Origin: Kappaphycus alvarezii
Lineage: Eukaryota; Rhodophyta; Florideophyceae; Gigartinales; Solieriaceae
DNA length: 64,000 bases
Direction of reading: 5' to 3'
Assembly (NCBI GenBank): GCA_002205965.3
Contig: NADL03000034.1
Coordinates: 186,001-250,000 of the forward strand
A program made the translations under genes and the position numbers. A model generated the notes under the pieces. That model saw only the letters and a program-made list of their open reading frames with translations, made no database searches and was not told the DNA's origin. Shown piece by piece: positions 1-64,000 of this stretch (position 1 is its first letter; each line of letters begins with the position of its first letter).

Positions 1-3000
1 TATGAAGTTACCCAAATTTTTCCCCCTATGAAATGTGCTACGAGCTGACCACGTCTTTCAAATATTCGAACATCCCAAACCTTTCCCATTTGCTGTACAG
101 TACGGTACTGTAAATTTAGTGCTGTACAGTTTGTCAAAAGCCCTCCCGCATCACAATCCCATCTGAACCATTTCGGACAAAACCTTTTAAATGAAACATC
201 CTGTGACGCCAGTCGTGTAGCAGTGCTCCTTACTGTACAGTACTATTACATACACGCTCTGGGACACCATAACCAACTACACTGTACTGCACACCCCGTC
301 CGGACCACTCATGGCAAGGCTTCCCTTCGACCAACGGTCGTATCATTTCCACCTCCATTCCAGTACCCCCGACGTCCGCCTCCACTCAGCCATGGACTGC
401 CGGGTAAAGAGGCGCCAGTCGCATGCTTTCTCGAGTGCACTTCCTGTACCCAGCGACACCGAATCCTGCCCTCGATAAAAATCAAACCGTCCGATACTGT
501 ACCATCTCATTGATATCCTCAATGCAACCCGCCTTGCTTCCGCTCCTCTCGCACCAAAGCGTGTCCCAACCACAAACGTTTGCTTTTCGCCCATCAATGG
601 GTTACACGTCCACCCTAGCTGCTTGGCTTGTCTCATTTTAATGGGCTATGACGTGAAAAGCCACCGTGCATTACTCCACACCGTGCCGAGTGGTGTGCAG
701 TGCTGATTTACAGTCTATCCGCACTTGTACAGATCAACCATGCTTGTGACCAAGGGCAATTGACTTTCACCCGCTAATGCTGTCTACAAATGTTCGTTAC
801 ATCACAAAGCAAGTTTACTAATTTCTTCGCGCATCAAATTTCCAAGAATACCGTAATTCGAGCTTTCCACGTGCGCCAGGGTGCAGTAACTTGGAGGAGT
901 GAACAAACTGTTCCTTTTCAAAAAGTATCCATCGCTACATCCCGCAAAAGTCATCCCATGCTCTGGCCATCTAACCGATTGCAGCACTTTTCACCTTGAC
1001 TTGCAAGTCAGGCCAAGTTCCAAACTCCGCACATCTGTCATCCTGCGATCTAGCCTCTCATATGTCAAGCATATCTGTGTAATCTCATGATGCTATAACA
1101 CATGAGAACGAAACAACTCTTTTACACCGCCATGTAACGTGTTATCAGTTGTGACGCGTCTCACAAGTCCCAACGACTTTTATGTCCTCCATGAATACTA
1201 CACCTAAAAACGAGATGCCCCTATTTTCTCCAAGTATGGCCGTGACCACCGGCGATGTGATTCGAGACATATCGCGGGCTTTCGATATGATGAGCTGTTA
1301 CTGCCTGCTGTCTCGCAAACTGCACCGGCTGTTTGCTCACTCCGCGAAACGGTTGCCATCGGTACCGTTGAAGGTACATGACGATGTGTTGCCTCTCCCC
1401 ATTGAGCAACAGCGTAAATTAAAAAAAATACTGTACGTCCCTTCGCGCAGACTTTGGGCCTGACAGTCTGTCGACAGGTTCCCAAGCCCCTCTCATTTCC
1501 CACTTACAAACTCTTGAAGATAGGGGGGGGGGAGTCAATGAAGCAGACCGGGGCGATTTTTTTTCTGGGGTAACGCTATTCTGGCTGAGCTAAGGTCTGC
1601 TTGAGATGCTGATTGCTTTTGCTCACAGTTCTGCGGTGACAAATAGGTGACCTGTTTGCTGCAATGTCCACGAGGTAAAAATGTATGACACTCCTTTATC
1701 TTTACGTTGACGGCACCGATATTCAAGTGGGGGAATGTGGGGGAATTTGCTTGTTTCTACGCAGTAGAATGAGCTACACGTTTTACGAGTGACAGTATAG
1801 ATCATCGAAATGTACGGTATAGCTTCTAGTTCTCATCCAATGTGTCTGCGACACATCCTTCACCGCGGTACTATTCTTCCCGCCATCGAAAACGTAAACC
1901 CTTTCCAAAAATTTTCATCTGAAATCCCCCCTGTTTATGACGAGTTCAAGATTTTCCTCCCGCCTGTCGAGCAGGTGGCAGGGTCAAGTTTAAAAACAAT
2001 AGCCCAGGTAATTGCCCGCTCCCCGCCTCGCACGTGTCCCTGCAAGCAAACTTTTGCTTTTTCATACGGTACATCTACAGCAACTATATTTTTGTATGAG
2101 TTGACACTTGGCTCCTTTTCATTTCTCCGCGACTGTCAAAAAGGTTCTACGGTACTGCTGTACACCAATACGTACGGTATGATTAAAATATTCTTGCTTT
2201 TGACATGCGGCATTCAGATACTGTACTGTACTGTATTAGTACTGTACTGGGAAATGCAGTCCGATACACCGTTTGAACGATGCCTGTTGCCTTCGGTTCC
2301 AAATCATACCGCCCCCACGCCGCAATTCTTTCTTCCTGCCACTCGCTGCGAACCTTCCATTCACTCATAACATGCAATACACAGCCGCCCCAGTTCCTCC
2401 CTGCGCCCGCTCCCCCCGCTCCCCCCCGCACCCCATAGTAGTCCATACAATGTAAACTTCACTGCCCTTCCCCCCGACGAAACCGCCTACAGTCATCTCC
2501 GCAACTTCCTCCTTACCGCCAGAGCCTCACATCCGTACCCACGCTGGCCAGAGGTACGATGTGTGGCTATGGCTCACCATAAACTACCACGCCGTGTTTA
2601 TCACATTCAAATGGCGCAAGAATCCCATCGTCGCCCCTTCGCAGAGTCGGTCGCTGCGTGTGACTTCGCCCTTCCGCTCCTCATGCCCTGCGGTTTGCAA
2701 CCGTAGTTGTTGCCGGGTGGTCGAGCAACAGCCCTATCAGTCCTTTGTGGTTGTCAAGAAGACAGTGTCGCCGTTTCGGGATGAGTAAAGCCAAGCTGGC
2801 TTGCATCACCTTATGCCGTCAACTGCAACGTCAAAACGGGATAGGGTGCCTACATGCAGTTTGCGCTGCGGAGGAATGAGTTGCGCAAGCACCACGGGCC
2901 GCATGAGGGTAAGTCGTGCTTGACACCTGCGTTTCGGACACCCAACGGACCTCAGCTATATCAATCATCGTTGTACTTGTTTCAGTTTGATGACCAGTGG

Positions 3001-3617
3001 TGGCATTGCCATACCACAAGAAGAGTTACACGTTCATACTCTAAAAGGCTCTATATTACCATCGGCAACACCTGCCACATGGACTTGATTGGGGTTTTTC
3101 GAAATCATCAAGTGCCGTTCAAGGGGTGCGTCACATCGCCGAGGGTACCTGTCGTTCCAGACTACCAAGCTACACTGTCGCGCACAGCATCATCAGAGGA
3201 CTTTGAGAAATCAACAAAAAATACGGATCCGTAAGTTTCTACCAGTCGCAATTCCAGGCTACAAATTTAACCTATTTGTACTCTTCTGCCATCTCGACAG
3301 TATCCCACTTCAAAAGGGAACGCTTGGCACCATAGCACGCAAACAGCGGTGGCGTCAGGGACGCGTCGCACAAAGTCTGCACATCGACCCGAAACTGGTA
3401 ACTGTGGGCTAGTGTAGCGCAGCTGGCAGATCGCCGCGCGACGTTTTGATTCGAAGAATCGGTGGCCGCAAACAGGAGAGGGGGGGAAATTTTGGGTAAT
3501 TTATTATCTGGAAAGTACTGTAATGTCATTTCTTGAAGGCCACATTTTCCACTAATAGAGGGATTGAGGGGAGTAGGTGCGCGAGCTTACAGAGCTCGGG
3601 CCCAGCAGCTTGGCGCG
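1..3617. other. Intergenic region, no gene recognised
   Basis: Open frames here are short, overlap on both strands and show no recognisable domain, so I call no gene. The stretch holds several GTAC-rich palindromic motifs (about 96-112 and 2218-2250), a run of ten G at about 1524-1533, a T run near 1558-1565, and a C-rich patch near 2395-2440. It may contain remnants of mobile elements too decayed to identify by eye. Confidence 0.6.
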
Positions 3618-4234
3618 TCACCCGAGAAAACGGGCCGGAGTCTGAACATCAGGCAGGCAGCATTGCACATTGATGCCGCTGCGGCGTGCCTTTGAGTGAG
3701 GACTGCTTAAAACATTTCCGCACGTCTCCATTGTCCGTACCGCCACATTCCGTGCGACATCGATCAGTAGCGCGTAGGCATCTGGGTGCCAACCTCCGAG
3801 AGTGGAGATGGGGACGGGAATGAGTCTACCTCTGGCGGAATTCGCAATGAATGATTCGTATCTCCTCACTTTCGCGTTTTTCGCAGCATTGAGTGGGATC
3901 AGCGGGTTGAAGTTGTGGACTCTCCTGCGAGAGGGTGCCAAGGGGTTCGCGAAGGTGACGTCGAAGAAGTCCGTGCCGCCGGTAAGCTCATCCCGCTAAT
4001 GTCGGGTCTGGTGCGGTAGAAGCCTTCTCGCGGTTCCACGACTGGGTGTCGAGCTGCCTTTGTCAGATCAGTAGCAAGTAGACCGAACTGCTGGTCGTGG
4101 CCCCTCGTCCTTTCACTTCCGTGCAAGCAATGACGGAGGTGGTCGCTGAAACAGTCGAGTATTCGGGGCAGTTCCTCCTTGGGCATGGTGCCTCTGGAGC
4201 GAAAAGTGGGACTTGGCAATAATACTGGAGCCAC
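3618..4234 (-). pseudogene. Non-LTR retrotransposon ORF 3' relic (restriction-like endonuclease region)
   Basis: Read on the minus strand in at least two frames (4234-3899 and 3941-3618), this is the C-terminal tail of a reverse-transcriptase polyprotein. It shows the end of a zinc knuckle (DHLRHC), then a histidine-aspartate stretch (RGHDQQF), then an R-P-D-I acidic motif followed by D-V-T in a hydrophobic strand. That order is typical of the restriction-like nuclease region behind the reverse transcriptase in one class of non-LTR elements. A conserved-looking tail with an S-T-L-G-G-W motif follows. The reverse transcriptase domain itself is not visible. A frameshift lies near 3.9 kb. Three further relics of the same type occur in the window. 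The family type is inferred from motif order only. Confidence 0.6.
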
Positions 4235-4899
4235 AACGAGAATATTCTTGGCTCAATATTTTTGCGAAAGTCCCGGACCAGAAGAAAGTCATTTGCATGG
4301 AAGTTGGGGTGTGAGTCTTTTACACGTGTGTATAGATGTGAACCTACTGTGATGAACAGTATTTGTTGTACAATGTATACTGTACGAACAGTCTCGGCCA
4401 ATCACAGGCCACGACTGATCTGACTTGGCAGATCCAATGATTTGTGCCCTAAACGGCCAAGTGGCAGTACTACAGTATTGTACTCTCGATATTACAGTGG
4501 CTATCGTCTACTGTATCTACTATTCTATAGCTATAAAACGGCCATAAAAGGAAGCCATCACTGCCCGATCGGGGAGTGAGTAGAGAGGAAGTTTTGGGGA
4601 TTCAGAGAGAAAAATTGACCATTCTAGTGACTTCCTCTACTAAACAAACAAATACGGGACTGCGACTGCATCCCGGGGTACCTTTGTAACCGTTCACTGT
4701 GCCTTCCTTTCCCGCTCCCCCTCGCTTACACCTCGCACACTACAGTATTTTCACACTAATGTAAAATGACCTCAATGCACCGATTGTGCATCGATTTTAG
4801 CAGTGCTTGCAATGTGCAATCGTCAATCTTGCTCCAACAAAACGAAATACAATCCATTTATCAGGAAATTATTGTAAACTGCCTTGCATTAGCATAAGA
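4235..4899. other. Intergenic region, no gene recognised
   Basis: No coding signal was recognised. The left part may be a further decayed continuation of the retroelement relic. Around 4741-4760 there is a sequence that could be a worn terminal repeat of the Tc1-type relic to the right, but the match to the opposite end is too weak to call. Confidence 0.5.
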
Positions 4900-5729
4900 A
4901 GCTCTAGCCAATTTCCCTCATAGAATCTCGAGCGGATTTAGATCTTGAGGCCATGCCGGCCACTCCAAAACATTAATTCCTTGCTCCTGAAACCATTTTG
5001 CAGCACCCTTTGAAGAATGGCAAGGAGAATCGCCTTGCGAAAAGTCCAAATTAACCGGCAGTTTCTCATTTCCCTAACATATTATCTCCTTATCTGCCAT
5101 CTTCACGTACTCTTCTGCATTTAGTCTGACATGAAATTGCCATAAATTAGTCTTTTGATGAGAGCAAAGCGTTGCTCAAGCCATGGCCCCGTTTCCCCCA
5201 TGCTGGCGCGTTGATGGAACCATTTTTTTCTTCTTAAATCATGCCGGCAGCTTCTAAGTCCGTCAGGTCGATCGGAATTGAATAGCTGCTCGTCACTTCG
5301 GACCACTCGGCCCAACCAACTCTCGTCTTGTCTGAATGAGAACCCGCATACTTGATTCCGGCGTCTCGGAGTGGATGTAGGAGCGGGGGCTGAGTTTTGA
5401 TTTTTTTGTAGCCCAAGAAAGCAGACCCGCTCAGATACGCTCGCGTTTGGCTTACTGATATGGGTAGATTGAGCTCGTTTGGCATCGGACATGCGCTGTG
5501 GTTGAGTTAGAATCCGCTCGCAGCAGCCTTTTTCGTCCCTACTCGTTTTTTTTCGACTGTGTAACCTGGAATTGTGCGTTCCATACGTAGATGAAATTTT
5601 GAGAAATGAAGCGGCTACTGCTCTCGTACGCTTCAGTTGTGTGGCGATTTCCGAAATTTAAAGCCCGGCCTGCTTCAGACTGGTCACTTGAGCCCGCTCG
5701 TCGGATGTTAGTTGAGTACCCTTGGGCAT
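4900..5729 (-). pseudogene. Tc1/mariner transposase, decayed
   Basis: The minus strand carries a Tc1-type cut-and-paste transposase broken by frameshifts and stops. The start is the ATG at 5729-5727, opening MPKGTQLTSDERAQ, followed by a helix-turn-helix like that of Tc1 transposases with one in-frame stop. Further on are the first catalytic aspartate in a V-x-S-D-E context (about 5330-5290), the second in GDSPCHSSKGA (about 5030-4995), and the third acidic residue in WPAWPQDLNPLEIL (about 4950-4920). These match the DDE signature of the family in the right order. No intact frame joins them, so the copy is dead. Clear terminal inverted repeats could not be fixed. It differs from the Tc1 copy at 12.5-14.0 kb and looks older. 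Confidence 0.78.
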
Positions 5730-6557
5730 GTTTTGTCGTTTGCTTTGTTTGATTGAGACTATAAAATGCTGCAAGCGGAGGTAAAGCTAAGTGTAGTACA
5801 AAAGCACCTGTGGAACACAGTGCGGGATGTAAGGCGATTCATCTTGGTGGAGGGTGTAAGCCCTGGATATTGGAATGGACCGACATGGCTCTTTTTGGGA
5901 AATAAGGTGGACCGATAAGTTGTTTTAGGTGTTTTTAGGATAAAGTACTCCCATTGGTGGAATCAGGAGGTGGCGGTAGTGGGGCCACTTGCCTTTTACA
6001 AGTAGCGTTACGGTAGCTTTACTGTAGTAGTACTAGAGTAACGCACGTTAAAAGAAGAGAGGTAGGTATGACAACAGTTAGGATTGTACAGGAGGCAGCG
6101 AGCCAATACTGAGCTTATACCCGATTCGTGCGAGACTCTTTTACTTGTGTACGTGTTATTTTGTAGACTTCGCCCTCGAAATTAATTGCGGTTCAAAAGC
6201 AAACCGATCCTCTTTCCATCCCATGAGTAAAAGCCCACTACCGCAAACAATCAAGCGTCAGAAAGATTGCTCTATCGGCTTCTGCAAACGCAAAGCTGCC
6301 CAAACCTCAGTTTTCACCAGTTGCATAACCAAGTGCTAATCTCATCGAAACAAAAAGAACCCTTATTTTTGTCCACTTCAACCCTGGCTGTAGTAGTTTG
6401 TCTTACGCAAAATAACGGGACGTTTAACTCTGTTTACTTTCTCCCGAGTATTTCCTAGATACTTATATACTGTTTTATAATATATACAGCCTGTCTTGGA
6501 AGCCTCGAAAATTGTGATCTTGATTTCCGTTTTCGTCAACTGCTCTTGGTTGCTTCC
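5730..6557. other. Intergenic region, no gene recognised
   Basis: No reliable coding region. The DNA includes a short alternation of GTA/CTA triplets near 6017-6035 and an AT-rich patch near 6460-6490. The right end may hold the 3' untranslated part or LTR of the Copia relic that ends at 6558, but no repeat partner was found in the window. Confidence 0.5.
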
Positions 6558-7354
6558 TTAGTCCTGGGTGAAATCGGAAAATTGAGGTCGCAATTGAGTT
6601 GAGTCACTCATCGCAGTTAGCCTGTTTTCGAGGTGATGGAAACTCTCGTGCATTGTGTTGATCGATAGGAGGGGTGCGATGGGCATTTTACCTACATGCT
6701 TGGCGTGTTTGACTCGACCAAGGGCATTTGAAATGTTTTGTCGCATGGAGATGTATGTGACCCATATACATACTTTTTTGAATTTATTCGCGAGATGATA
6801 AAATGCTATGTCGATTAATTTCCTTCTTTTGGTGCGTGACTGACTGTTCAAACCCTGTAATGAACTTTTTTTTAGTAAAATCATCGGTTGCTGGGGCGGT
6901 CGCTGGTGATGCTGCAGTCAAGTGTGAGGGGCTAGAGCCATGAATCTTCATGAATTGAGGCAGAGGCGGATACATACGCGGCCCCGCATGTGGATATAGA
7001 TATAATTAGTTGCTTGACATTAGTCTAAGCCAGTGAAAAAAATCAAGCTCTATGTATTGTTCTCGTGCCTGAGTTGCGGTCCCTGGCGTTTGCGTAGTCG
7101 GCGTCGCTGAATTATGCGATTTAGTGGCCGTCATGGGAGTTGCATGATCGGTTGCTGCAGTTCATTCCATGATTTGGCCTGGCTTTGACGTATTTAATAA
7201 GCCATTTCAGGATTTGATGGTGAGGGGTTGTGGGTTGATGCATACTCTCTGCTAGGTTCTTGACTGCGAAGTTTTTATCAGATCTTGTGCTTTCAGAGAG
7301 ATTTCTGAAGTCACTGAGTATGCTTTGGAATTTTTTTGTGAGCCACGCAGACAT
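6558..7354 (-). pseudogene. Copia pol relic (end of reverse transcriptase and RNase H)
   Basis: Two minus-strand pieces (7354-7121 and 6884-6558) resemble the end of the Copia pol at 41.2-41.8 kb. The first shares the pattern F-Q-S-I-L-S-D-F-R-N-L-S-E-S-T-R and then F-A-V-x-x-L-x-E-x-M-H-Q-P-T, the linker after the Copia reverse transcriptase. The second shares R-T-K-R-R-K-L-I-D-I-A, the RNase H end. The two copies therefore belong to one Copia family, and this one is the more eroded. The catalytic reverse transcriptase core, integrase and LTRs were not found here. It is non-functional. Confidence 0.65.
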
Positions 7355-8386
7355 GAATGGGGCTTCAAGAGTGTGGTTACAGTTTGCTTTTTTTGGGGAC
7401 GTGTCTTGTCCGTGGAGTGCACTGCGTCATTCTGGTTTTATGGGCCAGGCCTTGGACGACATTTGGGTTGTATATAAGGATGTCATTGTTTTCCGCAGTG
7501 TTGATGTTCATTTAAGATACGTGGCCGGCTGACCTAAGTTGGGTATTTTGTAATCAAAACTTGAGCTCTAAGAAAATATCTTTCTTGCTACTCTGTTTCA
7601 ACGCTCATCATTAATTTCAACTGACCTTGAGTCTCGTACTGAAGCTTTGTTGAGCGAAGCATTCGAAACCGTCCGCATCGGACTACGGCTGGCAAAGTAT
7701 TACTTTACGTAAGACACACTAGACCTTGATACTTTGAAATTAACTCGGAGTTTTGCGCATCCAAGCGGAGGAGAATATCCCCAATGAATTTACTGATTAC
7801 CATACTGATCAGTACCTAAAAATAATAATTTCCGTTACAATGCTATTGATAAGTATAATGTATAGAAAAGAAGTTTAGGAAGGTAAATTGGAGGACCAAC
7901 AGCGAAGTTTCTGGACTACTTTTAACGTTGTCTTTCACTGTATGACAGAGAAAGCGGTTTTGAGCGTTCGCTTGACTTTCAAAATTGAAAATTGGACAAC
8001 TTGCCGATACGTTACCCGACTCGTAAGGTCAATGTCCACCAACCCCGGTACAAACAAAAGAGCTAGAACTGCGCCACGTTCTCCAAGTTATGGGGCATTC
8101 CAACTACATCTCGTATCCTGGTGCCAATCCTACCGCCCTTTCCAGCTTCGAATACTGTTCTTTTCCGACTCCAGCCTTATACGACGATAGCAGACGCCAT
8201 GCAACCTGGACCAGTTGACACTCTGAACCTAGGTGTTCCTGACGGATCTAATCAGACTCGGCTCTTGAATGAAAGCGCGAGGGGGCGGGAGAGAGCACAT
8301 AGTAGGAACGGGGGCGTGGACGAGAGCGTGGCGTTTCTCGAAGAAGGGGTGCGCGTAGTTTCAGACGTCGAGCAGCAAGCAATTGT
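7355..8386. other. Intergenic region, no gene recognised
   Basis: The left part may be a more eroded continuation of the Copia relic, since the antisense strand stays partly open to about 7530. The part from 7900 to 8390 has plus-strand open frames that could be the N-terminal end of the transposase-like relic that follows, but no motif supports this. Confidence 0.4.
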
Positions 8387-9721
8387 TTGAATACCTCGGT
8401 GAGTTGGAGGCTATCAAGTGATGATTGTACTTCTATTATGATGGAAGACAACTCTACCGAAACTAAAGTGGGGAAGAGGTCTATTTTGTTCTGTAAAACT
8501 CCCGTGGACAACCTCATAACCCAATGTACAGTGAAAAGAAAGGCAACTACTCGTTTTGGTATCGTTGTTTAGTTCTGCGACCCTCTATTGAAACAGATAA
8601 AAAACTGGATTAACGAAGCAACAGTGCTTCATCAATTGAACGAAGTGCCAGTCTCAAACGCATACATGTATCGATTCCTCGCAGTGCTTCTCTTCACCCA
8701 CAGCTCAGGTTTAAGCTTTGAGAAAGCTATTTTTATGATGGATTCACTCGGTCCGGCAACAACCCTTCTCGACCGCTTACGTTTTATTTTCGCCAGTCTC
8801 CAATAGGAAGGGGACAAGAGGGAGGATTGACATGGAACTCTCAACAAGATCAGACTCGAAAACTTTCGGAGTTTGAACACCTGGCCTTTAGACAGACAAC
8901 GAAAGTGTTCTTTTGTCCACTGCATTTGATTGCGACGCTTGATGATGTCCGTTTCGGAACACCTGCAGCGGACAATCAATTGAAAATTCTCAGCGCCCGC
9001 AAGGCTGACAAAGAAGGTAATTCTGCGGATTCGATTGCATACTCGCTTTTTCGCGTGATTCCTGGGCTAAGGTTTAGAAGGAGAGGAGAAAAAAGACAGA
9101 GTCTGTCGCTAAAATTCTGTCTAGTATTGTAGACGAGAAGGGTGAAGAAGAGTTGAGTGGTTGCGTAATCACAGCGGATCGGAGCACCTCATCCGGTCAC
9201 ATCCCTTTTTAGGTCAGTCTTACTTCTTTATTCACCACAGGGACCTGGAGGACGCACATGAAGATCTGGATACTGAGCGTGGTGAAGAAGGTCTTGAGAT
9301 AAATACTCTGGACACTTCAACAGTTCCCAAGGGTGCGGGGGAGGGAAACTGGGCCATTTTATTCGATGCTATCGCTGAAATTACGGAAGAATTGGGCATA
9401 GCCCAGGAACTATCTATATCTGAATTTGATCGCCCTACAGGTTTTTTAATCCCAGACGAGTCGGACCTCGTATCTAATGTCTCTATTGCTACCAAACCTA
9501 TTAATTCAGAAGGGAACCGTGTTGAGGTGAAGAAAGTGACAGCCATCGCTCTACGAGAAAGTCGGACTGCTAAGATTTGCAAAGTGCTACGCTTCATGTT
9601 CACGATTCCAGAGAGCATGTGGAGCTCCCTTAATAATTGGTTTGCAGTGCCCAAAGCTAACAACGGCGGGCGAAGGGATATTTTGTTTACAAGAGCGTAT
9701 TCACAGTCCGTCAAAAAATGA
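8387..9721 (+). pseudogene. DDE transposase-like ORF, decayed
   Basis: Successive plus-strand frames (8387-8572, 8588-8806, 8827-9132, 9161-9721) read as one protein interrupted by stops and frameshifts. The pieces contain a helical N-terminal part (YRFLAVLLFTHSSGLSFEKA), a first acidic pair in T-L-D-D-V-R-F-G with a following S-A-R-K-A-D-K-E-G block, then V-I-T-A-D-R near 9160, which looks like a second catalytic aspartate. A long acidic stretch follows. The pattern is that of a DDE-type DNA transposase, perhaps piggyBac-like, but I cannot fix the superfamily from the sequence alone. A YqaJ-like fragment lies about 150 bp downstream on the same strand and may be part of the same ancestral gene. 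No terminal repeats were found. Confidence 0.5.
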
Positions 9722-9876
9722 AGGAGGTCGTGTAAAGGCGTGTGCTGGAAACATGCAATTGTCTCACAAGGGCTAAGAGATGCGCCGATTAGTTCTTCCT
9801 TCGCCAATTACGCATAACTGGAACGAATGCGGGTATGATGCTGATGCGATGTGAAACAGTACGCCATAACCTATGA

Positions 9877-10158
9877 ATGGACGGCGCAGCCAACAAAGAG
9901 CAGCGCTCTACTGCAGACTGGTTTATAGTAATGTGTACCTCATGGGCTAGCTCAAATGTTTCGTCTGAATCAATGATGCGCTGGACTATGAAAGAGACAC
10001 CCGTAGGTACTGCAATTCGCAATATGGATGGGTTTGAGGCGCTGTTCGAGGTTGGAATGGTTGAGAGAAAAGATTCTCCCAACCTCGCATGCTCCCCTGA
10101 TGGAATCCCATTGTTACAGGTAAATCTGTTTGATGATGGATCTTTTGGTGAAGATTAA
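9877..10158 (+). pseudogene. YqaJ-like nuclease fragment
   Basis: A 93-residue frame includes a G-M-V-E-R-K-D-S-P-x-L-A-C-S-P-D-G-I block. The S-P-D-G core behind a hydrophobic strand is characteristic of YqaJ/lambda-exonuclease-type PD-(D/E)xK nucleases, where this aspartate binds metal. The downstream E-x-K motif expected on the next strand is not visible, because the frame drifts into a stop at 10158. Together with the transposase-like pieces just upstream it may be the C-terminal domain of one mobile-element protein. Assignment rests on one motif. Confidence 0.4.
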
Positions 10159-11229
10159 ACATTTTGTAGGCACACGGCGCTACAGTACATTTTGCACAAA
10201 AATCGAGCTCAGATATGGCGTACTGCATGTCGCGTGCCACGTGCAATTAACTACCTATTTTTGCAGTAATTGATGTGCAGGCGCTCAGCCCAGTGGACTG
10301 TCGTAATTGAATTTTTATTGTGGTTCTGTTTTATTCAGTTTGTTGTACACATGTGCCACGTGGAGGTAGAATGTAAACATCACGGGGATAAGCGTGTGTT
10401 CGGCAGTCACATGTGCGTGGGTATGGATTAGTCCGATCTGTCACAATGGTGCAGACTGTTTATCGAAGTATGCAATGTGCATCTGAAGTGGTGAAAGAAA
10501 GGGCCTACACTGATGTTTTGCAAGGTGACAGCACGAAGGGAACCACGTACTGTGAATAATTGGATACAGTTGTAAAGAAACCAGCCAGCTAAGTTGCGAG
10601 CTGCGGATTATTTCGAACTTGCTCGACTGGTACAATAACACCTTGAACCAGATAAATAGCCTGTCGCCGCAGGTACAGCGGCGGAAAGAAAAGAAAAGAA
10701 GGCAGCAAGAAAAAATGCGAATGGGACCTCTCTCCGCTCAGCCATTACTTCCACGCTGAATCGCCGGGTAGACCTCATTTTGGACGCTGAAGCCAAGGTG
10801 GATTTATTGTTAGCATAAGTAAACCCACGACCAAACATTTGAGGTTGATATAAAGTTGTACGTTGCGGCTATTGTAGAAATCAAGACGATAGTTCAACCA
10901 AATAGCCTTTCCCGTTCCCCTGGACAGATCTCTTAGGGCCTTATTTATTGCGTCATGGGAGATGATAATTTTAAGAAGCACATCCTGAAGGAGCACATGG
11001 GTCAAATTATACATCCACTGCTAGTGGTGTCTATGCGCATCGCTATTAATTTCTCTGCCTCTGAGACTGGAATACTGTACACGGTACTCATTCGCTCTCC
11101 TGAAATCTTTATAACTACATGCAGTATCTCCGTCCAAGCTCTCCTCGATCCCATTCTTCGATGGGAGCACGAGAAACCTCATTATATACCTTGATTTGTA
11201 ACGACGTCCGTTCGCAGCATAAAGCGGTC
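10159..11229. other. Region with no gene recognised, possibly element remnant
   Basis: Plus-strand frames are short and repeatedly broken. The stretch may continue the mobile element relic to the left, because open plus-strand pieces recur up to about 11.9 kb, but I see no motif to support this. Nothing else was recognised. Confidence 0.4.
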
Positions 11230-11716
11230 CCGGTTCTCTTTCTGGCATGTAATCAATGAAAGGGTGGAAGAAAATGGTATCTTTCCTCCTTTAAAGCTCT
11301 TTAAGAATGGTACAAGGGCACTGTACAGTAAGATTAAGGCTAGAGTGGAAGAAGCAACGCAGCAAAGAGCTACTGTTAGGTCTTCTACATCTCTTCTGAA
11401 GTAGGAACAGAAGTTTGCAGTGCAGATTCTCAGAAATGTGGCGTTAAACGTATTTGTTGCGTTTTTCATGTACGAAAGAAGAGATATCCTCTCTTTTATG
11501 AGTTCTTTTAAATCTCTTGCGAACTACGGAAACCTTATCCATAAGGCTCAATCTAATGCAGACTTCATGTTTGATTTATCTTTGGAGTTGCTTCACTATT
11601 CTGCTAGTCTTGAGCTCATTGAACTTCAATCTACCAACGCGAGGGAAACTGCTGAAGTTGGGTCTGAAGAGGCGAAATATCTGGTGGAAACGACAGGGAA
11701 ACGGGAGATGAAGTAG
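11230..11716 (+). pseudogene. Unidentified broken ORF, possible element remnant
   Basis: A plus-strand reading of about 160 residues runs from about 11230 across one stop near 11400 to 11716. It is rich in charged and helical residues (for example I-K-A-R-V-E-E-A-T-Q-Q-R, and then L-N-V-F-V-A-F-F-M-Y-E-R-R-D-I). No domain was recognised. Same-strand position downstream of the transposase-like relic suggests it may be part of that element. It could equally be a chance open frame. Confidence 0.25.
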
Positions 11717-12458
11717 TTCATGTTCTTAACTTGACAGACGGGAAACGGTTGGGGTTGGAGGTCACTGGCTATACTCCCAAGCAAGGACCTGTCAGATAAT
11801 GCACTTTGTGTGGGCAAAACTCTGGAGATGGTTCTTGGCGTGGACACAGAACGACGTACAATTGTTCCCACTGTTTTACGTAATTATGCATGAGGACCTA
11901 CCCTAGACTAAGAAAGAGCTGCTCAGATTTATGGCATTCTACAAAAATTTTTTCGGTGCGAAATATATCGCAACTGACGGCCAGCTCGCCGAAGGGGGTG
12001 CCCAGGACAGCGGGGTTGGTAACTACTGAATATTCAGCTGAAGCAAACATGGTGGTACAGCCTGAGGAAGAACCTGTAGCACGGCGTCTTCAAAGCCAGT
12101 ATGGATAATATGTTATGTATTGATCAGTATAGTGATCAAAACGCGTTTTGAGAATCCTTTTCGTGCTTCGGAAACCCAAAATTCCCGGGTCAATAAATCG
12201 GAACAAAATGGCCCGCGTTCCACGAAACTCAGTAGTATCATAGAATGACCTCTCTAGTTTGGTGCTATTGTGTTTATCCTAGAATTGGGGTTTAGATATT
12301 TACTTCAATAGTTTGGTATACATATTTTCCTCTATGCTAAGAGCAATCGCAGACGAGGACTGCTGTAAGTAAAGTCCCCATTTACAGATTTTAGTCACCC
12401 TATTCAAAATTATTTTTGTAGCGACTTCACAGTGTTGCATACACAAATTTAAGTGATA
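11717..12458. other. Intergenic region, no gene recognised
   Basis: No supported coding sequence. AT content rises toward the left end of the Tc1 element at 12459. Confidence 0.5.
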
Positions 12459-12480
12459 CAGTGCGCGTCATAAATATACG
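12459..12480 (+). repeat. Left terminal inverted repeat of Tc1 element
   Basis: Begins CAGTGCGCGTCATAAATATA and pairs with the reverse complement of 13965-13986 at 20 of 22 positions. The two mismatches are transitions. Confidence 0.88.
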
Positions 12481-12771
12481 TTCTTACGATACTCGGAACA
12501 TACAGATCATATTTGAATAAATATATTTGTCATATGTTGTACATTGGTTAAATTAGCATGACGGTGCAGTCAGAATATAACAAAAAAAATTTTTAATATA
12601 GTTATGCAAAAATAACTCTTTCAGCTGTTTCATAAATAAACAGTCAGGGGCAGAACAAGGCAAAATGAGAAACACAATTGCGGTTTTTCCGCCACATTTC
12701 TTTCGATGCGAGTTATAAAGGTCTTCCGTTCCTACAGAAGCAAATTCCGGGTACCCAAAACACTCGCAATC

Positions 12772-13767
12772 ATGCCCAGAGGAACCGCACGGACAGCAGA
12801 AAAGCGCGGGGCTATTCTAGCATTTCGAGGGGAGAATCACTCCCACAAAATAGTCACAAAGAAGCTGGGAAGAGTTCAGGACGTTATAAGTAGGTTTCTA
12901 AGGGATCCCAACGGTTACATCACAAAAAAATGGCCAAGTAGGCCACCGAAGTGTTCCACCACAATTAAGCAGCGCATTGCACGAGAAGCTACGAAGACTG
13001 GTCACGGCCCACAGCAGCTTAAAAAAGACCTTCAACTCACCGTTTCAAAGTCTACTTTACTGCGCATAATCAATGAAGACAGTAGAATAGTTTACAAAAG
13101 ATGAAGTCCTCTTTTTTCTCACTGCGGCTCATAAAGAGAGCTGAATGGACTGGGCAGCGGAAATATAACAGTGGAAGGAAGAAATATGGAAAGGATTCGT
13201 CTTTTCGGACGAAAAAAGGTTAATTAATATGGCCCAGACGGTTGGGCTTGCTACTGGCGTCATTTTGGGACAGAAGAACGTATTTTTCAAAACGACAAGG
13301 TGATGGAGCGAGTCTAATGATATGGGGATGCTTTTCATTTCATGGTTCTTGTGATTTCGTAATTTTGAAAGGAAGACAGAACTCGGAGAAGTACAAGAAA
13401 ACAATGGCCGACAATCTGTTACCTTAGGCTGCTATGACGCATGGAGAGAACTGGGTGTATCAGCAAGTAAACTGCCCATACCATGTGCCAAGTGCTACGA
13501 AATGGTTGGTTTGAGGCGAATAATATCGACGTTTTGGAATAGCCGTCACGCAATCTCGACTTAAACCCAATAGAAAATTTGTGGGCGACTGTTTTTAGGG
13601 CTGTTTACAAGGATGCGAGACAGTTTCGGTCTACGTCGGATCTCAAACAGCAAATTGTGGAATGCTGGAGTAGCATTCCCGAAGAAGTGCTTCAAAAGCT
13701 GACTTTGTCGATGCTTAGGCGTTACTTAGCTGTTTTACGAAGCAACAGAGCTAAAATTACCTATTAA
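12772..13767 (+). pseudogene. Tc1/mariner transposase, frameshifted
   Basis: The start is the ATG at 12772 (MPRGTARTAEKRGAIL), which opens the usual paired helix-turn-helix DNA-binding region (to about 13100, with P-S-R-P-P-K between the helices). The catalytic part is split over three frames: a first aspartate in F-V-F-S-D-E-K-R (about 13200), a G-D-G-A-S-L-M-I-W-G-C-F block (about 13300-13345), and a third acidic residue in L-N-P-I-E-N-L-W-A (about 13563-13590) followed by a regular C-terminus ending at 13767. The second catalytic aspartate would fall near 13480-13510, where the reading is poor. Several indels and at least two stops make it non-functional. Its inverted repeats are nevertheless well kept. 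Confidence 0.82.
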
Positions 13768-13964
13768 AACGATGGATTTTTAAAAACTAGCTCCATAACA
13801 AATCCTGACTGTATACTTTTGAAACGACTAAAACACATTTTTTAAAATAACTTCTTCAGAAATGAAGATTTTTTACTTTTTTAATTGTGTTTCGGTCATG
13901 GTTCTGAACGACACTGTGAAGACTTTGTTTAAATATGGCATATATTTGCTGTAATATAAAAGAG

Positions 13965-13986
13965 CGTATATTTATGATGCACACTG
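13965..13986 (-). repeat. Right terminal inverted repeat of Tc1 element
   Basis: The reverse complement reads CAGTGTGCATCATAAATATA and matches the left end (12459-12480) at 20 of 22 positions. Confidence 0.88.
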
Positions 13987-14388
13987 AGAACTGTGCATTC
14001 GATAACCATTTACTGTACATACCCTGAGAACGGAGGTTCTCTTGTATATACACAATTTCAAGCTGTGGCTCACGAGAGTCTATTGGACCGCTGACCTCAT
14101 ATGAAGCTTTTAGCACTTCTTTTCCAATACAAAATGTTTTTACCTCAGCGCATTTCTTGTCCCTCCGCATTAGTTCATGAGTGTAGATGGCCGATCAAAA
14201 CAGACTTTTCAAGATCGTTGACCTCGGTTAAGGCTAGAGCAAGTTTCCCTCACCGGCTTCTGCTCTTCGCAAGAAGTTGTGAAAACGACTTCATTTTGGA
14301 AGGAAATATAGTTCGTATTATCGTAGGGGGTTTCAGAAACGAGGGCCCTTGTAAAGCAAAATTACTGTACTGTAACTTAACATAAAAA
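13987..14388. other. Spacer between two mobile elements
   Basis: About 400 bp between the Tc1 element and the left LTR. No gene was recognised. The last five bases (AAAAA) are the left copy of the target duplication of the LTR element. Confidence 0.6.
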
Positions 14389-14663
14389 TGCGGTTGCGCG
14401 GCTCGTGCGCAAGGGAGATGAGAGGTTAAGGAGGCTGCAAAGTGTAGAGGATTTGGGCGGCAAAGTAGAATGGGTACGTGCGTTCCCCCGGTCGGGTTGT
14501 TTTTCTCGTTAGCGAAAAACCCCTTCCGTATTTCGTGTCGCCGGTTTTATAAAGCGCAGTGCGCCAAATTCTAACTTTCGTAGTCACTGTACCGATTGAC
14601 TACTGCACTCGAAACGGGCTAATTCTCGGCTAAATTCGGCATTACTGTAATGCGCATTCAACA
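14389..14663 (-). repeat. 3' LTR of Copia element
   Basis: Starts TG and ends CA on the plus strand (TG...ACA), 275 bp, and differs from the partner LTR at only four transition positions. On the minus strand it contains a TATA-like CTTTATAAAA near 14546-14555. Confidence 0.92.
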
Positions 14664-14675
14664 CACCCCCCGCTG
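14664..14675 (-). other. Probable polypurine tract
   Basis: Directly before the 3' LTR the minus strand reads a purine run, AGCGGGGGGTG. This is the expected place and composition for the plus-strand primer of an LTR element. Confidence 0.65.
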
Positions 14676-15303
14676 GCGGCAATATAGAAGCCAGCCATTG
14701 GTTGTTTTGGCGTACCCACAATTATTTTGCAATAAAAAAATTTGACAGGAGCGTTCCGCAATTAATTTCGAAATTCGCGCAGAATTTGAAAATGACCGAT
14801 TCTTCCTGTTCAGAGCTTGCGACTTTTTCTGTATAAAAGGCCGAGCAATAATTGCATACCGGCGCTTTTCGAGCTTGGCAGTTTGGCAGTGGACCTGATC
14901 AGTTCCCCGCGCGTCGTGGCGGCTGTCAACCTCCCCTTCCAGCGGTAGCCCAGTCCTGCCCAGGTAGTGCGGCGTCAGTGTGCGGGCGCTTGAAACAGCT
15001 CGCTTGCGAGCGATAACGCAGCGGTAGCTCGTGTAGTGTTCTGCACTATGAGGCCGCAGCTGGATCACCCAGTTCACCAAAAGTGAAAAACGAAATTTGA
15101 TCATGCACTGCCAGGGCGCTTAGAGCGTGGTCACGGCAACCAGACCAATATCACTGGACCCAAGGAGTACCAAAAAACTTACAAGTGTCAACGTTGACAC
15201 TTGTTGAAAATCGAAATAAATTTTTTGTTCCCAACATATATGTGAAGTGTACGGTAGATGTCATTTGCAATTATGTGTCTGTAGCGATGTCATTTTGGCA
15301 TTT
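14676..15303 (-). other. Non-coding 3' region of Copia element
   Basis: About 630 bp lie between the RNase H stop and the polypurine tract, longer than in many Copia elements. A minus-strand frame of 148 codons (15104-14658) spans part of it, but shows no recognisable domain and runs into the LTR. The stretch holds the perfect palindrome at 15181-15204. Confidence 0.55.
15181..15204. repeat. 24-bp perfect palindrome in Copia 3' region
   Basis: Both strands read identically across 24 bases, with arms ACAAGTGTCAAC and GTTGACACTTGT and no spacer. It lies about 100 bp beyond the end of the RNase H reading frame. It could bind a dimeric protein or form a cruciform; no function is known to me. Confidence 0.9.
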
Positions 15304-15654
15304 TCATGTCACTTGAGCTGAACCATCACGCTTGTATGCGCTTTTCGTCAAGCGTTCTCCATCAGCCGATACACGCTTTCCAGCATGGAAGTTATCGTCG
15401 CGTATTGTTCCATCAATCATAACCTTATTCAGATGGTTAAACATTTGCAGGTTTCTCTTTGTTAAAGCGTCGGCGAGGTTATCGACTCCTCTTATCCACT
15501 GCATGACTTCGATTTCTCCGTTTTCGAACGAGTCGCGCAAACGACACACTGTTGGCCGTAGACGATAGTCGGCACCTTCATGCAGTATCGTAATGGTTGA
15601 GTAAAGCCCGTTGGAGTCCACTTTTTTAGAATAAATGGTAGCTTTGTACTTCAA
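15304..15654 (-). CDS. Copia pol, C-terminal RNase H part
   Basis: A 116-codon frame continues the RNase H domain of the upstream reverse-transcriptase frame after a single frameshift near 15652. It includes the typical late segment Q-W-I-R-G-V-D-N-L-A-D-A-L-T-K, where the aspartate is the last metal ligand in Copia RNase H. It ends at 15304. In an intact element this would be the end of the gag-pol polyprotein. It has no start codon of its own that would make biological sense. Confidence 0.8.
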   Translation of the reverse strand: MKYKATIYSKKVDSNGLYSTITILHEGADYRLRPTVCRLRDSFENGEIEVMQWIRGVDNLADALTKRNLQMFNHLNKVMIDGTIRDDNFHAGKRVSADGERLTKSAYKRDGSAQVT

Positions 15655-17093
15655 TTTAGTGCAGCAATTCGCTCTGCCATTAGGGCTCCACGATCAGTGC
15701 TCGTCGCTGCTGCCAAAATTTCTGCTCCGATTGACGAGAAAGAAACTCGAGCTTGTTTTCCACTTACCCAGTCGAGGACATGGTAGATACAACTATTGCC
15801 ATAATCAAACCCCGCCGACAGGTATAATCCGGAGATATAGCCTGTCTGGCCATACGCTGAACGACCTGTGCTTGCGTCACTGAATGCGAGATAGGTAGGT
15901 ATGAGATTGTCGGTAGATGGCGAGCGGTATGTGATAGAAGGGTCGAGGCTCTTGAGCTCTTTCAGCATCTTATTTGCAGTGACTAATTCAGAAACACTGA
16001 GGCGAGGTACCTGCTGCTGGAGGAAGCTTGCGACATATGAGGCTTGTGGTAGCGTACCGTGTCCGAGGAAATTAAGTGCACCACATACGCGTTGGTATTC
16101 TCGTAGTTCCTGTTCAGTGCATGTCGCGTAGTACTGCTTGCGTCGTTTTCGTTCTAGAGGTATTGGATTGATTTTGTTCATGAACTCGCTCATAGATATG
16201 GTAATGGTGAAATCCGGCTGAACCGTAATATGTAGTCGGTTGAAGATGAGCTCGCGTTCCGTAATGAACCTTCCAACCTCGAACTTCTTAGAGAGGCGTA
16301 TGTAAAACGAATTGAGCACATCAGGTGCTGCAATTACTAGAAGATCGTCGACAACCTTTGCTAGTATGAGCTCTATTGACCCTTGAGCAGTTCTTGACAC
16401 AAATAGTTGGGATAATCCCGGCATTTCGTTTATGCCTTCCTCTCGTAGCCAGGCTTCAATCGCAAGAAGCCATATTCGGCCAGATTCAACCAAACCGTAT
16501 GCTGGTTTCAATAACTTCCATACTTTACGCAATGAGGAAGCCCACCCTTTTGGTGGTCGCATGTATATTTTGCGGGATAAGAATCCTCCCTGCAGATAAG
16601 CTTTCTTTATGTCAAGCGTAGCGACAGAAAGCTGGAGAATCGAGGCGAGGGAGAGAACAAGGCGGATTATTGGAAACTGCGCGGTTGCAGAGTCCTTCCG
16701 AATTAAATGCTTTTCCTTGTCTCTGTTTCCATGCGGCACTAGTCTGCATTTCAGCTTGAGCGTACCCTTTGTCCCATCATGCTTCACCTGGAAGAAGTGG
16801 TGAGATGAGATTAGGTTTGCACTCTCCGGTAGAGCTGCAATATCAACCTCTTCATAAGCTGTGGAATAATTCGCCTTTTCCTTCTTGATGGAGTCATCGA
16901 TAATCCATCTCGGGAGGAATTCTAGCTTCGATTCGCTGACAGACTGATCTCCGAGGATCTCGTATGCGCCTTTCAAGACTTCTTGCTCGACTGACGGCAG
17001 CTTGTACGGGGTATTTGGAGGTGGCACGATTGGAATGTTACCGACATCCTTTTGCCGTTGCGGAGGATCGTGCGATTTGGTAAGACAAACCAA
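15651..17093 (-). CDS. Copia pol, reverse transcriptase and start of RNase H
   Basis: A 480-residue frame carries a Copia-type reverse transcriptase (RVT_2): the first catalytic aspartate lies in L-D-I-K-K-A-Y-L-Q-G (residue about 161), and the catalytic aspartate pair in K-V-V-D-D-L-L (about 249-250). The second position is V-V-D-D and not the common Y-V-D-D. From residue about 400 an RNase H begins with F-S-D-A-S and continues to G-A-E-I-L-A-A-A. The frame stops at 15651 by a frameshift, and the rest is in the next frame. The N-terminal 90 residues are the linker behind integrase. The enzyme would copy element RNA into DNA in cytoplasmic particles. Confidence 0.88.
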   Translation of the reverse strand: MVCLTKSHDPPQRQKDVGNIPIVPPPNTPYKLPSVEQEVLKGAYEILGDQSVSESKLEFLPRWIIDDSIKKEKANYSTAYEEVDIAALPESANLISSHHFFQVKHDGTKGTLKLKCRLVPHGNRDKEKHLIRKDSATAQFPIIRLVLSLASILQLSVATLDIKKAYLQGGFLSRKIYMRPPKGWASSLRKVWKLLKPAYGLVESGRIWLLAIEAWLREEGINEMPGLSQLFVSRTAQGSIELILAKVVDDLLVIAAPDVLNSFYIRLSKKFEVGRFITERELIFNRLHITVQPDFTITISMSEFMNKINPIPLERKRRKQYYATCTEQELREYQRVCGALNFLGHGTLPQASYVASFLQQQVPRLSVSELVTANKMLKELKSLDPSITYRSPSTDNLIPTYLAFSDASTGRSAYGQTGYISGLYLSAGFDYGNSCIYHVLDWVSGKQARVSFSSIGAEILAAATSTDRGALMAERIAALN

Positions 17094-17277
17094 AGCACTA
17101 TTTTGATCTATATCGGCTTGCGAGCTGTCACACGGACTCGTCTTTCGCTTATTGGCCCTGTTGCGAGAGTGTGATGCCCATAATGACGACTCTTTCTGTA
17201 TTATGCTTTCCGCGTCATTATTTCTCCCTCTGCGATGTGTCGTAAAGAGGTGTGCTGCGGAACGTCTTGGTCGCTTC

Positions 17278-18576
17278 TCAAGAGGGTGTTTGTTCCGCAG
17301 ATTCTATTGAGTAATTCGTATTACTTTGTTGCTGTTCTGGAGCGGGAGATGACATTTCCGGACCATTTTTTGAATCCAAGTCTTCTTCAACAACCGAGTA
17401 GCTCAGTGGAAATCGGAAATCCATTTCGTCGAGCTCCCGTAAGAGAGAACTTGTAGGCTTCATCCGTACGTCCTCGTAAGCAGCACGGATTGGCTTGCCT
17501 CTATGATCTTGGAAACTTGATATGTTGACTACGTGCTCGTCAACACTCCGGACGTATCCATGCTCCCACTTTCCGAACTTTCCGCTCCTCTTGAAGAAGT
17601 ATATTTCGGTTCCCCTTTTTAGGTCCTCAGGATTCACAGTTTGCGGTTTGCGATCCTTTTCAATCTTTGCAATTGCACGCCGAGCACTTTGTTCGTGATG
17701 CGCTTTGAGGAGCTCGGTGCTCACTTCGCGTTGCGGCAGACCAACAATTCCTGGTGTGTAGCCTTTGGCAAGTTCGAAACTACTCAGGATTTTGCTCCCG
17801 AACATGATGTTGGAAAGGAACGTGGCCCGAGATAGTATTGCATCCTTGTCCACTTCATCACTATTAAAGAACTGCGCGTCTTTGAGCAAACGTTGGGCAA
17901 TGAGCCGTACGACTGAGTGCTTTCGTTCGACAACACCAAGCTTGTTGTGTCTTCGTGCCGGTCTTGGCTCTATCTTCACGTGAAGGTAACGAAGACATTG
18001 TTGGAATTTCGTGTTTGTGAACTCAGGATCCCCGGATATGGCGCGTGGGGGTCCATGATTGCTCACCCACTTCTGGTCAAATTGCTTCGCGGCGATACCC
18101 ATATCTCTAGAATTGACAATGGCAGCTTCAGAATAGGCTGTATGCATGTCAACCATATGTAGGATAGGCTTCTCGCTTAGTTCTGTGATGAACAAAAAAT
18201 CCATCTGAACGTGATCGTTAAACTGGAGACAAAGCTTCCATGGTGATATTTTGCTTGACCTCAAGGGTTGACCTGTCAATTTGCATGAAGTGCACTTGTC
18301 CACTACAGATCTGAGAGCCTGCTTCAAAACGGGATTAAGAACTCCCCCACGCTCACAGAACGTCACCATGTCATTGTACGGAAGGTGAGAATAACCATGC
18401 AGCTTTTTCGCAAATCGTCTTGCTTTTTTTCCGTCGGCGTAGTCCTTTTGACTCTTTTGCATCGATACAAACGCTCGGATCGATGAAAAGTATGATTTGA
18501 AGGATGAGCATTTGGAGGGCACAACGTTGAGGTAGGTTCGCCTTGAGTTTGAATCCTCCTCAACCATGCTGTCCAT
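17278..18576 (-). CDS. Copia pol, integrase
   Basis: A 432-residue frame contains an integrase: the zinc-binding pair H60/H64 and C95/C98, then catalytic aspartate 125 (Q-M-D-F), aspartate 183 (S-G-D-P-E-F) and glutamate 217 (V-V-E-R-K-H), an intact D,D(about 34)E set. The C-terminal part contains a W-E-H-G-Y-V-R-S-V segment like the SH3-like tail of Copia integrases. It joins host DNA to the new copy, consistent with the 5-bp target duplication around this element. The GAG-pre-integrase region is at the N-terminal end. The linker to reverse transcriptase at 17.1-17.3 kb is open in another frame, so one more frameshift is likely. Confidence 0.88.
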   Translation of the reverse strand: MDSMVEEDSNSRRTYLNVVPSKCSSFKSYFSSIRAFVSMQKSQKDYADGKKARRFAKKLHGYSHLPYNDMVTFCERGGVLNPVLKQALRSVVDKCTSCKLTGQPLRSSKISPWKLCLQFNDHVQMDFLFITELSEKPILHMVDMHTAYSEAAIVNSRDMGIAAKQFDQKWVSNHGPPRAISGDPEFTNTKFQQCLRYLHVKIEPRPARRHNKLGVVERKHSVVRLIAQRLLKDAQFFNSDEVDKDAILSRATFLSNIMFGSKILSSFELAKGYTPGIVGLPQREVSTELLKAHHEQSARRAIAKIEKDRKPQTVNPEDLKRGTEIYFFKRSGKFGKWEHGYVRSVDEHVVNISSFQDHRGKPIRAAYEDVRMKPTSSLLRELDEMDFRFPLSYSVVEEDLDSKNGPEMSSPAPEQQQSNTNYSIESAEQTPS

Positions 18577-18985
18577 GATAGGTCTGAAACCAAAGAGTTT
18601 TCGCAGATAGTCCTCCAGTTCCCGGTGGGATGACGAGTAGATTTTGGGAATTCATCAGGTCTGACCCATGCACTACCTCATTTCCAAGTAGTAACAGTCC
18701 ATCTCCGGCTGTAACGTGAAATGGGATCTTGACCAACGTTCCTGCCAGGTCTGTTATCTCCAAGTCCCATAAAGCCACAGTGAGTTTCGCATCACTACAG
18801 TTCGGTCCGTACCCATGTAGAAAGGCACGCCTTCCAATGGTCGAAGAATCAATTCGGTTCCCATTGCTTCACACAGTGCGGCAGCGGCCTCAATGCCCCC
18901 GATGCTTTTGGGACACCCCCATCGATAATGGGGTTTGGGTCATCGGATCCGGACCTAACGTCTGATTGGGCTCCCCTACTTCCGA
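18560..18985 (-). pseudogene. Copia protease-like segment, broken
   Basis: Between gag and integrase the minus strand encodes, over two frames, N-P-I-I-D-G-G-V-P-K-A-S-G-G (about 18932-18890) and then a strand-rich domain ending L-L-L-L-G-N-E-V-V (18778-18560). Position and length fit the retroelement aspartic protease. The expected active-site triplet D-S/T-G is D-G-G here, which is unusual. A frameshift near 18.8 kb divides the domain. The assignment is from position and this motif only. Confidence 0.6.
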
Positions 18986-19522
18986 TTAGGCTTTCCTGTC
19001 TTCGGACTGGGAGCTTCTTCGAAAAAAAGGAACGTTTCTTTCACCATTGTTTTCGGCGCTGTCATCATCGTTTTTCTTGTTTTCTCTCAGAAAGAGAGTA
19101 TAGGCACTAGGATTTCTGCATTCATCGTCACCACGAGTGTGACCATTTCTTCCGCAATCCCGGCACTTTGTCCCAAAGTCACTTCGTCCTTCCTTAGCGC
19201 GTTCGTTTCTAGGGCGTTTTCCAAGTATGCGGGGGTTATCTTTCTCGCTTTCGTCGTTCCGAGAGCGGTTGCGAAAACTTCCACGAAAATTTCCGCGTCC
19301 CCGACGATTGATCTTTCCTCCACGAAAGCCTCCGCGATCTCGTCCTCTATTTGCTCCGTCTCCAAGCCGTGACCAGTCAAACCCGCTTTGCCCACCTTGA
19401 GTGCGACCAAAGTAAGCTTCCATTTGTTGAGCGAAGAGGGCTTGAACCTGTTGCATTGTCATTGCGTTTTGATTATTCGCAGGTGTGACTGTTAGATTGA
19501 AGTACAGTCGCTGCGTCATCAA
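18986..19522 (-). CDS. Copia gag, C-terminal part with zinc knuckle
   Basis: A 178-codon frame begins just inside the end of the larger gag frame and is shifted against it. It contains a glycine/arginine-rich RNA-binding region (R-G-G-F-R-G-G-type repeats) and a zinc knuckle C-x2-C-x4-H-x6-C (C-R-D-C-G-R-N-G-H-T...C). The final spacing is longer than the x4 of the standard knuckle. It binds element RNA in the particle. In an intact element it would be continuous with the next piece upstream. Confidence 0.75.
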   Translation of the reverse strand: MMTQRLYFNLTVTPANNQNAMTMQQVQALFAQQMEAYFGRTQGGQSGFDWSRLGDGANRGRDRGGFRGGKINRRGRGNFRGSFRNRSRNDESEKDNPRILGKRPRNERAKEGRSDFGTKCRDCGRNGHTRGDDECRNPSAYTLFLRENKKNDDDSAENNGERNVPFFRRSSQSEDRKA

Positions 19523-20365
19523 GATGCAACCTGGTCCTAGCCTCCTTACTGGTGAACATATTTGACACAGACTTCACTGTTTGGTCATTTCCAGAACGAC
19601 GGAGTTGATAGATAGCCTCCTGGAGTTCTTCCGCTTTCTCTGAGAGGGTAGATGGTATATGCGAGGCACTATCCCCTTCGACGTTTGGGGGAAAACTCGC
19701 AATAATAGCAGTCTTCAGGTCTTCAAATGCAGTTACCGTCTTGTCGAGATCCTTCTCCAGAACCGCGACTGTCTTGTTCTGTTCTTCTTTCTTGGCTCGC
19801 GCTTCGGCCAGAGAAATCAAAGACAACTTTGCATTCGTTAACGTTGCTTCCTCGAGGTTGGCATTATTTAGAAGTGTGATTGCTAAGACTTCACTGATTT
19901 GTGAAGAGGAAGCATTAACCTGTACTAGATGATCAGCAGCTAATCCTCGGAAACGGGACACAAACAAAGTGAGATCTTCATTTTTCTTCCTTTGACAACC
20001 CGTTACCTTGTTAAAAGAAGAAATGAGCCGAGAAACACTTGCAATCGGAGGGTCTACGGCAATTAACTCAACAATTTCCCTCACACACTCGATCTGGTCC
20101 TCTTGAGTGTAGTTAATTATACCCTTTGATTGTGCTTCATCGACGATTGACTGCTGAGCAGAAGGTAGTCCACGCTCGTACAAAGTACGGCCGAGAATTT
20201 TTGCGATAGTGGAGTAGTGACGGTCATTTCCTCGTTCGGCAGCGGCAAGAACAAGATCCCCCAGCGTCCAACTTTTCGGCGCCACTCTTGCAAGTCTCGA
20301 TCTGGGTAGAAAAACGGCGGATCGGATTGCTGGCGTTCTTTGGTCTTATTCGGATCTGGGCCCAT
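19473..20365 (-). pseudogene. Copia gag, N-terminal part, frameshifted
   Basis: The capsid part of gag starts with ATG at 20365-20363, only 3 nt inside the 5' LTR border. It opens M-G-P-D-P-N-K-T-K and then D-L-Q-E-W-R-R-K-V, typical of a Copia gag start. The reading shifts frame in a run of five C (20258-20262, G on the coding strand) and goes on as D-L-V-L-A-A-A-E-R-G-N-D-R-H-Y-S-T to 19473, 270 codons. One more G in that run would join the two. This could be a real mutation or a homopolymer error. The domain is helical with a long coiled segment near residues 170-200. Confidence 0.78.
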
Positions 20366-20368
20366 AAC

Positions 20369-20643
20369 TGCGGTTGCGCGGTTCGTGCGCAAGGGAAATG
20401 AGAGGTTAAGGAGGCTGCAAAGTGTAGAGGATTTGGGCGGCAAAGTAGAATGGGTACGTGCGTTCCCCCGGTCGGGTTGTTTTTCTCGTTAGCGAAAAAC
20501 CCCTTCCGTATTTCGTGTCGCCGGTTTTATAAAGCGCAGTGCGCCAAATTCTAACTTTCGTAGTCACTGTACCGATTGACTACTGCACTCGAAACGGGCT
20601 AATTCTCGGCTAAATTCGGCATTACTGTAGTGCACATTCAACA
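20369..20643 (-). repeat. 5' LTR of Copia element
   Basis: 275 bp, TG...CA ends, near identical to 14389-14663. It carries the same TATA-like element on the minus strand (near 20526-20535), so element transcription would run leftwards. It is followed on the right by the AAAAA target duplication (20644-20648). Confidence 0.92.
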
Positions 20644-20709
20644 AAAAAGCCTTTTTTCCCAGTAAAAGTTTGGGGCGTCCAAAACATTCACGTTTCGAAA
20701 GCTATGTAA

Positions 20710-21360
20710 ATGGTCTACTTTGCTCTAGAAAGTGACGTCCGTTCCCTGCTCCGTGAACCGAAACAAGACCTCAACGCGCTACATGCACAGGTCAAGCACC
20801 TCGTGTCTGAACTCCAACGGTTCAACCGCCTGCATAGTGTAACTGTGTGGCGTGACTACGGGATCGGTCACGTGGTAGCGGCAATCATATGCGATCTGCT
20901 ACCTCGTGTGCAAGCGTCCAAGACAGCAAAGCGTGGTTTGAACCGCTCCGTGAAGGGCCTTTTGTTCGCAATATTTTATGGCTTAAGGTTGGATTCTCAC
21001 TCAGCTCCGTCTGTTCCCCAAAGAAACAGGCCCATAGTGAACTACCCTGTGGTACCGAACACCTCGCGCCCGCTACCTAGTGGCGGGAAGCTCTACTCTT
21101 CCACCTTGGTGGAAGCCGCCGATTACCAAACAACACCGAAAGGCGTCTATGGGAAGACGTCATGGCGCGAGAGTGGGATTATTACGGCCACGGAGAAGGA
21201 AACTAGCCTGCATGTGACGGGACCCTACGGCACGGAGCATTTATGGGTGCCTGCTCGCTGGATGGACTGGTCTGATCTCAACTCTTCGGACGGCGACGAC
21301 GTCGGTGATGTCGCTGCCGATCTGGAGGGGTTAGAAGCTGGTGGGGAGAAGGATGAGTAA
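20710..21360 (+). CDS. Hypothetical protein, 216 residues, possibly mobile-element derived
   Basis: An uninterrupted ATG-initiated frame of 216 codons. The N-terminal half is helical (heptad-like L-N-A-L-H-A-Q-V-K-H-L-V). The C-terminal half ends in a strand-rich segment with H-L-W-V-P-A-R-W-M-D-W, then an acidic tail (D-L-N-S-S-D-G-D-D-V-G-D-V). The W-V-P-A-R part recalls the C-terminal SH3-like end of some integrases, but this is a weak impression. No known domain is assigned. It lies immediately next to the Copia element and on the same strand as the non-LTR relic downstream, so it may belong to an older mobile element. Confidence 0.4.
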   Translation: MVYFALESDVRSLLREPKQDLNALHAQVKHLVSELQRFNRLHSVTVWRDYGIGHVVAAIICDLLPRVQASKTAKRGLNRSVKGLLFAIFYGLRLDSHSAPSVPQRNRPIVNYPVVPNTSRPLPSGGKLYSSTLVEAADYQTTPKGVYGKTSWRESGIITATEKETSLHVTGPYGTEHLWVPARWMDWSDLNSSDGDDVGDVAADLEGLEAGGEKDE

Positions 21361-21519
21361 GGTGCGGGCATATCTCGTGGTATGCCCCAGGTAGCTTTGC
21401 TGGCAAATACGACTTTCGATCATCGGTGACCCTCTAAGATACCCCGGGCCCCAACCCACCACATCTTCCAAAAAATTAAAGCACCCAAACACTTACCCCT
21501 TTCCAAAATGTAACGGAAA

Positions 21520-22017
21520 TTGTCCTCATATGAGCACAAAGCACACGACACTCGGGTGTTCACCGATTCTTTCCTCCGCGCAAAAATTGAAAGTTGCCGC
21601 CGCACCCTCCAGCTGCTCCACAAGGTCGCCGGCCCCCGCGCACACTATCACATGCATTGTGTCTGTGCGTCTGCGTGTCTAGTGGATCATGCTTTCAAAC
21701 TAGCCGACCTGACACACGCCCGTACCGCTGCCGAAGCTTTGGACGGCCTGCAATAGACGTACTTTACTGAGCTTCATGGTATCACGCTGTCGGACGAAGC
21801 ATGGTCGCAGGCCACACTGCCGTTCCGACATGGTGGTCTTGGCTTCTCTCTTATCGAACTATTCCTCCACGGTGCTGCTGCCGCAAGTCTCATCGATGCA
21901 GCACCTGCGCGTGTCAGGTCCGGGGTACACATCGGACCACGCTCCACTGCCCTTACCGGCTCCCGATGCCGCCAAGATAAGTCTTTCTTCCTCCGTTAAG
22001 CCGCAGTTTCTATCTAC
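21520..22017 (+). pseudogene. Non-LTR retrotransposon ORF, part before nuclease region, broken
   Basis: Plus-strand pieces, interrupted by stops near 21754 and 21999 and by frameshifts, read as the region behind the reverse transcriptase: a C-V-C-A-S-A-C-L-V-D-H-A-F-K-L-A-D segment, then a P-F-R-H-G-G-L-G-F-S-L-I motif with an A-A-A-A-S-L-I-D-A-A-P-A-R-V helix. The same order of motifs occurs in the relics at 28.6-29.7 kb and 27.3-28.3 kb on the minus strand. It leads directly into the longer open frame at 22018. Confidence 0.6.
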
Positions 22018-22899
22018 GTGTTTGTCCTCCGCATCCCCTGCCTTCCCTACTCCGTCGACCTGGGCTCCATCGACCCGCTTCCCCTCTCTGCAGCGCGTGC
22101 CCACGTGAAGACCTACCTCAAGGGTGTGCAGCAGCAGGAGCTGGCCAAGGCACACTGGTACGACGAAGTCTGGGTTGGTTACCCAAATTCTAATGATTAC
22201 ACCGCTGCCGCAATGAGGCACCGGGTACGCGGCCTTGCATTCCGCAAAGGCCCCGGTGTCGCATTCCTCCTCGCGCATCCCGCAACCGACACGGCAGCGT
22301 CGGCGTTCCTCTGGAAGACCATGGCACGTCGCTACCTTGGACTGTCTGTTTACGATGACTCGCTCCCTCCGAACTGTGATCATTGCAAAACACCCATACA
22401 CAGGTTTGGAGACCATGCAGTGGACCTGTGCCCTTCCGGGTTCGGTCGCAAACACCGGCATGACTTGCTCCGCAACGTCTTTGCTGGCCGTATTGCCCAT
22501 GCCGCCGGCCTGGATTGCCAGTTCGAGGTAACGCCCCTGGTGTCCGCCACCGAGCTACGGCCCGCTGACATCCTCGTCCATCCACCAGCAGCTCCCGACA
22601 GCACCGTGAAACGCCCAATCGCCTGCGACGTCACCGTCGTCTCACCGTTCAAGGTCGACGTGCGATCAAAGGCCACTGGTGAAGTGGCAGGTGCCGCTTC
22701 AGTTACGCACCGCAACAAGGTCACTGACTTGGAGAGCAAACTGTCGCGCCGACTCCCGCTCCCTTCCGACAACCCCACACAGGCCCTAAACTTCGATTTC
22801 CAACTGCTGGCTTTGGATTCCCTGGGTTCGCCCTCTCTCGCTACTTTCCTCTTCGTAGAGGATCTCCTCCCGCGCATCGCGGAGAAGCTGCATACATAA
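22018..22899 (+). CDS. Non-LTR retrotransposon C-terminal zinc knuckle and restriction-like endonuclease
   Basis: A 293-residue open frame, the best preserved of four related tails in the window. It holds a zinc knuckle (C-D-H-C-K-T-P-I-H-R-F-G-D-H-A-V-D-L-C), then R-K-H-R-H-D-L-L-R-N, then A-D-I-L-V-H-P-P and I-A-C-D-V-T-V-V-S-P. The last two look like the metal-binding acidic residues of a PD-(D/E)xK fold. The order knuckle, R-H-D, A-D-I, D-V-T is that of restriction-like endonucleases behind the reverse transcriptase in some non-LTR elements, where they cut target DNA. The reverse transcriptase is missing here, so the frame is a truncated remnant even though it is open. Confidence 0.62.
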   Translation: MFVLRIPCLPYSVDLGSIDPLPLSAARAHVKTYLKGVQQQELAKAHWYDEVWVGYPNSNDYTAAAMRHRVRGLAFRKGPGVAFLLAHPATDTAASAFLWKTMARRYLGLSVYDDSLPPNCDHCKTPIHRFGDHAVDLCPSGFGRKHRHDLLRNVFAGRIAHAAGLDCQFEVTPLVSATELRPADILVHPPAAPDSTVKRPIACDVTVVSPFKVDVRSKATGEVAGAASVTHRNKVTDLESKLSRRLPLPSDNPTQALNFDFQLLALDSLGSPSLATFLFVEDLLPRIAEKLHT

Positions 22900-24149
22900 G
22901 TTACACCCGATGGGTAGCGTTACCAGAATGAGAATCTACCGACGCAGTAGTTGCACGACCCTATCGTCTCCGGCCAACTCTATCGTGTCGTGCACACCTG
23001 TGCACGCGGCTGACGTGGACCACCTGGTTAACACTTCGCTAGAGCTAAATAGTCGGTTCCTGCACCCCTTGATATTATAGCCGTAAAAGTTTGTTAATAT
23101 GGGATTTAGGCAAGTGTAAGTTTATAAAGAGGTCAAAAGCCTGTCCACGTCAGATGACTGGACTCCAGCCCTAGGAAACGGGCTGGAGTCCAGTCATTGG
23201 GCTGACAGCCCTAGACATGGATGCAGTTGCGGGCTGCCTTTGGGTTAGTACTTTTTCAACCTTTCAATGTGTCTCCGTCGTCCATACATACTTTAGCATG
23301 TATGTAAAACACACTCGAAAATTTGTCTGAACTTTCCCGCCCTCTTCCCCGAGGAAAAGCTGATATGTGCTTCGGGCTTTAGCACGACGACGTCATTCTG
23401 CGTTTTCTACTGTAATCGTTGTACATTCATAACAGCTTCGTCATCCTTGACGCTTGCTGCTCGAAAAGGGTACAGTACGGGAATACCGTTGTTCTTAAAC
23501 ACATCAAAAGATTCCCCCCCCTCACGAGGCGACAAGTGTTTCTTACAGCTGTAAGCACCCACGTTCCACAGTGAGGGTATTGCACAGACTACAGTACAGT
23601 CAGTGTACCGCACGTATACAGTACAGTAGTACAGTACTACTGCTACCGTACTGCTTACTAAAATGTAAGCATTTCATTGCTGTGCACTCATTGACCAGAA
23701 AACCCATGCAGTAATATTCTGTACTCCAGAATCTGCAGTGCACGTCCACATGCGTGGTAAATTACAGTTCAGTAGAGAATTGTACCGACCATTCAGTGCT
23801 ACGCGGTACAATACTGGCTACTGCATAAGTTTCCATGACCAATCCCGAACTACCGACCTAGTGATTAATTGTGCTGTTCTTCCTATTTCTGACAGGAGGT
23901 CGCTCAATTCCCAGTGTATCTTTATCGGTCTCTCTGCTCCGATCCCCAACTCTACCCCAGCAAAGTGCGAGGCAAAGGGCTTGGTTTCCCTGATTAATCG
24001 TTGGAGATTTCTAAGGTTGCACCAGAGTGGTCCTCTCAGTACGAATCCTCCGTTGATGCTCTTAAACGGTTGTCTCACAACCTGCTTCGAAGTTGACGAA
24101 CGACAATTACTTCCAAGACTTGGAATCGAGTGGCGACTAACATCTGATC
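22900..24149. other. Upstream region of the phosphatidylinositol transfer gene
   Basis: No gene recognised. It contains the inverted repeat at 23154-23197 and a dense cluster of GTAC-type palindromes at 23583-23660. The promoter of the gene starting at 24150 should be here; no certain TATA box was identified. Confidence 0.5.
23154..23197. repeat. Hairpin with 18-bp perfect arms
   Basis: Left arm ATGACTGGACTCCAGCCC (23154-23171), 8-base loop, right arm the exact reverse complement (23180-23197). It lies about 255 bp beyond the non-LTR relic stop. It may be a structured 3' end, a miniature palindromic repeat or part of a small RNA. Downstream of the right arm parts of the stem sequence recur once (GGGCT, AGCCCTAG). 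Confidence 0.88.
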
Positions 24150-25167
24150 ATGTTGGTGAAAGAGTATCGCATCATTTTGCCAATGACTTCGCAAGAGTAC
24201 TATCTTGCTCAACTCTACATGGTTGCGAAGGCCAGTCAAGAGGAATCCGGTAAGAATGCTGGTGAGGGAATCGAAATAGTCCGTAATCAACCGTATACTG
24301 AAAACTCCGATGTGAACAAATATAACATGCCTGCAGGGCAATACACGTACGTTTGACACAGCAATTGTCGATCTAGTTGGATGTCCGAGTGTCTGCATTT
24401 GCAATTATAACGCCTTTGTAACATGCGTTAGACTGACTTATTCTCTTTCATGTAATTCGACTGCGTATCGCTGCAATGCTTCTGCGTCTGGCATTCGTAA
24501 CAAATTTCCGCTTTGCACACGTAGGGAGAAAATTATGCATTTGAAAAGTAAGCTGCCCAAGTTCGTTGCAATGGTTGTCCCAGACTCTATGACAGACATC
24601 ACGGAATTCTCTTGGAACGCTTTTCCGTGGTGCAAAACGGAGTACACCAATGCGTACTTTGGGGACAGGTTTGTGCTGTCCGTGGAAACAATGCACGCAG
24701 ATGATCGCGGTACCCAAGACAATGCCGTCAATCTTCCTGCGGAGGATTTGGAAAAAAGGAAGGTTGATTACTTGAATATTGCATGTAATGATGCAAGTAT
24801 CCCGATGGAGAAAGGCGCTGATCCAACGGTTTTTGTATCACAGAAAACTGGCCGTGGAAGACTCAAGCCGACTTTTATCGAGGACCATGACCCAATCATG
24901 ACATGTTACAAAGTGGTAAAGCTACGTTTCAAGGTGTTCGGGTTGCAGAGCAAAGTAGAGCAATGGGGGCATCGCTACGGAATCAAGAGCCCGTTTATGC
25001 AGTACCATAGGAAGTTATTTTGTTGGATCGACGAGTGGTTCGGCCTCACCATCGAGGATATCCGTGCCATGGAAGATGAGACTGCGCGAATTACCAAGGA
25101 GAAGATTGATGCCTCGCTTCGAGACAACGTTGGACACGTCTCAGCTGAATCGCAAATTTCTATGTAG
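24150..25167 (+). CDS. Phosphatidylinositol transfer protein, class I type
   Basis: Two exons: 24150-24346 and 24525-25167, with a 178-bp GT..AG intron (24347-24524). The splice restores a threonine codon in the block G-Q-Y-T-E-K-I-M-H-L-K-S-K-L-P. The product of about 279 residues is close to the usual size (about 270). Start is M-L-V-K-E-Y-R-I-I-L-P-M-T, as in known members. Other family blocks are E-A/G-I-E-I-V-R-N-x-P-Y, W-N-A-F-P-W-C-K-T, T-G-R-G-x-L, and F-C-W-I-D-E-W-F-G-L-T near the C-terminus. The protein carries phosphatidylinositol and phosphatidylcholine between membranes in the cytosol and supports phosphoinositide signalling and Golgi traffic. It stands alone between transposon remnants, with upstream DNA rich in GTAC palindromes. 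No break or frameshift is seen. Confidence 0.93.
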
Positions 25168-27075
25168 GGACGGCAGCCTCTTCCCAATGAGACTCCAAAC
25201 ACAGGTTCGGAGCAGATCATGATTAGAAGAGGAGCTACAGGATGACGATGGGAACAGGAGGCGGGATCTTATCATTATGTACGAGACCACCATCACACTC
25301 GTGTCATCCCGGCAAATGACATTATTCACTATTTGCCGCCTTTCACCCTTACTTCCTGCCGTCGTTGGAATCCACATCATCCTTGACAAAGCCCATCATT
25401 ATAATCATCTGTGCATCTCATCTTTGCTCTGCTCCTCTGCCACACTAGCGTATTCCAACGCCCACATGGTTTACCTTTCTCTCAACTAGGTTACGCATTC
25501 ACCCATACTGCATCGGTTGTCTCCTTTTAGAGGGATTGTCTTGAAAAGTCAGATGTGCTCCGTAGCAGCGACGAAGGCGAGTATTGTGTGGCGCCAACCC
25601 GCAGCCCGTCCGCATTACTAGCAGAGATCCATTCTGGACGCAGACAACTCTTGCAGTTAGAATTTAACACTCCATTGTGATGTATTGTAACAGTACTCTA
25701 CTACAACCCATTTGTTCAATCATTGCTGAAGAGGTCTAGAATGCCTTGTTCGCGCGTGTTCATCGTCCTGCACCAAGTCAACCCAAGTCAAGAAACTTTT
25801 TGAGAATCTAGTTCTCTTCATTATCTACCATATAGTTATACCATGCGTTGCCCACAAACCCACTCGCGATGATTCACGTTTTCGGCAGTGAACAATTGCC
25901 TGATCCAATGTTACTCCGCAAATCCACCAGCAAGGCTCCGCCATTCAATCTTCTCGCCACGCCGCCGTCGCCGCCATCGTTACAAATGCAGCCCCTGCCC
26001 AAGCGGGCACCGCCTGCTGCTCAGCGCTCCGCAACCCCTGCTGCCCGGGTACCCATGCCCTGCCAACCACGGTTCTCTCCTTGCTCGAGCCGCACTACTC
26101 GTCCGCTCTTTGGTCAGCGCCGTCCCCGGCTGCCTAATCTCCCCCGGCTTCGGTCCCTACGTACACTTTTCATACTGCCCCACCCAGTAGTACTTTCTAC
26201 CCAGCACTACTTTCTCCATTTTACACAGGGTACAGTAGGACCACGTGCCCCAAGCCCATCGGACGGAGAACGATTGAGCCATCACCCTAGCCCCTGCCAA
26301 CGCAGCAAAGTCGACGTACGCCTCCACATTTAGAGACTACTGGACTTCCGCCACAAGCAAGCCGCAACCAGTTGAATGCGATCGTGGACCATGCTGCTGA
26401 CATTTGATCGTCTGGTTTCGGCAGGCCACCATGGTACAAATCGCGTCGCGATGCTACTGCCTTCCACGTCGTCTGTGCTAGAGGTTGGGCTGTGAGTTCG
26501 AGGCTCTTTTCCTCGTCCGCGGCACCGAGCAACGGCCAGTACACATCCTCCTGCAATCCATGGCCACGCCCTCAGCGACCGACTCGCGCCACTTCGTATG
26601 AAATATTCACGGGAATCCAGTTACTATCCCCGCACCTGGGCTACCCAACTCGTTTTGGAAGCAACTACAGTATGGTAAAGAGCGCGATTTCGAGCGCTGA
26701 TTGGCCCGCTGGTCCCTGAATTCCTCAAACGCCCCACTACTCGCCCCATGCTTCACTCGCCAGCCTACCGCTCCTGATTCTCTGTGCGCCCCCCGTCAGT
26801 GCCACCACTCGCTTTACTGATAAACTCGTATTTCTCGCCTATTCTTCAAGGATACCAATGCGGTCTGCCACAGCATATTTCAGTGCCTTATCTGCATCAT
26901 TTGGTCATCTGCAGAGATGTCGCCACATCTAGGTACTAAACGTCACGAAACCGATATGGCACGCTTGGCCAGATATCAACCTCTCGGGATCATCAGTGAG
27001 TGAATATGGTGGTGGTAGATCTTTATTTGTCGTACAATGTCGCACAGAGGCGTGCGGAGGGTATTCATAAATTAA
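25168..27075. other. Intergenic region, no gene recognised
   Basis: The left third would hold the 3' untranslated part of the phosphatidylinositol transfer gene. From about 25.9 to 26.8 kb the plus strand is C-rich and several open frames overlap on both strands; their composition (proline, arginine, serine) and lack of motifs suggest chance frames. Nothing else is supported. Confidence 0.5.
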
Positions 27076-27257
27076 CTACGGATGCGGGCGGCGGGTAGAA
27101 ACTTGTCGCGCCTGCATTATTTGGATACTAAATGCAAAACGGGTAACGAAGTCGCGGAGCTCCTGTTGAGGGGAGGAACCGCGACGGGGAAGCAGCGAAG
27201 GAAGCAAGGCGGCGGAAAAAAGCCTTACCGTCGTCGCCCAAGGCGCCATAGATATCA
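27076..27257 (-). pseudogene. Non-LTR ORF tail beyond a frameshift
   Basis: Directly after the stop of the 27255-28265 frame, another minus-strand frame goes on with P-V-G-I-D-I-Y-G-A-L-G-D-D-G-K-A-F-F-R-R-L-A-S-F-A, which looks like the natural end of the endonuclease region (a G-x-D-I-x-G-A-L-G block with a following helix). The junction is a frameshift near 27255-27270. So the ancestral gene ran to about 27.1 kb. Confidence 0.6.
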
Positions 27258-28265
27258 ATCCCGACGGGGGGAGAGGAGGATATCGTTTCGGTTGCAGTAA
27301 GTGCCGTAATGACGATGTTTCTCGCGCTCTGCGAGTGTCGCGGCGGCGCCGGCAGTAACCGTACTTGGCGAAACGTGGCGGCGTGCGGAGGGGTGGGCAA
27401 TAGTAACGTCGACGGCGATATCGGTACTGTGAAGCCCGTATGCAGCGGGTATGTAAATATCCATTCGTAGCACGGGGGACTCCGAATGCCCAGGTGAGTC
27501 GGGAACCTGGTGGAGGAGCGGATGTTCGACGAGGGCGACGATCCCAACTTCCTTGCAGTAGCGGGCAAGAACGTTGCGGAGGATGTGGTGACGACGAGTC
27601 ATTCCGTCTTCGTATTTGCAGGTCAACGCGTGTTGACCACTTGGATCTAAGACGGGTGCGATGTCGGCCGAGCGGCGGGAGCAGACCGGACAGCGAGTAG
27701 ATCCAGGGAATAGCGCGATGCCGAGATGTAGAGCCAGAGCGACTTTCCAGGCGGAAGAGGACATGTACGTACCGCGGTGGGGGTGAGGAAGCGAAGAGAA
27801 AACAGTCGATGCGGAGGATGTGCGCACGGAGAGGAGCCGTGCTCGGTCGTGGGCTGCCGCGGACGAAAACAAGCCATCGGACTTCGATAGCATGAGTTCA
27901 GTTGTGATCGCAGACTGGAGCCTTTTGCCGGGGACCGGCGATGAACAACGCTCGAAAAGAGCCGTAGCTGTAAGCGACGAAGACAGCTGCGGGTGGCGGG
28001 AGGATAAGAGCGAGATGGCAGACCGAGGGATCTCTTCCAAGTGGCGGTCCTGGGAAAGGGTAAGCAGGTCGGAGATAAGTCCAAAAGAATCAATTACAGA
28101 TGCTGCGTATGCAGCCTCGGTAATGTCTGAAGTTTGCAGGAGACCTAGACCGCCCATTGAGAAGGGGAGAGAGGCTTGGAGCCAGGCTCGCTCTGGACAG
28201 GGCAGCTGCAATTGGTGGAACGCTTCCCTCTCGAGTGAATGTACCGTATTAACATTTTGACTCAT
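27255..28265 (-). CDS. Non-LTR retrotransposon C-terminal region with zinc knuckle and endonuclease motifs
   Basis: A 336-residue frame. Motifs in order: P-F-S-M-G-G-L-G-L-L (about residue 35), C-P-V-C...H-A-L-T-C zinc knuckle (about 190-215), R-R-H-H-I-L-R-N, M-D-I-Y-I-P-A (first acidic), D-I-A-V-D-V-T-I-A-H-P (second), then a basic tail. The same layout as the frame at 22018-22899, but diverged, so a different family member. The reverse transcriptase domain is absent on its 5' side: the frame starts right next to the 3' end of another relic (28306). It is a 5'-truncated copy, as is usual for target-primed insertion. Confidence 0.62.
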   Translation of the reverse strand: MSQNVNTVHSLEREAFHQLQLPCPERAWLQASLPFSMGGLGLLQTSDITEAAYAASVIDSFGLISDLLTLSQDRHLEEIPRSAISLLSSRHPQLSSSLTATALFERCSSPVPGKRLQSAITTELMLSKSDGLFSSAAAHDRARLLSVRTSSASTVFSSLPHPHRGTYMSSSAWKVALALHLGIALFPGSTRCPVCSRRSADIAPVLDPSGQHALTCKYEDGMTRRHHILRNVLARYCKEVGIVALVEHPLLHQVPDSPGHSESPVLRMDIYIPAAYGLHSTDIAVDVTIAHPSARRHVSPSTVTAGAAATLAEREKHRHYGTYCNRNDILLSPRRD

Positions 28266-28305
28266 ATGTCATTTCGAGTGTTCACTGCCTGACCGCCTGT
28301 TAAAA

Positions 28306-30646
28306 TTAAGATCTAATCGGAAGGTCCCCATCGGTCACGTGCAGTGGAGCGCACGAGATGATGGCTATAGCTATCGACGACCATATGATGCGACTCAAGC
28401 GTTGATTTAGGCGTGTGCGGAAGATGTTGGGAGAGACGTGATATTTGTTCGCAGCTCGGTCGATAAAACGTTCAAGGAAATGGATGGTATCAGGGCATGC
28501 AGCTCCTAGCGAGTCAAAAGCGAGGGGCTGAAACTGGAAACCAAGGTCGCGTGTATCGCGGGACAGGTCCAGAGAAGGGGGGACAAATCGTCTGGACAGC
28601 TCGTGTTCCAACTTCTGAATCTTCCTGCGATATCCTAGGGCAGCGGCGCCGCCTGCGACTCGCGTCGCACTTGCGGCGGCGGACAACGTAAACGGCGATG
28701 TAATGACAACGTCACATGCGAAGGGTTTCTCACGGGGGTCAGCGGTGGAAGCAGGAGGATGTACAAGGATGTCTCCGGACTGAAGTTCGGAACCACGGAT
28801 GAGGTCAGGAACCTCGAGCTGGGTGTCCAAACCAGCGGTGCGGAAAAGGTGTAAACGATGGCGTTACGAATGGCGTCATGCCGGTGTCGACGTCCAAACG
28901 CAGAGGGGCAGATGTCAGCAGCATGATCACCGTCGACATCCAGCGGTTGCTGGCAGTGGTGACAGTTCAACGGCATCGAGTCTGTGTAGACTGGGAGACC
29001 GAGGTGGTGGCGTAACATAATGCTCCAATGGGAGGGGGAAACTTTTGTGGTAGCCGTTGGGTGCGCTTGAAGGAAAGAAGCGTCACCACTACGGCGAGGC
29101 CTAGTATCGGGCGACGGGTCCTGTAAGCATGGTGATGTATCGGGCATGGTACATCCCTCCAGAGGTCGTCCTCCCAGAGGTCATTGGCCCTGGCCTCATG
29201 CTTTGCCCTGTTTAGAAGTGTTTGGAGGATGCCGGGCTTATCAGCACGGGCGGTAGGGTCGAAGGGGCCGAGGTTGGGGACGAAGGGATCGCTATGGAGG
29301 CGGCGTACGAACTCGCGGAGGGGCATTTTAGGTTGGCCAACAAAGAAGAACGTCCTGTCGCATCGAGCGCACTTTCGAAAGGTGACTTCAGATCGCGGCG
29401 TAGAGTACGACGCCGTGCGGAGGCGGGCGGGGGCTGAATCCATGAGGCTGGCGGCAACTGCTCCGTGGAGGGGGTCAATCAGGGAGAAACCCTGACCACC
29501 GAGGCGCATCGGGAGACACACTGGAGTCCACGCTGGGTCCGTGAGAGCGACGTCATGAAGTGACTTATAGGCGGGGCGCTGCAGGTATTCGAACTCAGCG
29601 GCAGGGTCGGAGGCGTGGTTTGGGTCGGCGAGTTTAAACGCGTGCGTGACGCGGCATGCCGATGCACAGAGTCTGTGCATGAGGAAACGTGCCCGTGGGT
29701 CCCGAATGCGCTCGAGAAGCTTGAAGGTGCGTTGACACGCATCATTTTTGTCCTGTATGAAAGCCTTGGTGAAGGTAGCGTTTCCAAACGGGGCCCCGAT
29801 GAGATCGAAGCCGAAGCCAGCGCACTAGGAGAGAGGAAACTCAGCCAGGAAAGCGGCTCTGTCTGAAGGCATGTTGTGTGGCCAATAGATGCGGGTCTTC
29901 TGGTGATTTACGAATATGTCAAAAGCCAGGCCTTGCCGGGCGAGTGACCGAAGAGCTCTTCGTAGTCAGTCAAGTGACCCCATCATCGGCCCATCATCAG
30001 CGTACCACTGATTTTAAGAAAATGTCGTCCTCTCCAGCTATCCGTTGGATGAGTGACTGGATAGCGAGAGGGAAACGCAGCGTGCTCGCACGGTCACCCT
30101 GCTGGGTGCCCTGCGCGCTAGGTAGGACCGTTCGATCACGGTTCGGAATGATTAGAGGCGGGTTAGTCCGACCATAAATCATGTTAGCGAACCGTGCGAT
30201 CGACGGAGCACGAGATGGGAGGGCGTCTAAAATTGTTTGCCCTATCAACACAATTGAAGGCTTTGCGGGCGTCAATGAGGACGGTGGCGATATGCGGGTC
30301 AGCGGAAACCTGGCATAGTAATGTGCGAACATCATGAACGATGGCATCCGTGCCAGCCTTGATGCCATTGGCCAGTTGGAAGAGGGCCAGGAACTCGCGG
30401 GAATCATTAATCGCCGATGAAAGGAATGTCTTCGTCAAAATGCGCCGGAGAACAGATCCAACCGCAATCGGGCGGATCTTCCTGGGTTTTGGCGGCAGCG
30501 GGAACAGTGTTGCAGCGGCGAGAATGGGGAGGACTGCGTCCGGAAGGTCCCGATTTGCTATCCTGGTCACTAGTTTTTTTAGGACACTGAGGCCAGTAAC
30601 ACCTGCTTAAGCGCTGAGACGGGCCTTGCAAAGCAGATGAAGCCAA
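28306..30646 (-). pseudogene. Non-LTR retrotransposon, reverse transcriptase and endonuclease, broken
   Basis: The longest relic of this class. On the minus strand, over several frames, there are R-P-I-A-V-G-S-V-L-R-R-I and G-T-D-A-I-V-H-D-V-R (about 30500-30300), V-L-I-D-A-R-K-A-F-N-C-V-D-R (the first catalytic aspartate, about 30270), G-T-Q-Q-G-D-R-A-S (about 30110), and W-Y-A-D-D-G-P-M-M-G (catalytic Y-A-D-D, about 30003-29975). Then P-M-R-L-G-G-Q-G-F-S-L-I (about 29500), zinc knuckle C-H-H-C...H-A-A-D-I-C with R-H-R-H-D (about 28970-28880), G-D-I-L-V-H-P-P and F-A-C-D-V-V-I-T-S-P (about 28770-28700). Frameshifts break it in at least four places. The 5' part before the reverse transcriptase was not found. 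Confidence 0.75.
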
Positions 30647-31777
30647 CGTGAGTGCGGTCTATACCAAAAGATCTCCAATTCAGATACTACTGAGTAGACA
30701 ACTGAGATGACCGACATTACTCATAATTTTTCTGGAGTGTCCAGAAATGAAAGGACTTTTTCTTGATGGCCGAATTTATTGTAACACTCAGAAGAGAAAG
30801 ACTACAGTGCGTGACTCAAGGATAGCACAACCCCTCAGCGGTCCCGTGTAGTGTGGACTTGTCCACATACAATAAAGCGGAACGCATTTAAATACCCTTC
30901 AATTTGATCTCAATTTGATTCTGCACATTATTTAGATGGACATTTTTTAATGAATTCAATACCATTAGAACCACAATTCCAAACCATATAAAGGGTACAA
31001 AGCCGGTTCCTGTACACCAGCTACAAAAAAAATAACGGGGGATTTCACGAATCGCGAGGCGACACTTACTGTTTTCGCATCAATTGGTAGTCGACGTAGC
31101 AATAAATAAGTAAAGGAGGAGCGACTGAAACTTACTGTACCTAATCAAGGGTGACATACAGTAGAAGGAGAGATAACTTCAGGAGGGGTCATATCTGTAA
31201 AGAAATAGACATATTTGCATTACACGCTTTATCTCGATGGCGACCTTTAATTGTTACTACCTGCTGTCCAAAGGACAAGCAAATGTACTCATAGGGGTAC
31301 AAATGATTGCTCGAAAATACCTAAACTTTTTAATTTAAATTATAACCTAGTGTGCTCAATACCTAAAAACTAACATCCCCTAACTATAAAAGAAGTAGTT
31401 TCATCCCCATTCACAACAATTGCTGTGGCCTAATGGGCCTGAAGTATACTATAGAAAAAGAAATCGTGAGTCCGACTCGCTGCCCTCCACAGGAGGGCAA
31501 AAAATTCCTTCAGGAAGGTCGACATTTCCGCCACAGCTGCTATCTCAGTTTCATTCGCGCGCCCACTTGAACAAAAGCAGAGGGATTATTTTACTGATCA
31601 CTCATAAAGGTGAATAACGCCATACGTATGTACGCTAATTCCGCAAGTCAAACGACGCGAATCAGAAATGAAGGCGGCTATAGTCAAAGACTATTTTTTT
31701 ATTTTTTGCTTAGTCAGCTTACAAACAATGTCAGCATAGACAAGTAAACATCACTATAGAGTAGTTTAAAGCATCAT
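30647..31777. other. AT-rich spacer, no gene recognised
   Basis: No coding signal. The stretch separates the non-LTR relic from the piggyBac-like relic. It may contain the terminal sequence of either, but no repeat partner was found. Confidence 0.5.
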
Positions 31778-33840
31778 CTAATCATGACAGAAGTAGACAT
31801 CGCGTAAGTGTTTTTGAAAGAAGTTACGTCCTATCTCTGAATGGCATGTCATAACCTTTTGGTTCAGTTTCAGGCACTTAGAGCAGAGAAATTTGTACTT
31901 CTTGTCAGATTTGCAATTTTTGCATCTGTTTTGAAACACCGCTTTCTTTGGGGCCCCATTGGCTCCTTTGCTCCTTTTCACTGTTGGCACCAAATGGATT
32001 CCAGTAACGCAGGCCAATGACGAAATAAAATGCTCCCGAATGTCAACATCAGATCTGCGGAGGCCAATAGAATAAAATGAATTGTCAATGAGTTGCTCTG
32101 CAATTTTTGCATAAAAATCCTTTTGCGACATGCAATTTCTCGCACCAATCAAACCCTTGTGTGGCAGACATGAATTAATGATGAAAATTGCAAGCAAAGA
32201 TTTATGGACCCTTAACGACCAATCATTGACTTCTAATTTCTTCTCGAATCCGAGATCATCCTGTCTGCATCTGTAATAGCTGTCAATCTGGGAGAAAGTT
32301 TCATAGTATGTGCTAAAAACCGCTCGGACTGGAATTTCCGTTTCCGCAAGCACCATTTCATTGCCAGCAGATCTCCAACGGGATCCTCTGATAAGCCCTG
32401 AAGGAATTGTTGTACTGGAAGTACTGAAAAAATATCTTCTGTCTCTATCCATTAACATAAAGGCCATCATAGAAAGATGGCTTTTCGTCCTCGAACTTAC
32501 CACGGAGAAATGATCCCCACGCCTGAAAAAGTTCTAGCTCTGACAAAAATGATGTAGGAAACTGCCTTATCGCATTCTTGACGACACTTGTAAACCTCAG
32601 TCCATATTGGAGAAGTTCATTTGCTGTAGTCACAGAAGCAAATGCAGAGTCTGCACAAACAAGTCGATTGGAATGAAACCAAGGCTCTGTAAGGCGAAGA
32701 GCAATAGCAATTCCATGAGATTAATTCGACTTCTAACGCCGATTACTGTTGTCAGATGCTGACAAAACAATCTTCAAATTCAATACAATTCCACTGCAAC
32801 AAAGTAAGCAGTCTTGATTTCACATCCGTTTTCACGCTTAAAGTCCATAGCGACATAGTGCGGAGGTCCTTCTGACGTCCAGATTCCGCCCATTTCGTAC
32901 CAGCGCGACATGCTTTCATCCACGCAAATTCTCTCCGATGGAGACATAGTTGACCTCCTATGCCGTTTTATGGCTTCCACGAATCCACTGACCAAAGAAC
33001 ATCTTCTGTCAGTGCTTTCAGTTTCCGTGTAGCGGCTGAACGTAATGAATGAGACCAGTGCTTCGAAACGGTTCCTCGAAATTATTTTTCATAACATTGC
33101 CAGTAGAATCTATTTGGATGTAGACTGTGTACTCCAAAGCGACCTCCTGGTTGTGAAATCGAATCTGCATAGCAATATGAGAATTCCAAAAAAACTTCAC
33201 AATTTCACCAGCTGTTGCATGTATGTGCCCAGCATTAGCGAATTTCCGGTTTATAAGTTCGTTAATTGTGGAAAATTGTTAGTGGGGAAACATACAAAGG
33301 AAAAATCGTACGGGTCTTCTCATACTCGATATGACCTTGAATGTAGGTGTCACCTGCTGGACTAATTACCTTCCATGAACGATGTGCCGTTGATCCATTC
33401 AACAGTAACAATACCTCCTGATTGGTCCAAATTTTCCCGTGCACTTTTTTGCATACATCTTCTACTCCGGCCATCCCATTGGCTTCTTCTCGAGGTTCTT
33501 CTTGAGAAGGTTGACTATTCGGTAGCCCGATCACAGCAACAGATGCCTCTATTTCATTGGATGATGCTGGGCCACCTTCAGATGCTTTTTCTGGCTAGAC
33601 GTTTACAAGTTTCGAGCTGACTCGCTTTGTCCGGTCCTGAATGGACCACTCTGGAGTGACCGTTGTCTGAATTCTTCTGGAAGATGTTTCAATTTTAATG
33701 CTGACCACAGTTCCGTTGACGCGCTTACTTTTCCAAAGGGAACCGAATAGTCGCTTACACTCAGCCGTTGACGTAACAAGGGTTGCTCGAGTGTTGACAA
33801 GGTTTCCGGGCTGTTGACGGGTGTCATTTGGATTTGTCAT
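31778..33840 (-). pseudogene. piggyBac-like transposase, decayed
   Basis: On the minus strand, pieces at 33840-33595, 33534-33262, 33200-33018, 32995-32780, 32633-32445 and 32503-31778 form one broken transposase. Diagnostic blocks are I-C-V-D-E-S-M-S-R-W (first catalytic aspartate, about 32930), V-C-A-D-S-A-F-A-S-V (second, about 32660), I-D-S-Y-Y-R-C-R-Q-D-D-L-x-x-E and W-S-L-R-V-H-K-S-L-L-A-I-F-I-I-N (about 32290-32180), and a C-terminal cysteine-rich region C-K-N-C...C-S-K-C (about 31925-31880). These fit the DDE_Tnp_1_7 (piggyBac) family with its cysteine-rich tail. Multiple stops and shifts make it inactive. TTAA target sites and inverted ends were not fixed. Confidence 0.75.
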
Positions 33841-34458
33841 TTTTGGTTAAATTTTGCGATGTTGGCAAACTTGTTTTATCTGTTGAACGGTTGAGGTGTA
33901 AACTCCGAGGTTTTGTACGTTTGACCAGCTAAGGGTGCTACTAGATATACTGAAATGCTAATGGTTTCATTCTGTAATTTCTAATATAAAAGTTTTCCAT
34001 TAGAAGTATGGACTCATATGAGTACAATTGTCCTCTAGACACTACGGGCAACGTAATAAATAGTGCTAAATTTGATAGACTACTTTTACACTGAACTGCA
34101 GAAACCAGGCTACTCTACATTAACAGGACCCCTAGTATCCTCATCTTCGTACACATGACGTAAAGGACACTGAGATCGATTATGTCCGTGTAAAACGCAC
34201 AGCGCACAACTGTGAACCCTTGGTCTCGCCGTACCTAGACCTTCTTCATAACAACCCTTTTACGTTTTCCAACATCTTTCACAGGCCTCCCCTGTGGGAG
34301 GGGAGGGCTTTTGGGACTCTCAGATTAATGTTTAAAGCTACCAGTCGTTTGCATAATGTTTTTACCTCCTCGACAGCATAATCCGGTGGTAGTGGATAAT
34401 TAGCGTTCAGATATTGAGCTTTGCAAGCAAAAGCGAGATGACGCCCTGAAATAAACTA
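33841..34458. other. Spacer, no gene recognised
   Basis: AT-rich DNA between two transposase relics. Contains a short near-palindromic CCTCCCCTGTGGGAGGGGAGG stretch near 34286-34306. No coding sequence is supported. Confidence 0.5.
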
Positions 34459-36158
34459 TTACAAATTTGAAGATTCATACCTTTCGTATAAAACTGCAGT
34501 ACTATGAAAACATGGGAACCCTGATCGATCAATTGAGTACGCGCAGCAAATCGGAGGAATCCGCGGTTTTGAGCTCAAATAAACGGTCCTCCGCATGGTA
34601 CCATCATCAACACTTCTAACTTTGGCCTCCATTTGTTCCGTACCCTCAACCAATTCAATTGTTACTTGATACACACGAGAGCGCTGAATAATATAAGCGA
34701 AATGCTTCCGTATTCCAGGCGGAATCGGATCCTTGCAATTTAAAGCCGTAGTTTGCGGCTTTACAAAAGAAGCTCGCTGTTTCAATACAACCTAAGAAAT
34801 TTTTTTTTATGGTTCTACGCGTCTCACTTGATTATGCAACACAGCGAACGTAAGGCTCTCTGCCCTTTGAGAGGTTGAAATCAAATCTTTTAGTGACGAA
34901 TAGGATCGATACAATTCTGACTTCGAAAATTTTCCCAAATATTCAGAGTGAGTACAGGAGTACTGCGCAATGCAATCATCAACTATTGACTGGGTATATT
35001 GCGTAAAGACCCTTGTCATAAAGGCGAATGACATTTGCTTTAGACACCCCGAGGTGTGAGGAAAGATTTTTTCTTACATATAGCGAATCAAGAAAAAGCG
35101 TTGCAAAATCCATGAAGCTCTTGTGGCAACTGTCAATAGACTTCTCTTGGTCCACGATAGTTGTTCTAGACGGGCCATAGAGTCCTATAATTGCCTTACA
35201 AGCTTTAAAATTTTCAGTTAATGTGTCAAGTCATTCCGGCCCAACGAAATGAGAGAAGACTAGAGGGCAAAGATGATGATTAAAATTGTAACATGCAATC
35301 TCAAAAATTGTCCCGTATGACTTCCTTCCTATCCCCTCGCAATATGCGGCATCAGCGGCAGCTGTGTTTCAACCACACCTGCAGTAGTCTTTTGCAATGT
35401 TAGGCACAAATAAAAAACACCATAGTACCTACCCTTGTGAGATATATCTGACACATCAAAAGATTCCTCATAAAATGATCCAGCAGTCTTTGATCTCATC
35501 CGCATTTAGCTATGAATAAATTTCGCTGCCTTGATTTGTTGCTGCTTCATCTCGACACCGTCAAGGATAAATATGTTCACCGTATGTCCCTCATTCTTCA
35601 GAAACGCCGAGTAGCCTTCCAGTGTTGGCATATCTACAGCTCCGGTCATGGAAATATATCGTTGGATTTCTTTCCGTACTGCACGGTACTGAGGGTACGG
35701 AGGCTGACGTCTATAAATCCCTTGAATTTGACAACAGCCTCAATATGTGATATTTCTGTGCATGGGTTCTCAGAGAATTCCGGTAAGATTTCCCTTGCGA
35801 TGTGACTAGCTGAGTATGCTGGACGGCAAAACCGTACTCCTCTATCTTCTTCCCCAGTGTTATCACCGAGATATTCGTCCAAATGCTCTACAAAAGTATT
35901 CAGTTTCCATCTCCCATCGCTCCATTGACACCCAAATGATGCAATAGCTGGACATTCTTCCCGACGACATTTCATTCTCACATTTTCAATGGTCTTTTCT
36001 ATATCGACACCTCTCCATACTTCTAAGTCTGCCTTATGTGCGCTTAAAAGCTGCTCACATCTCCATCTCGCATCGAGCGATATAACCTCCTTCAAATTCA
36101 CGGGGACACATCGCCTTGATTTCCATGTAAAATCAGAAACTTTCTCCGCATTAAACAA
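34459..36158 (-). pseudogene. Mutator-like (MULE) transposase, decayed
   Basis: Minus-strand pieces in MULE order. At 36158-35646 there is a zinc-binding N-terminal domain: R-M-K-C-R-R-E-E-C-P-A, then W-K-L-N-T-F-V-E-H, as in the FLYWCH/WRKY-like domains of MULEs. In the middle (about 35290-35040) are N-H-H-L-C-P-L-V-F-S-H and I-V-D-Q-E-K-S-I-D, the usual aspartate and lysine region of the transposase core. At 34785-34459 is a SWIM-type finger, with I-C-C-A-Y and G-F-P-C-F-H. Several stops and shifts interrupt it. No terminal repeats were located. Confidence 0.65.
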
Positions 36159-36360
36159 TGCCTGCGCCCTCTCTCTCGCTCTCTTTTTAAAAGCCCTCTT
36201 TTGCTTGGCCCTGTGCTTCTTCCATTCTGATGGGTTTATTCCCGATGAAAGATTCCCTGGTACGCGGTCTAGACCTCCCCATCAGTATATCTTGTAACGT
36301 CATCTGCGGGAATGGGAACGTAAATATGTGGATTGGAATCAAATCCATCAACATCCGCGT

Positions 36361-36711
36361 CTACAGAATTCGCCCCCTCAGTAAGGGAATCTCGGGAACT
36401 GTCACTCTCCAATCCTTCTTGTACAGTGTCGGGTGGTACCTCTCGCAAACCTCTTTTTTTCTTTTTTTCACATTTTTCATGGCTCGAGTGGCTTCCCTGT
36501 ATTGATCACCTTTGTGGTTGTCAGGATGAATCATGACAAACAGTTTCTTGTAACGAGACCTAATGTTCTTGATTGTCGGCAAATCTTCTGGTTCGGCACT
36601 TCGGTCGATGGGATGGGCGCAATAAAACACATCAATTACCGTGGATCTCTGAATAATGAATCTGCCGCGGTCTTCGTATTTTTGCAGCTCGAGTGTCCCA
36701 AAGTGAAACAA
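36361..36711 (-). pseudogene. J-domain-like fragment upstream of the MULE relic
   Basis: A 116-codon frame contains I-K-N-I-R-S-R-Y-K-K-L-F-V-M-I-H-P-D-N-H-K-G-D-Q followed by A-T-R-A-M-K-N-V. This reproduces helix II, the H-P-D loop and helix III of a DnaJ J domain, the part that stimulates Hsp70. It lies on the same strand about 200 bp before the MULE N-terminal domain, and the DNA between them stays partly open. It may be an N-terminal domain once fused to that transposase, or an unrelated gene fragment caught beside it. No start signal or other DnaJ region is seen. Confidence 0.5.
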
Positions 36712-38395
36712 TTTCTGTACAATATTCCGTGGGTAAGGCCTAATGATGATAATGTAGCTTGGTAACCAATGGTAATTCTGATGCGAGACGACTGTCTGCG
36801 AATGGTTTTTGCAGATTCCCAGATCGGGAAGATTTATAGTGTGACAAGGAAGATGTTGCGCGGGAGCTCAGGAGCTGGTATTGTCGTCTCAAGAAAAAGG
36901 AACGAAGTCGCCCCTATATATTTACAATTATGCTTCTGGCACCTCTAAGAATATCGATTAAAACTATATCACCCGCATGATAAGTACGAGATTGCTCCCG
37001 AAAGTATTCGATGTCCATAGATCGTACTATTTTTATTATGCATTTTTATGAGGTCAAAGCTTGCAGTACAATTGTCTGGGGAGATGTACTTGTTTTTATT
37101 AGATTTCATGTCGACATAAACTCTTTCAACTATCCGATCTAGGAAGATATGTATAATGCACATCTTGCATTTTTTAATGGTGACAATCCTCTCGGGTAAA
37201 TCATGTAAGGTGAATTTCCTTTCTTTGTTAGTTTATATGCCGAAACTTTTTTTGTTGTTACATTAAGTGTTCATTTTCCAAAAATTTTAGTTTAATGGGT
37301 TGCTTTTTTAGCAATCCTTGGTAGCCTGTATCTACTGGGACTACCATTTTTATTCCCCTCAAGGAAATTTTAGAGGGGTGACACTGTAGATTTCCATATT
37401 CGTATGGCGATCGTTAATACGGTGTTTACGAATTATTTACAGTATGTTAGTTTTTGGGTTGACTTCGAATGCGATGCTTATCCTTAGAAGATTTGTGCTT
37501 TCCGTAGGGTAAATTGGTGTGTCTGCGTTACCTTGCCGTCCATTCTCTGCTACAGTAATTATGACGGCATACTGTATTAACAAAAATTCGAAGTGTCGCT
37601 CTTAGATTAATCCTTTATCCCAAAAATAAAATACCAAAAAAGAAGTTTAGGGTGCGACTTTAGGAGAGCACCACTTCCTTCATTGTTCGGATTCACAAAG
37701 AAATTAATTGTAATTTTTTGCATAAAAACATTATATAATTATTTTAGGTACAGTAAAACCAAATTTACTTAAGTGAATCACTGCACTTACTACTGCACCG
37801 ACTCAGCTATTGATTAAACAATCCAGTGCAGAATACCCCTCCTCTATGTAACGAGCCCTACTTACTAGCTCCGCCGACACTCCTGCCGTGCGTTTCACAT
37901 GGTAGAGCTGCTGGGGCAATCACTGTTCTTCTTTTTTCTTCAAGCCCACCTCCCTAATCTTTTCCCCGTGAAATCTAGATATCTTACCATCTTCATGATA
38001 TAGCGGATGCCACTTCATATTCACGTTCATTTCTTTCCCCATTCACGTAGCAACCAAGAAAGACTGTTCTGTCACAGAAATAGTATGAAATTCCACCGTA
38101 GACACGCAACAAAGAAAAAGTAAAGGGTCAACAGAATACCGATCTCACCGATTATGGGCAGAAACATGCTAAGCACTTCATCCGTACCCACCGCACAATA
38201 GTGAAATAACCCACCCAACAAGAAACTGAGGCAGACACATCCCTTCTTGATCCTCACACTCCCACACCTCGCTACCACAGAGCCACCAAGCGGGCAGCCT
38301 ACGCCCCATCCGCCCACCTCTTACAAGAGCTGCCAAGAATAGAACGTCTCACAACAACAGACAAGCACAACTCGACCGACACAACAGCCCACAAC
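36712..38395. other. AT-rich spacer, no gene recognised
   Basis: No coding sequence is supported. The right end (about 38.2-38.4 kb) becomes C-rich and probably is the leader of the Copia-type gag that starts at 38396. LTRs of that element were not found here. Confidence 0.5.
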
Positions 38396-39241
38396 ATGAC
38401 CACGCCTAACATTCCAACGAACAATCAACTCGACAGAGATGACGCTGCCTCCAGGCTCATCTCGATCACGGCTGCCGCCGCCGCACTCGACGCCAAAAAA
38501 TTTCTCACAACAGATCCAGACCCTCCAGAAGACTCAGCACAACTCAAGCACTGCATGGTCAAACGAGATTTACTACTTGGCGCACTCATCGACAGCATCC
38601 CCAAGGACATCCGCGCCCTCATCATCCCCAAAATCGGCCTGCCCACACCTCACGCCGTCATTGAGGCAGTCTAAAAGCACCTGGACTCCACTTGACCCGA
38701 AGACCACGAGTACCTCAAGTCCATCTCCGACAAAATCGTACTCACGCCAGACATGCAAATCACGGAGGACCAGAGACATCACGAAGATCTTCGCGCCCGC
38801 ATGCTCACTGCACAGTACATGGACATTGCATACCCCATGACTACTGTCAAGTTCCCGATCGCTGGATTAGGAGAAACCCCAGAATTCGAAAACATCGGCA
38901 CCCAGATGCTACTCAACAAACCCAAAAAACAGAGAGACTTTGTCCACAAATACAACGAAATAATCAGCTTCAAAAACAGACGCACCAGAGCCGCTGGACC
39001 TGCTACAACACCGACAGAAACAACAACAACCAACGTCTCCCTAGCAGAAGTCCTCAAGCAACTCGCAACCATACGAAAGGACCGCTACACAATACGTCGA
39101 CAGTTCCAAGCCTGCCGTCACCACTTATCACCAGGGATAGCCAACCTGCGCCACACGGAAGCACAATGTAGGGATCCAAACCACCCACGCAACCGAGAAC
39201 CAGGACCCAAAGCCCAAGAATTGAACTTCGCGGACGAGTAA
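38396..39241 (+). pseudogene. Copia-type gag, plus copy
   Basis: Two frames (38396-38674 and 38753-39241) read as one gag-like protein, broken near 38675. The N-terminal part begins M-T-T-P-N-I-P-T-N-N and is helical; the later part has L-N-K-P-K-K-Q-R-D-F-V-H-K-Y-N-E-I-I and E-V-L-K-Q-L-A-T-I-R-K. It is not similar to the gag of the complete Copia element at 14-20 kb. The segment from 38906 on is repeated in opposite orientation at 39363-39682. The product would form the particle shell. Confidence 0.62.
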
Positions 39242-39682
39242 GTAGTGGAGGGTTTGCTCCTGAGTCAAAGATATACGTACCTGATGTATCGTCGTTGTCT
39301 GGTTCGACGGCCTCGCGCGCAACTACGAGTTGGAGTTCCTTGATAATGGCAGCGACACCAATGTTCAAATATTGGGCCTTGGCTGCTGGTTTATGGTTGC
39401 ATGGGTGTTTTAGATCCCTAAATTGTGCGTCACAGTGGCGCAGGTTGTCTAACCTTAGTGAAGGTGATGATGGCATGATTGGAACTCTGAACGTGTTTTG
39501 CGGCAGTCCTTGCGTATGGCTGCGAGTTGCTTGAGGACTTCTGCTATGGATACTTTGGTTTTTGCTGTTTCTGTGGGTGCTGTGGCAGGTCCAGCGGCTC
39601 TGGTGAGTCTTTTTTTGAAGCTGATTATTTCTTTGTATTTTTGGACAAAGTCTCTCGGTGTTTTGGGTTTGTTGAGTAGCAT
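38906..39682. repeat. Inverted repeat of Copia gag, about 325-bp arms
   Basis: Arm 1 about 38906-39232 (+) and arm 2 about 39363-39682 (-) encode the same gag segment, with a spacer of about 130 bp. The similarity is clear in translation and in long stretches of bases but not perfect. A transcript through the region could fold into a long hairpin. Confidence 0.75.
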
Positions 39683-39703
39683 CTCACCTTCGTGGATGCC
39701 CAA
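39240..39703 (-). pseudogene. Copia-type gag and protease, inverted copy
   Basis: Minus-strand pieces (39703-39455 and 39476-39240) repeat the gag of the plus copy (L-N-K-P-K-T-P-R-D-F-V-Q-K-Y-K-E-I-I, E-V-L-K-Q-L-A-A-I-R-K) and then go on into T-Y-I-F-D-S-G-A-N, the aspartic protease active site. The normal order in an element reading rightwards would be gag, protease, integrase; here this piece is turned round, so either an internal inversion or insertion of a second copy took place. Confidence 0.65.
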
Positions 39704-39779
39704 AGCCTATACCTTGCAGTGTACTTCCTCAAACAGTGTACCCAAGCCCCATGGTACACAACCAACCACATGGCAGTAA

Positions 39780-41860
39780 TCAAAACATTACACAGATTTC
39801 TATTCAACACTTTACGAGCCAACAGCGTAAAACAATTCGTCACTACGGCACTCAAAAACCTCTTTCTCTAGCAACGCATCACCCTCAAAACCAGAACACC
39901 ATATAAATCACAGGAAAATTACAGGGTAGAAAGAATCAACCGAACATAAATGAACACCACAAGAGCGGCCCTAACTACTCCTCAACTCTAAGATGCATTC
40001 TGGGAAGAAGCCCTTTCGGATACGGCTTTCGAATACAACCGCATGCTCCACTCAGCAACCGACAACTCCTCAGCCAGCCTCTGGTACGGTGACCAGACCA
40101 ATCCCCACGGCTTTATGTCTTTGGCGAGCTAGGCTTCATACCAATACACAAACCGAAACCAAAATTGGAAAGTCACACAGCGCTAGCACGTTATATGACT
40201 GCAGTTGACGACGCCATCATACGCATATGGATACCATACATCTACACCTACATAAAAGTCCGCGCCCTTGACTTCAAACCCTACACTACCACCAAAGACC
40301 CGTCCCGCACAGCAACAAAATCCCTCAAAACAAAAAGAGTGCGTCTACCGGACCCCCCACAGACAACGCACCAGGCCCACCAATACCCAGAAACCCACCT
40401 ATGGGCAGCCGCACATGAATTTGAACTGGCGACACTGGTCGAAACCCAGACCTTCAAATGGATCCACAACAACAAAATCCCGAAACATGCCAAATTCATA
40501 TCCTTGAGAATGACATGCAGATATAGGCATTTGCTCACACTCCAGCTAGACCGCGAAGCCAGGTGCTCAATTCGCGGCGATCGCATGTAACCATATCTAC
40601 AATGCGACCCCAACATAACCCCCTCATACATGACTGAAAAATCCACCGTAGTAACCATACTAGCCATAGCAGCCAACAACAAATGGCACATCGGCCACTT
40701 CGACATAAAGGACGCCTACCTGCACGAACAATACAAACACTCCCGACCGGTGTAAATCAAGGAGCAACCCAAATTAGACGGCACAATCAGCCACCCCGGA
40801 CACACAGGGGTACTCCTGTGAAACTTGTACGGCACACCACCCGCAGCCAACATCTACTTCAAAGTCATACTCCAACACCTAAAAAACACGGATACAAGCA
40901 GAGCAACACCGATCCATGCCTATTAACCAAACTCAAAGAAGGAACCACCATTTTGATAGCTGTGGGCATAGACGACTTCCTCCCGGTGTCCCCGGATAAG
41001 CAACTCATCAACGACCTATTCGCTACACTCCAGCGCAAGTACACCATTCAAAATCTCAGAAACCCCATCACCTTCCTCAAATGGCATATCAACTCCAGAC
41101 CCAACGGCACAATCCACATCTCCCGACCTCATTTAGTGCGCAACCTCCTCAACAAAACCCGTCACACACAGGCTAAACCCCGTTACACACTAGTCCCAGA
41201 AAACACAAACTGGACCGAAGCGCTGACAGCCGCCAAACTGAGCTCAAAACAAGTCAGGCAATACCAAACCATACTCGGAGACTTACGCTACCTCTCTGAC
41301 AGCACAAGACCCTATATCATGTTTGCGGTAAACAAACTGTTCGAACAAATGCACCAACCGACACAACGACATCAGCAACTGCCCCAATGGCTACTCTAAT
41401 ATCTCAAAACGACAGCAGACTTCGGCATTAGCTATGGCACACAGTCCACCAACAACCACCATGTCCATCCACTCACACCGTCCTGTGGCTCAGACTTCGC
41501 GAACTATTGCAACCGGTGATCACGAACGGGCATAATACAAACAGTATACTGTGTAATCGTAGCATAGGCCGGCTCCGAACAACGCACAGCGGCAAAATTA
41601 ACGTGCGAGGCTGAGTACTTAGTTGGCTCCCCAACCACACAACAAGCACTATGAATTCAGCGACTTCTAGCAGACTGCGGCATACATCCATCACTAGCCT
41701 CCAAACTACTCATTGACAATGTCCCCAAAATCAAAGTCGTCAATAATACGTCCAGAACCAAACGCAGGAAACTCATAGACATAGCACACTCCTATTTGCA
41801 AGACAATGTCAACAAAGGGAAAATCCAAGTCCTCTATGACACCTGATGAAGTGCTTGCCA
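39780..41860 (+). pseudogene. Copia pol (integrase end, reverse transcriptase, RNase H), decayed
   Basis: Plus-strand frames, broken many times. About 39920-40090: integrase end, Y-R-V-E-R-I-N-R-T then A-F-W-E-E-A-L-S-D-T-A. About 40680-40740: reverse transcriptase with H-I-G-H-F-D-I-K-D-A-Y-L-H (first catalytic aspartate). About 40960-40985: I-A-V-G-I-D-D-F-L-P-V (catalytic pair; Y-V-D-D is G-I-D-D here). About 41280-41350: L-G-D-L-R-Y-L-S-D-S-T-R-P. About 41600-41640: C-E-A-E-Y-L-V-G-S-P, RNase H. About 41750-41830: R-T-K-R-R-K-L-I-D-I-A, end of RNase H. It is closest to the relic at 6.6-7.4 kb, and not to the element at 14-20 kb. Confidence 0.75.
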
Positions 41861-42602
41861 AATATACTGTCCCGACAGTGGCAGAATAAGATACTGGGGG
41901 CACTCCTGATCTGAAAACACAAAAGAGAGTCGGTGGTCGGGGATTGACTCAACGTGGGTCAGACATACACCGCATCCTAGTGAACCCCCCTGGGCCGTGC
42001 CACCCCATGAGACTGCGCTCGAGCGCAGTCTCATTATCGCGGCGACGTGTGAGAGGTAGGATTGCATGTGGCGCTAGCTGCCACTTATCGCGTTTGGGTG
42101 ACCACTGAATAAAGCAAAAAGTTCTACGTACTTCTAAATTGTGAGGTACTTGATTTTGACTCACACTAACGTTATGGAATGAGCGCGTGCTGGTCTTTGT
42201 TTGATCTTACCATGTTGCGCGGGCTGCTCTTTCCATGATCTCTACTAAGTGGCCCACTGTGTACTGTCCGCCTGTTGGGAATCAATGTGCATGTATCATA
42301 GAACGAGCAAATTTAATTAGGTCGCTGTAAATTGATACGTTATCGAAACAAGTTGGTGCTAGTTAGTATTTTAGCAACATAGGTGTACATAACGTCCGGT
42401 TCATCACAGAAAATAAGCCAAGAGTTGAAATATGCAACTTGCTTATCGCGCGAGGAGCTTATGATTGTAGTGTCAGAATTTGTGTCCACCCCTTTATAGT
42501 TCTTTGTAAACATTATAAAATACAATCAAAAACGAAGTACCCGCACGGTGAACAATAACACACAATGTAATTGACATTTTTATTCATCATTGAGACGCAT
42601 CA
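41861..42602. other. Spacer with a 28-bp palindrome, no gene recognised
   Basis: Region between the Copia pol end and the 3' end of the helicase relic. It holds the perfect palindrome at 42007-42034. If this Copia copy had a 3' LTR it would be here, but no matching LTR was found upstream. Confidence 0.5.
42007..42034. repeat. 28-bp perfect palindrome
   Basis: Arms ATGAGACTGCGCTC and GAGCGCAGTCTCAT with no spacer, centred on CTCGAG. It lies about 150 bp after the end of the Copia RNase H. Function unknown to me. Confidence 0.9.
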
Positions 42603-45600
42603 TCATCTGTGTATGGGGTCTTTGAGCTGCTGCCCATTACTAGTATCACTAATCAACCATTTCACTATGCTGAGTGTATTTGAAACTACTTTCTCCATAA
42701 TACAGTTGAAAATGTTATTCCAAACGCTTGAATATTTGCCGACGGTGTCAATTTTTCCGATGATAACGCACGCCTCTTTTGCTCAAGATAGAGTGACACA
42801 GGCCGCCCTCTTGCCGTAGAGAAAGTTTGTTGCAATTACGGTGAAAGGATTTGGGGACATAAAGCTACATGTGAATGTGGATCGGACCAATGATATTAAA
42901 CCAACATCGAACTGTGACCCCTGAAACTAGTCAAAAGTCATAACATTAATAGCCTTGTGCAAACTTTTCCGCCGGAGAAAGTCCGAAACGTCTTCCAGCC
43001 TTTTTTTGTACGGTTTCAGAACTGCGAAGTTTGTCGTCCTCATCTTCGCCTTCCAATCATGAATCATGGAAACGATAAATTTTGCCTGATACTTATTGGA
43101 GTAACCAGCACTTTCGTTATGTTTTTCCAATGCCGTCCCGTAAGCCTCCTTTGTATCAATAGAGCTGACTTCACAAAACTTCTCGCCCAGTAAATAAAGG
43201 TGATTGGCGTTACCACAGCGTATCCACGCTGTATTTGTTGGTCTGCGACCATTCTTAACCCTCCATCCGTAAAAAAGTTCACTTACCAGTGATCCAATAG
43301 GCCCAGCACTTCTCATTTATTTATTCAGGGAAAAGGACGTATCTAGTTACAAGTCTGTACGTTCAACAACTCCTTTGGAATGATGAGCACGGAACGCAGC
43401 CGCTGTGTATGTTGCGGCAGCAGAATATGTCTTATTCATTCCTCCCTCCATAAAATTTCCACGCTTCTGTAGATTTTGCAACCACTGCCTGATGTAATGC
43501 GCCACGAAGAAAGCCTTTCGAAAAGGGTCCTCAAAAAATACAACTGAAGTACCAAAACGGGTAGCCCCCGTCGGAGACAGTACCCTGTACAAACAGGTGA
43601 CTGTTTCAGTTTCATCTCCCATCGCGGCTTCATCAACAATGACTGCATCGAAAGGGAGAACATCATCAAATTGTTGGACAAGGGCTGATCCAATGGTTCA
43701 GAAAATCACGGAGTACTTTATCAAGATGTTGATGGTTGTCGGTGTGAATGGAGTATGACCTTGGTGCGGAAACAACGATATGGCCTCTGTAGATGTTCAC
43801 ATGTTTTACAATTCGCGTGTCGCGACTTCTTCCTCATTTGAGTTTTTTTCCCACGCGGACTGATTTCACCGACGAGCTCACGTCTGAACGTATACATCGG
43901 AGTTATTCCAAGAATAAATCATCCACTGTCGCATTGCTAACACTGAGAATGAGCATGCGTCCTGTTAACAGCTCTGCTCGCGTAAACTCGGATAGTATAC
44001 CGCAAACCATCACCTTCTCAACTTTCAGACAGATGAGAAGATTAGAGACATGAATCTTCCAGGTTTTGGGAGTGCCTTGACAGAATATTACCGTACTGCA
44101 CAACCTTGCTTTTTGGGGACCTAACTGCGAACGATAGTCGAGGTCGTAATTCAAAACATACACCGGAAAACAGAAAATTATATGCCACATGAAAGGCCAT
44201 AGTGCAAGAACTCCCAACTGAGACTCATTCACTCGTGACGTGCATCCCGCGATAAAACTCCTCAACTTCACCTTTGTGTCATTCAATAGTTTTTGGAGTT
44301 GGTCCAGTTGGTTCACATTGTAAGGCTGAACTGTAAAACAGCAAGCCTGTGGGGCCACCGTATTCAGAACGGATTTAGTTATTGAATAAGCCGTAAGCAG
44401 AAAGACATAATCACTATACAGTAGCTGCTGAGCCCACTGCGTATCTGAGAAACCAAAACGGAGTGTCGGTATTATGTAATGTAGCCCAGATATACTTCCA
44501 ATGAACATATTCCAGATGTGTCGGAAATTCCAGACTTTTTGTATCTTCACAACACCGCCATTAGCACCAAATTCTTGGAATGGAATAGAGAAATGGCGAT
44601 TGTTACCGGAGTCCACCCAAATCAACAGCTGAAATTCTTGGCGGGCCGGGCCACCACTACCCCTTTGTCGAGAGGGTAGCAAATAGGTCTTTCCTTGGAC
44701 AAGTGCGCATAGGGAACCTATTGGACGCTCTTCCATATATAGCCGCAACTCCACCACAATTCTCGAGTTGAAACGGGCTGGACCTACAGTTGCCGAGTCT
44801 GATGGAGCGAATATAGAGGTCCTTGTACATTCACTCTCGCACGTGACGGAAACCGATAGCAACGACATGTCACCGGGTAACGCCTTACTATCCTGTAACA
44901 ATGAAAATTGAATCACTACAGGACCAATTCTTACTGCTTCATCATTTCCAACCGTTCTCCCCCAAACTTTGAGATGAACGTACCCGTGGATTTTGGAGCT
45001 TACCACAAGGCCGCACCATGCCATGAGAATACCATCCCTCCCTATCCCAAGACCTACATGGGAGTACATTGCAGGTCTGTGGTCTTACGTGTGTAGAAGA
45101 GCAAGACGCCCACTTTGAGTACTTCCTTGCAGCCTTTTGCTATAACTTCTGTTACTATTACCATGCAGTATTGCATATCACGGGTCGGTATTTTCGATGA
45201 AATACCAGGTCCCCGAACATTGAACAGTTGTGAGAGAAATTTATTAAGACTCCTCAGCGTGTCCTGGTCGACTTTCAACCAGAAGTGGCGATTGCAAAAA
45301 ACTCCTGCAAAATGAAGTACCATATAAAGTAAGTAGCAGAAGTTGGATTACAGGTACATCTGAGAACTATTGAAACCAAAAGCCCACGGCGGCTGACCTC
45401 TCTCCATGTCGAACGCCGACTCACACAGACTGTTTCCGCCTTCGGCACTAATGAGACGATTGCGTACTTGCGCACTGCCTTTTTGAGCACTATACTGCCC
45501 GCCCGCGGTAAATGTTCCAACTAGTGATTGTAGATCCCCAGCAGCTGAAGCACCAGACTGCAGGGGGGTTGAGGGGGTGTAAACTGAGATGCTTTTATGA

Positions 45601-47030
45601 CTGTTATATTATCATATACTCGGTGAACTGATCCCCATAGCTTGTTTGCAACACTGTAAATGGCAATGAGACATTCTGAAGTCTCCGCCTTCCTCTTGTG
45701 TAGTGAAATCTTAGCCTCGATTTTAGATAGGAAGGAGAAGTGTAGGTTCTTGAATATAGTCTGAAGGATGAATTGGAACGAATCAATTGGAGGTAAAGCT
45801 TCTGTATGTTTCGGGTTTTACTTCTGAAGAGCTCTCAGTTCTTCTTCCGAGAACATTTTCGAGGCCTTCGTCATTACATGAAAAGTCAGGTCCAAAGCCT
45901 CAGACATGTAGTGGTATTCCCGGGGTGTTTCAATGTCGGGAGTATTTTCACCTAGATGTAGGAATTGACCAGCGTAGAAATGGTCACGTACATCCTCTGT
46001 ACCGAGACGTACTTCCCGCACGCATTAGAGGAAATTGGTAACGCGATTAACACAATCGTTGGGAGGTAGCAATCTCAAACCACATTCAGCTATAAACATT
46101 ACATATACCGAGATCTCCTGCGTTAGGACCTTTCCTCTTGGAGAGAAACACATTAGAGAGGATCCCTTCTCAACGACCCTTGGGAAACTTGAGAATATGC
46201 GAAACAATTTCCTCAGTTCGCCGTATAAAGGGCGTACTTTCAGCTCCTTGTCGCATAAGAGTTGAATAGGAGGTCGGGTCGCAAAGTAGCCAGACCAGAG
46301 TGTGGATAGCATCTCATACTCTTAAAAATTTTCTCTGCGTTACCTTATGGGAGAAGGTTGAAGCAAACATATACAACCAGCTGAAATGCCACTGCAGAGA
46401 AGTTTAGACTTGTGCCAACTAGTTCCTTCTTCATGTTCCCGCATATCTTGAATGTGGATTCAAAACGGGACATAACATCCTCCTTCACCAGTAACTTGAC
46501 TGTCGGGTCTCTCTCGTGAGCAGCAAAGAAATCCTGCGATACATTCAGGACAGATACCATCTAGTTCCTCATCGTTAGGATATCCGCAACCGCGTACCTG
46601 TCTCCCTCCGTTTTTTGAACATCGGAGGACTGTAGGTGAAAGAAAGCTGGCAAAGAATTTTGCTCGACTGTGACCTTTTCGCCCAAGAATCCCCTCCTTT
46701 TCGCACTCACCATATACAGGATTTCCTTCCAAAACTGTTTCAAATTGCGAATTGTTCTCAACAGGGGGGAGGGGGGGATAATGGCGTTTTCCGAACTCAG
46801 CTTTGCGTATAAAGCTGTAAGTGCCCCACAGAGGTTGGTCGACAGTTTTTGCTCGCCCACATACTCCCTCACACGATTATAGACGAAGTTATCTGGGGTG
46901 ATGTATGGATAAAGTTTCGCCTGAAATTGTTCCCCTCCTATACCCAACCACGTCTTAATAGTACGCTCGACGTAGTTCGCCGAATATCGACAAAAACAAA
47001 TGTTCTAGACACTACCAACACTCGAATGGA
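42603..47030 (-). pseudogene. UPF1-type superfamily 1 helicase, decayed
   Basis: About 4.4 kb of minus-strand coding remnants, equal to roughly 1450 residues. Motifs in order: degenerate Walker A in Q-G-T-P-K-T-W-K-I (44079-44053; expected G-T-P-G-T-G-K-T), motif Ia S-N-A-T-V-D-D-L-F (43938-43912), Walker B F-D-A-V-I-V-D-E-A-A (43652-43623), I-G-S-L-V-S-E-L-F-Y-G (about 43290), L-K-P-Y-K-K-R-L (about 43015), motif V T-F-D-stop-F-Q-G (42944-42915) with L-I-S-L-V-R-S, and motif VI L-S-stop-A-K-E-A-C-V-I-I-G (42791-42756). From 43316 to 42603 the frame is continuous apart from a TAG at 42927 and a TGA at 42783. Upstream pieces (46947-45054) would be its N-terminal extension, which I cannot identify. 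Such helicases act on RNA or DNA; this copy cannot. Confidence 0.75.
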
Positions 47031-47056
47031 CATCTGTACATTGTACATTATATTTC

Positions 47057-48620
47057 ATGTTCGATGGAGAACTGGTCAGTTATCGTAGTCCGAAAGTCCA
47101 AAACGCGTGGGCGGGCGTGCGGAAGTGTCTATCCCTGGATGAGGAAACATGGAGGGCGTTGATCGCAGCGATCACCACAGGTGCTCTGGCGGTCCGCTTG
47201 AGATCCCTTCGATTTGTGGGACATTCACAGTTGTGGGGCCTGGAAGAATTGAAGCAGTGTATGCTGCACGTGGAATTGCAAAGGAGAGTGGACCCAGACA
47301 TGGTATGGTAATTCGATGCGCGGCTTCGTCACGCAACTGAGGTTCAGGATGAATCCCTGACAATACCTCCAACCCAACGGAAGCAGCCTCCCTCCTCTGC
47401 GCCCCGTAGTTCAGGGAGGCTACTGGACAAGGAGGTGGTGGAAAAAACAAAGGGGAAGACAAAGGGAGGGATGTGCCTGTCGAGGAGGAAGTGGAAGCAG
47501 AGGAGGAGGAGAAGGGAGAGTATGAGCAGGAGGAAGATGATGAGCAGGAGGGAGGGGTAAAATGAAGATGGTGGAGAAGATGAGAAGGAGGGAGATTATG
47601 AGGGTGAGGGGAAAGATGAGAAAGAGGAAGAGGATAAGATGAAGGGAGGACGTGCAGAGGAGGTTGAGGATGAAGCCCTGACAGTACCCCCAACACGACG
47701 GAGGCAGCCTCCCTCTTCTGCGCCCCGCAGTGCAGGGAGGCTACTCGACAAGGAGTTGGTGGAAGAAAACAATGTGGATGAAAGCCGGAGGGATGTGCCT
47801 GTCGAGGAGGAAGTGGAAGCAGAGGAGGAGGAGAAGGGAGGGTATGAGCAGGAGGAAGATATTGAAGAGGAGGGAGATGGTGAGGAGGAAGGAGAAGATG
47901 TGGAGGAGGGGGAATATGAGGAGGGCAGAGAAGATGAGGAGGAGATAGATTATCAGAGGGAAGGGAAAGATGAGGATGATGAAGTGGATGAGATGAGGGG
48001 TGAGGGTGAAATGAAGGGAGGTGACCAGGGTGACGTGAAAGACGAAGGTAAAGGGGATGTGGGTAGTGATATACTCAACGTACAGGAACTAGCACCTACC
48101 CAACGAAGTCGGTTACCCTCCAATGTAGGGCAAGCCCCCCGATTCCAGGGAATGGTAGGCAGTAAAGGCAGGAGGATTGTGGACAATGAGGGAAAGGTGG
48201 ACAAGATTGAGATGAAAGATAGAGAGAAGGAGGCTGATAGCGAGTAAGAGGGTGGTGAGGAGGTGAGAAGCCGATACCAACAAGGAATAATTGGAGAAGG
48301 AGATGGATGAAGGCGAGAAGAATGAAATTCATACCGCGACGAAGACGCCACTGGAGGTTGCGAACAAGAAGATATGCAACCGGCTCGGCAGAAGCCCCAC
48401 GCTCCTTCCCACGCAGGGGGAACTTGAGGGGGGCTTATTTGAGTTCAACGACGGGAGGGAGGTGGCAGCCAATTTCAAGCGTGAACCATTCTTCATATGT
48501 GATTCATTGTGGCAGGCCCGAGTGTTTGACATTGATGTTAACTCCACTGCAAAGTTTGACCTCTCTGAGATGCATGGGTCGTCCACAATCGATGCTCGGG
48601 TGGGTAAGTTGAGTCATTGA
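47057..48620 (+). pseudogene. 5' part of acidic-repeat protein, broken
   Basis: Plus-strand frames (47057-47311, continued past a TAA to about 47560; 47639-48247; 48291-48620) look like the N-terminal part of the protein whose C-terminal part starts at 48639. The first holds a helical region (V-Q-N-A-W-A-G-V-R-K-C-L). It is followed by two copies of a P-P-S-S-A-P-R-S-x-G-R-L-L-D-K-E segment with a long glutamate/lysine-rich tract, likely unstructured. The frame of 48291-48620 is the same as that of the downstream ORF, separated by only one TGA (48618-48620). Breaks suggest the gene is dead or that the sequence has errors. Confidence 0.5.
47340..47960 (+). repeat. Tandem duplication, 321-bp period
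   Basis: The segment starting at 47340 (AGGTTCAGGATGAATCCCTG) recurs, diverged, at 47661 (AGGTTGAGGATGAAGCCCTG). The period of 321 bp is a multiple of three, so the reading frame is kept. The blocks around CCTGTCGAGGAGGAAGTGG are almost identical in both copies. Confidence 0.82.
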
Positions 48621-48638
48621 GAGCTTCTCACCGTTTGG

Positions 48639-50063
48639 GTGGAGCATGCAGCTGGCATAATGCCGCCGGACGATGCAAGGACGGCCACAGTAGAGGTTGT
48701 AAGGCTGTTCAACCAGGTTTACCGCCGCTTCGTACGGGAGATCAGTACCGGCGTCAAGGATGAAATCCTTAACACTACAAGCGCCTTGGATCTCCGTTCA
48801 GACCCTAGAGTTTCCAACATCGTCACGGTCATCGCGAAAGATGTCCTTCCTTTTCTCCCTCTTGTGGGTACCGACTATCGAGCTGTGTTCATGGACCAGT
48901 ACGGTCACCATATGTGCTTAGACAAAAAGGCCATAGAGAGAAGAGCGGATTCGCTCGAGAACATCGAAACATATTTGGTGTGGGCGTTGACGCAATTGTA
49001 TGTGAAGGAAACTCTAGACTGCGTGGTAGCCAGTTTCATGGACCCCGTATACGTTTCTATGCTCCTTGGCGGTGCCCCTTCGTGTGTGAAGGTGAAGGGG
49101 GGGACGCCTCCCACCAAGCGCATGAAAAGCACTCTCCGAAACCAGGGAAGTCTCCCTGACATTCCAGGGGGACCGAAAACTGTAGAAGAATGGGACTGGG
49201 CTGTGAACTTCGTGTTTTCATTCATAGACAATGCGCTCCACAAATTGACCGGTTATGAAATTGCACTTATCCCTATCGTGGGCAATGGCCACTTGTCCCT
49301 TGTCTTTGCCGCAGGACTAAAGCGAATGTTGCAGGCGCTGCACGCGGACATCCCCAGCGCATCCCGTTCCCTACCGAAAGCCTCTCTCTATTCTATGGAT
49401 AGTCACCCGGGGTGCTTGCACGACGACATTCACAATACAACGTACCACGGACTCGTCTGCGCCCTGGCAAGAAGTGCTTGCGCTGGTAGGAGAAGGTTGC
49501 TGCAGAACTTCGCGCAAAAGATCTACAGAAAGATCAAAAACTGCGTGGTTTCTGTCGAAGAGCAGACGGGGTTGACTTGTGAAGCGCATGATGTCTCGAC
49601 AATGCTGCTAGTTGTGAAGAACAAGTCCCTTTTCATAGGTGCCATGTTGGAAGAACTGGACAGCCTGCACACTTCGGATGCATCTCAGGAACGCTGCCAA
49701 TTCATGGCCGTACTCCGCGGCGAGCTGCAGTGGCTGCAACAGATGGAGAACCCTATGATATGCCTGTTCTTCGAGTTGTCTCCTACCTCTCATACAGGAA
49801 GCAGACATATTCAAATCAGTGCCGTGGAGTGGGTGTCATGGGCGCACCATGGTGCTTGGGCTCAGTACAGCATGGTGCGCCGCCCCCTGGATACAGCCCC
49901 GGTCGACAGTAGGCGGCCACCTTCTGTATCTCTCTCCGCGTTAGAGAGCATCACTGTGCTGCAAATGGTGCTCACGGCATACTGGGCCGAGGGCCCTTGG
50001 GTGTATCCCGCACCCGTGGACGTTGCCTGTGTATCGCAAGCCGCAGGAATCTTTGGGGGGTGA
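48639..50063 (+). CDS. Ulp1-like (C48-type) cysteine protease domain protein
   Basis: A 474-residue open frame; true coding probably begins further upstream (one TGA at 48618 separates it from an in-frame 109-codon piece). The central part looks like a Ulp1/SENP-type cysteine protease: I-A-L-I-P-I-V-G-N-G-H-L-S-L-V with H218, L-Y-S-M-D-S-H-P-G with D254, and E-E-Q-T-G-L-T-C-E-A with Q309 and C314, giving the histidine-aspartate-glutamine-cysteine order and spacing of the family. The tryptophan that usually follows the catalytic histidine is leucine here, and D-C-G is T-C-E. Such domains remove SUMO, and they occur also in mobile elements. The acidic, repetitive 5' part and surrounding relics point to an element origin. 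Function not certain. Confidence 0.55.
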   Translation: MEHAAGIMPPDDARTATVEVVRLFNQVYRRFVREISTGVKDEILNTTSALDLRSDPRVSNIVTVIAKDVLPFLPLVGTDYRAVFMDQYGHHMCLDKKAIERRADSLENIETYLVWALTQLYVKETLDCVVASFMDPVYVSMLLGGAPSCVKVKGGTPPTKRMKSTLRNQGSLPDIPGGPKTVEEWDWAVNFVFSFIDNALHKLTGYEIALIPIVGNGHLSLVFAAGLKRMLQALHADIPSASRSLPKASLYSMDSHPGCLHDDIHNTTYHGLVCALARSACAGRRRLLQNFAQKIYRKIKNCVVSVEEQTGLTCEAHDVSTMLLVVKNKSLFIGAMLEELDSLHTSDASQERCQFMAVLRGELQWLQQMENPMICLFFELSPTSHTGSRHIQISAVEWVSWAHHGAWAQYSMVRRPLDTAPVDSRRPPSVSLSALESITVLQMVLTAYWAEGPWVYPAPVDVACVSQAAGIFGG

Positions 50064-53000
50064 TTGGCATCTATGGACTCCAGGCCAGTGGAGGCCGCGG
50101 TGGCCCTAAACGCGTTGTACAACCGGCTACATTCGAGGCCCAGTGCGGAGGAGTGAGGTTCGGGGCTATGGAAGACTCCATCAAGTAAGACCACATTGTG
50201 AAATTTAACATATAAATCTATACGGTTATCCAAAAGGAGAAGTTACTCTGCTTCAATGCTACTCTATATACCGTATTACATTCAATTTTGCGTCACAGTA
50301 CTTCGACGCGTACGGAAACAAATCCACCGTTCAAAACATTACGGTACCGTACCCCATTCGCTGCAGTACATACATTTTTGTAAATTTTGAGCGTGCCATC
50401 TTTTAGAGTTCAATATTCCGCTTCTGCGGAATTTTTTTTTCCCACTGCATTATGCATTACAGGACTTCTTCCAAAATTTTTGCAACAAACACACTCTTTG
50501 AACAGGCTGTACAGCAGACACCTCCCAAAAAAATGAGTTGGAAGGACATATCTCCTAAACTATTCCACGCTTGATGTTCTAACTCATACGGTACAGTTCA
50601 GTGCCGAGACAAAATTGACAGCCTGTCCTATTATGTTAAGTCCGTAAAAAAGTCATTGTATTCCCTTTGACTCACAAAAATGCAAAGAAATAAAATTGTG
50701 ACTCACGATTTCACACAATTTTGTTTCCTGTACTACCCTCACGTCTCCCATAGCTCTCATCATGCACCCTATCTGTGTGTACAGTACTGTACATGCAGAC
50801 ACTGCTGTGCAGTACTGTAAACATAAAAAAATTTCCACCGCTATCCTTCCACAATATTGTACTGTGCCATACAGTGTTGTTCCGATATTGGATGGAAGAG
50901 ATTTGCCCTTCCTCTTTGTACCCAGAAACTGTTCCTTCCCCTCACCTTCATTGGTAGCTACATATTAAGCCATTCCCTCCACGAAATTCTGCGCTTCGCA
51001 TCCCGATCCAGGCCGTTGATTTGCAGTATCTATTGTATTCAATTCTTTGCTGCATCCGCTAAAACAGTGCTCCTCTCCTTTCATGAGAACCATAGCAGAT
51101 CAACTATATACAGCAATTTGCGTTGATCTTTTTCTAAACTGCCAATTCGTATCCAGTATTGCCGTGTTTAGTTCATTATCGTTCAGCCCAGGAACAGTCA
51201 ATGTGAAATTACTGCTCCAACTGTTTCTAGTTTTTCATTTCAAAGATCTATGGGTTTGAATTCCGAAAATAAGACTTGTTTGCGTCATTTCGTTGTGCTA
51301 GTTGTATATTTTCCCTGTGCTTTTCTCCTCGTTCCGGATTTGTAATAAAAATCATTTTCTTAGTTTCCATGCTACTCAGAACGGTAAGCCATGACCTTTG
51401 TTGCTTATTATTTTATGTCAGCTATGGTCCGACAAGCTAACTTCCAAAAATATTTTTTCCCTTCCATATAGCTTAAAACCTGTGCGACACTGGGTCTTGT
51501 TCCATTTAAAATGGTCATACCATACAAATTAGAACTCGGGACAAATTACTTCTCCCCTCCTTACACTTTCCGGTCGATGCCACCGTACTGCATTAAATGG
51601 GACAGGTGCAAGTTTAACAATGACTGCATCCGTAAGTATTCGACTGTTCGTAGGTTCAATGTCCGTCATGGGTGAATATTTATCCGTTTCCTTTCTCGAA
51701 TAAGGGGTTAGTTTTGTTTCTACTGTTACACACATTACTTTAAAATGCATACTAGTCTTCAATTTTTATAATGCATTTCTGGTAATCTCTTACAGCTGAA
51801 GTTAATCTCCCTTTTCATGCTCGTTTCGGGAGAGGTCATATATTTCTCGTTTGCCGTGTCATACGGTCACCTTATCCTGTCAAGTGAACATAATGTGCTA
51901 AAATCTCTGTAAATACTCTATAACTTCTAACTTTTTACATAGATTTGTTGTTACACGGCTTACATACCTGTCGGTCTCACATCATCCGGTGGATTCCCAT
52001 AGTGTAATCTATGCTTGGTCTTTGGTTCCATACATAATCTGTTTCTTTTTCCATTTGATAGTCCTGAAACTTCTAACAAGCAGTTTTAAGGGTAAAACTA
52101 ACAACTTCGGATTACTACCTCTGTCAGTGTTTCATCATTTATTCAATTCTCCATTTCTCAGGCATGACTGCCCTTTCAACATCAACAGCTATCACTTGCT
52201 ACCAGCATGTTCATTCCCGGTTGTATACCATGGGTCCATCATTTCCATTTACGGTTCCTTACTTATTCATTCATGTTAACCTGTAGAGAGTCTCGTCCAA
52301 TTACATGAATCAAATCAATTTCAACTTTGTGTCCTTAGCTTTGGGACTTGCATAAAATACTCTTTCCTTTTCGATTTGTTCTCTGCCACCCCCAATCATC
52401 TATCGTTTCGAACTTCCATCCTTTCAGGTTCACTTCAGGTTGTCAAATCCGTTAAAATTCACGCATAAAGTGTCTATCTCCATTCTCATTTCAATACAAC
52501 TGAGTAATTCATTTGAATTCATTCCTTCTTTTTCTTTCATTGGATTATTTCTTGTCATTTCCTCCTTCATCTTCCTGCCATTTGCGCTTACTTCGTGGAA
52601 TTCAATACTTCCCCTGGATTTTTTAAGGAATCCAACCCTCACTTCGGATGTTTTCATTGGCTCGTTACCAAGCTTATTGGCAAGGCCTTCTATGAAGTTA
52701 TCAATTTCCAGAACACCCCCACCTTTTCGGTCCAGTTGCGTCTTGTACAATTTAAATTGAGAAAGAGCTTCTTGGAAAAGGTCGGCCTTGACCCTTGGGA
52801 ACAAATAAAAACACTTCTAGAGCATCATATTAAGCGATAAATAACACTCTTCCATGGTCCTACATTTAGATCGCTTTTCCCAGTCACCAGTCATCCCTCG
52901 TCTTACTCCGTCGAATTCTTTCCATGATACGCAAGTCCCGATATTGATAAATTCGGTACATTCACCACCAGAGTTTGTTGCTCACTTATAATCTGAATTA

Positions 53001-55806
53001 CACCTCCGGGCTTTCGCTTTTACGGTAATGAAATGTGGAGAGCAGAACGTACAACTGTATTTCCCTGCATGTACATTAAATACTGTGCATAATTCTTGGG
53101 TCGTACTTTATTTTCTCGTCCTAGTATCCCTCATCCAAACTATAAGTGTCTGAATAATTACTACGGCTCGTATTGATTCCATGTAGTCGTTCATTGATTC
53201 CATTTAGTCGTTCATTGATTCCATTTAGTCATTCATTGATTCCATTTAGTCGTTCATGTTGATATTTACTCGCGTTCCTTCCCATTCAATCGTATAAGCT
53301 TTCGTTTTTTTGAGATGTTGTGTCATATTCCCTCTTTCATATTCGGCCAATTCTGGTGTGTCAAAAATAGTCCATTACTTTAACATCAAGATTTCTGTTG
53401 CATTTTTCACTACTTTCACGTCTTCTTCTGTGTCTTCAGTAATATTCATTTGTTCCTATTCATATTACATCAAGAATTCATATCTTTCAAGGTCCTTCAT
53501 TTCCTGCACTTTTATACTGCCATAATTGACTTTATCTGAATAAAATGCCAGGATATTGTTGCCCATTACTACTATTCTGCATACTTTATTACAAAACTTT
53601 TATTCTCATCACTCATCTCCTATGTTACATCTCTTTCATATTCTGCCCATTTCATTCCTTCAAAAATCACTGGTTGATGGCGTTTAGCTCCATTCAGTAT
53701 TGTATGACACAGTCGGTTCATGAATCAACCCAATGTTTCGTTGCCTCCAAAACTTTGGTCTCCTTTGGGATTCAATTTTTAAGATTGCTGCAGCCTACAT
53801 ATTTCTGTCCCTATCAACTTTTCTAGATCAAAAAAATTTACATTAACAGTACGTCGTTTCATAGATCTCCTACATTCTTACATTATGATTCTGTTCCAAA
53901 CGTTGTAGTCAACGGGGATTCCACCTCCAGCATTACAATTTTCACGTTTCTTGTCCCCATTTCGAGTTCGGATCATGTGTTCTTCCCGAGGATTTCCTTT
54001 CTTCGTGTACAGTATTTTGTACACATTACCATTATTTCTTATTGATTACCATTACATTCGACGTAGAATACATACGCCTTTTCTGTATCAGGAGTGGTAT
54101 TCCCCTTTGTATGCTAACTTCATTCAACTTCAATCGATTATTTCTGTGGCTCATGTAAGTTTATCGGTTTAAATTCTTCCTCCTGTGTTTATTAATAAAT
54201 ATTAATACTTAGATGTCAAAAATGCTTCCGATAATCGTTTCAGATGTTTCTCTCATCCCGCTGTCCGCACAATATTATTCACCTACACTTATGGTCTACT
54301 CATTTCACCCCTTCATATGTCATTCAATCCTGTGTATCAGGTTTTGATTCATGATAGCCATTAATTCATGTCTGGACTACCGTTCATTGCGATTAATTTG
54401 GACTTTCCATATACAACTCAATTAGTTGTTAGCTCTGCTAGCTTTAGCAGTTTTGCTGGAATCTCATTTAAATTGTACCATCGATATGTATATAGTTACT
54501 TATTGAGATCGTTGATACATGAAAAATTCGCAACTACTTCCTATCGAATTGCTTACAATGAATTTAGCATTGGTTTCTGTTACTAAGTCCTCACTCTGGA
54601 ATTTAATACTAAAATTCGTTTTCAATGATTCCTTTCTCCATACACTTATTCGAAACTTAATAAACTTTCGAGTCCATACCAAAGATAGATTAGGATGAGT
54701 GATATACAAGTAACATCATTCATCCTGATCTAATTTTGGGCTCTCTATTTCTTTCAAACGTCATTCCCTTCCGAAGAATTTTTCAATTGTTGTTCATACA
54801 TCATTTTCAAGCAAAGCTACTGCATACTTTACCTAAACATTTTACTATCATCGCCAAGCGTGTTCGAAAATTTCCCTGCTGACTTATTGCAAGTTCTCTG
54901 TATTTTCAACCACCATTCCATAGCTACCCCGTTCGTTTAATAGAATTTATTAACCATATATCCTCAGTTATTTCAGTAGACGCTTCCCTAGATTAGATTT
55001 TACAGTGTATTACACAGTTCCAATAATTAGCTTACAGTGTTTGTATCCGATTCGGTATCCGAAATGCCTCATACATTTCTTAATGTAGTAGTGCAGTCGT
55101 CACACTAGTGCCTTTTCCCACAACTTGTACATGCATAGATGGTCAGCTAAACTGTATTGGTTTTTAAACCATTATTCTTTACATGTACGAGCATTTAAAA
55201 GTGTTTTTGGGTGAAACGGTCGACACCTTGTATTGCTAGATGGGCAATAGTGCTATGTGCTGCCTTAAACACCGGTGTGGTCGTAATTGTTGTCGTCGTC
55301 CCTGGGGGGCGACAACATCAGAGGTATGTTTCTGCAATTGCTTCTTGTTTTTAGGTGTCTTATAGTGCAATTTCTTAAGGTGCATTTTTTGGTTTCAATA
55401 TCTCGGTTTTCGATCGCTGGGCTGTTACATTGGGGCTATAAAACGGATACCGAGATGTTGTACACCTTATTTACATGCATCATGACTGAAACTATTGTTT
55501 AATGATTTCATTTAATTCATTCATCTGGGATTTAGGGTTTGAACACGTGTTCGTTATGCATATATTGAATAGTTCAAATTACAGTAACCCCGGTGCAATT
55601 ATTCACTCACTTCATGTGGTAACCCGAACAGTTGATAAGGAAAGTTAAATACTGTACAGTATGGCCGAAAGGCCACGTGGTCACTCGCTTCCAACACCGC
55701 CACTCGCATCATCGAAACAATCTCCTCTCTCGGTCTCCAGTCGCTAGGCAACCGTATCGTGGCTTCATTACCGATTGAGTGAACCTCTCCATGGTAACGC
55801 CGTACC
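50064..55806. other. AT-rich, strand-asymmetric region, no gene recognised
   Basis: 5.7 kb without a supported gene. From about 51.0 to 54.9 kb the plus strand is strongly T/C-rich, so the minus strand is purine-rich as coding strands often are. Minus-strand open pieces exist (for example 52804-52430 and 51762-51529), but none has a recognised domain, and a cysteine-rich patch near 53060-52900 is broken. A 21-bp tandem repeat lies at 53173-53256. Near 50760-50870 and 55650 there are GTAC-type palindromes. The last few hundred bases would hold the promoter of the syntaxin gene. Confidence 0.55.
53173..53256. repeat. 21-bp tandem repeat, four copies
   Basis: Unit TTGATTCCATTTAGTCGTTCA, four adjacent copies, at most one substitution per copy. 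Reading frame is kept (21 = 7 codons) but no frame is supported here. Confidence 0.92.
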
Positions 55807-56772
55807 ATGGCAACTAGGGATCGCACTGCTCTCTTTTTGCGTTACAGGGAAGAAGCAAGAGCACTTCATAATCGGAAGCCGACGAAAGGGGCTGCAGATT
55901 CAAATGATACGGAAGCATTTCGGGGAGGTGACATCGATCTGGAAAGCGGGTTTGGAAATGCAGAGACTGCTAATGTTCGTCGCGGCGGGATGGAGCCAGA
56001 TTGGGTGTTTGCACACAATGAGCTCGCGGGGGATTTAGCAGAACTAGAGAAGCTTCTTGGGGAATTGTCGAGCATGTACTCCAAGCATTTGCTTCCATCC
56101 TTTGGGGAGACTGACACAACACAACTCGAACATGACATTCGCGTTCGCTCTCATCGGCTAACCGATTTATTGCATAAGGTGGAGCAAAAAGTGCGCAAAG
56201 TCTCCACGCGTCCATCGAAGACCATGTCAGAAGAGGATAAGGTAGAAATGATTATCCGACGAAATGTTCAGAGACGCTTCGCAACGCCTCTGCAAGAGTT
56301 ATCGCTGTCATTTCGGAAGAGGCAAAAAGACTATCTGGATAAGCTGAAAGACCAGCGGGAGTCCTACATGGTTTCGGACAAACCAGGATTCGGCGCCTTG
56401 ATCGACGTTGCTGACGAATCCAGTCAAGAAACTCGAGAGGGTGGTTTCTCTGAAACCCAATTACTCACAGTTGAAAACGCCTCGGCCCTTGCGGAAGAAA
56501 GAACAAGAGAGCTTACACGCGTTGCTGAAAATGTCAATGACCTTGCTACTTTGGTCAAAGACATTGCATCTCTTGTCGTGGATCAGGGGACCGTTTTAGA
56601 TAGAGTGGACTACAACCTTGAGGAGGTCAAACTGAAAACTTTAGGGGCCGTGCGAGAGCTGCATATTCTTAACCGATATCAACGAAAGCGACATGCTCTT
56701 TGCTGTATTATTTTCCTCTCCATCGCCTGTGGAGTGATGTTCATTATCCTTGTGTTGAAATGGACTTCTTAA
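55807..56772 (+). CDS. Syntaxin-16/TLG2/SYP4-type Qa-SNARE
   Basis: An intronless 321-residue gene. The N-terminal peptide (T-R-D-R-T-A-L-F-L-R-Y-R) matches the short motif that binds Sec1/Munc18 partner Vps45 in this family. A three-helix regulatory region follows (about 65-190), then the SNARE helix (about 225-290) with the zero-layer glutamine Q260 in V-V-D-Q-G-T-V-L-D-R-V-D-Y-N-L, then a C-terminal membrane anchor (about 297-317) with two residues' hydrophobic tail and no signal peptide. The protein drives fusion of endosome-derived vesicles with the trans-Golgi network. The ATG at 55807 is preferred because it gives the conserved start; an upstream ATG at 55790 is out of frame. It converges on the next gene, 97 bp away. 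Confidence 0.93.
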   Translation: MATRDRTALFLRYREEARALHNRKPTKGAADSNDTEAFRGGDIDLESGFGNAETANVRRGGMEPDWVFAHNELAGDLAELEKLLGELSSMYSKHLLPSFGETDTTQLEHDIRVRSHRLTDLLHKVEQKVRKVSTRPSKTMSEEDKVEMIIRRNVQRRFATPLQELSLSFRKRQKDYLDKLKDQRESYMVSDKPGFGALIDVADESSQETREGGFSETQLLTVENASALAEERTRELTRVAENVNDLATLVKDIASLVVDQGTVLDRVDYNLEEVKLKTLGAVRELHILNRYQRKRHALCCIIFLSIACGVMFIILVLKWTS

Positions 56773-56869
56773 ATGGGGCGGCGTATTGACTTTTTTGTGT
56801 CCCCCCTTGTTCGCCGAGATCAACGCGCAAGTATCATGCGTGCTAAAGATTTGAAAATACACGCTTAGC

Positions 56870-59800
56870 CTACGGGATGGCCACATCGGAGATGCTACAA
56901 TCCCTCTTTTCCAAAATGACTGTGCTTTCGTCCAGGTTGCGTTCGACTACGTCTATTCCACCATGTGCCAAATTTGCTACTTCTGGTGCCTCATCCTGCG
57001 CCACTATGATAACTGTATCTCTTGAGGCGTACCCCTCCCCTAACATATCCGGTAGGATCTTGGAAATCCTGCGACGTCCATCCTCATCTAAGGATTGCAA
57101 AATCTCGTCCATAACAACCATAGAAGACTGATACCCAGCACGCTCATGGGCAAGTTCGGCAAAAGCTAGCGCGAATGCCAGTGAGCATCTCCTCCTTTGG
57201 CCACCACTCAGTTGTCTCAGAGACCGCTCCTGTAACTTACCGGGCTGCCGCGCATTTGATGTGAAAACTCGTTTGGAGATGACTTCCTTGTTTTCTCCAT
57301 CAGTTCGGTTAGACGACTTGTAATCGGAGAAAGCGCGGATCTGCAGCATGAGTTCCCCTCCCGAGAGTTTTTGCAGATAATCCCCGGTAAGTTTCTCTAA
57401 CCACATCAGGCCTTCCTCAAGAACAAACGAGGGTACTCCCCGTGGTCCAAACGCAACATCTAGCGACTTAAGAGTACTCACTGCATCAGACATTTTGGAA
57501 AACTCTTCCTCCCGATTCCGCAGCATTGATTGCTCCTTTTCAAGGTTTTCAATGAGCATGCAAAGCTTTTCTTGGTGCGGGTTTGCTTCCATCTGCAGTG
57601 CTTGTTTCTCGTTTTCCAACACACGGAAACGCGACTGCAACTGTGTGATTTCGTCAATGTGCAACCGAAGGCAATCTCGCCGCTCTGCCCTGGCTGCCCT
57701 GGTAATTTCTTCCAACTCTATTTTTCGCATTATCATTGCATATTCGTTTTCTGCGTGTTGAAGATCAGCCTGACGTTCGACAACTTCCAGTTCCGCAAAA
57801 GTCGAGGCTTTCTCGTGAGTAGCCGACAATTCGCCTCTCGCTTTTCTTATGGCGGGGAATAACTCGGTAAGCTCAAGTTGGTACAGATTTGTCTCGTTGG
57901 CGAGGCGCGCTCGCTTCATTTTGAAACTCTGTATCTCCCTGATTATTGTTTGACGTGAGTCACGCGCATCTCGAACTGCACGAAGAACAGAACTAGCAGC
58001 CGATTTCTTCCCCTGTAGCTTTAACCTCTCCTTCATAATTTTGTCGTTCAGTTCCCGCACGGCGATTTCGTGTGCAACATGAGCACCTTTTCGCTTCTCT
58101 TCTGACCTGCGAATAGCATCGTTTATTGACGATACTTCCTTCTGCAATTTTAAACGCGCCTCTGTGTATAGCTCACCATCAAATGGCCTCAAGCAGGTCT
58201 CACAGGCGACTGAACTGGAAAGTGGCTCGTCTTGGGCATCTGAAAATGTGTCGAGGCTAACAAGAGAAATCCGCGCACTTACTGCGAGACGGCTCTGGAC
58301 ATCATCCAGTGATGCCTGCAGGCGAACGTGTTCCTCATTATATGCAGATACCTTCACCTGGGCTTGAGAGACATTCCTCAGTTCTTTGGAGAAGACAGTG
58401 GAGTTACCCTCGTCCATCGTTTGAATGCTGACTTTAACCAACTCCTCTAGACTCGCCTCACAATTGCGTAGTTCATCTGTCGCCATGGTCCAGCGTTCAT
58501 TTAGTGTTGTTTGACTCTGCATCGCATCCAACTCTGATTGCAATGAATTGAGAAATGTGTTGATATCGGCCAGGCTCTCCTGTTTATTTCGTTCCCATTC
58601 TTCGCTTTTATTCACTAGGGAACCAACTCGCTTTGCCATTTCTACCGCAGATTCCAGAGACACAGCTGCTCTCGCCACTGCAGCAGCCCCAGAGGCTCTT
58701 GAATCAGCAAGGCATTCATCCGAATTTTCGTCCAGAAGCTTGAGCGAAGCTTTGCAGTCAGCAATAATACTTTCCAGTTCTGTTTGTTCCATGGAAAAAT
58801 TCTCATCGTACCAAACAGAGTCCTCCTCCCATCTCGAGAAGGAGCACAGTAAGGTCTGGATCTCGTCATCCATGCTCGCGACCTTACACTCCCGAAGCAA
58901 TTCAAAATTTCCGCTCTGTTGTCGCGATATGGATACCCCCTCGGACAGCTTCGACACGGTTTCCTTGGCCGATGCAATCATTGCGTCGGCAGTGAGGAGC
59001 TTCCCTTGCAGCAATGAAGCCTTATCTCTTGCACGGCGACGCGCTTCTTTCCATATATCAAGAGGAAATATAAGCGCGAGATGTTCCTTAAGTGTTCGAT
59101 CCGTCGAGTCGAGTAGGCCTCGACCTGCACCCATGTGCTGACCAAAGAACACAGTATGCGGCAAAAGTGTACCGTTTACAAGACGATCAATCCTGGCCTG
59201 GGTTTCCTTTACATCAAGGCAGGAGAGGTCAACTCCGTTCACCTTGAGGAGCAGTTCTTGACGATAAGACCTAGTTTGGGGGATCCATCAGTTACAAGAG
59301 CAATAATCCCGTGGAGTGCGCACGCCAAAGACAAATGTCAGAGAGAAGTTCCGAGGTCTACGGTTGGGAAGACAAAAAGAGTGGGGTCTGCTGACTTACT
59401 TTGTCCTAGAGGATGACGCCGGCCTAGAACTCCTCCGTATCACTTGCACCCGTAGAGCGTCATTAGTCTTCCCAAAATTTCGTAATTCCGCGGCCTCTCG
59501 TTCAGTTGAAGTCATGATATCCCGTGCCTCTGACCAAACACGATTGCCGCGCAGAGTTAAGGTTACTGCTACTTCGCATTGATTTGCATCATCATGCACC
59601 ATCTCTAGAGAGACTCCCTTTTCCACAGAGCCGTCTGGACGCGCATCTGTTTTTCCTGTAAGGGCCCAGAGAGCGGCCATGACGAGTGTAGTTTTGCCAG
59701 TTCCATTCGTTCTACCAGTGACGGCGCCGTCCTCATCGCAATACCTACCTGTCACTAATACTAGGCCCCTCTTCCTTAAGGGATATGTTACCTTATTTAG

Positions 59801-61036
59801 GAAGCTTCCAAATCCTCTCAGTGTCACAGCTTCCCATTCAATGACGACATCTTTCCCAGAAATGCTCGTGTATGCTGAAGCCTTGCCGCCAACTTGTTGC
59901 AGAATTTCCTTTCCCATAACAGTTACTTTGTTGTCCAATTTTTTTATTGCAGCATACTCTTGGAAGAGACCAATGTTCGATAAAGTACTGCCTGCAATCC
60001 TTGGCTCCATGGGTGTCATTGGATCAAGCTCGTCGGCTTTTGCAAACTCCTTGACACTCGTTGCGATTAATTTCTGTATTTCCACTCTCACCCCTCTCCT
60101 TCTTAACGCTGCCACCAAATCCCTCCCTTTGTCATCGTGTCCCCCCCTGATGTGAAAGGTCACCCTATCTCCCTTCCTCATCTCGCCTATACGCGCCGGA
60201 TCTTGCTCCCCAGATCTCAAGACCCAATGGCGCGGCCCTATACGAACCGGGATCCTCTCCACTACTTGCCAGCCTTTCAATCGATCCAGTACACATAAAC
60301 TTTTCTCCTGTCCCGACTCTGCAGCCGAAACCTGGTACGGGCTTCCCACATATCGAATACGCTCCCCTACGACATGCGGGCGATGCAAATGACCGCTATA
60401 AACAGGTACGCCCGTGGGAAAATCCGCCGGAGTAACAGCCGCCGACGAAACGACACGGTCCGCCAGGCGAGCGCCTGCCACCTCTGTATGACAAAAGACG
60501 GCGTGTATCCCGCCGTTGCACCTGTTTGCCTCATGGAGGGCGTGCTTGAATTGGCCCTTTTCATGCATATACGGCAGAAACAAGGCATTCATGCATACAG
60601 TCGGGGTGGTAATCAGCAAGCAACGATCAATGCCGAGAGTGGTAGCAAGCGGGACCAAGGAGACGCCCGTGCCACTGCGACTGATGAGATCATGATTGCC
60701 GGGGATCATCAGGACTGGAACGGACCAGGTCTGAAGCTCTGTAAGGACTGCATTGAGTGGTTCGACGGGAAGTGCACCACGGGCGTGCCAAAAGTCTCCG
60801 AGGAAAATAATGGCGGCATGTCGCTTGAGGGCCTCGGCATGGGCAAAATGAAGGATTTGCACGCACGTGGAGGCTGTTTCACGTTTGACATGCAGGTCGG
60901 AAAGCAGGAGAAAGTGGCGGGCTGAGGAGAGTGAGGGTGGCGGGGTGGCATGGGAGAGAGAGCAGAGAAAACGGGACGGGAGAAGGCGGGAGTGGGAGGG
61001 TGGCGGGAGGAGTGGGAGGCGGACAAACGCTTGCAT
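56870..61036 (-). CDS. Fused Mre11/SbcD-like nuclease and Rad50/SbcC-like ATPase
   Basis: Two exons, 61036-59400 and 59270-56870, joined over a 129-bp intron with GTAAGT donor; 1345 residues. Residues 1-40 are rich in S, R, L and P, like an organelle transit peptide. A phosphoesterase follows: D47-x-H49, G80-D81, G-N-H-D 113-116, C-H-T-E (H183), G-H-L-H 215-218, as in SbcD/Mre11. Then the ATPase: L-R-G-F-G-S-F near 406-412, Walker A G-R-T-N-G-T-G-K-T-T (441-450), long coiled coil with the zinc-hook C-E-T-C (about 902-905), second coiled coil, signature L-S-G-G-Q (about 1233), Walker B M-V-V-M-D-E (about 1263). SbcCD and Mre11-Rad50 process DNA ends and hairpins. Here both subunits are one chain, in sbcD-sbcC order. 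GDxxD is GDFWH. Confidence 0.9.
59271..59399 (-). other. Intron of the SbcD-SbcC-like gene
   Basis: 129 bp. Donor GTAAGT on the minus strand (from 59399), acceptor CTAG ending at 59271. The joined codon (AA|G, lysine) restores one frame between the nuclease/Walker A part and the coiled-coil part, so the two large open frames are one gene. Confidence 0.85.
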
Positions 61037-61657
61037 GGTCGGTCATGTGGCCAGAGGGTTGCGAATGGCACCAGGACCGCAAGTGTTGCCAAAGACGGCA
61101 TTGATCTGGTCAAAAGCCTTTGCTCCCCTACTGTACACCACTGTACACATGTACTGTACTGTGAGGCCTTATGGCCTTATGACTTATACTGTAATGTAGA
61201 TTTGAGAGGTGATTTTTTCTCACGTGACAAATCATGTACAGTAAAATACAGTACGGTGCGTAGCCTCCAACATACTGTACTGTTCAGTACTGTACTGTAC
61301 AGAAACGAACGTCCAGCATCTGTTGATTCAAGTTCCGAAAGGCTCAACTGCTAGGAGTACCGTACTGTACTTTCGACAATTAAGAGCATATGATTCCAGC
61401 CCGTGATCCGTTGATGCCATCCACCACGCCACAGTTGTTTAACGGATAAACGAGACGACGGTCGTGTGCCTCCACAACGGCTCTCTACTTGGCTTAGAAA
61501 ACCATCTCTATCGCGCTCACGTCGACCGAGTGCAACAGAACAAAATCTCGTACCCTCCCTCCCCGGGATGACGTCTCAACATCTACTCTACGAGACGGCA
61601 TGCTTCCAAACCACAGCCTCATTCTCACCTCTTCAATCTCAATCCAACCCCCGATCA
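61037..61657. other. Intergenic region with GTAC palindrome clusters
   Basis: About 620 bp between the start of the SbcD-SbcC-like gene and the end of the isocitrate dehydrogenase gene (same strand). Dense GTAC-type palindromes at 61131-61160 and 61232-61305 (for example ACTGTACTGTTCAGTACTGT). The promoter of the minus-strand gene at 61036 must be here; no certain TATA box was seen. Confidence 0.7.
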
Positions 61658-63017
61658 CTACCCTTCAAACCGCTCCACAACGGCATTCATATACTCATTC
61701 GTAGTCACCCACCGATCCCTCTCCATCCCCGTTTGCCCATGCACACAAATCGCCAAATCTTTAGTCATAACCCCCGACTCCACCGTATCAATGCATGCCT
61801 TTTCCATATCCTTTGCCCACTCCACCACATCCGGTGTATCGTCCAGCTTGCCGCGGTGCTGCAACCCCCGCGTCCACGCGAAAATAGACGCAATGGGGTT
61901 TGTACTCGTTTCCTTACCGGCCTGATGCTGCCGATAATGACGCGTCACCGTCCCGTGCGCCGCCTCGGTTTCGATCGTGCGTCCGTCGTCGTGCGGGCAC
62001 AGCAACGTCGACGTCATCAGCCCCAAACTTCCAAAGCCCTGCGCGCTGATATCTGCTCCAGCCGTCGCGAATCAAAAGGACAAGGTTAGTCACACGACAC
62101 GAGCTACTCTCGTACGCTTTGCTGCTAAAATTCAATCGGGTCAAGGCATGTAGCGTACCTGAAATGACGTCACCGTCGTAGTTTTTCAGCGCCGCCAAAT
62201 ATCCGCCATCCGACTTGATCATGTATGCGACCAGGTCATCAATTAAGCGATGCTCATATTCCACCTCGGGGTACTCTTTTGACATTTCCTCAAACACTCG
62301 CATAAACATGCCGTCGTACTGCTTCAAAATGGTATTCTTGGTGCCCAAAATGACGCGCACGCCTCTCATTTTGGCATACGCAAAGCTGGACTTTGCAAAG
62401 CCTCTGACACTCTCCTCAGTGTTAAACATACAAAGTCCTACGCCAGGGCCGTCAAACTGGTGGACGACGCGTTCCAATTTGTCTCCGCCATCTTTCGGCT
62501 CAAAGACCATTTTCAAAGTGCCACCACCGGCGGGAGTGCTCATATCTTGCGATTTGTATTGATCGGCGAAAGCGTGGCGGGCGATAATGATAGGGCTGTT
62601 CCATGCTGGTACTAGCCTCGGAATATTGTTACATATAATAGGCTCACGGAAGACAGTGCCATTCAGAATGGAGCGGATTGTTCCGTTGGGACTCTTGTAC
62701 ATTCGCTTGAGTCCGAATTCTTTGACTCGTGCTTCATCCGGGGTAATTCCGGCGCACTTGATGCCGACATTATGCTTGAGAATGGCATGTGCTGCATCGA
62801 CGGTGACCTGATCGTCGGTGGCATCGCGGCTCTCGATGCCGAGGTCGTAATTGATGATGTCGATATCGAGATAGGGAAGAATGAGCTTTTGTTGAATAGT
62901 TTGCCATATCATACGAGTCATTTCATCACCATCGAGCGAGACGACGGGGTTCTTCACCTTTACCTTTGCGGCGGTGGAGTAGGACCTAGAGGCCGTGGTG
63001 AGAGTGGAGCGAAGCAT
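61658..63017 (-). CDS. NADP-dependent isocitrate dehydrogenase, mitochondrial type
   Basis: Two exons, 63017-62159 and 62052-61658, joined by a 106-bp GT..AG intron; 417 residues. The splice restores the block [23 protein letters not shown]. The enzyme decarboxylates isocitrate to 2-oxoglutarate with NADP. Visible blocks: [19 protein letters not shown] (substrate), [13 protein letters not shown] (metal and substrate), [11 protein letters not shown] (cofactor). The start is the ATG at 63017 ([15 protein letters not shown]): a basic, hydroxylated, acid-free leader of about 20 residues, typical of a mitochondrial presequence. An upstream frame lacks an ATG. No defect is seen. Confidence 0.93.
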
Positions 63018-64000
63018 GATTGCGGTAGTGAGGGAGTGGGGGGTTGTAGAGGGTGACGGAGGGGATGGGGGAGAGAGAAGGGGGAATTGGGGGGTCAAGT
63101 TACGGGTTGAGTGTTATAGGAAGAGGGTGGCAGAAAATGTGAGGGGCACAAGGGTAGAGAATTGAGTGAAGAGTGGTTTGAATACGCCTCCGTTTGGCGC
63201 CGGCCATTGGATGGAATGGCGTGATCACAATTGACTGTTGCGCTAAACAGAAATCATGAAAGGATCGGTATGGTATGAGGCGATGCGATGGCCATTTAAA
63301 AAGGCAAATTTGGGTGAAGGTTTTACTTACTGTTGACGTTTTCAGGAGGGACGGTGGCACAGGGGGCTTTGAACGAGGAGTAGAATATATTAGGGTTAAG
63401 TTACCAATTGGCATTCACACTCAAATTGGCTGTTAAACTATTTGATTTAGATGCCACATTTATTGCCAATGATATGATTGGTCCTTCGAAAATTTTATAA
63501 AATCTACAGATATTATATGGCCCTGTTTGGGAATAAATTTCCTCACATTTTCCATTTTTTCCAGACTTGTAAACCCATTCGCCTTTCACATCTCGACATT
63601 ATGAATCACCAGAAAAAAAAATCGCAAAACTTCCCAATACTGTGTCAAAGCCGCCCTTTCAACCTGGGCCCCCAAAATTCATCCCGTTTAAAATTTTCTC
63701 GGCTTTTAATGCCAACGAATCACCCAAACCCTTCTCCTCCGCCTTTCAACTACTGCAGCAAGAATAGCTTCCCCATCACACCAGCACTGCAGAAACAACG
63801 GCCACGTGATGCCCTCAGCACACGCCTGCAACAAACCCCGTACCCCTTTCCCATCGCCGCTTCGCACGGTTTCCATTTCAGATTCTCATCCCCCCCCTGC
63901 CCTCCCCTCCCACGTGCAATCACCAGCCCGCGAATTTCACACCATCACACCACACTTTACCGCCACATGCACTCGCCGCATTTCCGCAGTCCCGACCCCA
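63018..64000. other. Upstream region of the isocitrate dehydrogenase gene
   Basis: No gene recognised. The minus-strand DNA just above 63017 is pyrimidine-rich (C/T runs between 63040 and 63110), which may be part of the leader or core promoter. The right end becomes C-rich. Nothing else is supported. Confidence 0.5.

Follow-up and report, generated by a model that had tools for sequence, protein, structure and literature searches.

Single-chain fusions of Mre11 and Rad50, including a group from mosses, diatoms and prasinophytes, were published in 2011 (Yoshida, Claverie & Ogata; PMC3175470). As that paper presents them, the fusions of this group carry nuclease and ATPase domains in one chain alongside separate Mre11 and Rad50, while Mimivirus R555 forms a group of its own; R555 and other giant-virus fusions share the nuclease-then-ATPase order and a motif II His with the protein reported below, a comparison made by description rather than by alignment. 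In a literature search covering titles, abstract openings and few subscription papers, this was the only work found on eukaryotic Mre11/Rad50 fusions, and neither "red alga" nor "chloroplast" occurs in its main text. Canonical E. coli SbcCD, in contrast to the fusions, is encoded by two genes and has a P-loop, ITGPTGAGKT, without insertion. Phage-type SbcD and SbcC are likewise unfused and lack a presequence. The nuclear Mre11 and Rad50 of eukaryotes have the same nuclease and ATPase architecture as the fusions, but nuclear Mre11 carries an Mre11_DNA_bind domain and is encoded by a separate gene elsewhere in the genome.

The window analyzed here, a stretch of 64,000 nucleotides of Kappaphycus alvarezii DNA, contains one spliced gene for a chain of this fused type. 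Its features are as follows.

59400..61036, minus strand: exon 1, encoding the presequence, SbcD/Mre11 nuclease, capping and linker region, and start of the ATPase with Walker A (translation, Pfam, structure model)
59271..59399, minus strand: intron of 129 bp, GT-AG, at a position kept in red-algal relatives
56870..59270, minus strand: exon 2, encoding the remaining ATPase N-lobe, coiled coils, zinc hook, signature, Walker B and stop (translation, Pfam)
60920..61036, minus strand: presequence, residues 1-39
60284..60916, minus strand: metallophosphoesterase (SbcD/Mre11) domain, residues 41-251
60785..60799, minus strand: motif II GDFWH, residues 80-84
59690..59749, minus strand: P-loop, G430 to T449, with extra residues ahead of NGTGKT that mark the family
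58193..58204, minus strand: zinc-hook CETC, residues 902-905
57197..57211, minus strand: ABC signature LSGGQ, residues 1233-1237
57104..57121, minus strand: Walker B MVVMDE, residues 1263-1268

Splicing of the two exons yields 1345 residues with a single terminal stop: a presequence, followed by the Mre11/SbcD nuclease and then the Rad50/SbcC ATPase, which bears the zinc hook. The intron begins GTAAGT and ends CTAG; translation continued through it runs into stop codons. Six relatives (P0001-P0006) cross the junction without a break, among them P0002 with a transcriptome-type accession, GFKZ01013744.1, and of 20 first-exon proteins of red-algal type, 15 lose their BLAST match to the window protein at residue 544-547 (the other five, P0122, P0124, P0129, P0136 and P0138, do not). 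The splice is thus supported by relatives that either end at the junction or read across it. Exact coordinates, translation, Pfam and relatives agree on the single spliced gene proposed in the initial annotation, and the fused gene is confirmed on this evidence as real rather than a chance arrangement.

Pfam assigns Metallophos to residues 41-122 (27 bits, cut-off 21.5), Metallophos_2 to residues 43-251, and AAA_23 to residues 404-591, across the splice (39.4 bits, cut-off 27). SMC_N (33.6 of 40) and SbcC_Walker_B (24.9 of 27) fall below their curated cut-offs, and PF04152, the Mre11_DNA_bind domain of canonical eukaryotic Mre11, gives no Pfam match in the fusion up to an E-value of 0.1. Motifs read from the sequence include, besides those listed above, DLH (47-49), GNHD (113-116), GHLH (215-218) and NGTGKT (444-449), so that the main motifs of both halves are all located in the spliced chain, as had been claimed. 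The ATPase half has the features of the Rad50/SbcC type, namely the Walker A lysine motif, signature, Walker B and CxxC hook, and C902 and C905 of the hook are invariant in a 23-member alignment. In GxxxxGK[ST] the window protein has Arg in place of the first Gly, a position that is Gly in only one of 120 family members. A model of the exon 1 product (545 residues) has a mean pLDDT of 83.2; its fold matches by VIA-align mostly cover residues 37-327, and the ATPase part is therefore barely tested by fold.

In the same 23-member alignment D47, H49, D81, N114, H183, H216 and H218, which we take, after P. furiosus Mre11, to be the seven metal-site residues, are invariant. A His closing motif II occurs in some Mre11 proteins. 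The initial annotation had read GDFWH as a departure from the canonical motif that alters the second metal site; the His is instead the family norm, ending GDxxH in 101 of 111 readable members, and with the seven residues invariant this reading is rejected (see also PMC3175470). The same annotation regarded the fusion as nearly unique, a view that gives way to the moss, diatom and prasinophyte fusions known since 2011 (PMC3175470) and to the presence of motifs of both halves in 108 of the 120 relatives among the matches listed. By its sequence the gene is a red-algal member of a known fusion family and not a new kind. It differs from the published group in its presequence, which is of the florideophyte MxxFxR form, and in a single conserved intron that interrupts the N-lobe of the ATPase. 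What appears to be added here is the breadth of the family, which ranges over red algae, green algae, bryophytes, a clubmoss and ochrophytes, red-algal membership included. Among the 120 matches listed, 40 relatives are named in full, every one an alga or a bryophyte, and no fern or seed-plant names occur among the matches listed. If this absence is true, the gene could have been out of reach of studies in Arabidopsis for that reason.

Sequence evidence establishes the fusion, its splice and motifs, its place in the family, and the presence of separate genes for Mre11 and Rad50 (described below). The reading that we consider likely is that this nuclear, spliced red-algal gene encodes a single-chain Mre11/Rad50-type (SbcD/SbcC-type) enzyme of a fusion family found across plastid-bearing eukaryotes, and a putative organelle, more likely plastid, nuclease acting on DNA ends and hairpins. 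The presequence would direct import into the organelle; two chains would pair through the nuclease dimer and both ATPase heads, the zinc hook joining the coiled coils; once ATP binds, the heads may close on a hairpin or DNA end, and cutting of hairpins and blocked ends by the metal-dependent nuclease would let organelle recombination repair proceed. To our knowledge, how plastid DNA hairpins and blocked ends are opened is not settled. Conserved in algae, mosses and a clubmoss and equipped with N-terminal extensions, a single-chain SbcCD-like enzyme would be a direct candidate for this activity. A 2021 review (PMC8383295) has RecJ and RecQ acting at organelle breaks in a scheme that it labels hypothetical; its text as available mentions neither SbcC nor SbcD.

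The N-terminal presequence suggested earlier as a likely transit peptide does exist: residues 1-39 begin MQAFVR and contain three Arg and no acidic residue, with RFLCS at 22-26. MxxFxR recurs in 13 of 15 florideophyte-type N-termini, whose extensions are conserved and basic with 0-3 acidic residues, and an organelle role for the fusion is plausible on these features. The window presequence, taken by itself, fits plastid and mitochondrion alike, and an enzyme that is mitochondrial rather than plastid, or is dual-targeted, is a secondary though still substantial possibility; some ochrophyte-type starts, for example P0077, also resemble mitochondrial precursors. A signal peptide followed by a Phe start points to complex plastids. 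Such starts occur in part of the ochrophyte-type members, and together with a named distribution that tracks plastids they argue against a mitochondrial enzyme. The rule is far from general, failing in 23 of 35 ochrophyte-type N-termini, some of which have no signal peptide. Three of the seven named full-length diatom members pass it (P0081, P0108 and P0265) and four fail: in P0094 the motif is present but the hydrophobic stretch begins too far in, P0071 has a hydrophobic stretch without the motif, and P0088 and P0098 also fail.

The initial annotation suggested acquisition from a bacterial operon. An unfused sbcD-sbcC pair is indeed the nearest relative found outside the fusions, consistent with one part of that proposal, but the pair is of phage rather than canonical bacterial type. 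It lies on an IMG/VR phage contig (L009), has about 36% identity and adjoins recA and ruvC. Like the window protein, the SbcC of L009 has extra P-loop residues inserted between the strand-1 Gly and NGxGK, as does SbcC of Exiguobacterium phage vB_EalM-132. Motif II of L009 is GDFWD. The insertion is present in 10 of 15 sequences and absent from five (L011 and L021 among those without it), and the P-loop pattern finds no site in L020 and L027. Because it is missing from T4 gp46 and LP65 orf70, among others (E. coli SbcC and five viral fusions also lack it), the insertion is not universal in phage SbcC. The window protein scores 25.7 bits on NCBIfam TIGR00619 (cut-off 77.65) and 18.9 bits on TIGR00618 (cut-off 478.5), compared with 322.9 and 1456 bits for the E. 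coli SbcD and SbcC controls. PHROG matches were discarded as phage evidence since E. coli SbcD and SbcC match the same PHROGs. A scan of bacterial chromosomal contigs reduced 244 pattern matches to one confirmed relative, from a Lishizhenia MAG, at 22% identity and with the two halves in separate frames. No close chromosomal donor emerged from this single distant relative, although the scan rests on three peptide patterns and is thus no proof that a bacterial donor is absent. A search of a plasmid collection gave no match. A search with P0049 alone returned no viral loci; alignment A2, built on P0049, returned 59, of which only the P-loops, and those in part, were inspected.

Two trees bear on ancestry, with taxon groups for the topology tests assigned from source names, tree position and gene prefixes (Chlat, Mesvir and Galph being presumed to mark taxa). 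Tree 1, with distant outgroups, holds 57 of 58 sequences (L057 left out), including E. coli SbcCD and T4 gp47/46, and places L009 inside the algal set (UFBoot 92). Tree 2 holds 50 selected sequences, 39 of them eukaryotic, without giant-virus fusions, glaucophytes and Dictyostelium, and places L009 outside the eukaryotes (73/81). In these trees, where Ceratodon represents the mosses and host Mre11/Rad50 are left out, the fusion clusters with those of moss, prasinophytes and diatoms and is separate from E. coli SbcCD and T4 gp47/46, with moderate backbone support. A phage-type sbcD-sbcC pair fits better as origin than canonical bacterial SbcCD, the root of the tree not being firm, and the family looks like an old gene with phage-like ancestry, probably organelle-linked. 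It is conceivable, and we propose it tentatively, that a phage pair in a recA/ruvC-type setting was fused and took on a role in plastid repair before red and green algae diverged, reached ochrophytes with the red plastid, and was kept as far as clubmosses but not in ferns or seed plants, where it would have been lost. Phage-like polymerases and a helicase exist in organelles. If the proposal is true, the fused nuclease joins them, and one ancient acquisition replaces the 2011 view of scattered virus-borne transfers.

That view (Yoshida et al., PMC3175470), in which several algal lineages gained the gene independently, from giant algal viruses or from phages, rather than inheriting one ancient plastid-lineage gene, has perhaps one chance in a few of being correct. 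It draws on long SbcCD-like proteins encoded by giant viruses such as Tetraselmis virus 1, Pyramimonas orientalis virus and Tupanvirus, some of them algal, on the occurrence of both halves in one frame at 7 of 62 viral loci, and on the modest backbone support (red plus stramenopile, 73/82; red monophyly, 62.7/83). Against it, tree 2, which is without giant-virus sequences, recovers the eukaryotes as one clade with the greens together and the reds weakly together, and a placement of stramenopiles with greens is rejected (AU p 0.011). A placement of L009 with greens is not rejected (AU p 0.10), and the SH test rejects no alternative topology.

The same genome has separate Mre11 and Rad50 genes, seen as Mre11_DNA_bind matches on contigs C462 and C7 and as exon matches to rad50 TIGR00606 on C55 and C21 (best 176.4 bits, single exons lying below the whole-protein cut-off); a pattern search for the host Rad50 P-loop gave no match. 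With canonical Mre11 and Rad50 also present, the fusion could be a specialized nuclear paralogue, a second nuclear set whose N-terminal extension is no targeting peptide, and some family members do lack an obvious signal peptide. This is nonetheless improbable given the conserved, basic florideophyte extensions with few acidic residues, the signal-peptide-plus-Phe starts of part of the ochrophyte-type members, and the exclusively algal or bryophyte origin of the 40 relatives named in full among the 120 matches listed. The separate genes also mean that the fusion is no misjoin of standard nuclear Mre11 and Rad50, a concern raised initially, and with the identical junction in relatives from other assemblies and in one transcriptome protein they make an assembly or annotation artefact joining two ordinary genes exceedingly improbable, the frameshifts in a near-copy of the locus being all that was found in its favor. 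This near-copy, on contig C598, aligns over about 13 kb and keeps both splice sites; it carries five small frameshifting indels and differs from the window exons by 14, 16 and 49 mismatches at codon positions 1, 2 and 3, respectively (1345 sites each).

The gene was reconstructed from two minus-strand open frames, 59396-61036 (546 residues) and 56870-59242 (790 residues), which when spliced over a 129-bp GTAAGT...CTAG intron give a protein of 1345 residues with no internal stops; translation of the intron in frame yields stops. The coordinates of the gene model proposed in the initial annotation (two-frame join, intron and protein length) are exact. Pfam matches to the fusion comprise Metallophos and AAA_23, the latter spanning the splice, along with SMC_N and SbcC_Walker_B, both under the curated cut-offs. 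The neighbouring genes are as follows.

55807-56772, strand opposite to the fusion gene: SNARE/syntaxin gene
61914-63098, minus strand: isocitrate dehydrogenase-like frame

Comparison with relatives confirms the splice. The junction is read through in six relatives (P0001-P0006), one of which, P0002, has a transcriptome-type accession (GFKZ01013744.1). In 15 of 20 red-algal-type first-exon proteins the match to the window protein ends at residue 544-547, beyond which they stop or turn to unrelated residues, and two others of the 20 (P0122 and P0124) show the same break point by eye. It follows that the intron is ancient in these algae. Another contig of the same genome, C598, carries a near-copy of the locus that keeps both splice sites; its exon mismatches at first, second and third codon positions number 14, 16 and 49, a distribution that, on this count, is the pattern of selection on the protein; the copy of the fusion also carries five small frameshifting indels. 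C598 aligns over ∼13 kb with the window from about 50600 to 64000, mostly at 89-96% identity and with both neighbour genes included, and is probably a second haplotype. Mre11 and Rad50 matches likewise fall on two contigs each, so the assembly may hold two haplotypes. These matches are Mre11_DNA_bind at 57 bits (C462, C7) and rad50 exons at up to 176 bits (C55, C21), and Pfam on the spliced fusion protein gives no match to Mre11_DNA_bind; by these comparisons the fusion gene is distinct from the nuclear Mre11/Rad50 pair.

The gene is real and well supported, and it adds a new member to a known family of Mre11/Rad50 fusions. The single-chain arrangement, which had been presented as a surprise, was already published for Mimivirus, bacteria, a phage, two slime moulds, a moss, a diatom and Micromonas, including a moss-diatom-prasinophyte group, with scattered transfers proposed as the origin; the Mimivirus fusion R555 has His in place of the third Asp of GDxxD (Yoshida, Claverie & Ogata, 2011; PMC3175470). 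The main text of that paper nowhere uses the words red alga, Cyanidioschyzon, Galdieria, chloroplast or plant, and among the papers listed in literature searches none after 2011 deals with eukaryotic Mre11/Rad50 fusions. Fresh relative to 2011 are the red-algal branch, the spread across plastid lineages, hints of targeting, and a phage-like P-loop.

A search for relatives found 216, of which 120 are among the matches listed. Within these 120, motifs of both halves are present in 108, and all 40 bearing a full organism name (hand count) are algae or bryophytes. A further search that started from the Marchantia protein (224 relatives, 120 among the matches listed) brought in the clubmoss Diphasiastrum, 54% identical; the names among these listed matches include neither ferns nor seed plants, most of the matches in both lists being nameless. 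One relative with a Galdieria-type gene name, P0013, is a 1666-residue protein whose precomputed Pfam domains include Iso_dh, and an isocitrate dehydrogenase gene adjoins the fusion in the window; the two are possibly a merged gene model and a conserved neighbourhood.

Residues 1-39 of the window protein contain three Arg and no acidic residue. An MxxFxR start is common to 13 of 15 florideophyte-type N-termini (hand count), which supports the chosen start codon. Red-algal plastid transit peptides carry Phe close to the start; the presequence may be compatible with mitochondrial import. A signal-peptide-plus-Phe rule is passed by 12 of 35 ochrophyte-type proteins (shuffle mean 4.3%) and by three of seven full-length named diatom members; the 23 ochrophyte-type proteins that fail include some that are truncated and some lacking a signal peptide. 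Ochrophyte-type relatives such as P0063, P0081 and P0088 have an extra N-terminal segment ahead of the nuclease, in which a GGWYT-like motif is conserved and which may be an SH3/KOW-like domain.

In a tree of 50 sequences with phage pairs as outgroup, the phage pair L009 branches first (grouped with the rest of the ingroup at 73/81), then a group of metagenomic sequences that lack presequences (P0015, P0047, P0049, P0059; 98.7/98), then a single clade of 39 sequences treated as eukaryotic (97.9/90). Within it, support is 99.8/99 for Viridiplantae, 62.7/83 for red algae, and 73/82 for red algae plus stramenopiles with two unnamed sequences. By the AU test, a placement of stramenopiles with greens is rejected at p 0.011 and one outside red plus green at p 0.038; their placement with red is not rejected (p 0.31), and the SH test rejects no alternative. 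With this branching order and these AU results, inheritance with the red plastid is a better fit than the scattered transfers of 2011. Counter to red-plastid inheritance, L009 falls inside the algal set (92) in a tree with distant outgroups, and a grouping of L009 with greens survives the AU test (p 0.10). The four metagenomic members are fused SbcDC proteins from metagenomic contigs and form the sister group of the eukaryotic clade in the 50-sequence tree; we infer a probable viral or bacterial origin for them.

L009, which spans 13 kb of a 42.7-kb IMG/VR contig, encodes in succession a primase, a single-strand-binding protein, a UvsX/RecA-like recombinase, SbcD (342 residues), SbcC (693 residues, in a frame overlapping that of SbcD) and a RuvC-like resolvase. 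Among 62 viral loci, both halves share one frame in seven, nuclease and ATPase lie in separate frames in 43 (hand count), one half stands alone in 11 (hand count), and one cut locus, L022, has the nuclease and the ATPase N-lobe in one frame. The algal family carries extra residues in the P-loop between the strand-1 Gly and NGxGK: the Gly-to-Asn spacing is 9-10 residues in 84 of the 120 relatives listed of 216; for the window protein it is 13 (G430 to N444). SbcC of L009 and of other phages, including Exiguobacterium phage vB_EalM-132, has a similar insertion, whereas E. coli SbcC, T4 gp46, LP65 orf70 and five viral fusions are without it. At the position of the first Gly in GxxxxGK[ST], one of the same 120 relatives has Gly, 74 have Asp, 19 Glu, seven Arg and 19 other residues.

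Short TACTGTA-type repeats lie in the flanks (61130-61302) and also at 2219-2235, 14363-14374 and 23617-23628; TACTGTACTGTA occurs five times in the window, compared with a mean of 0.02 in shuffles.
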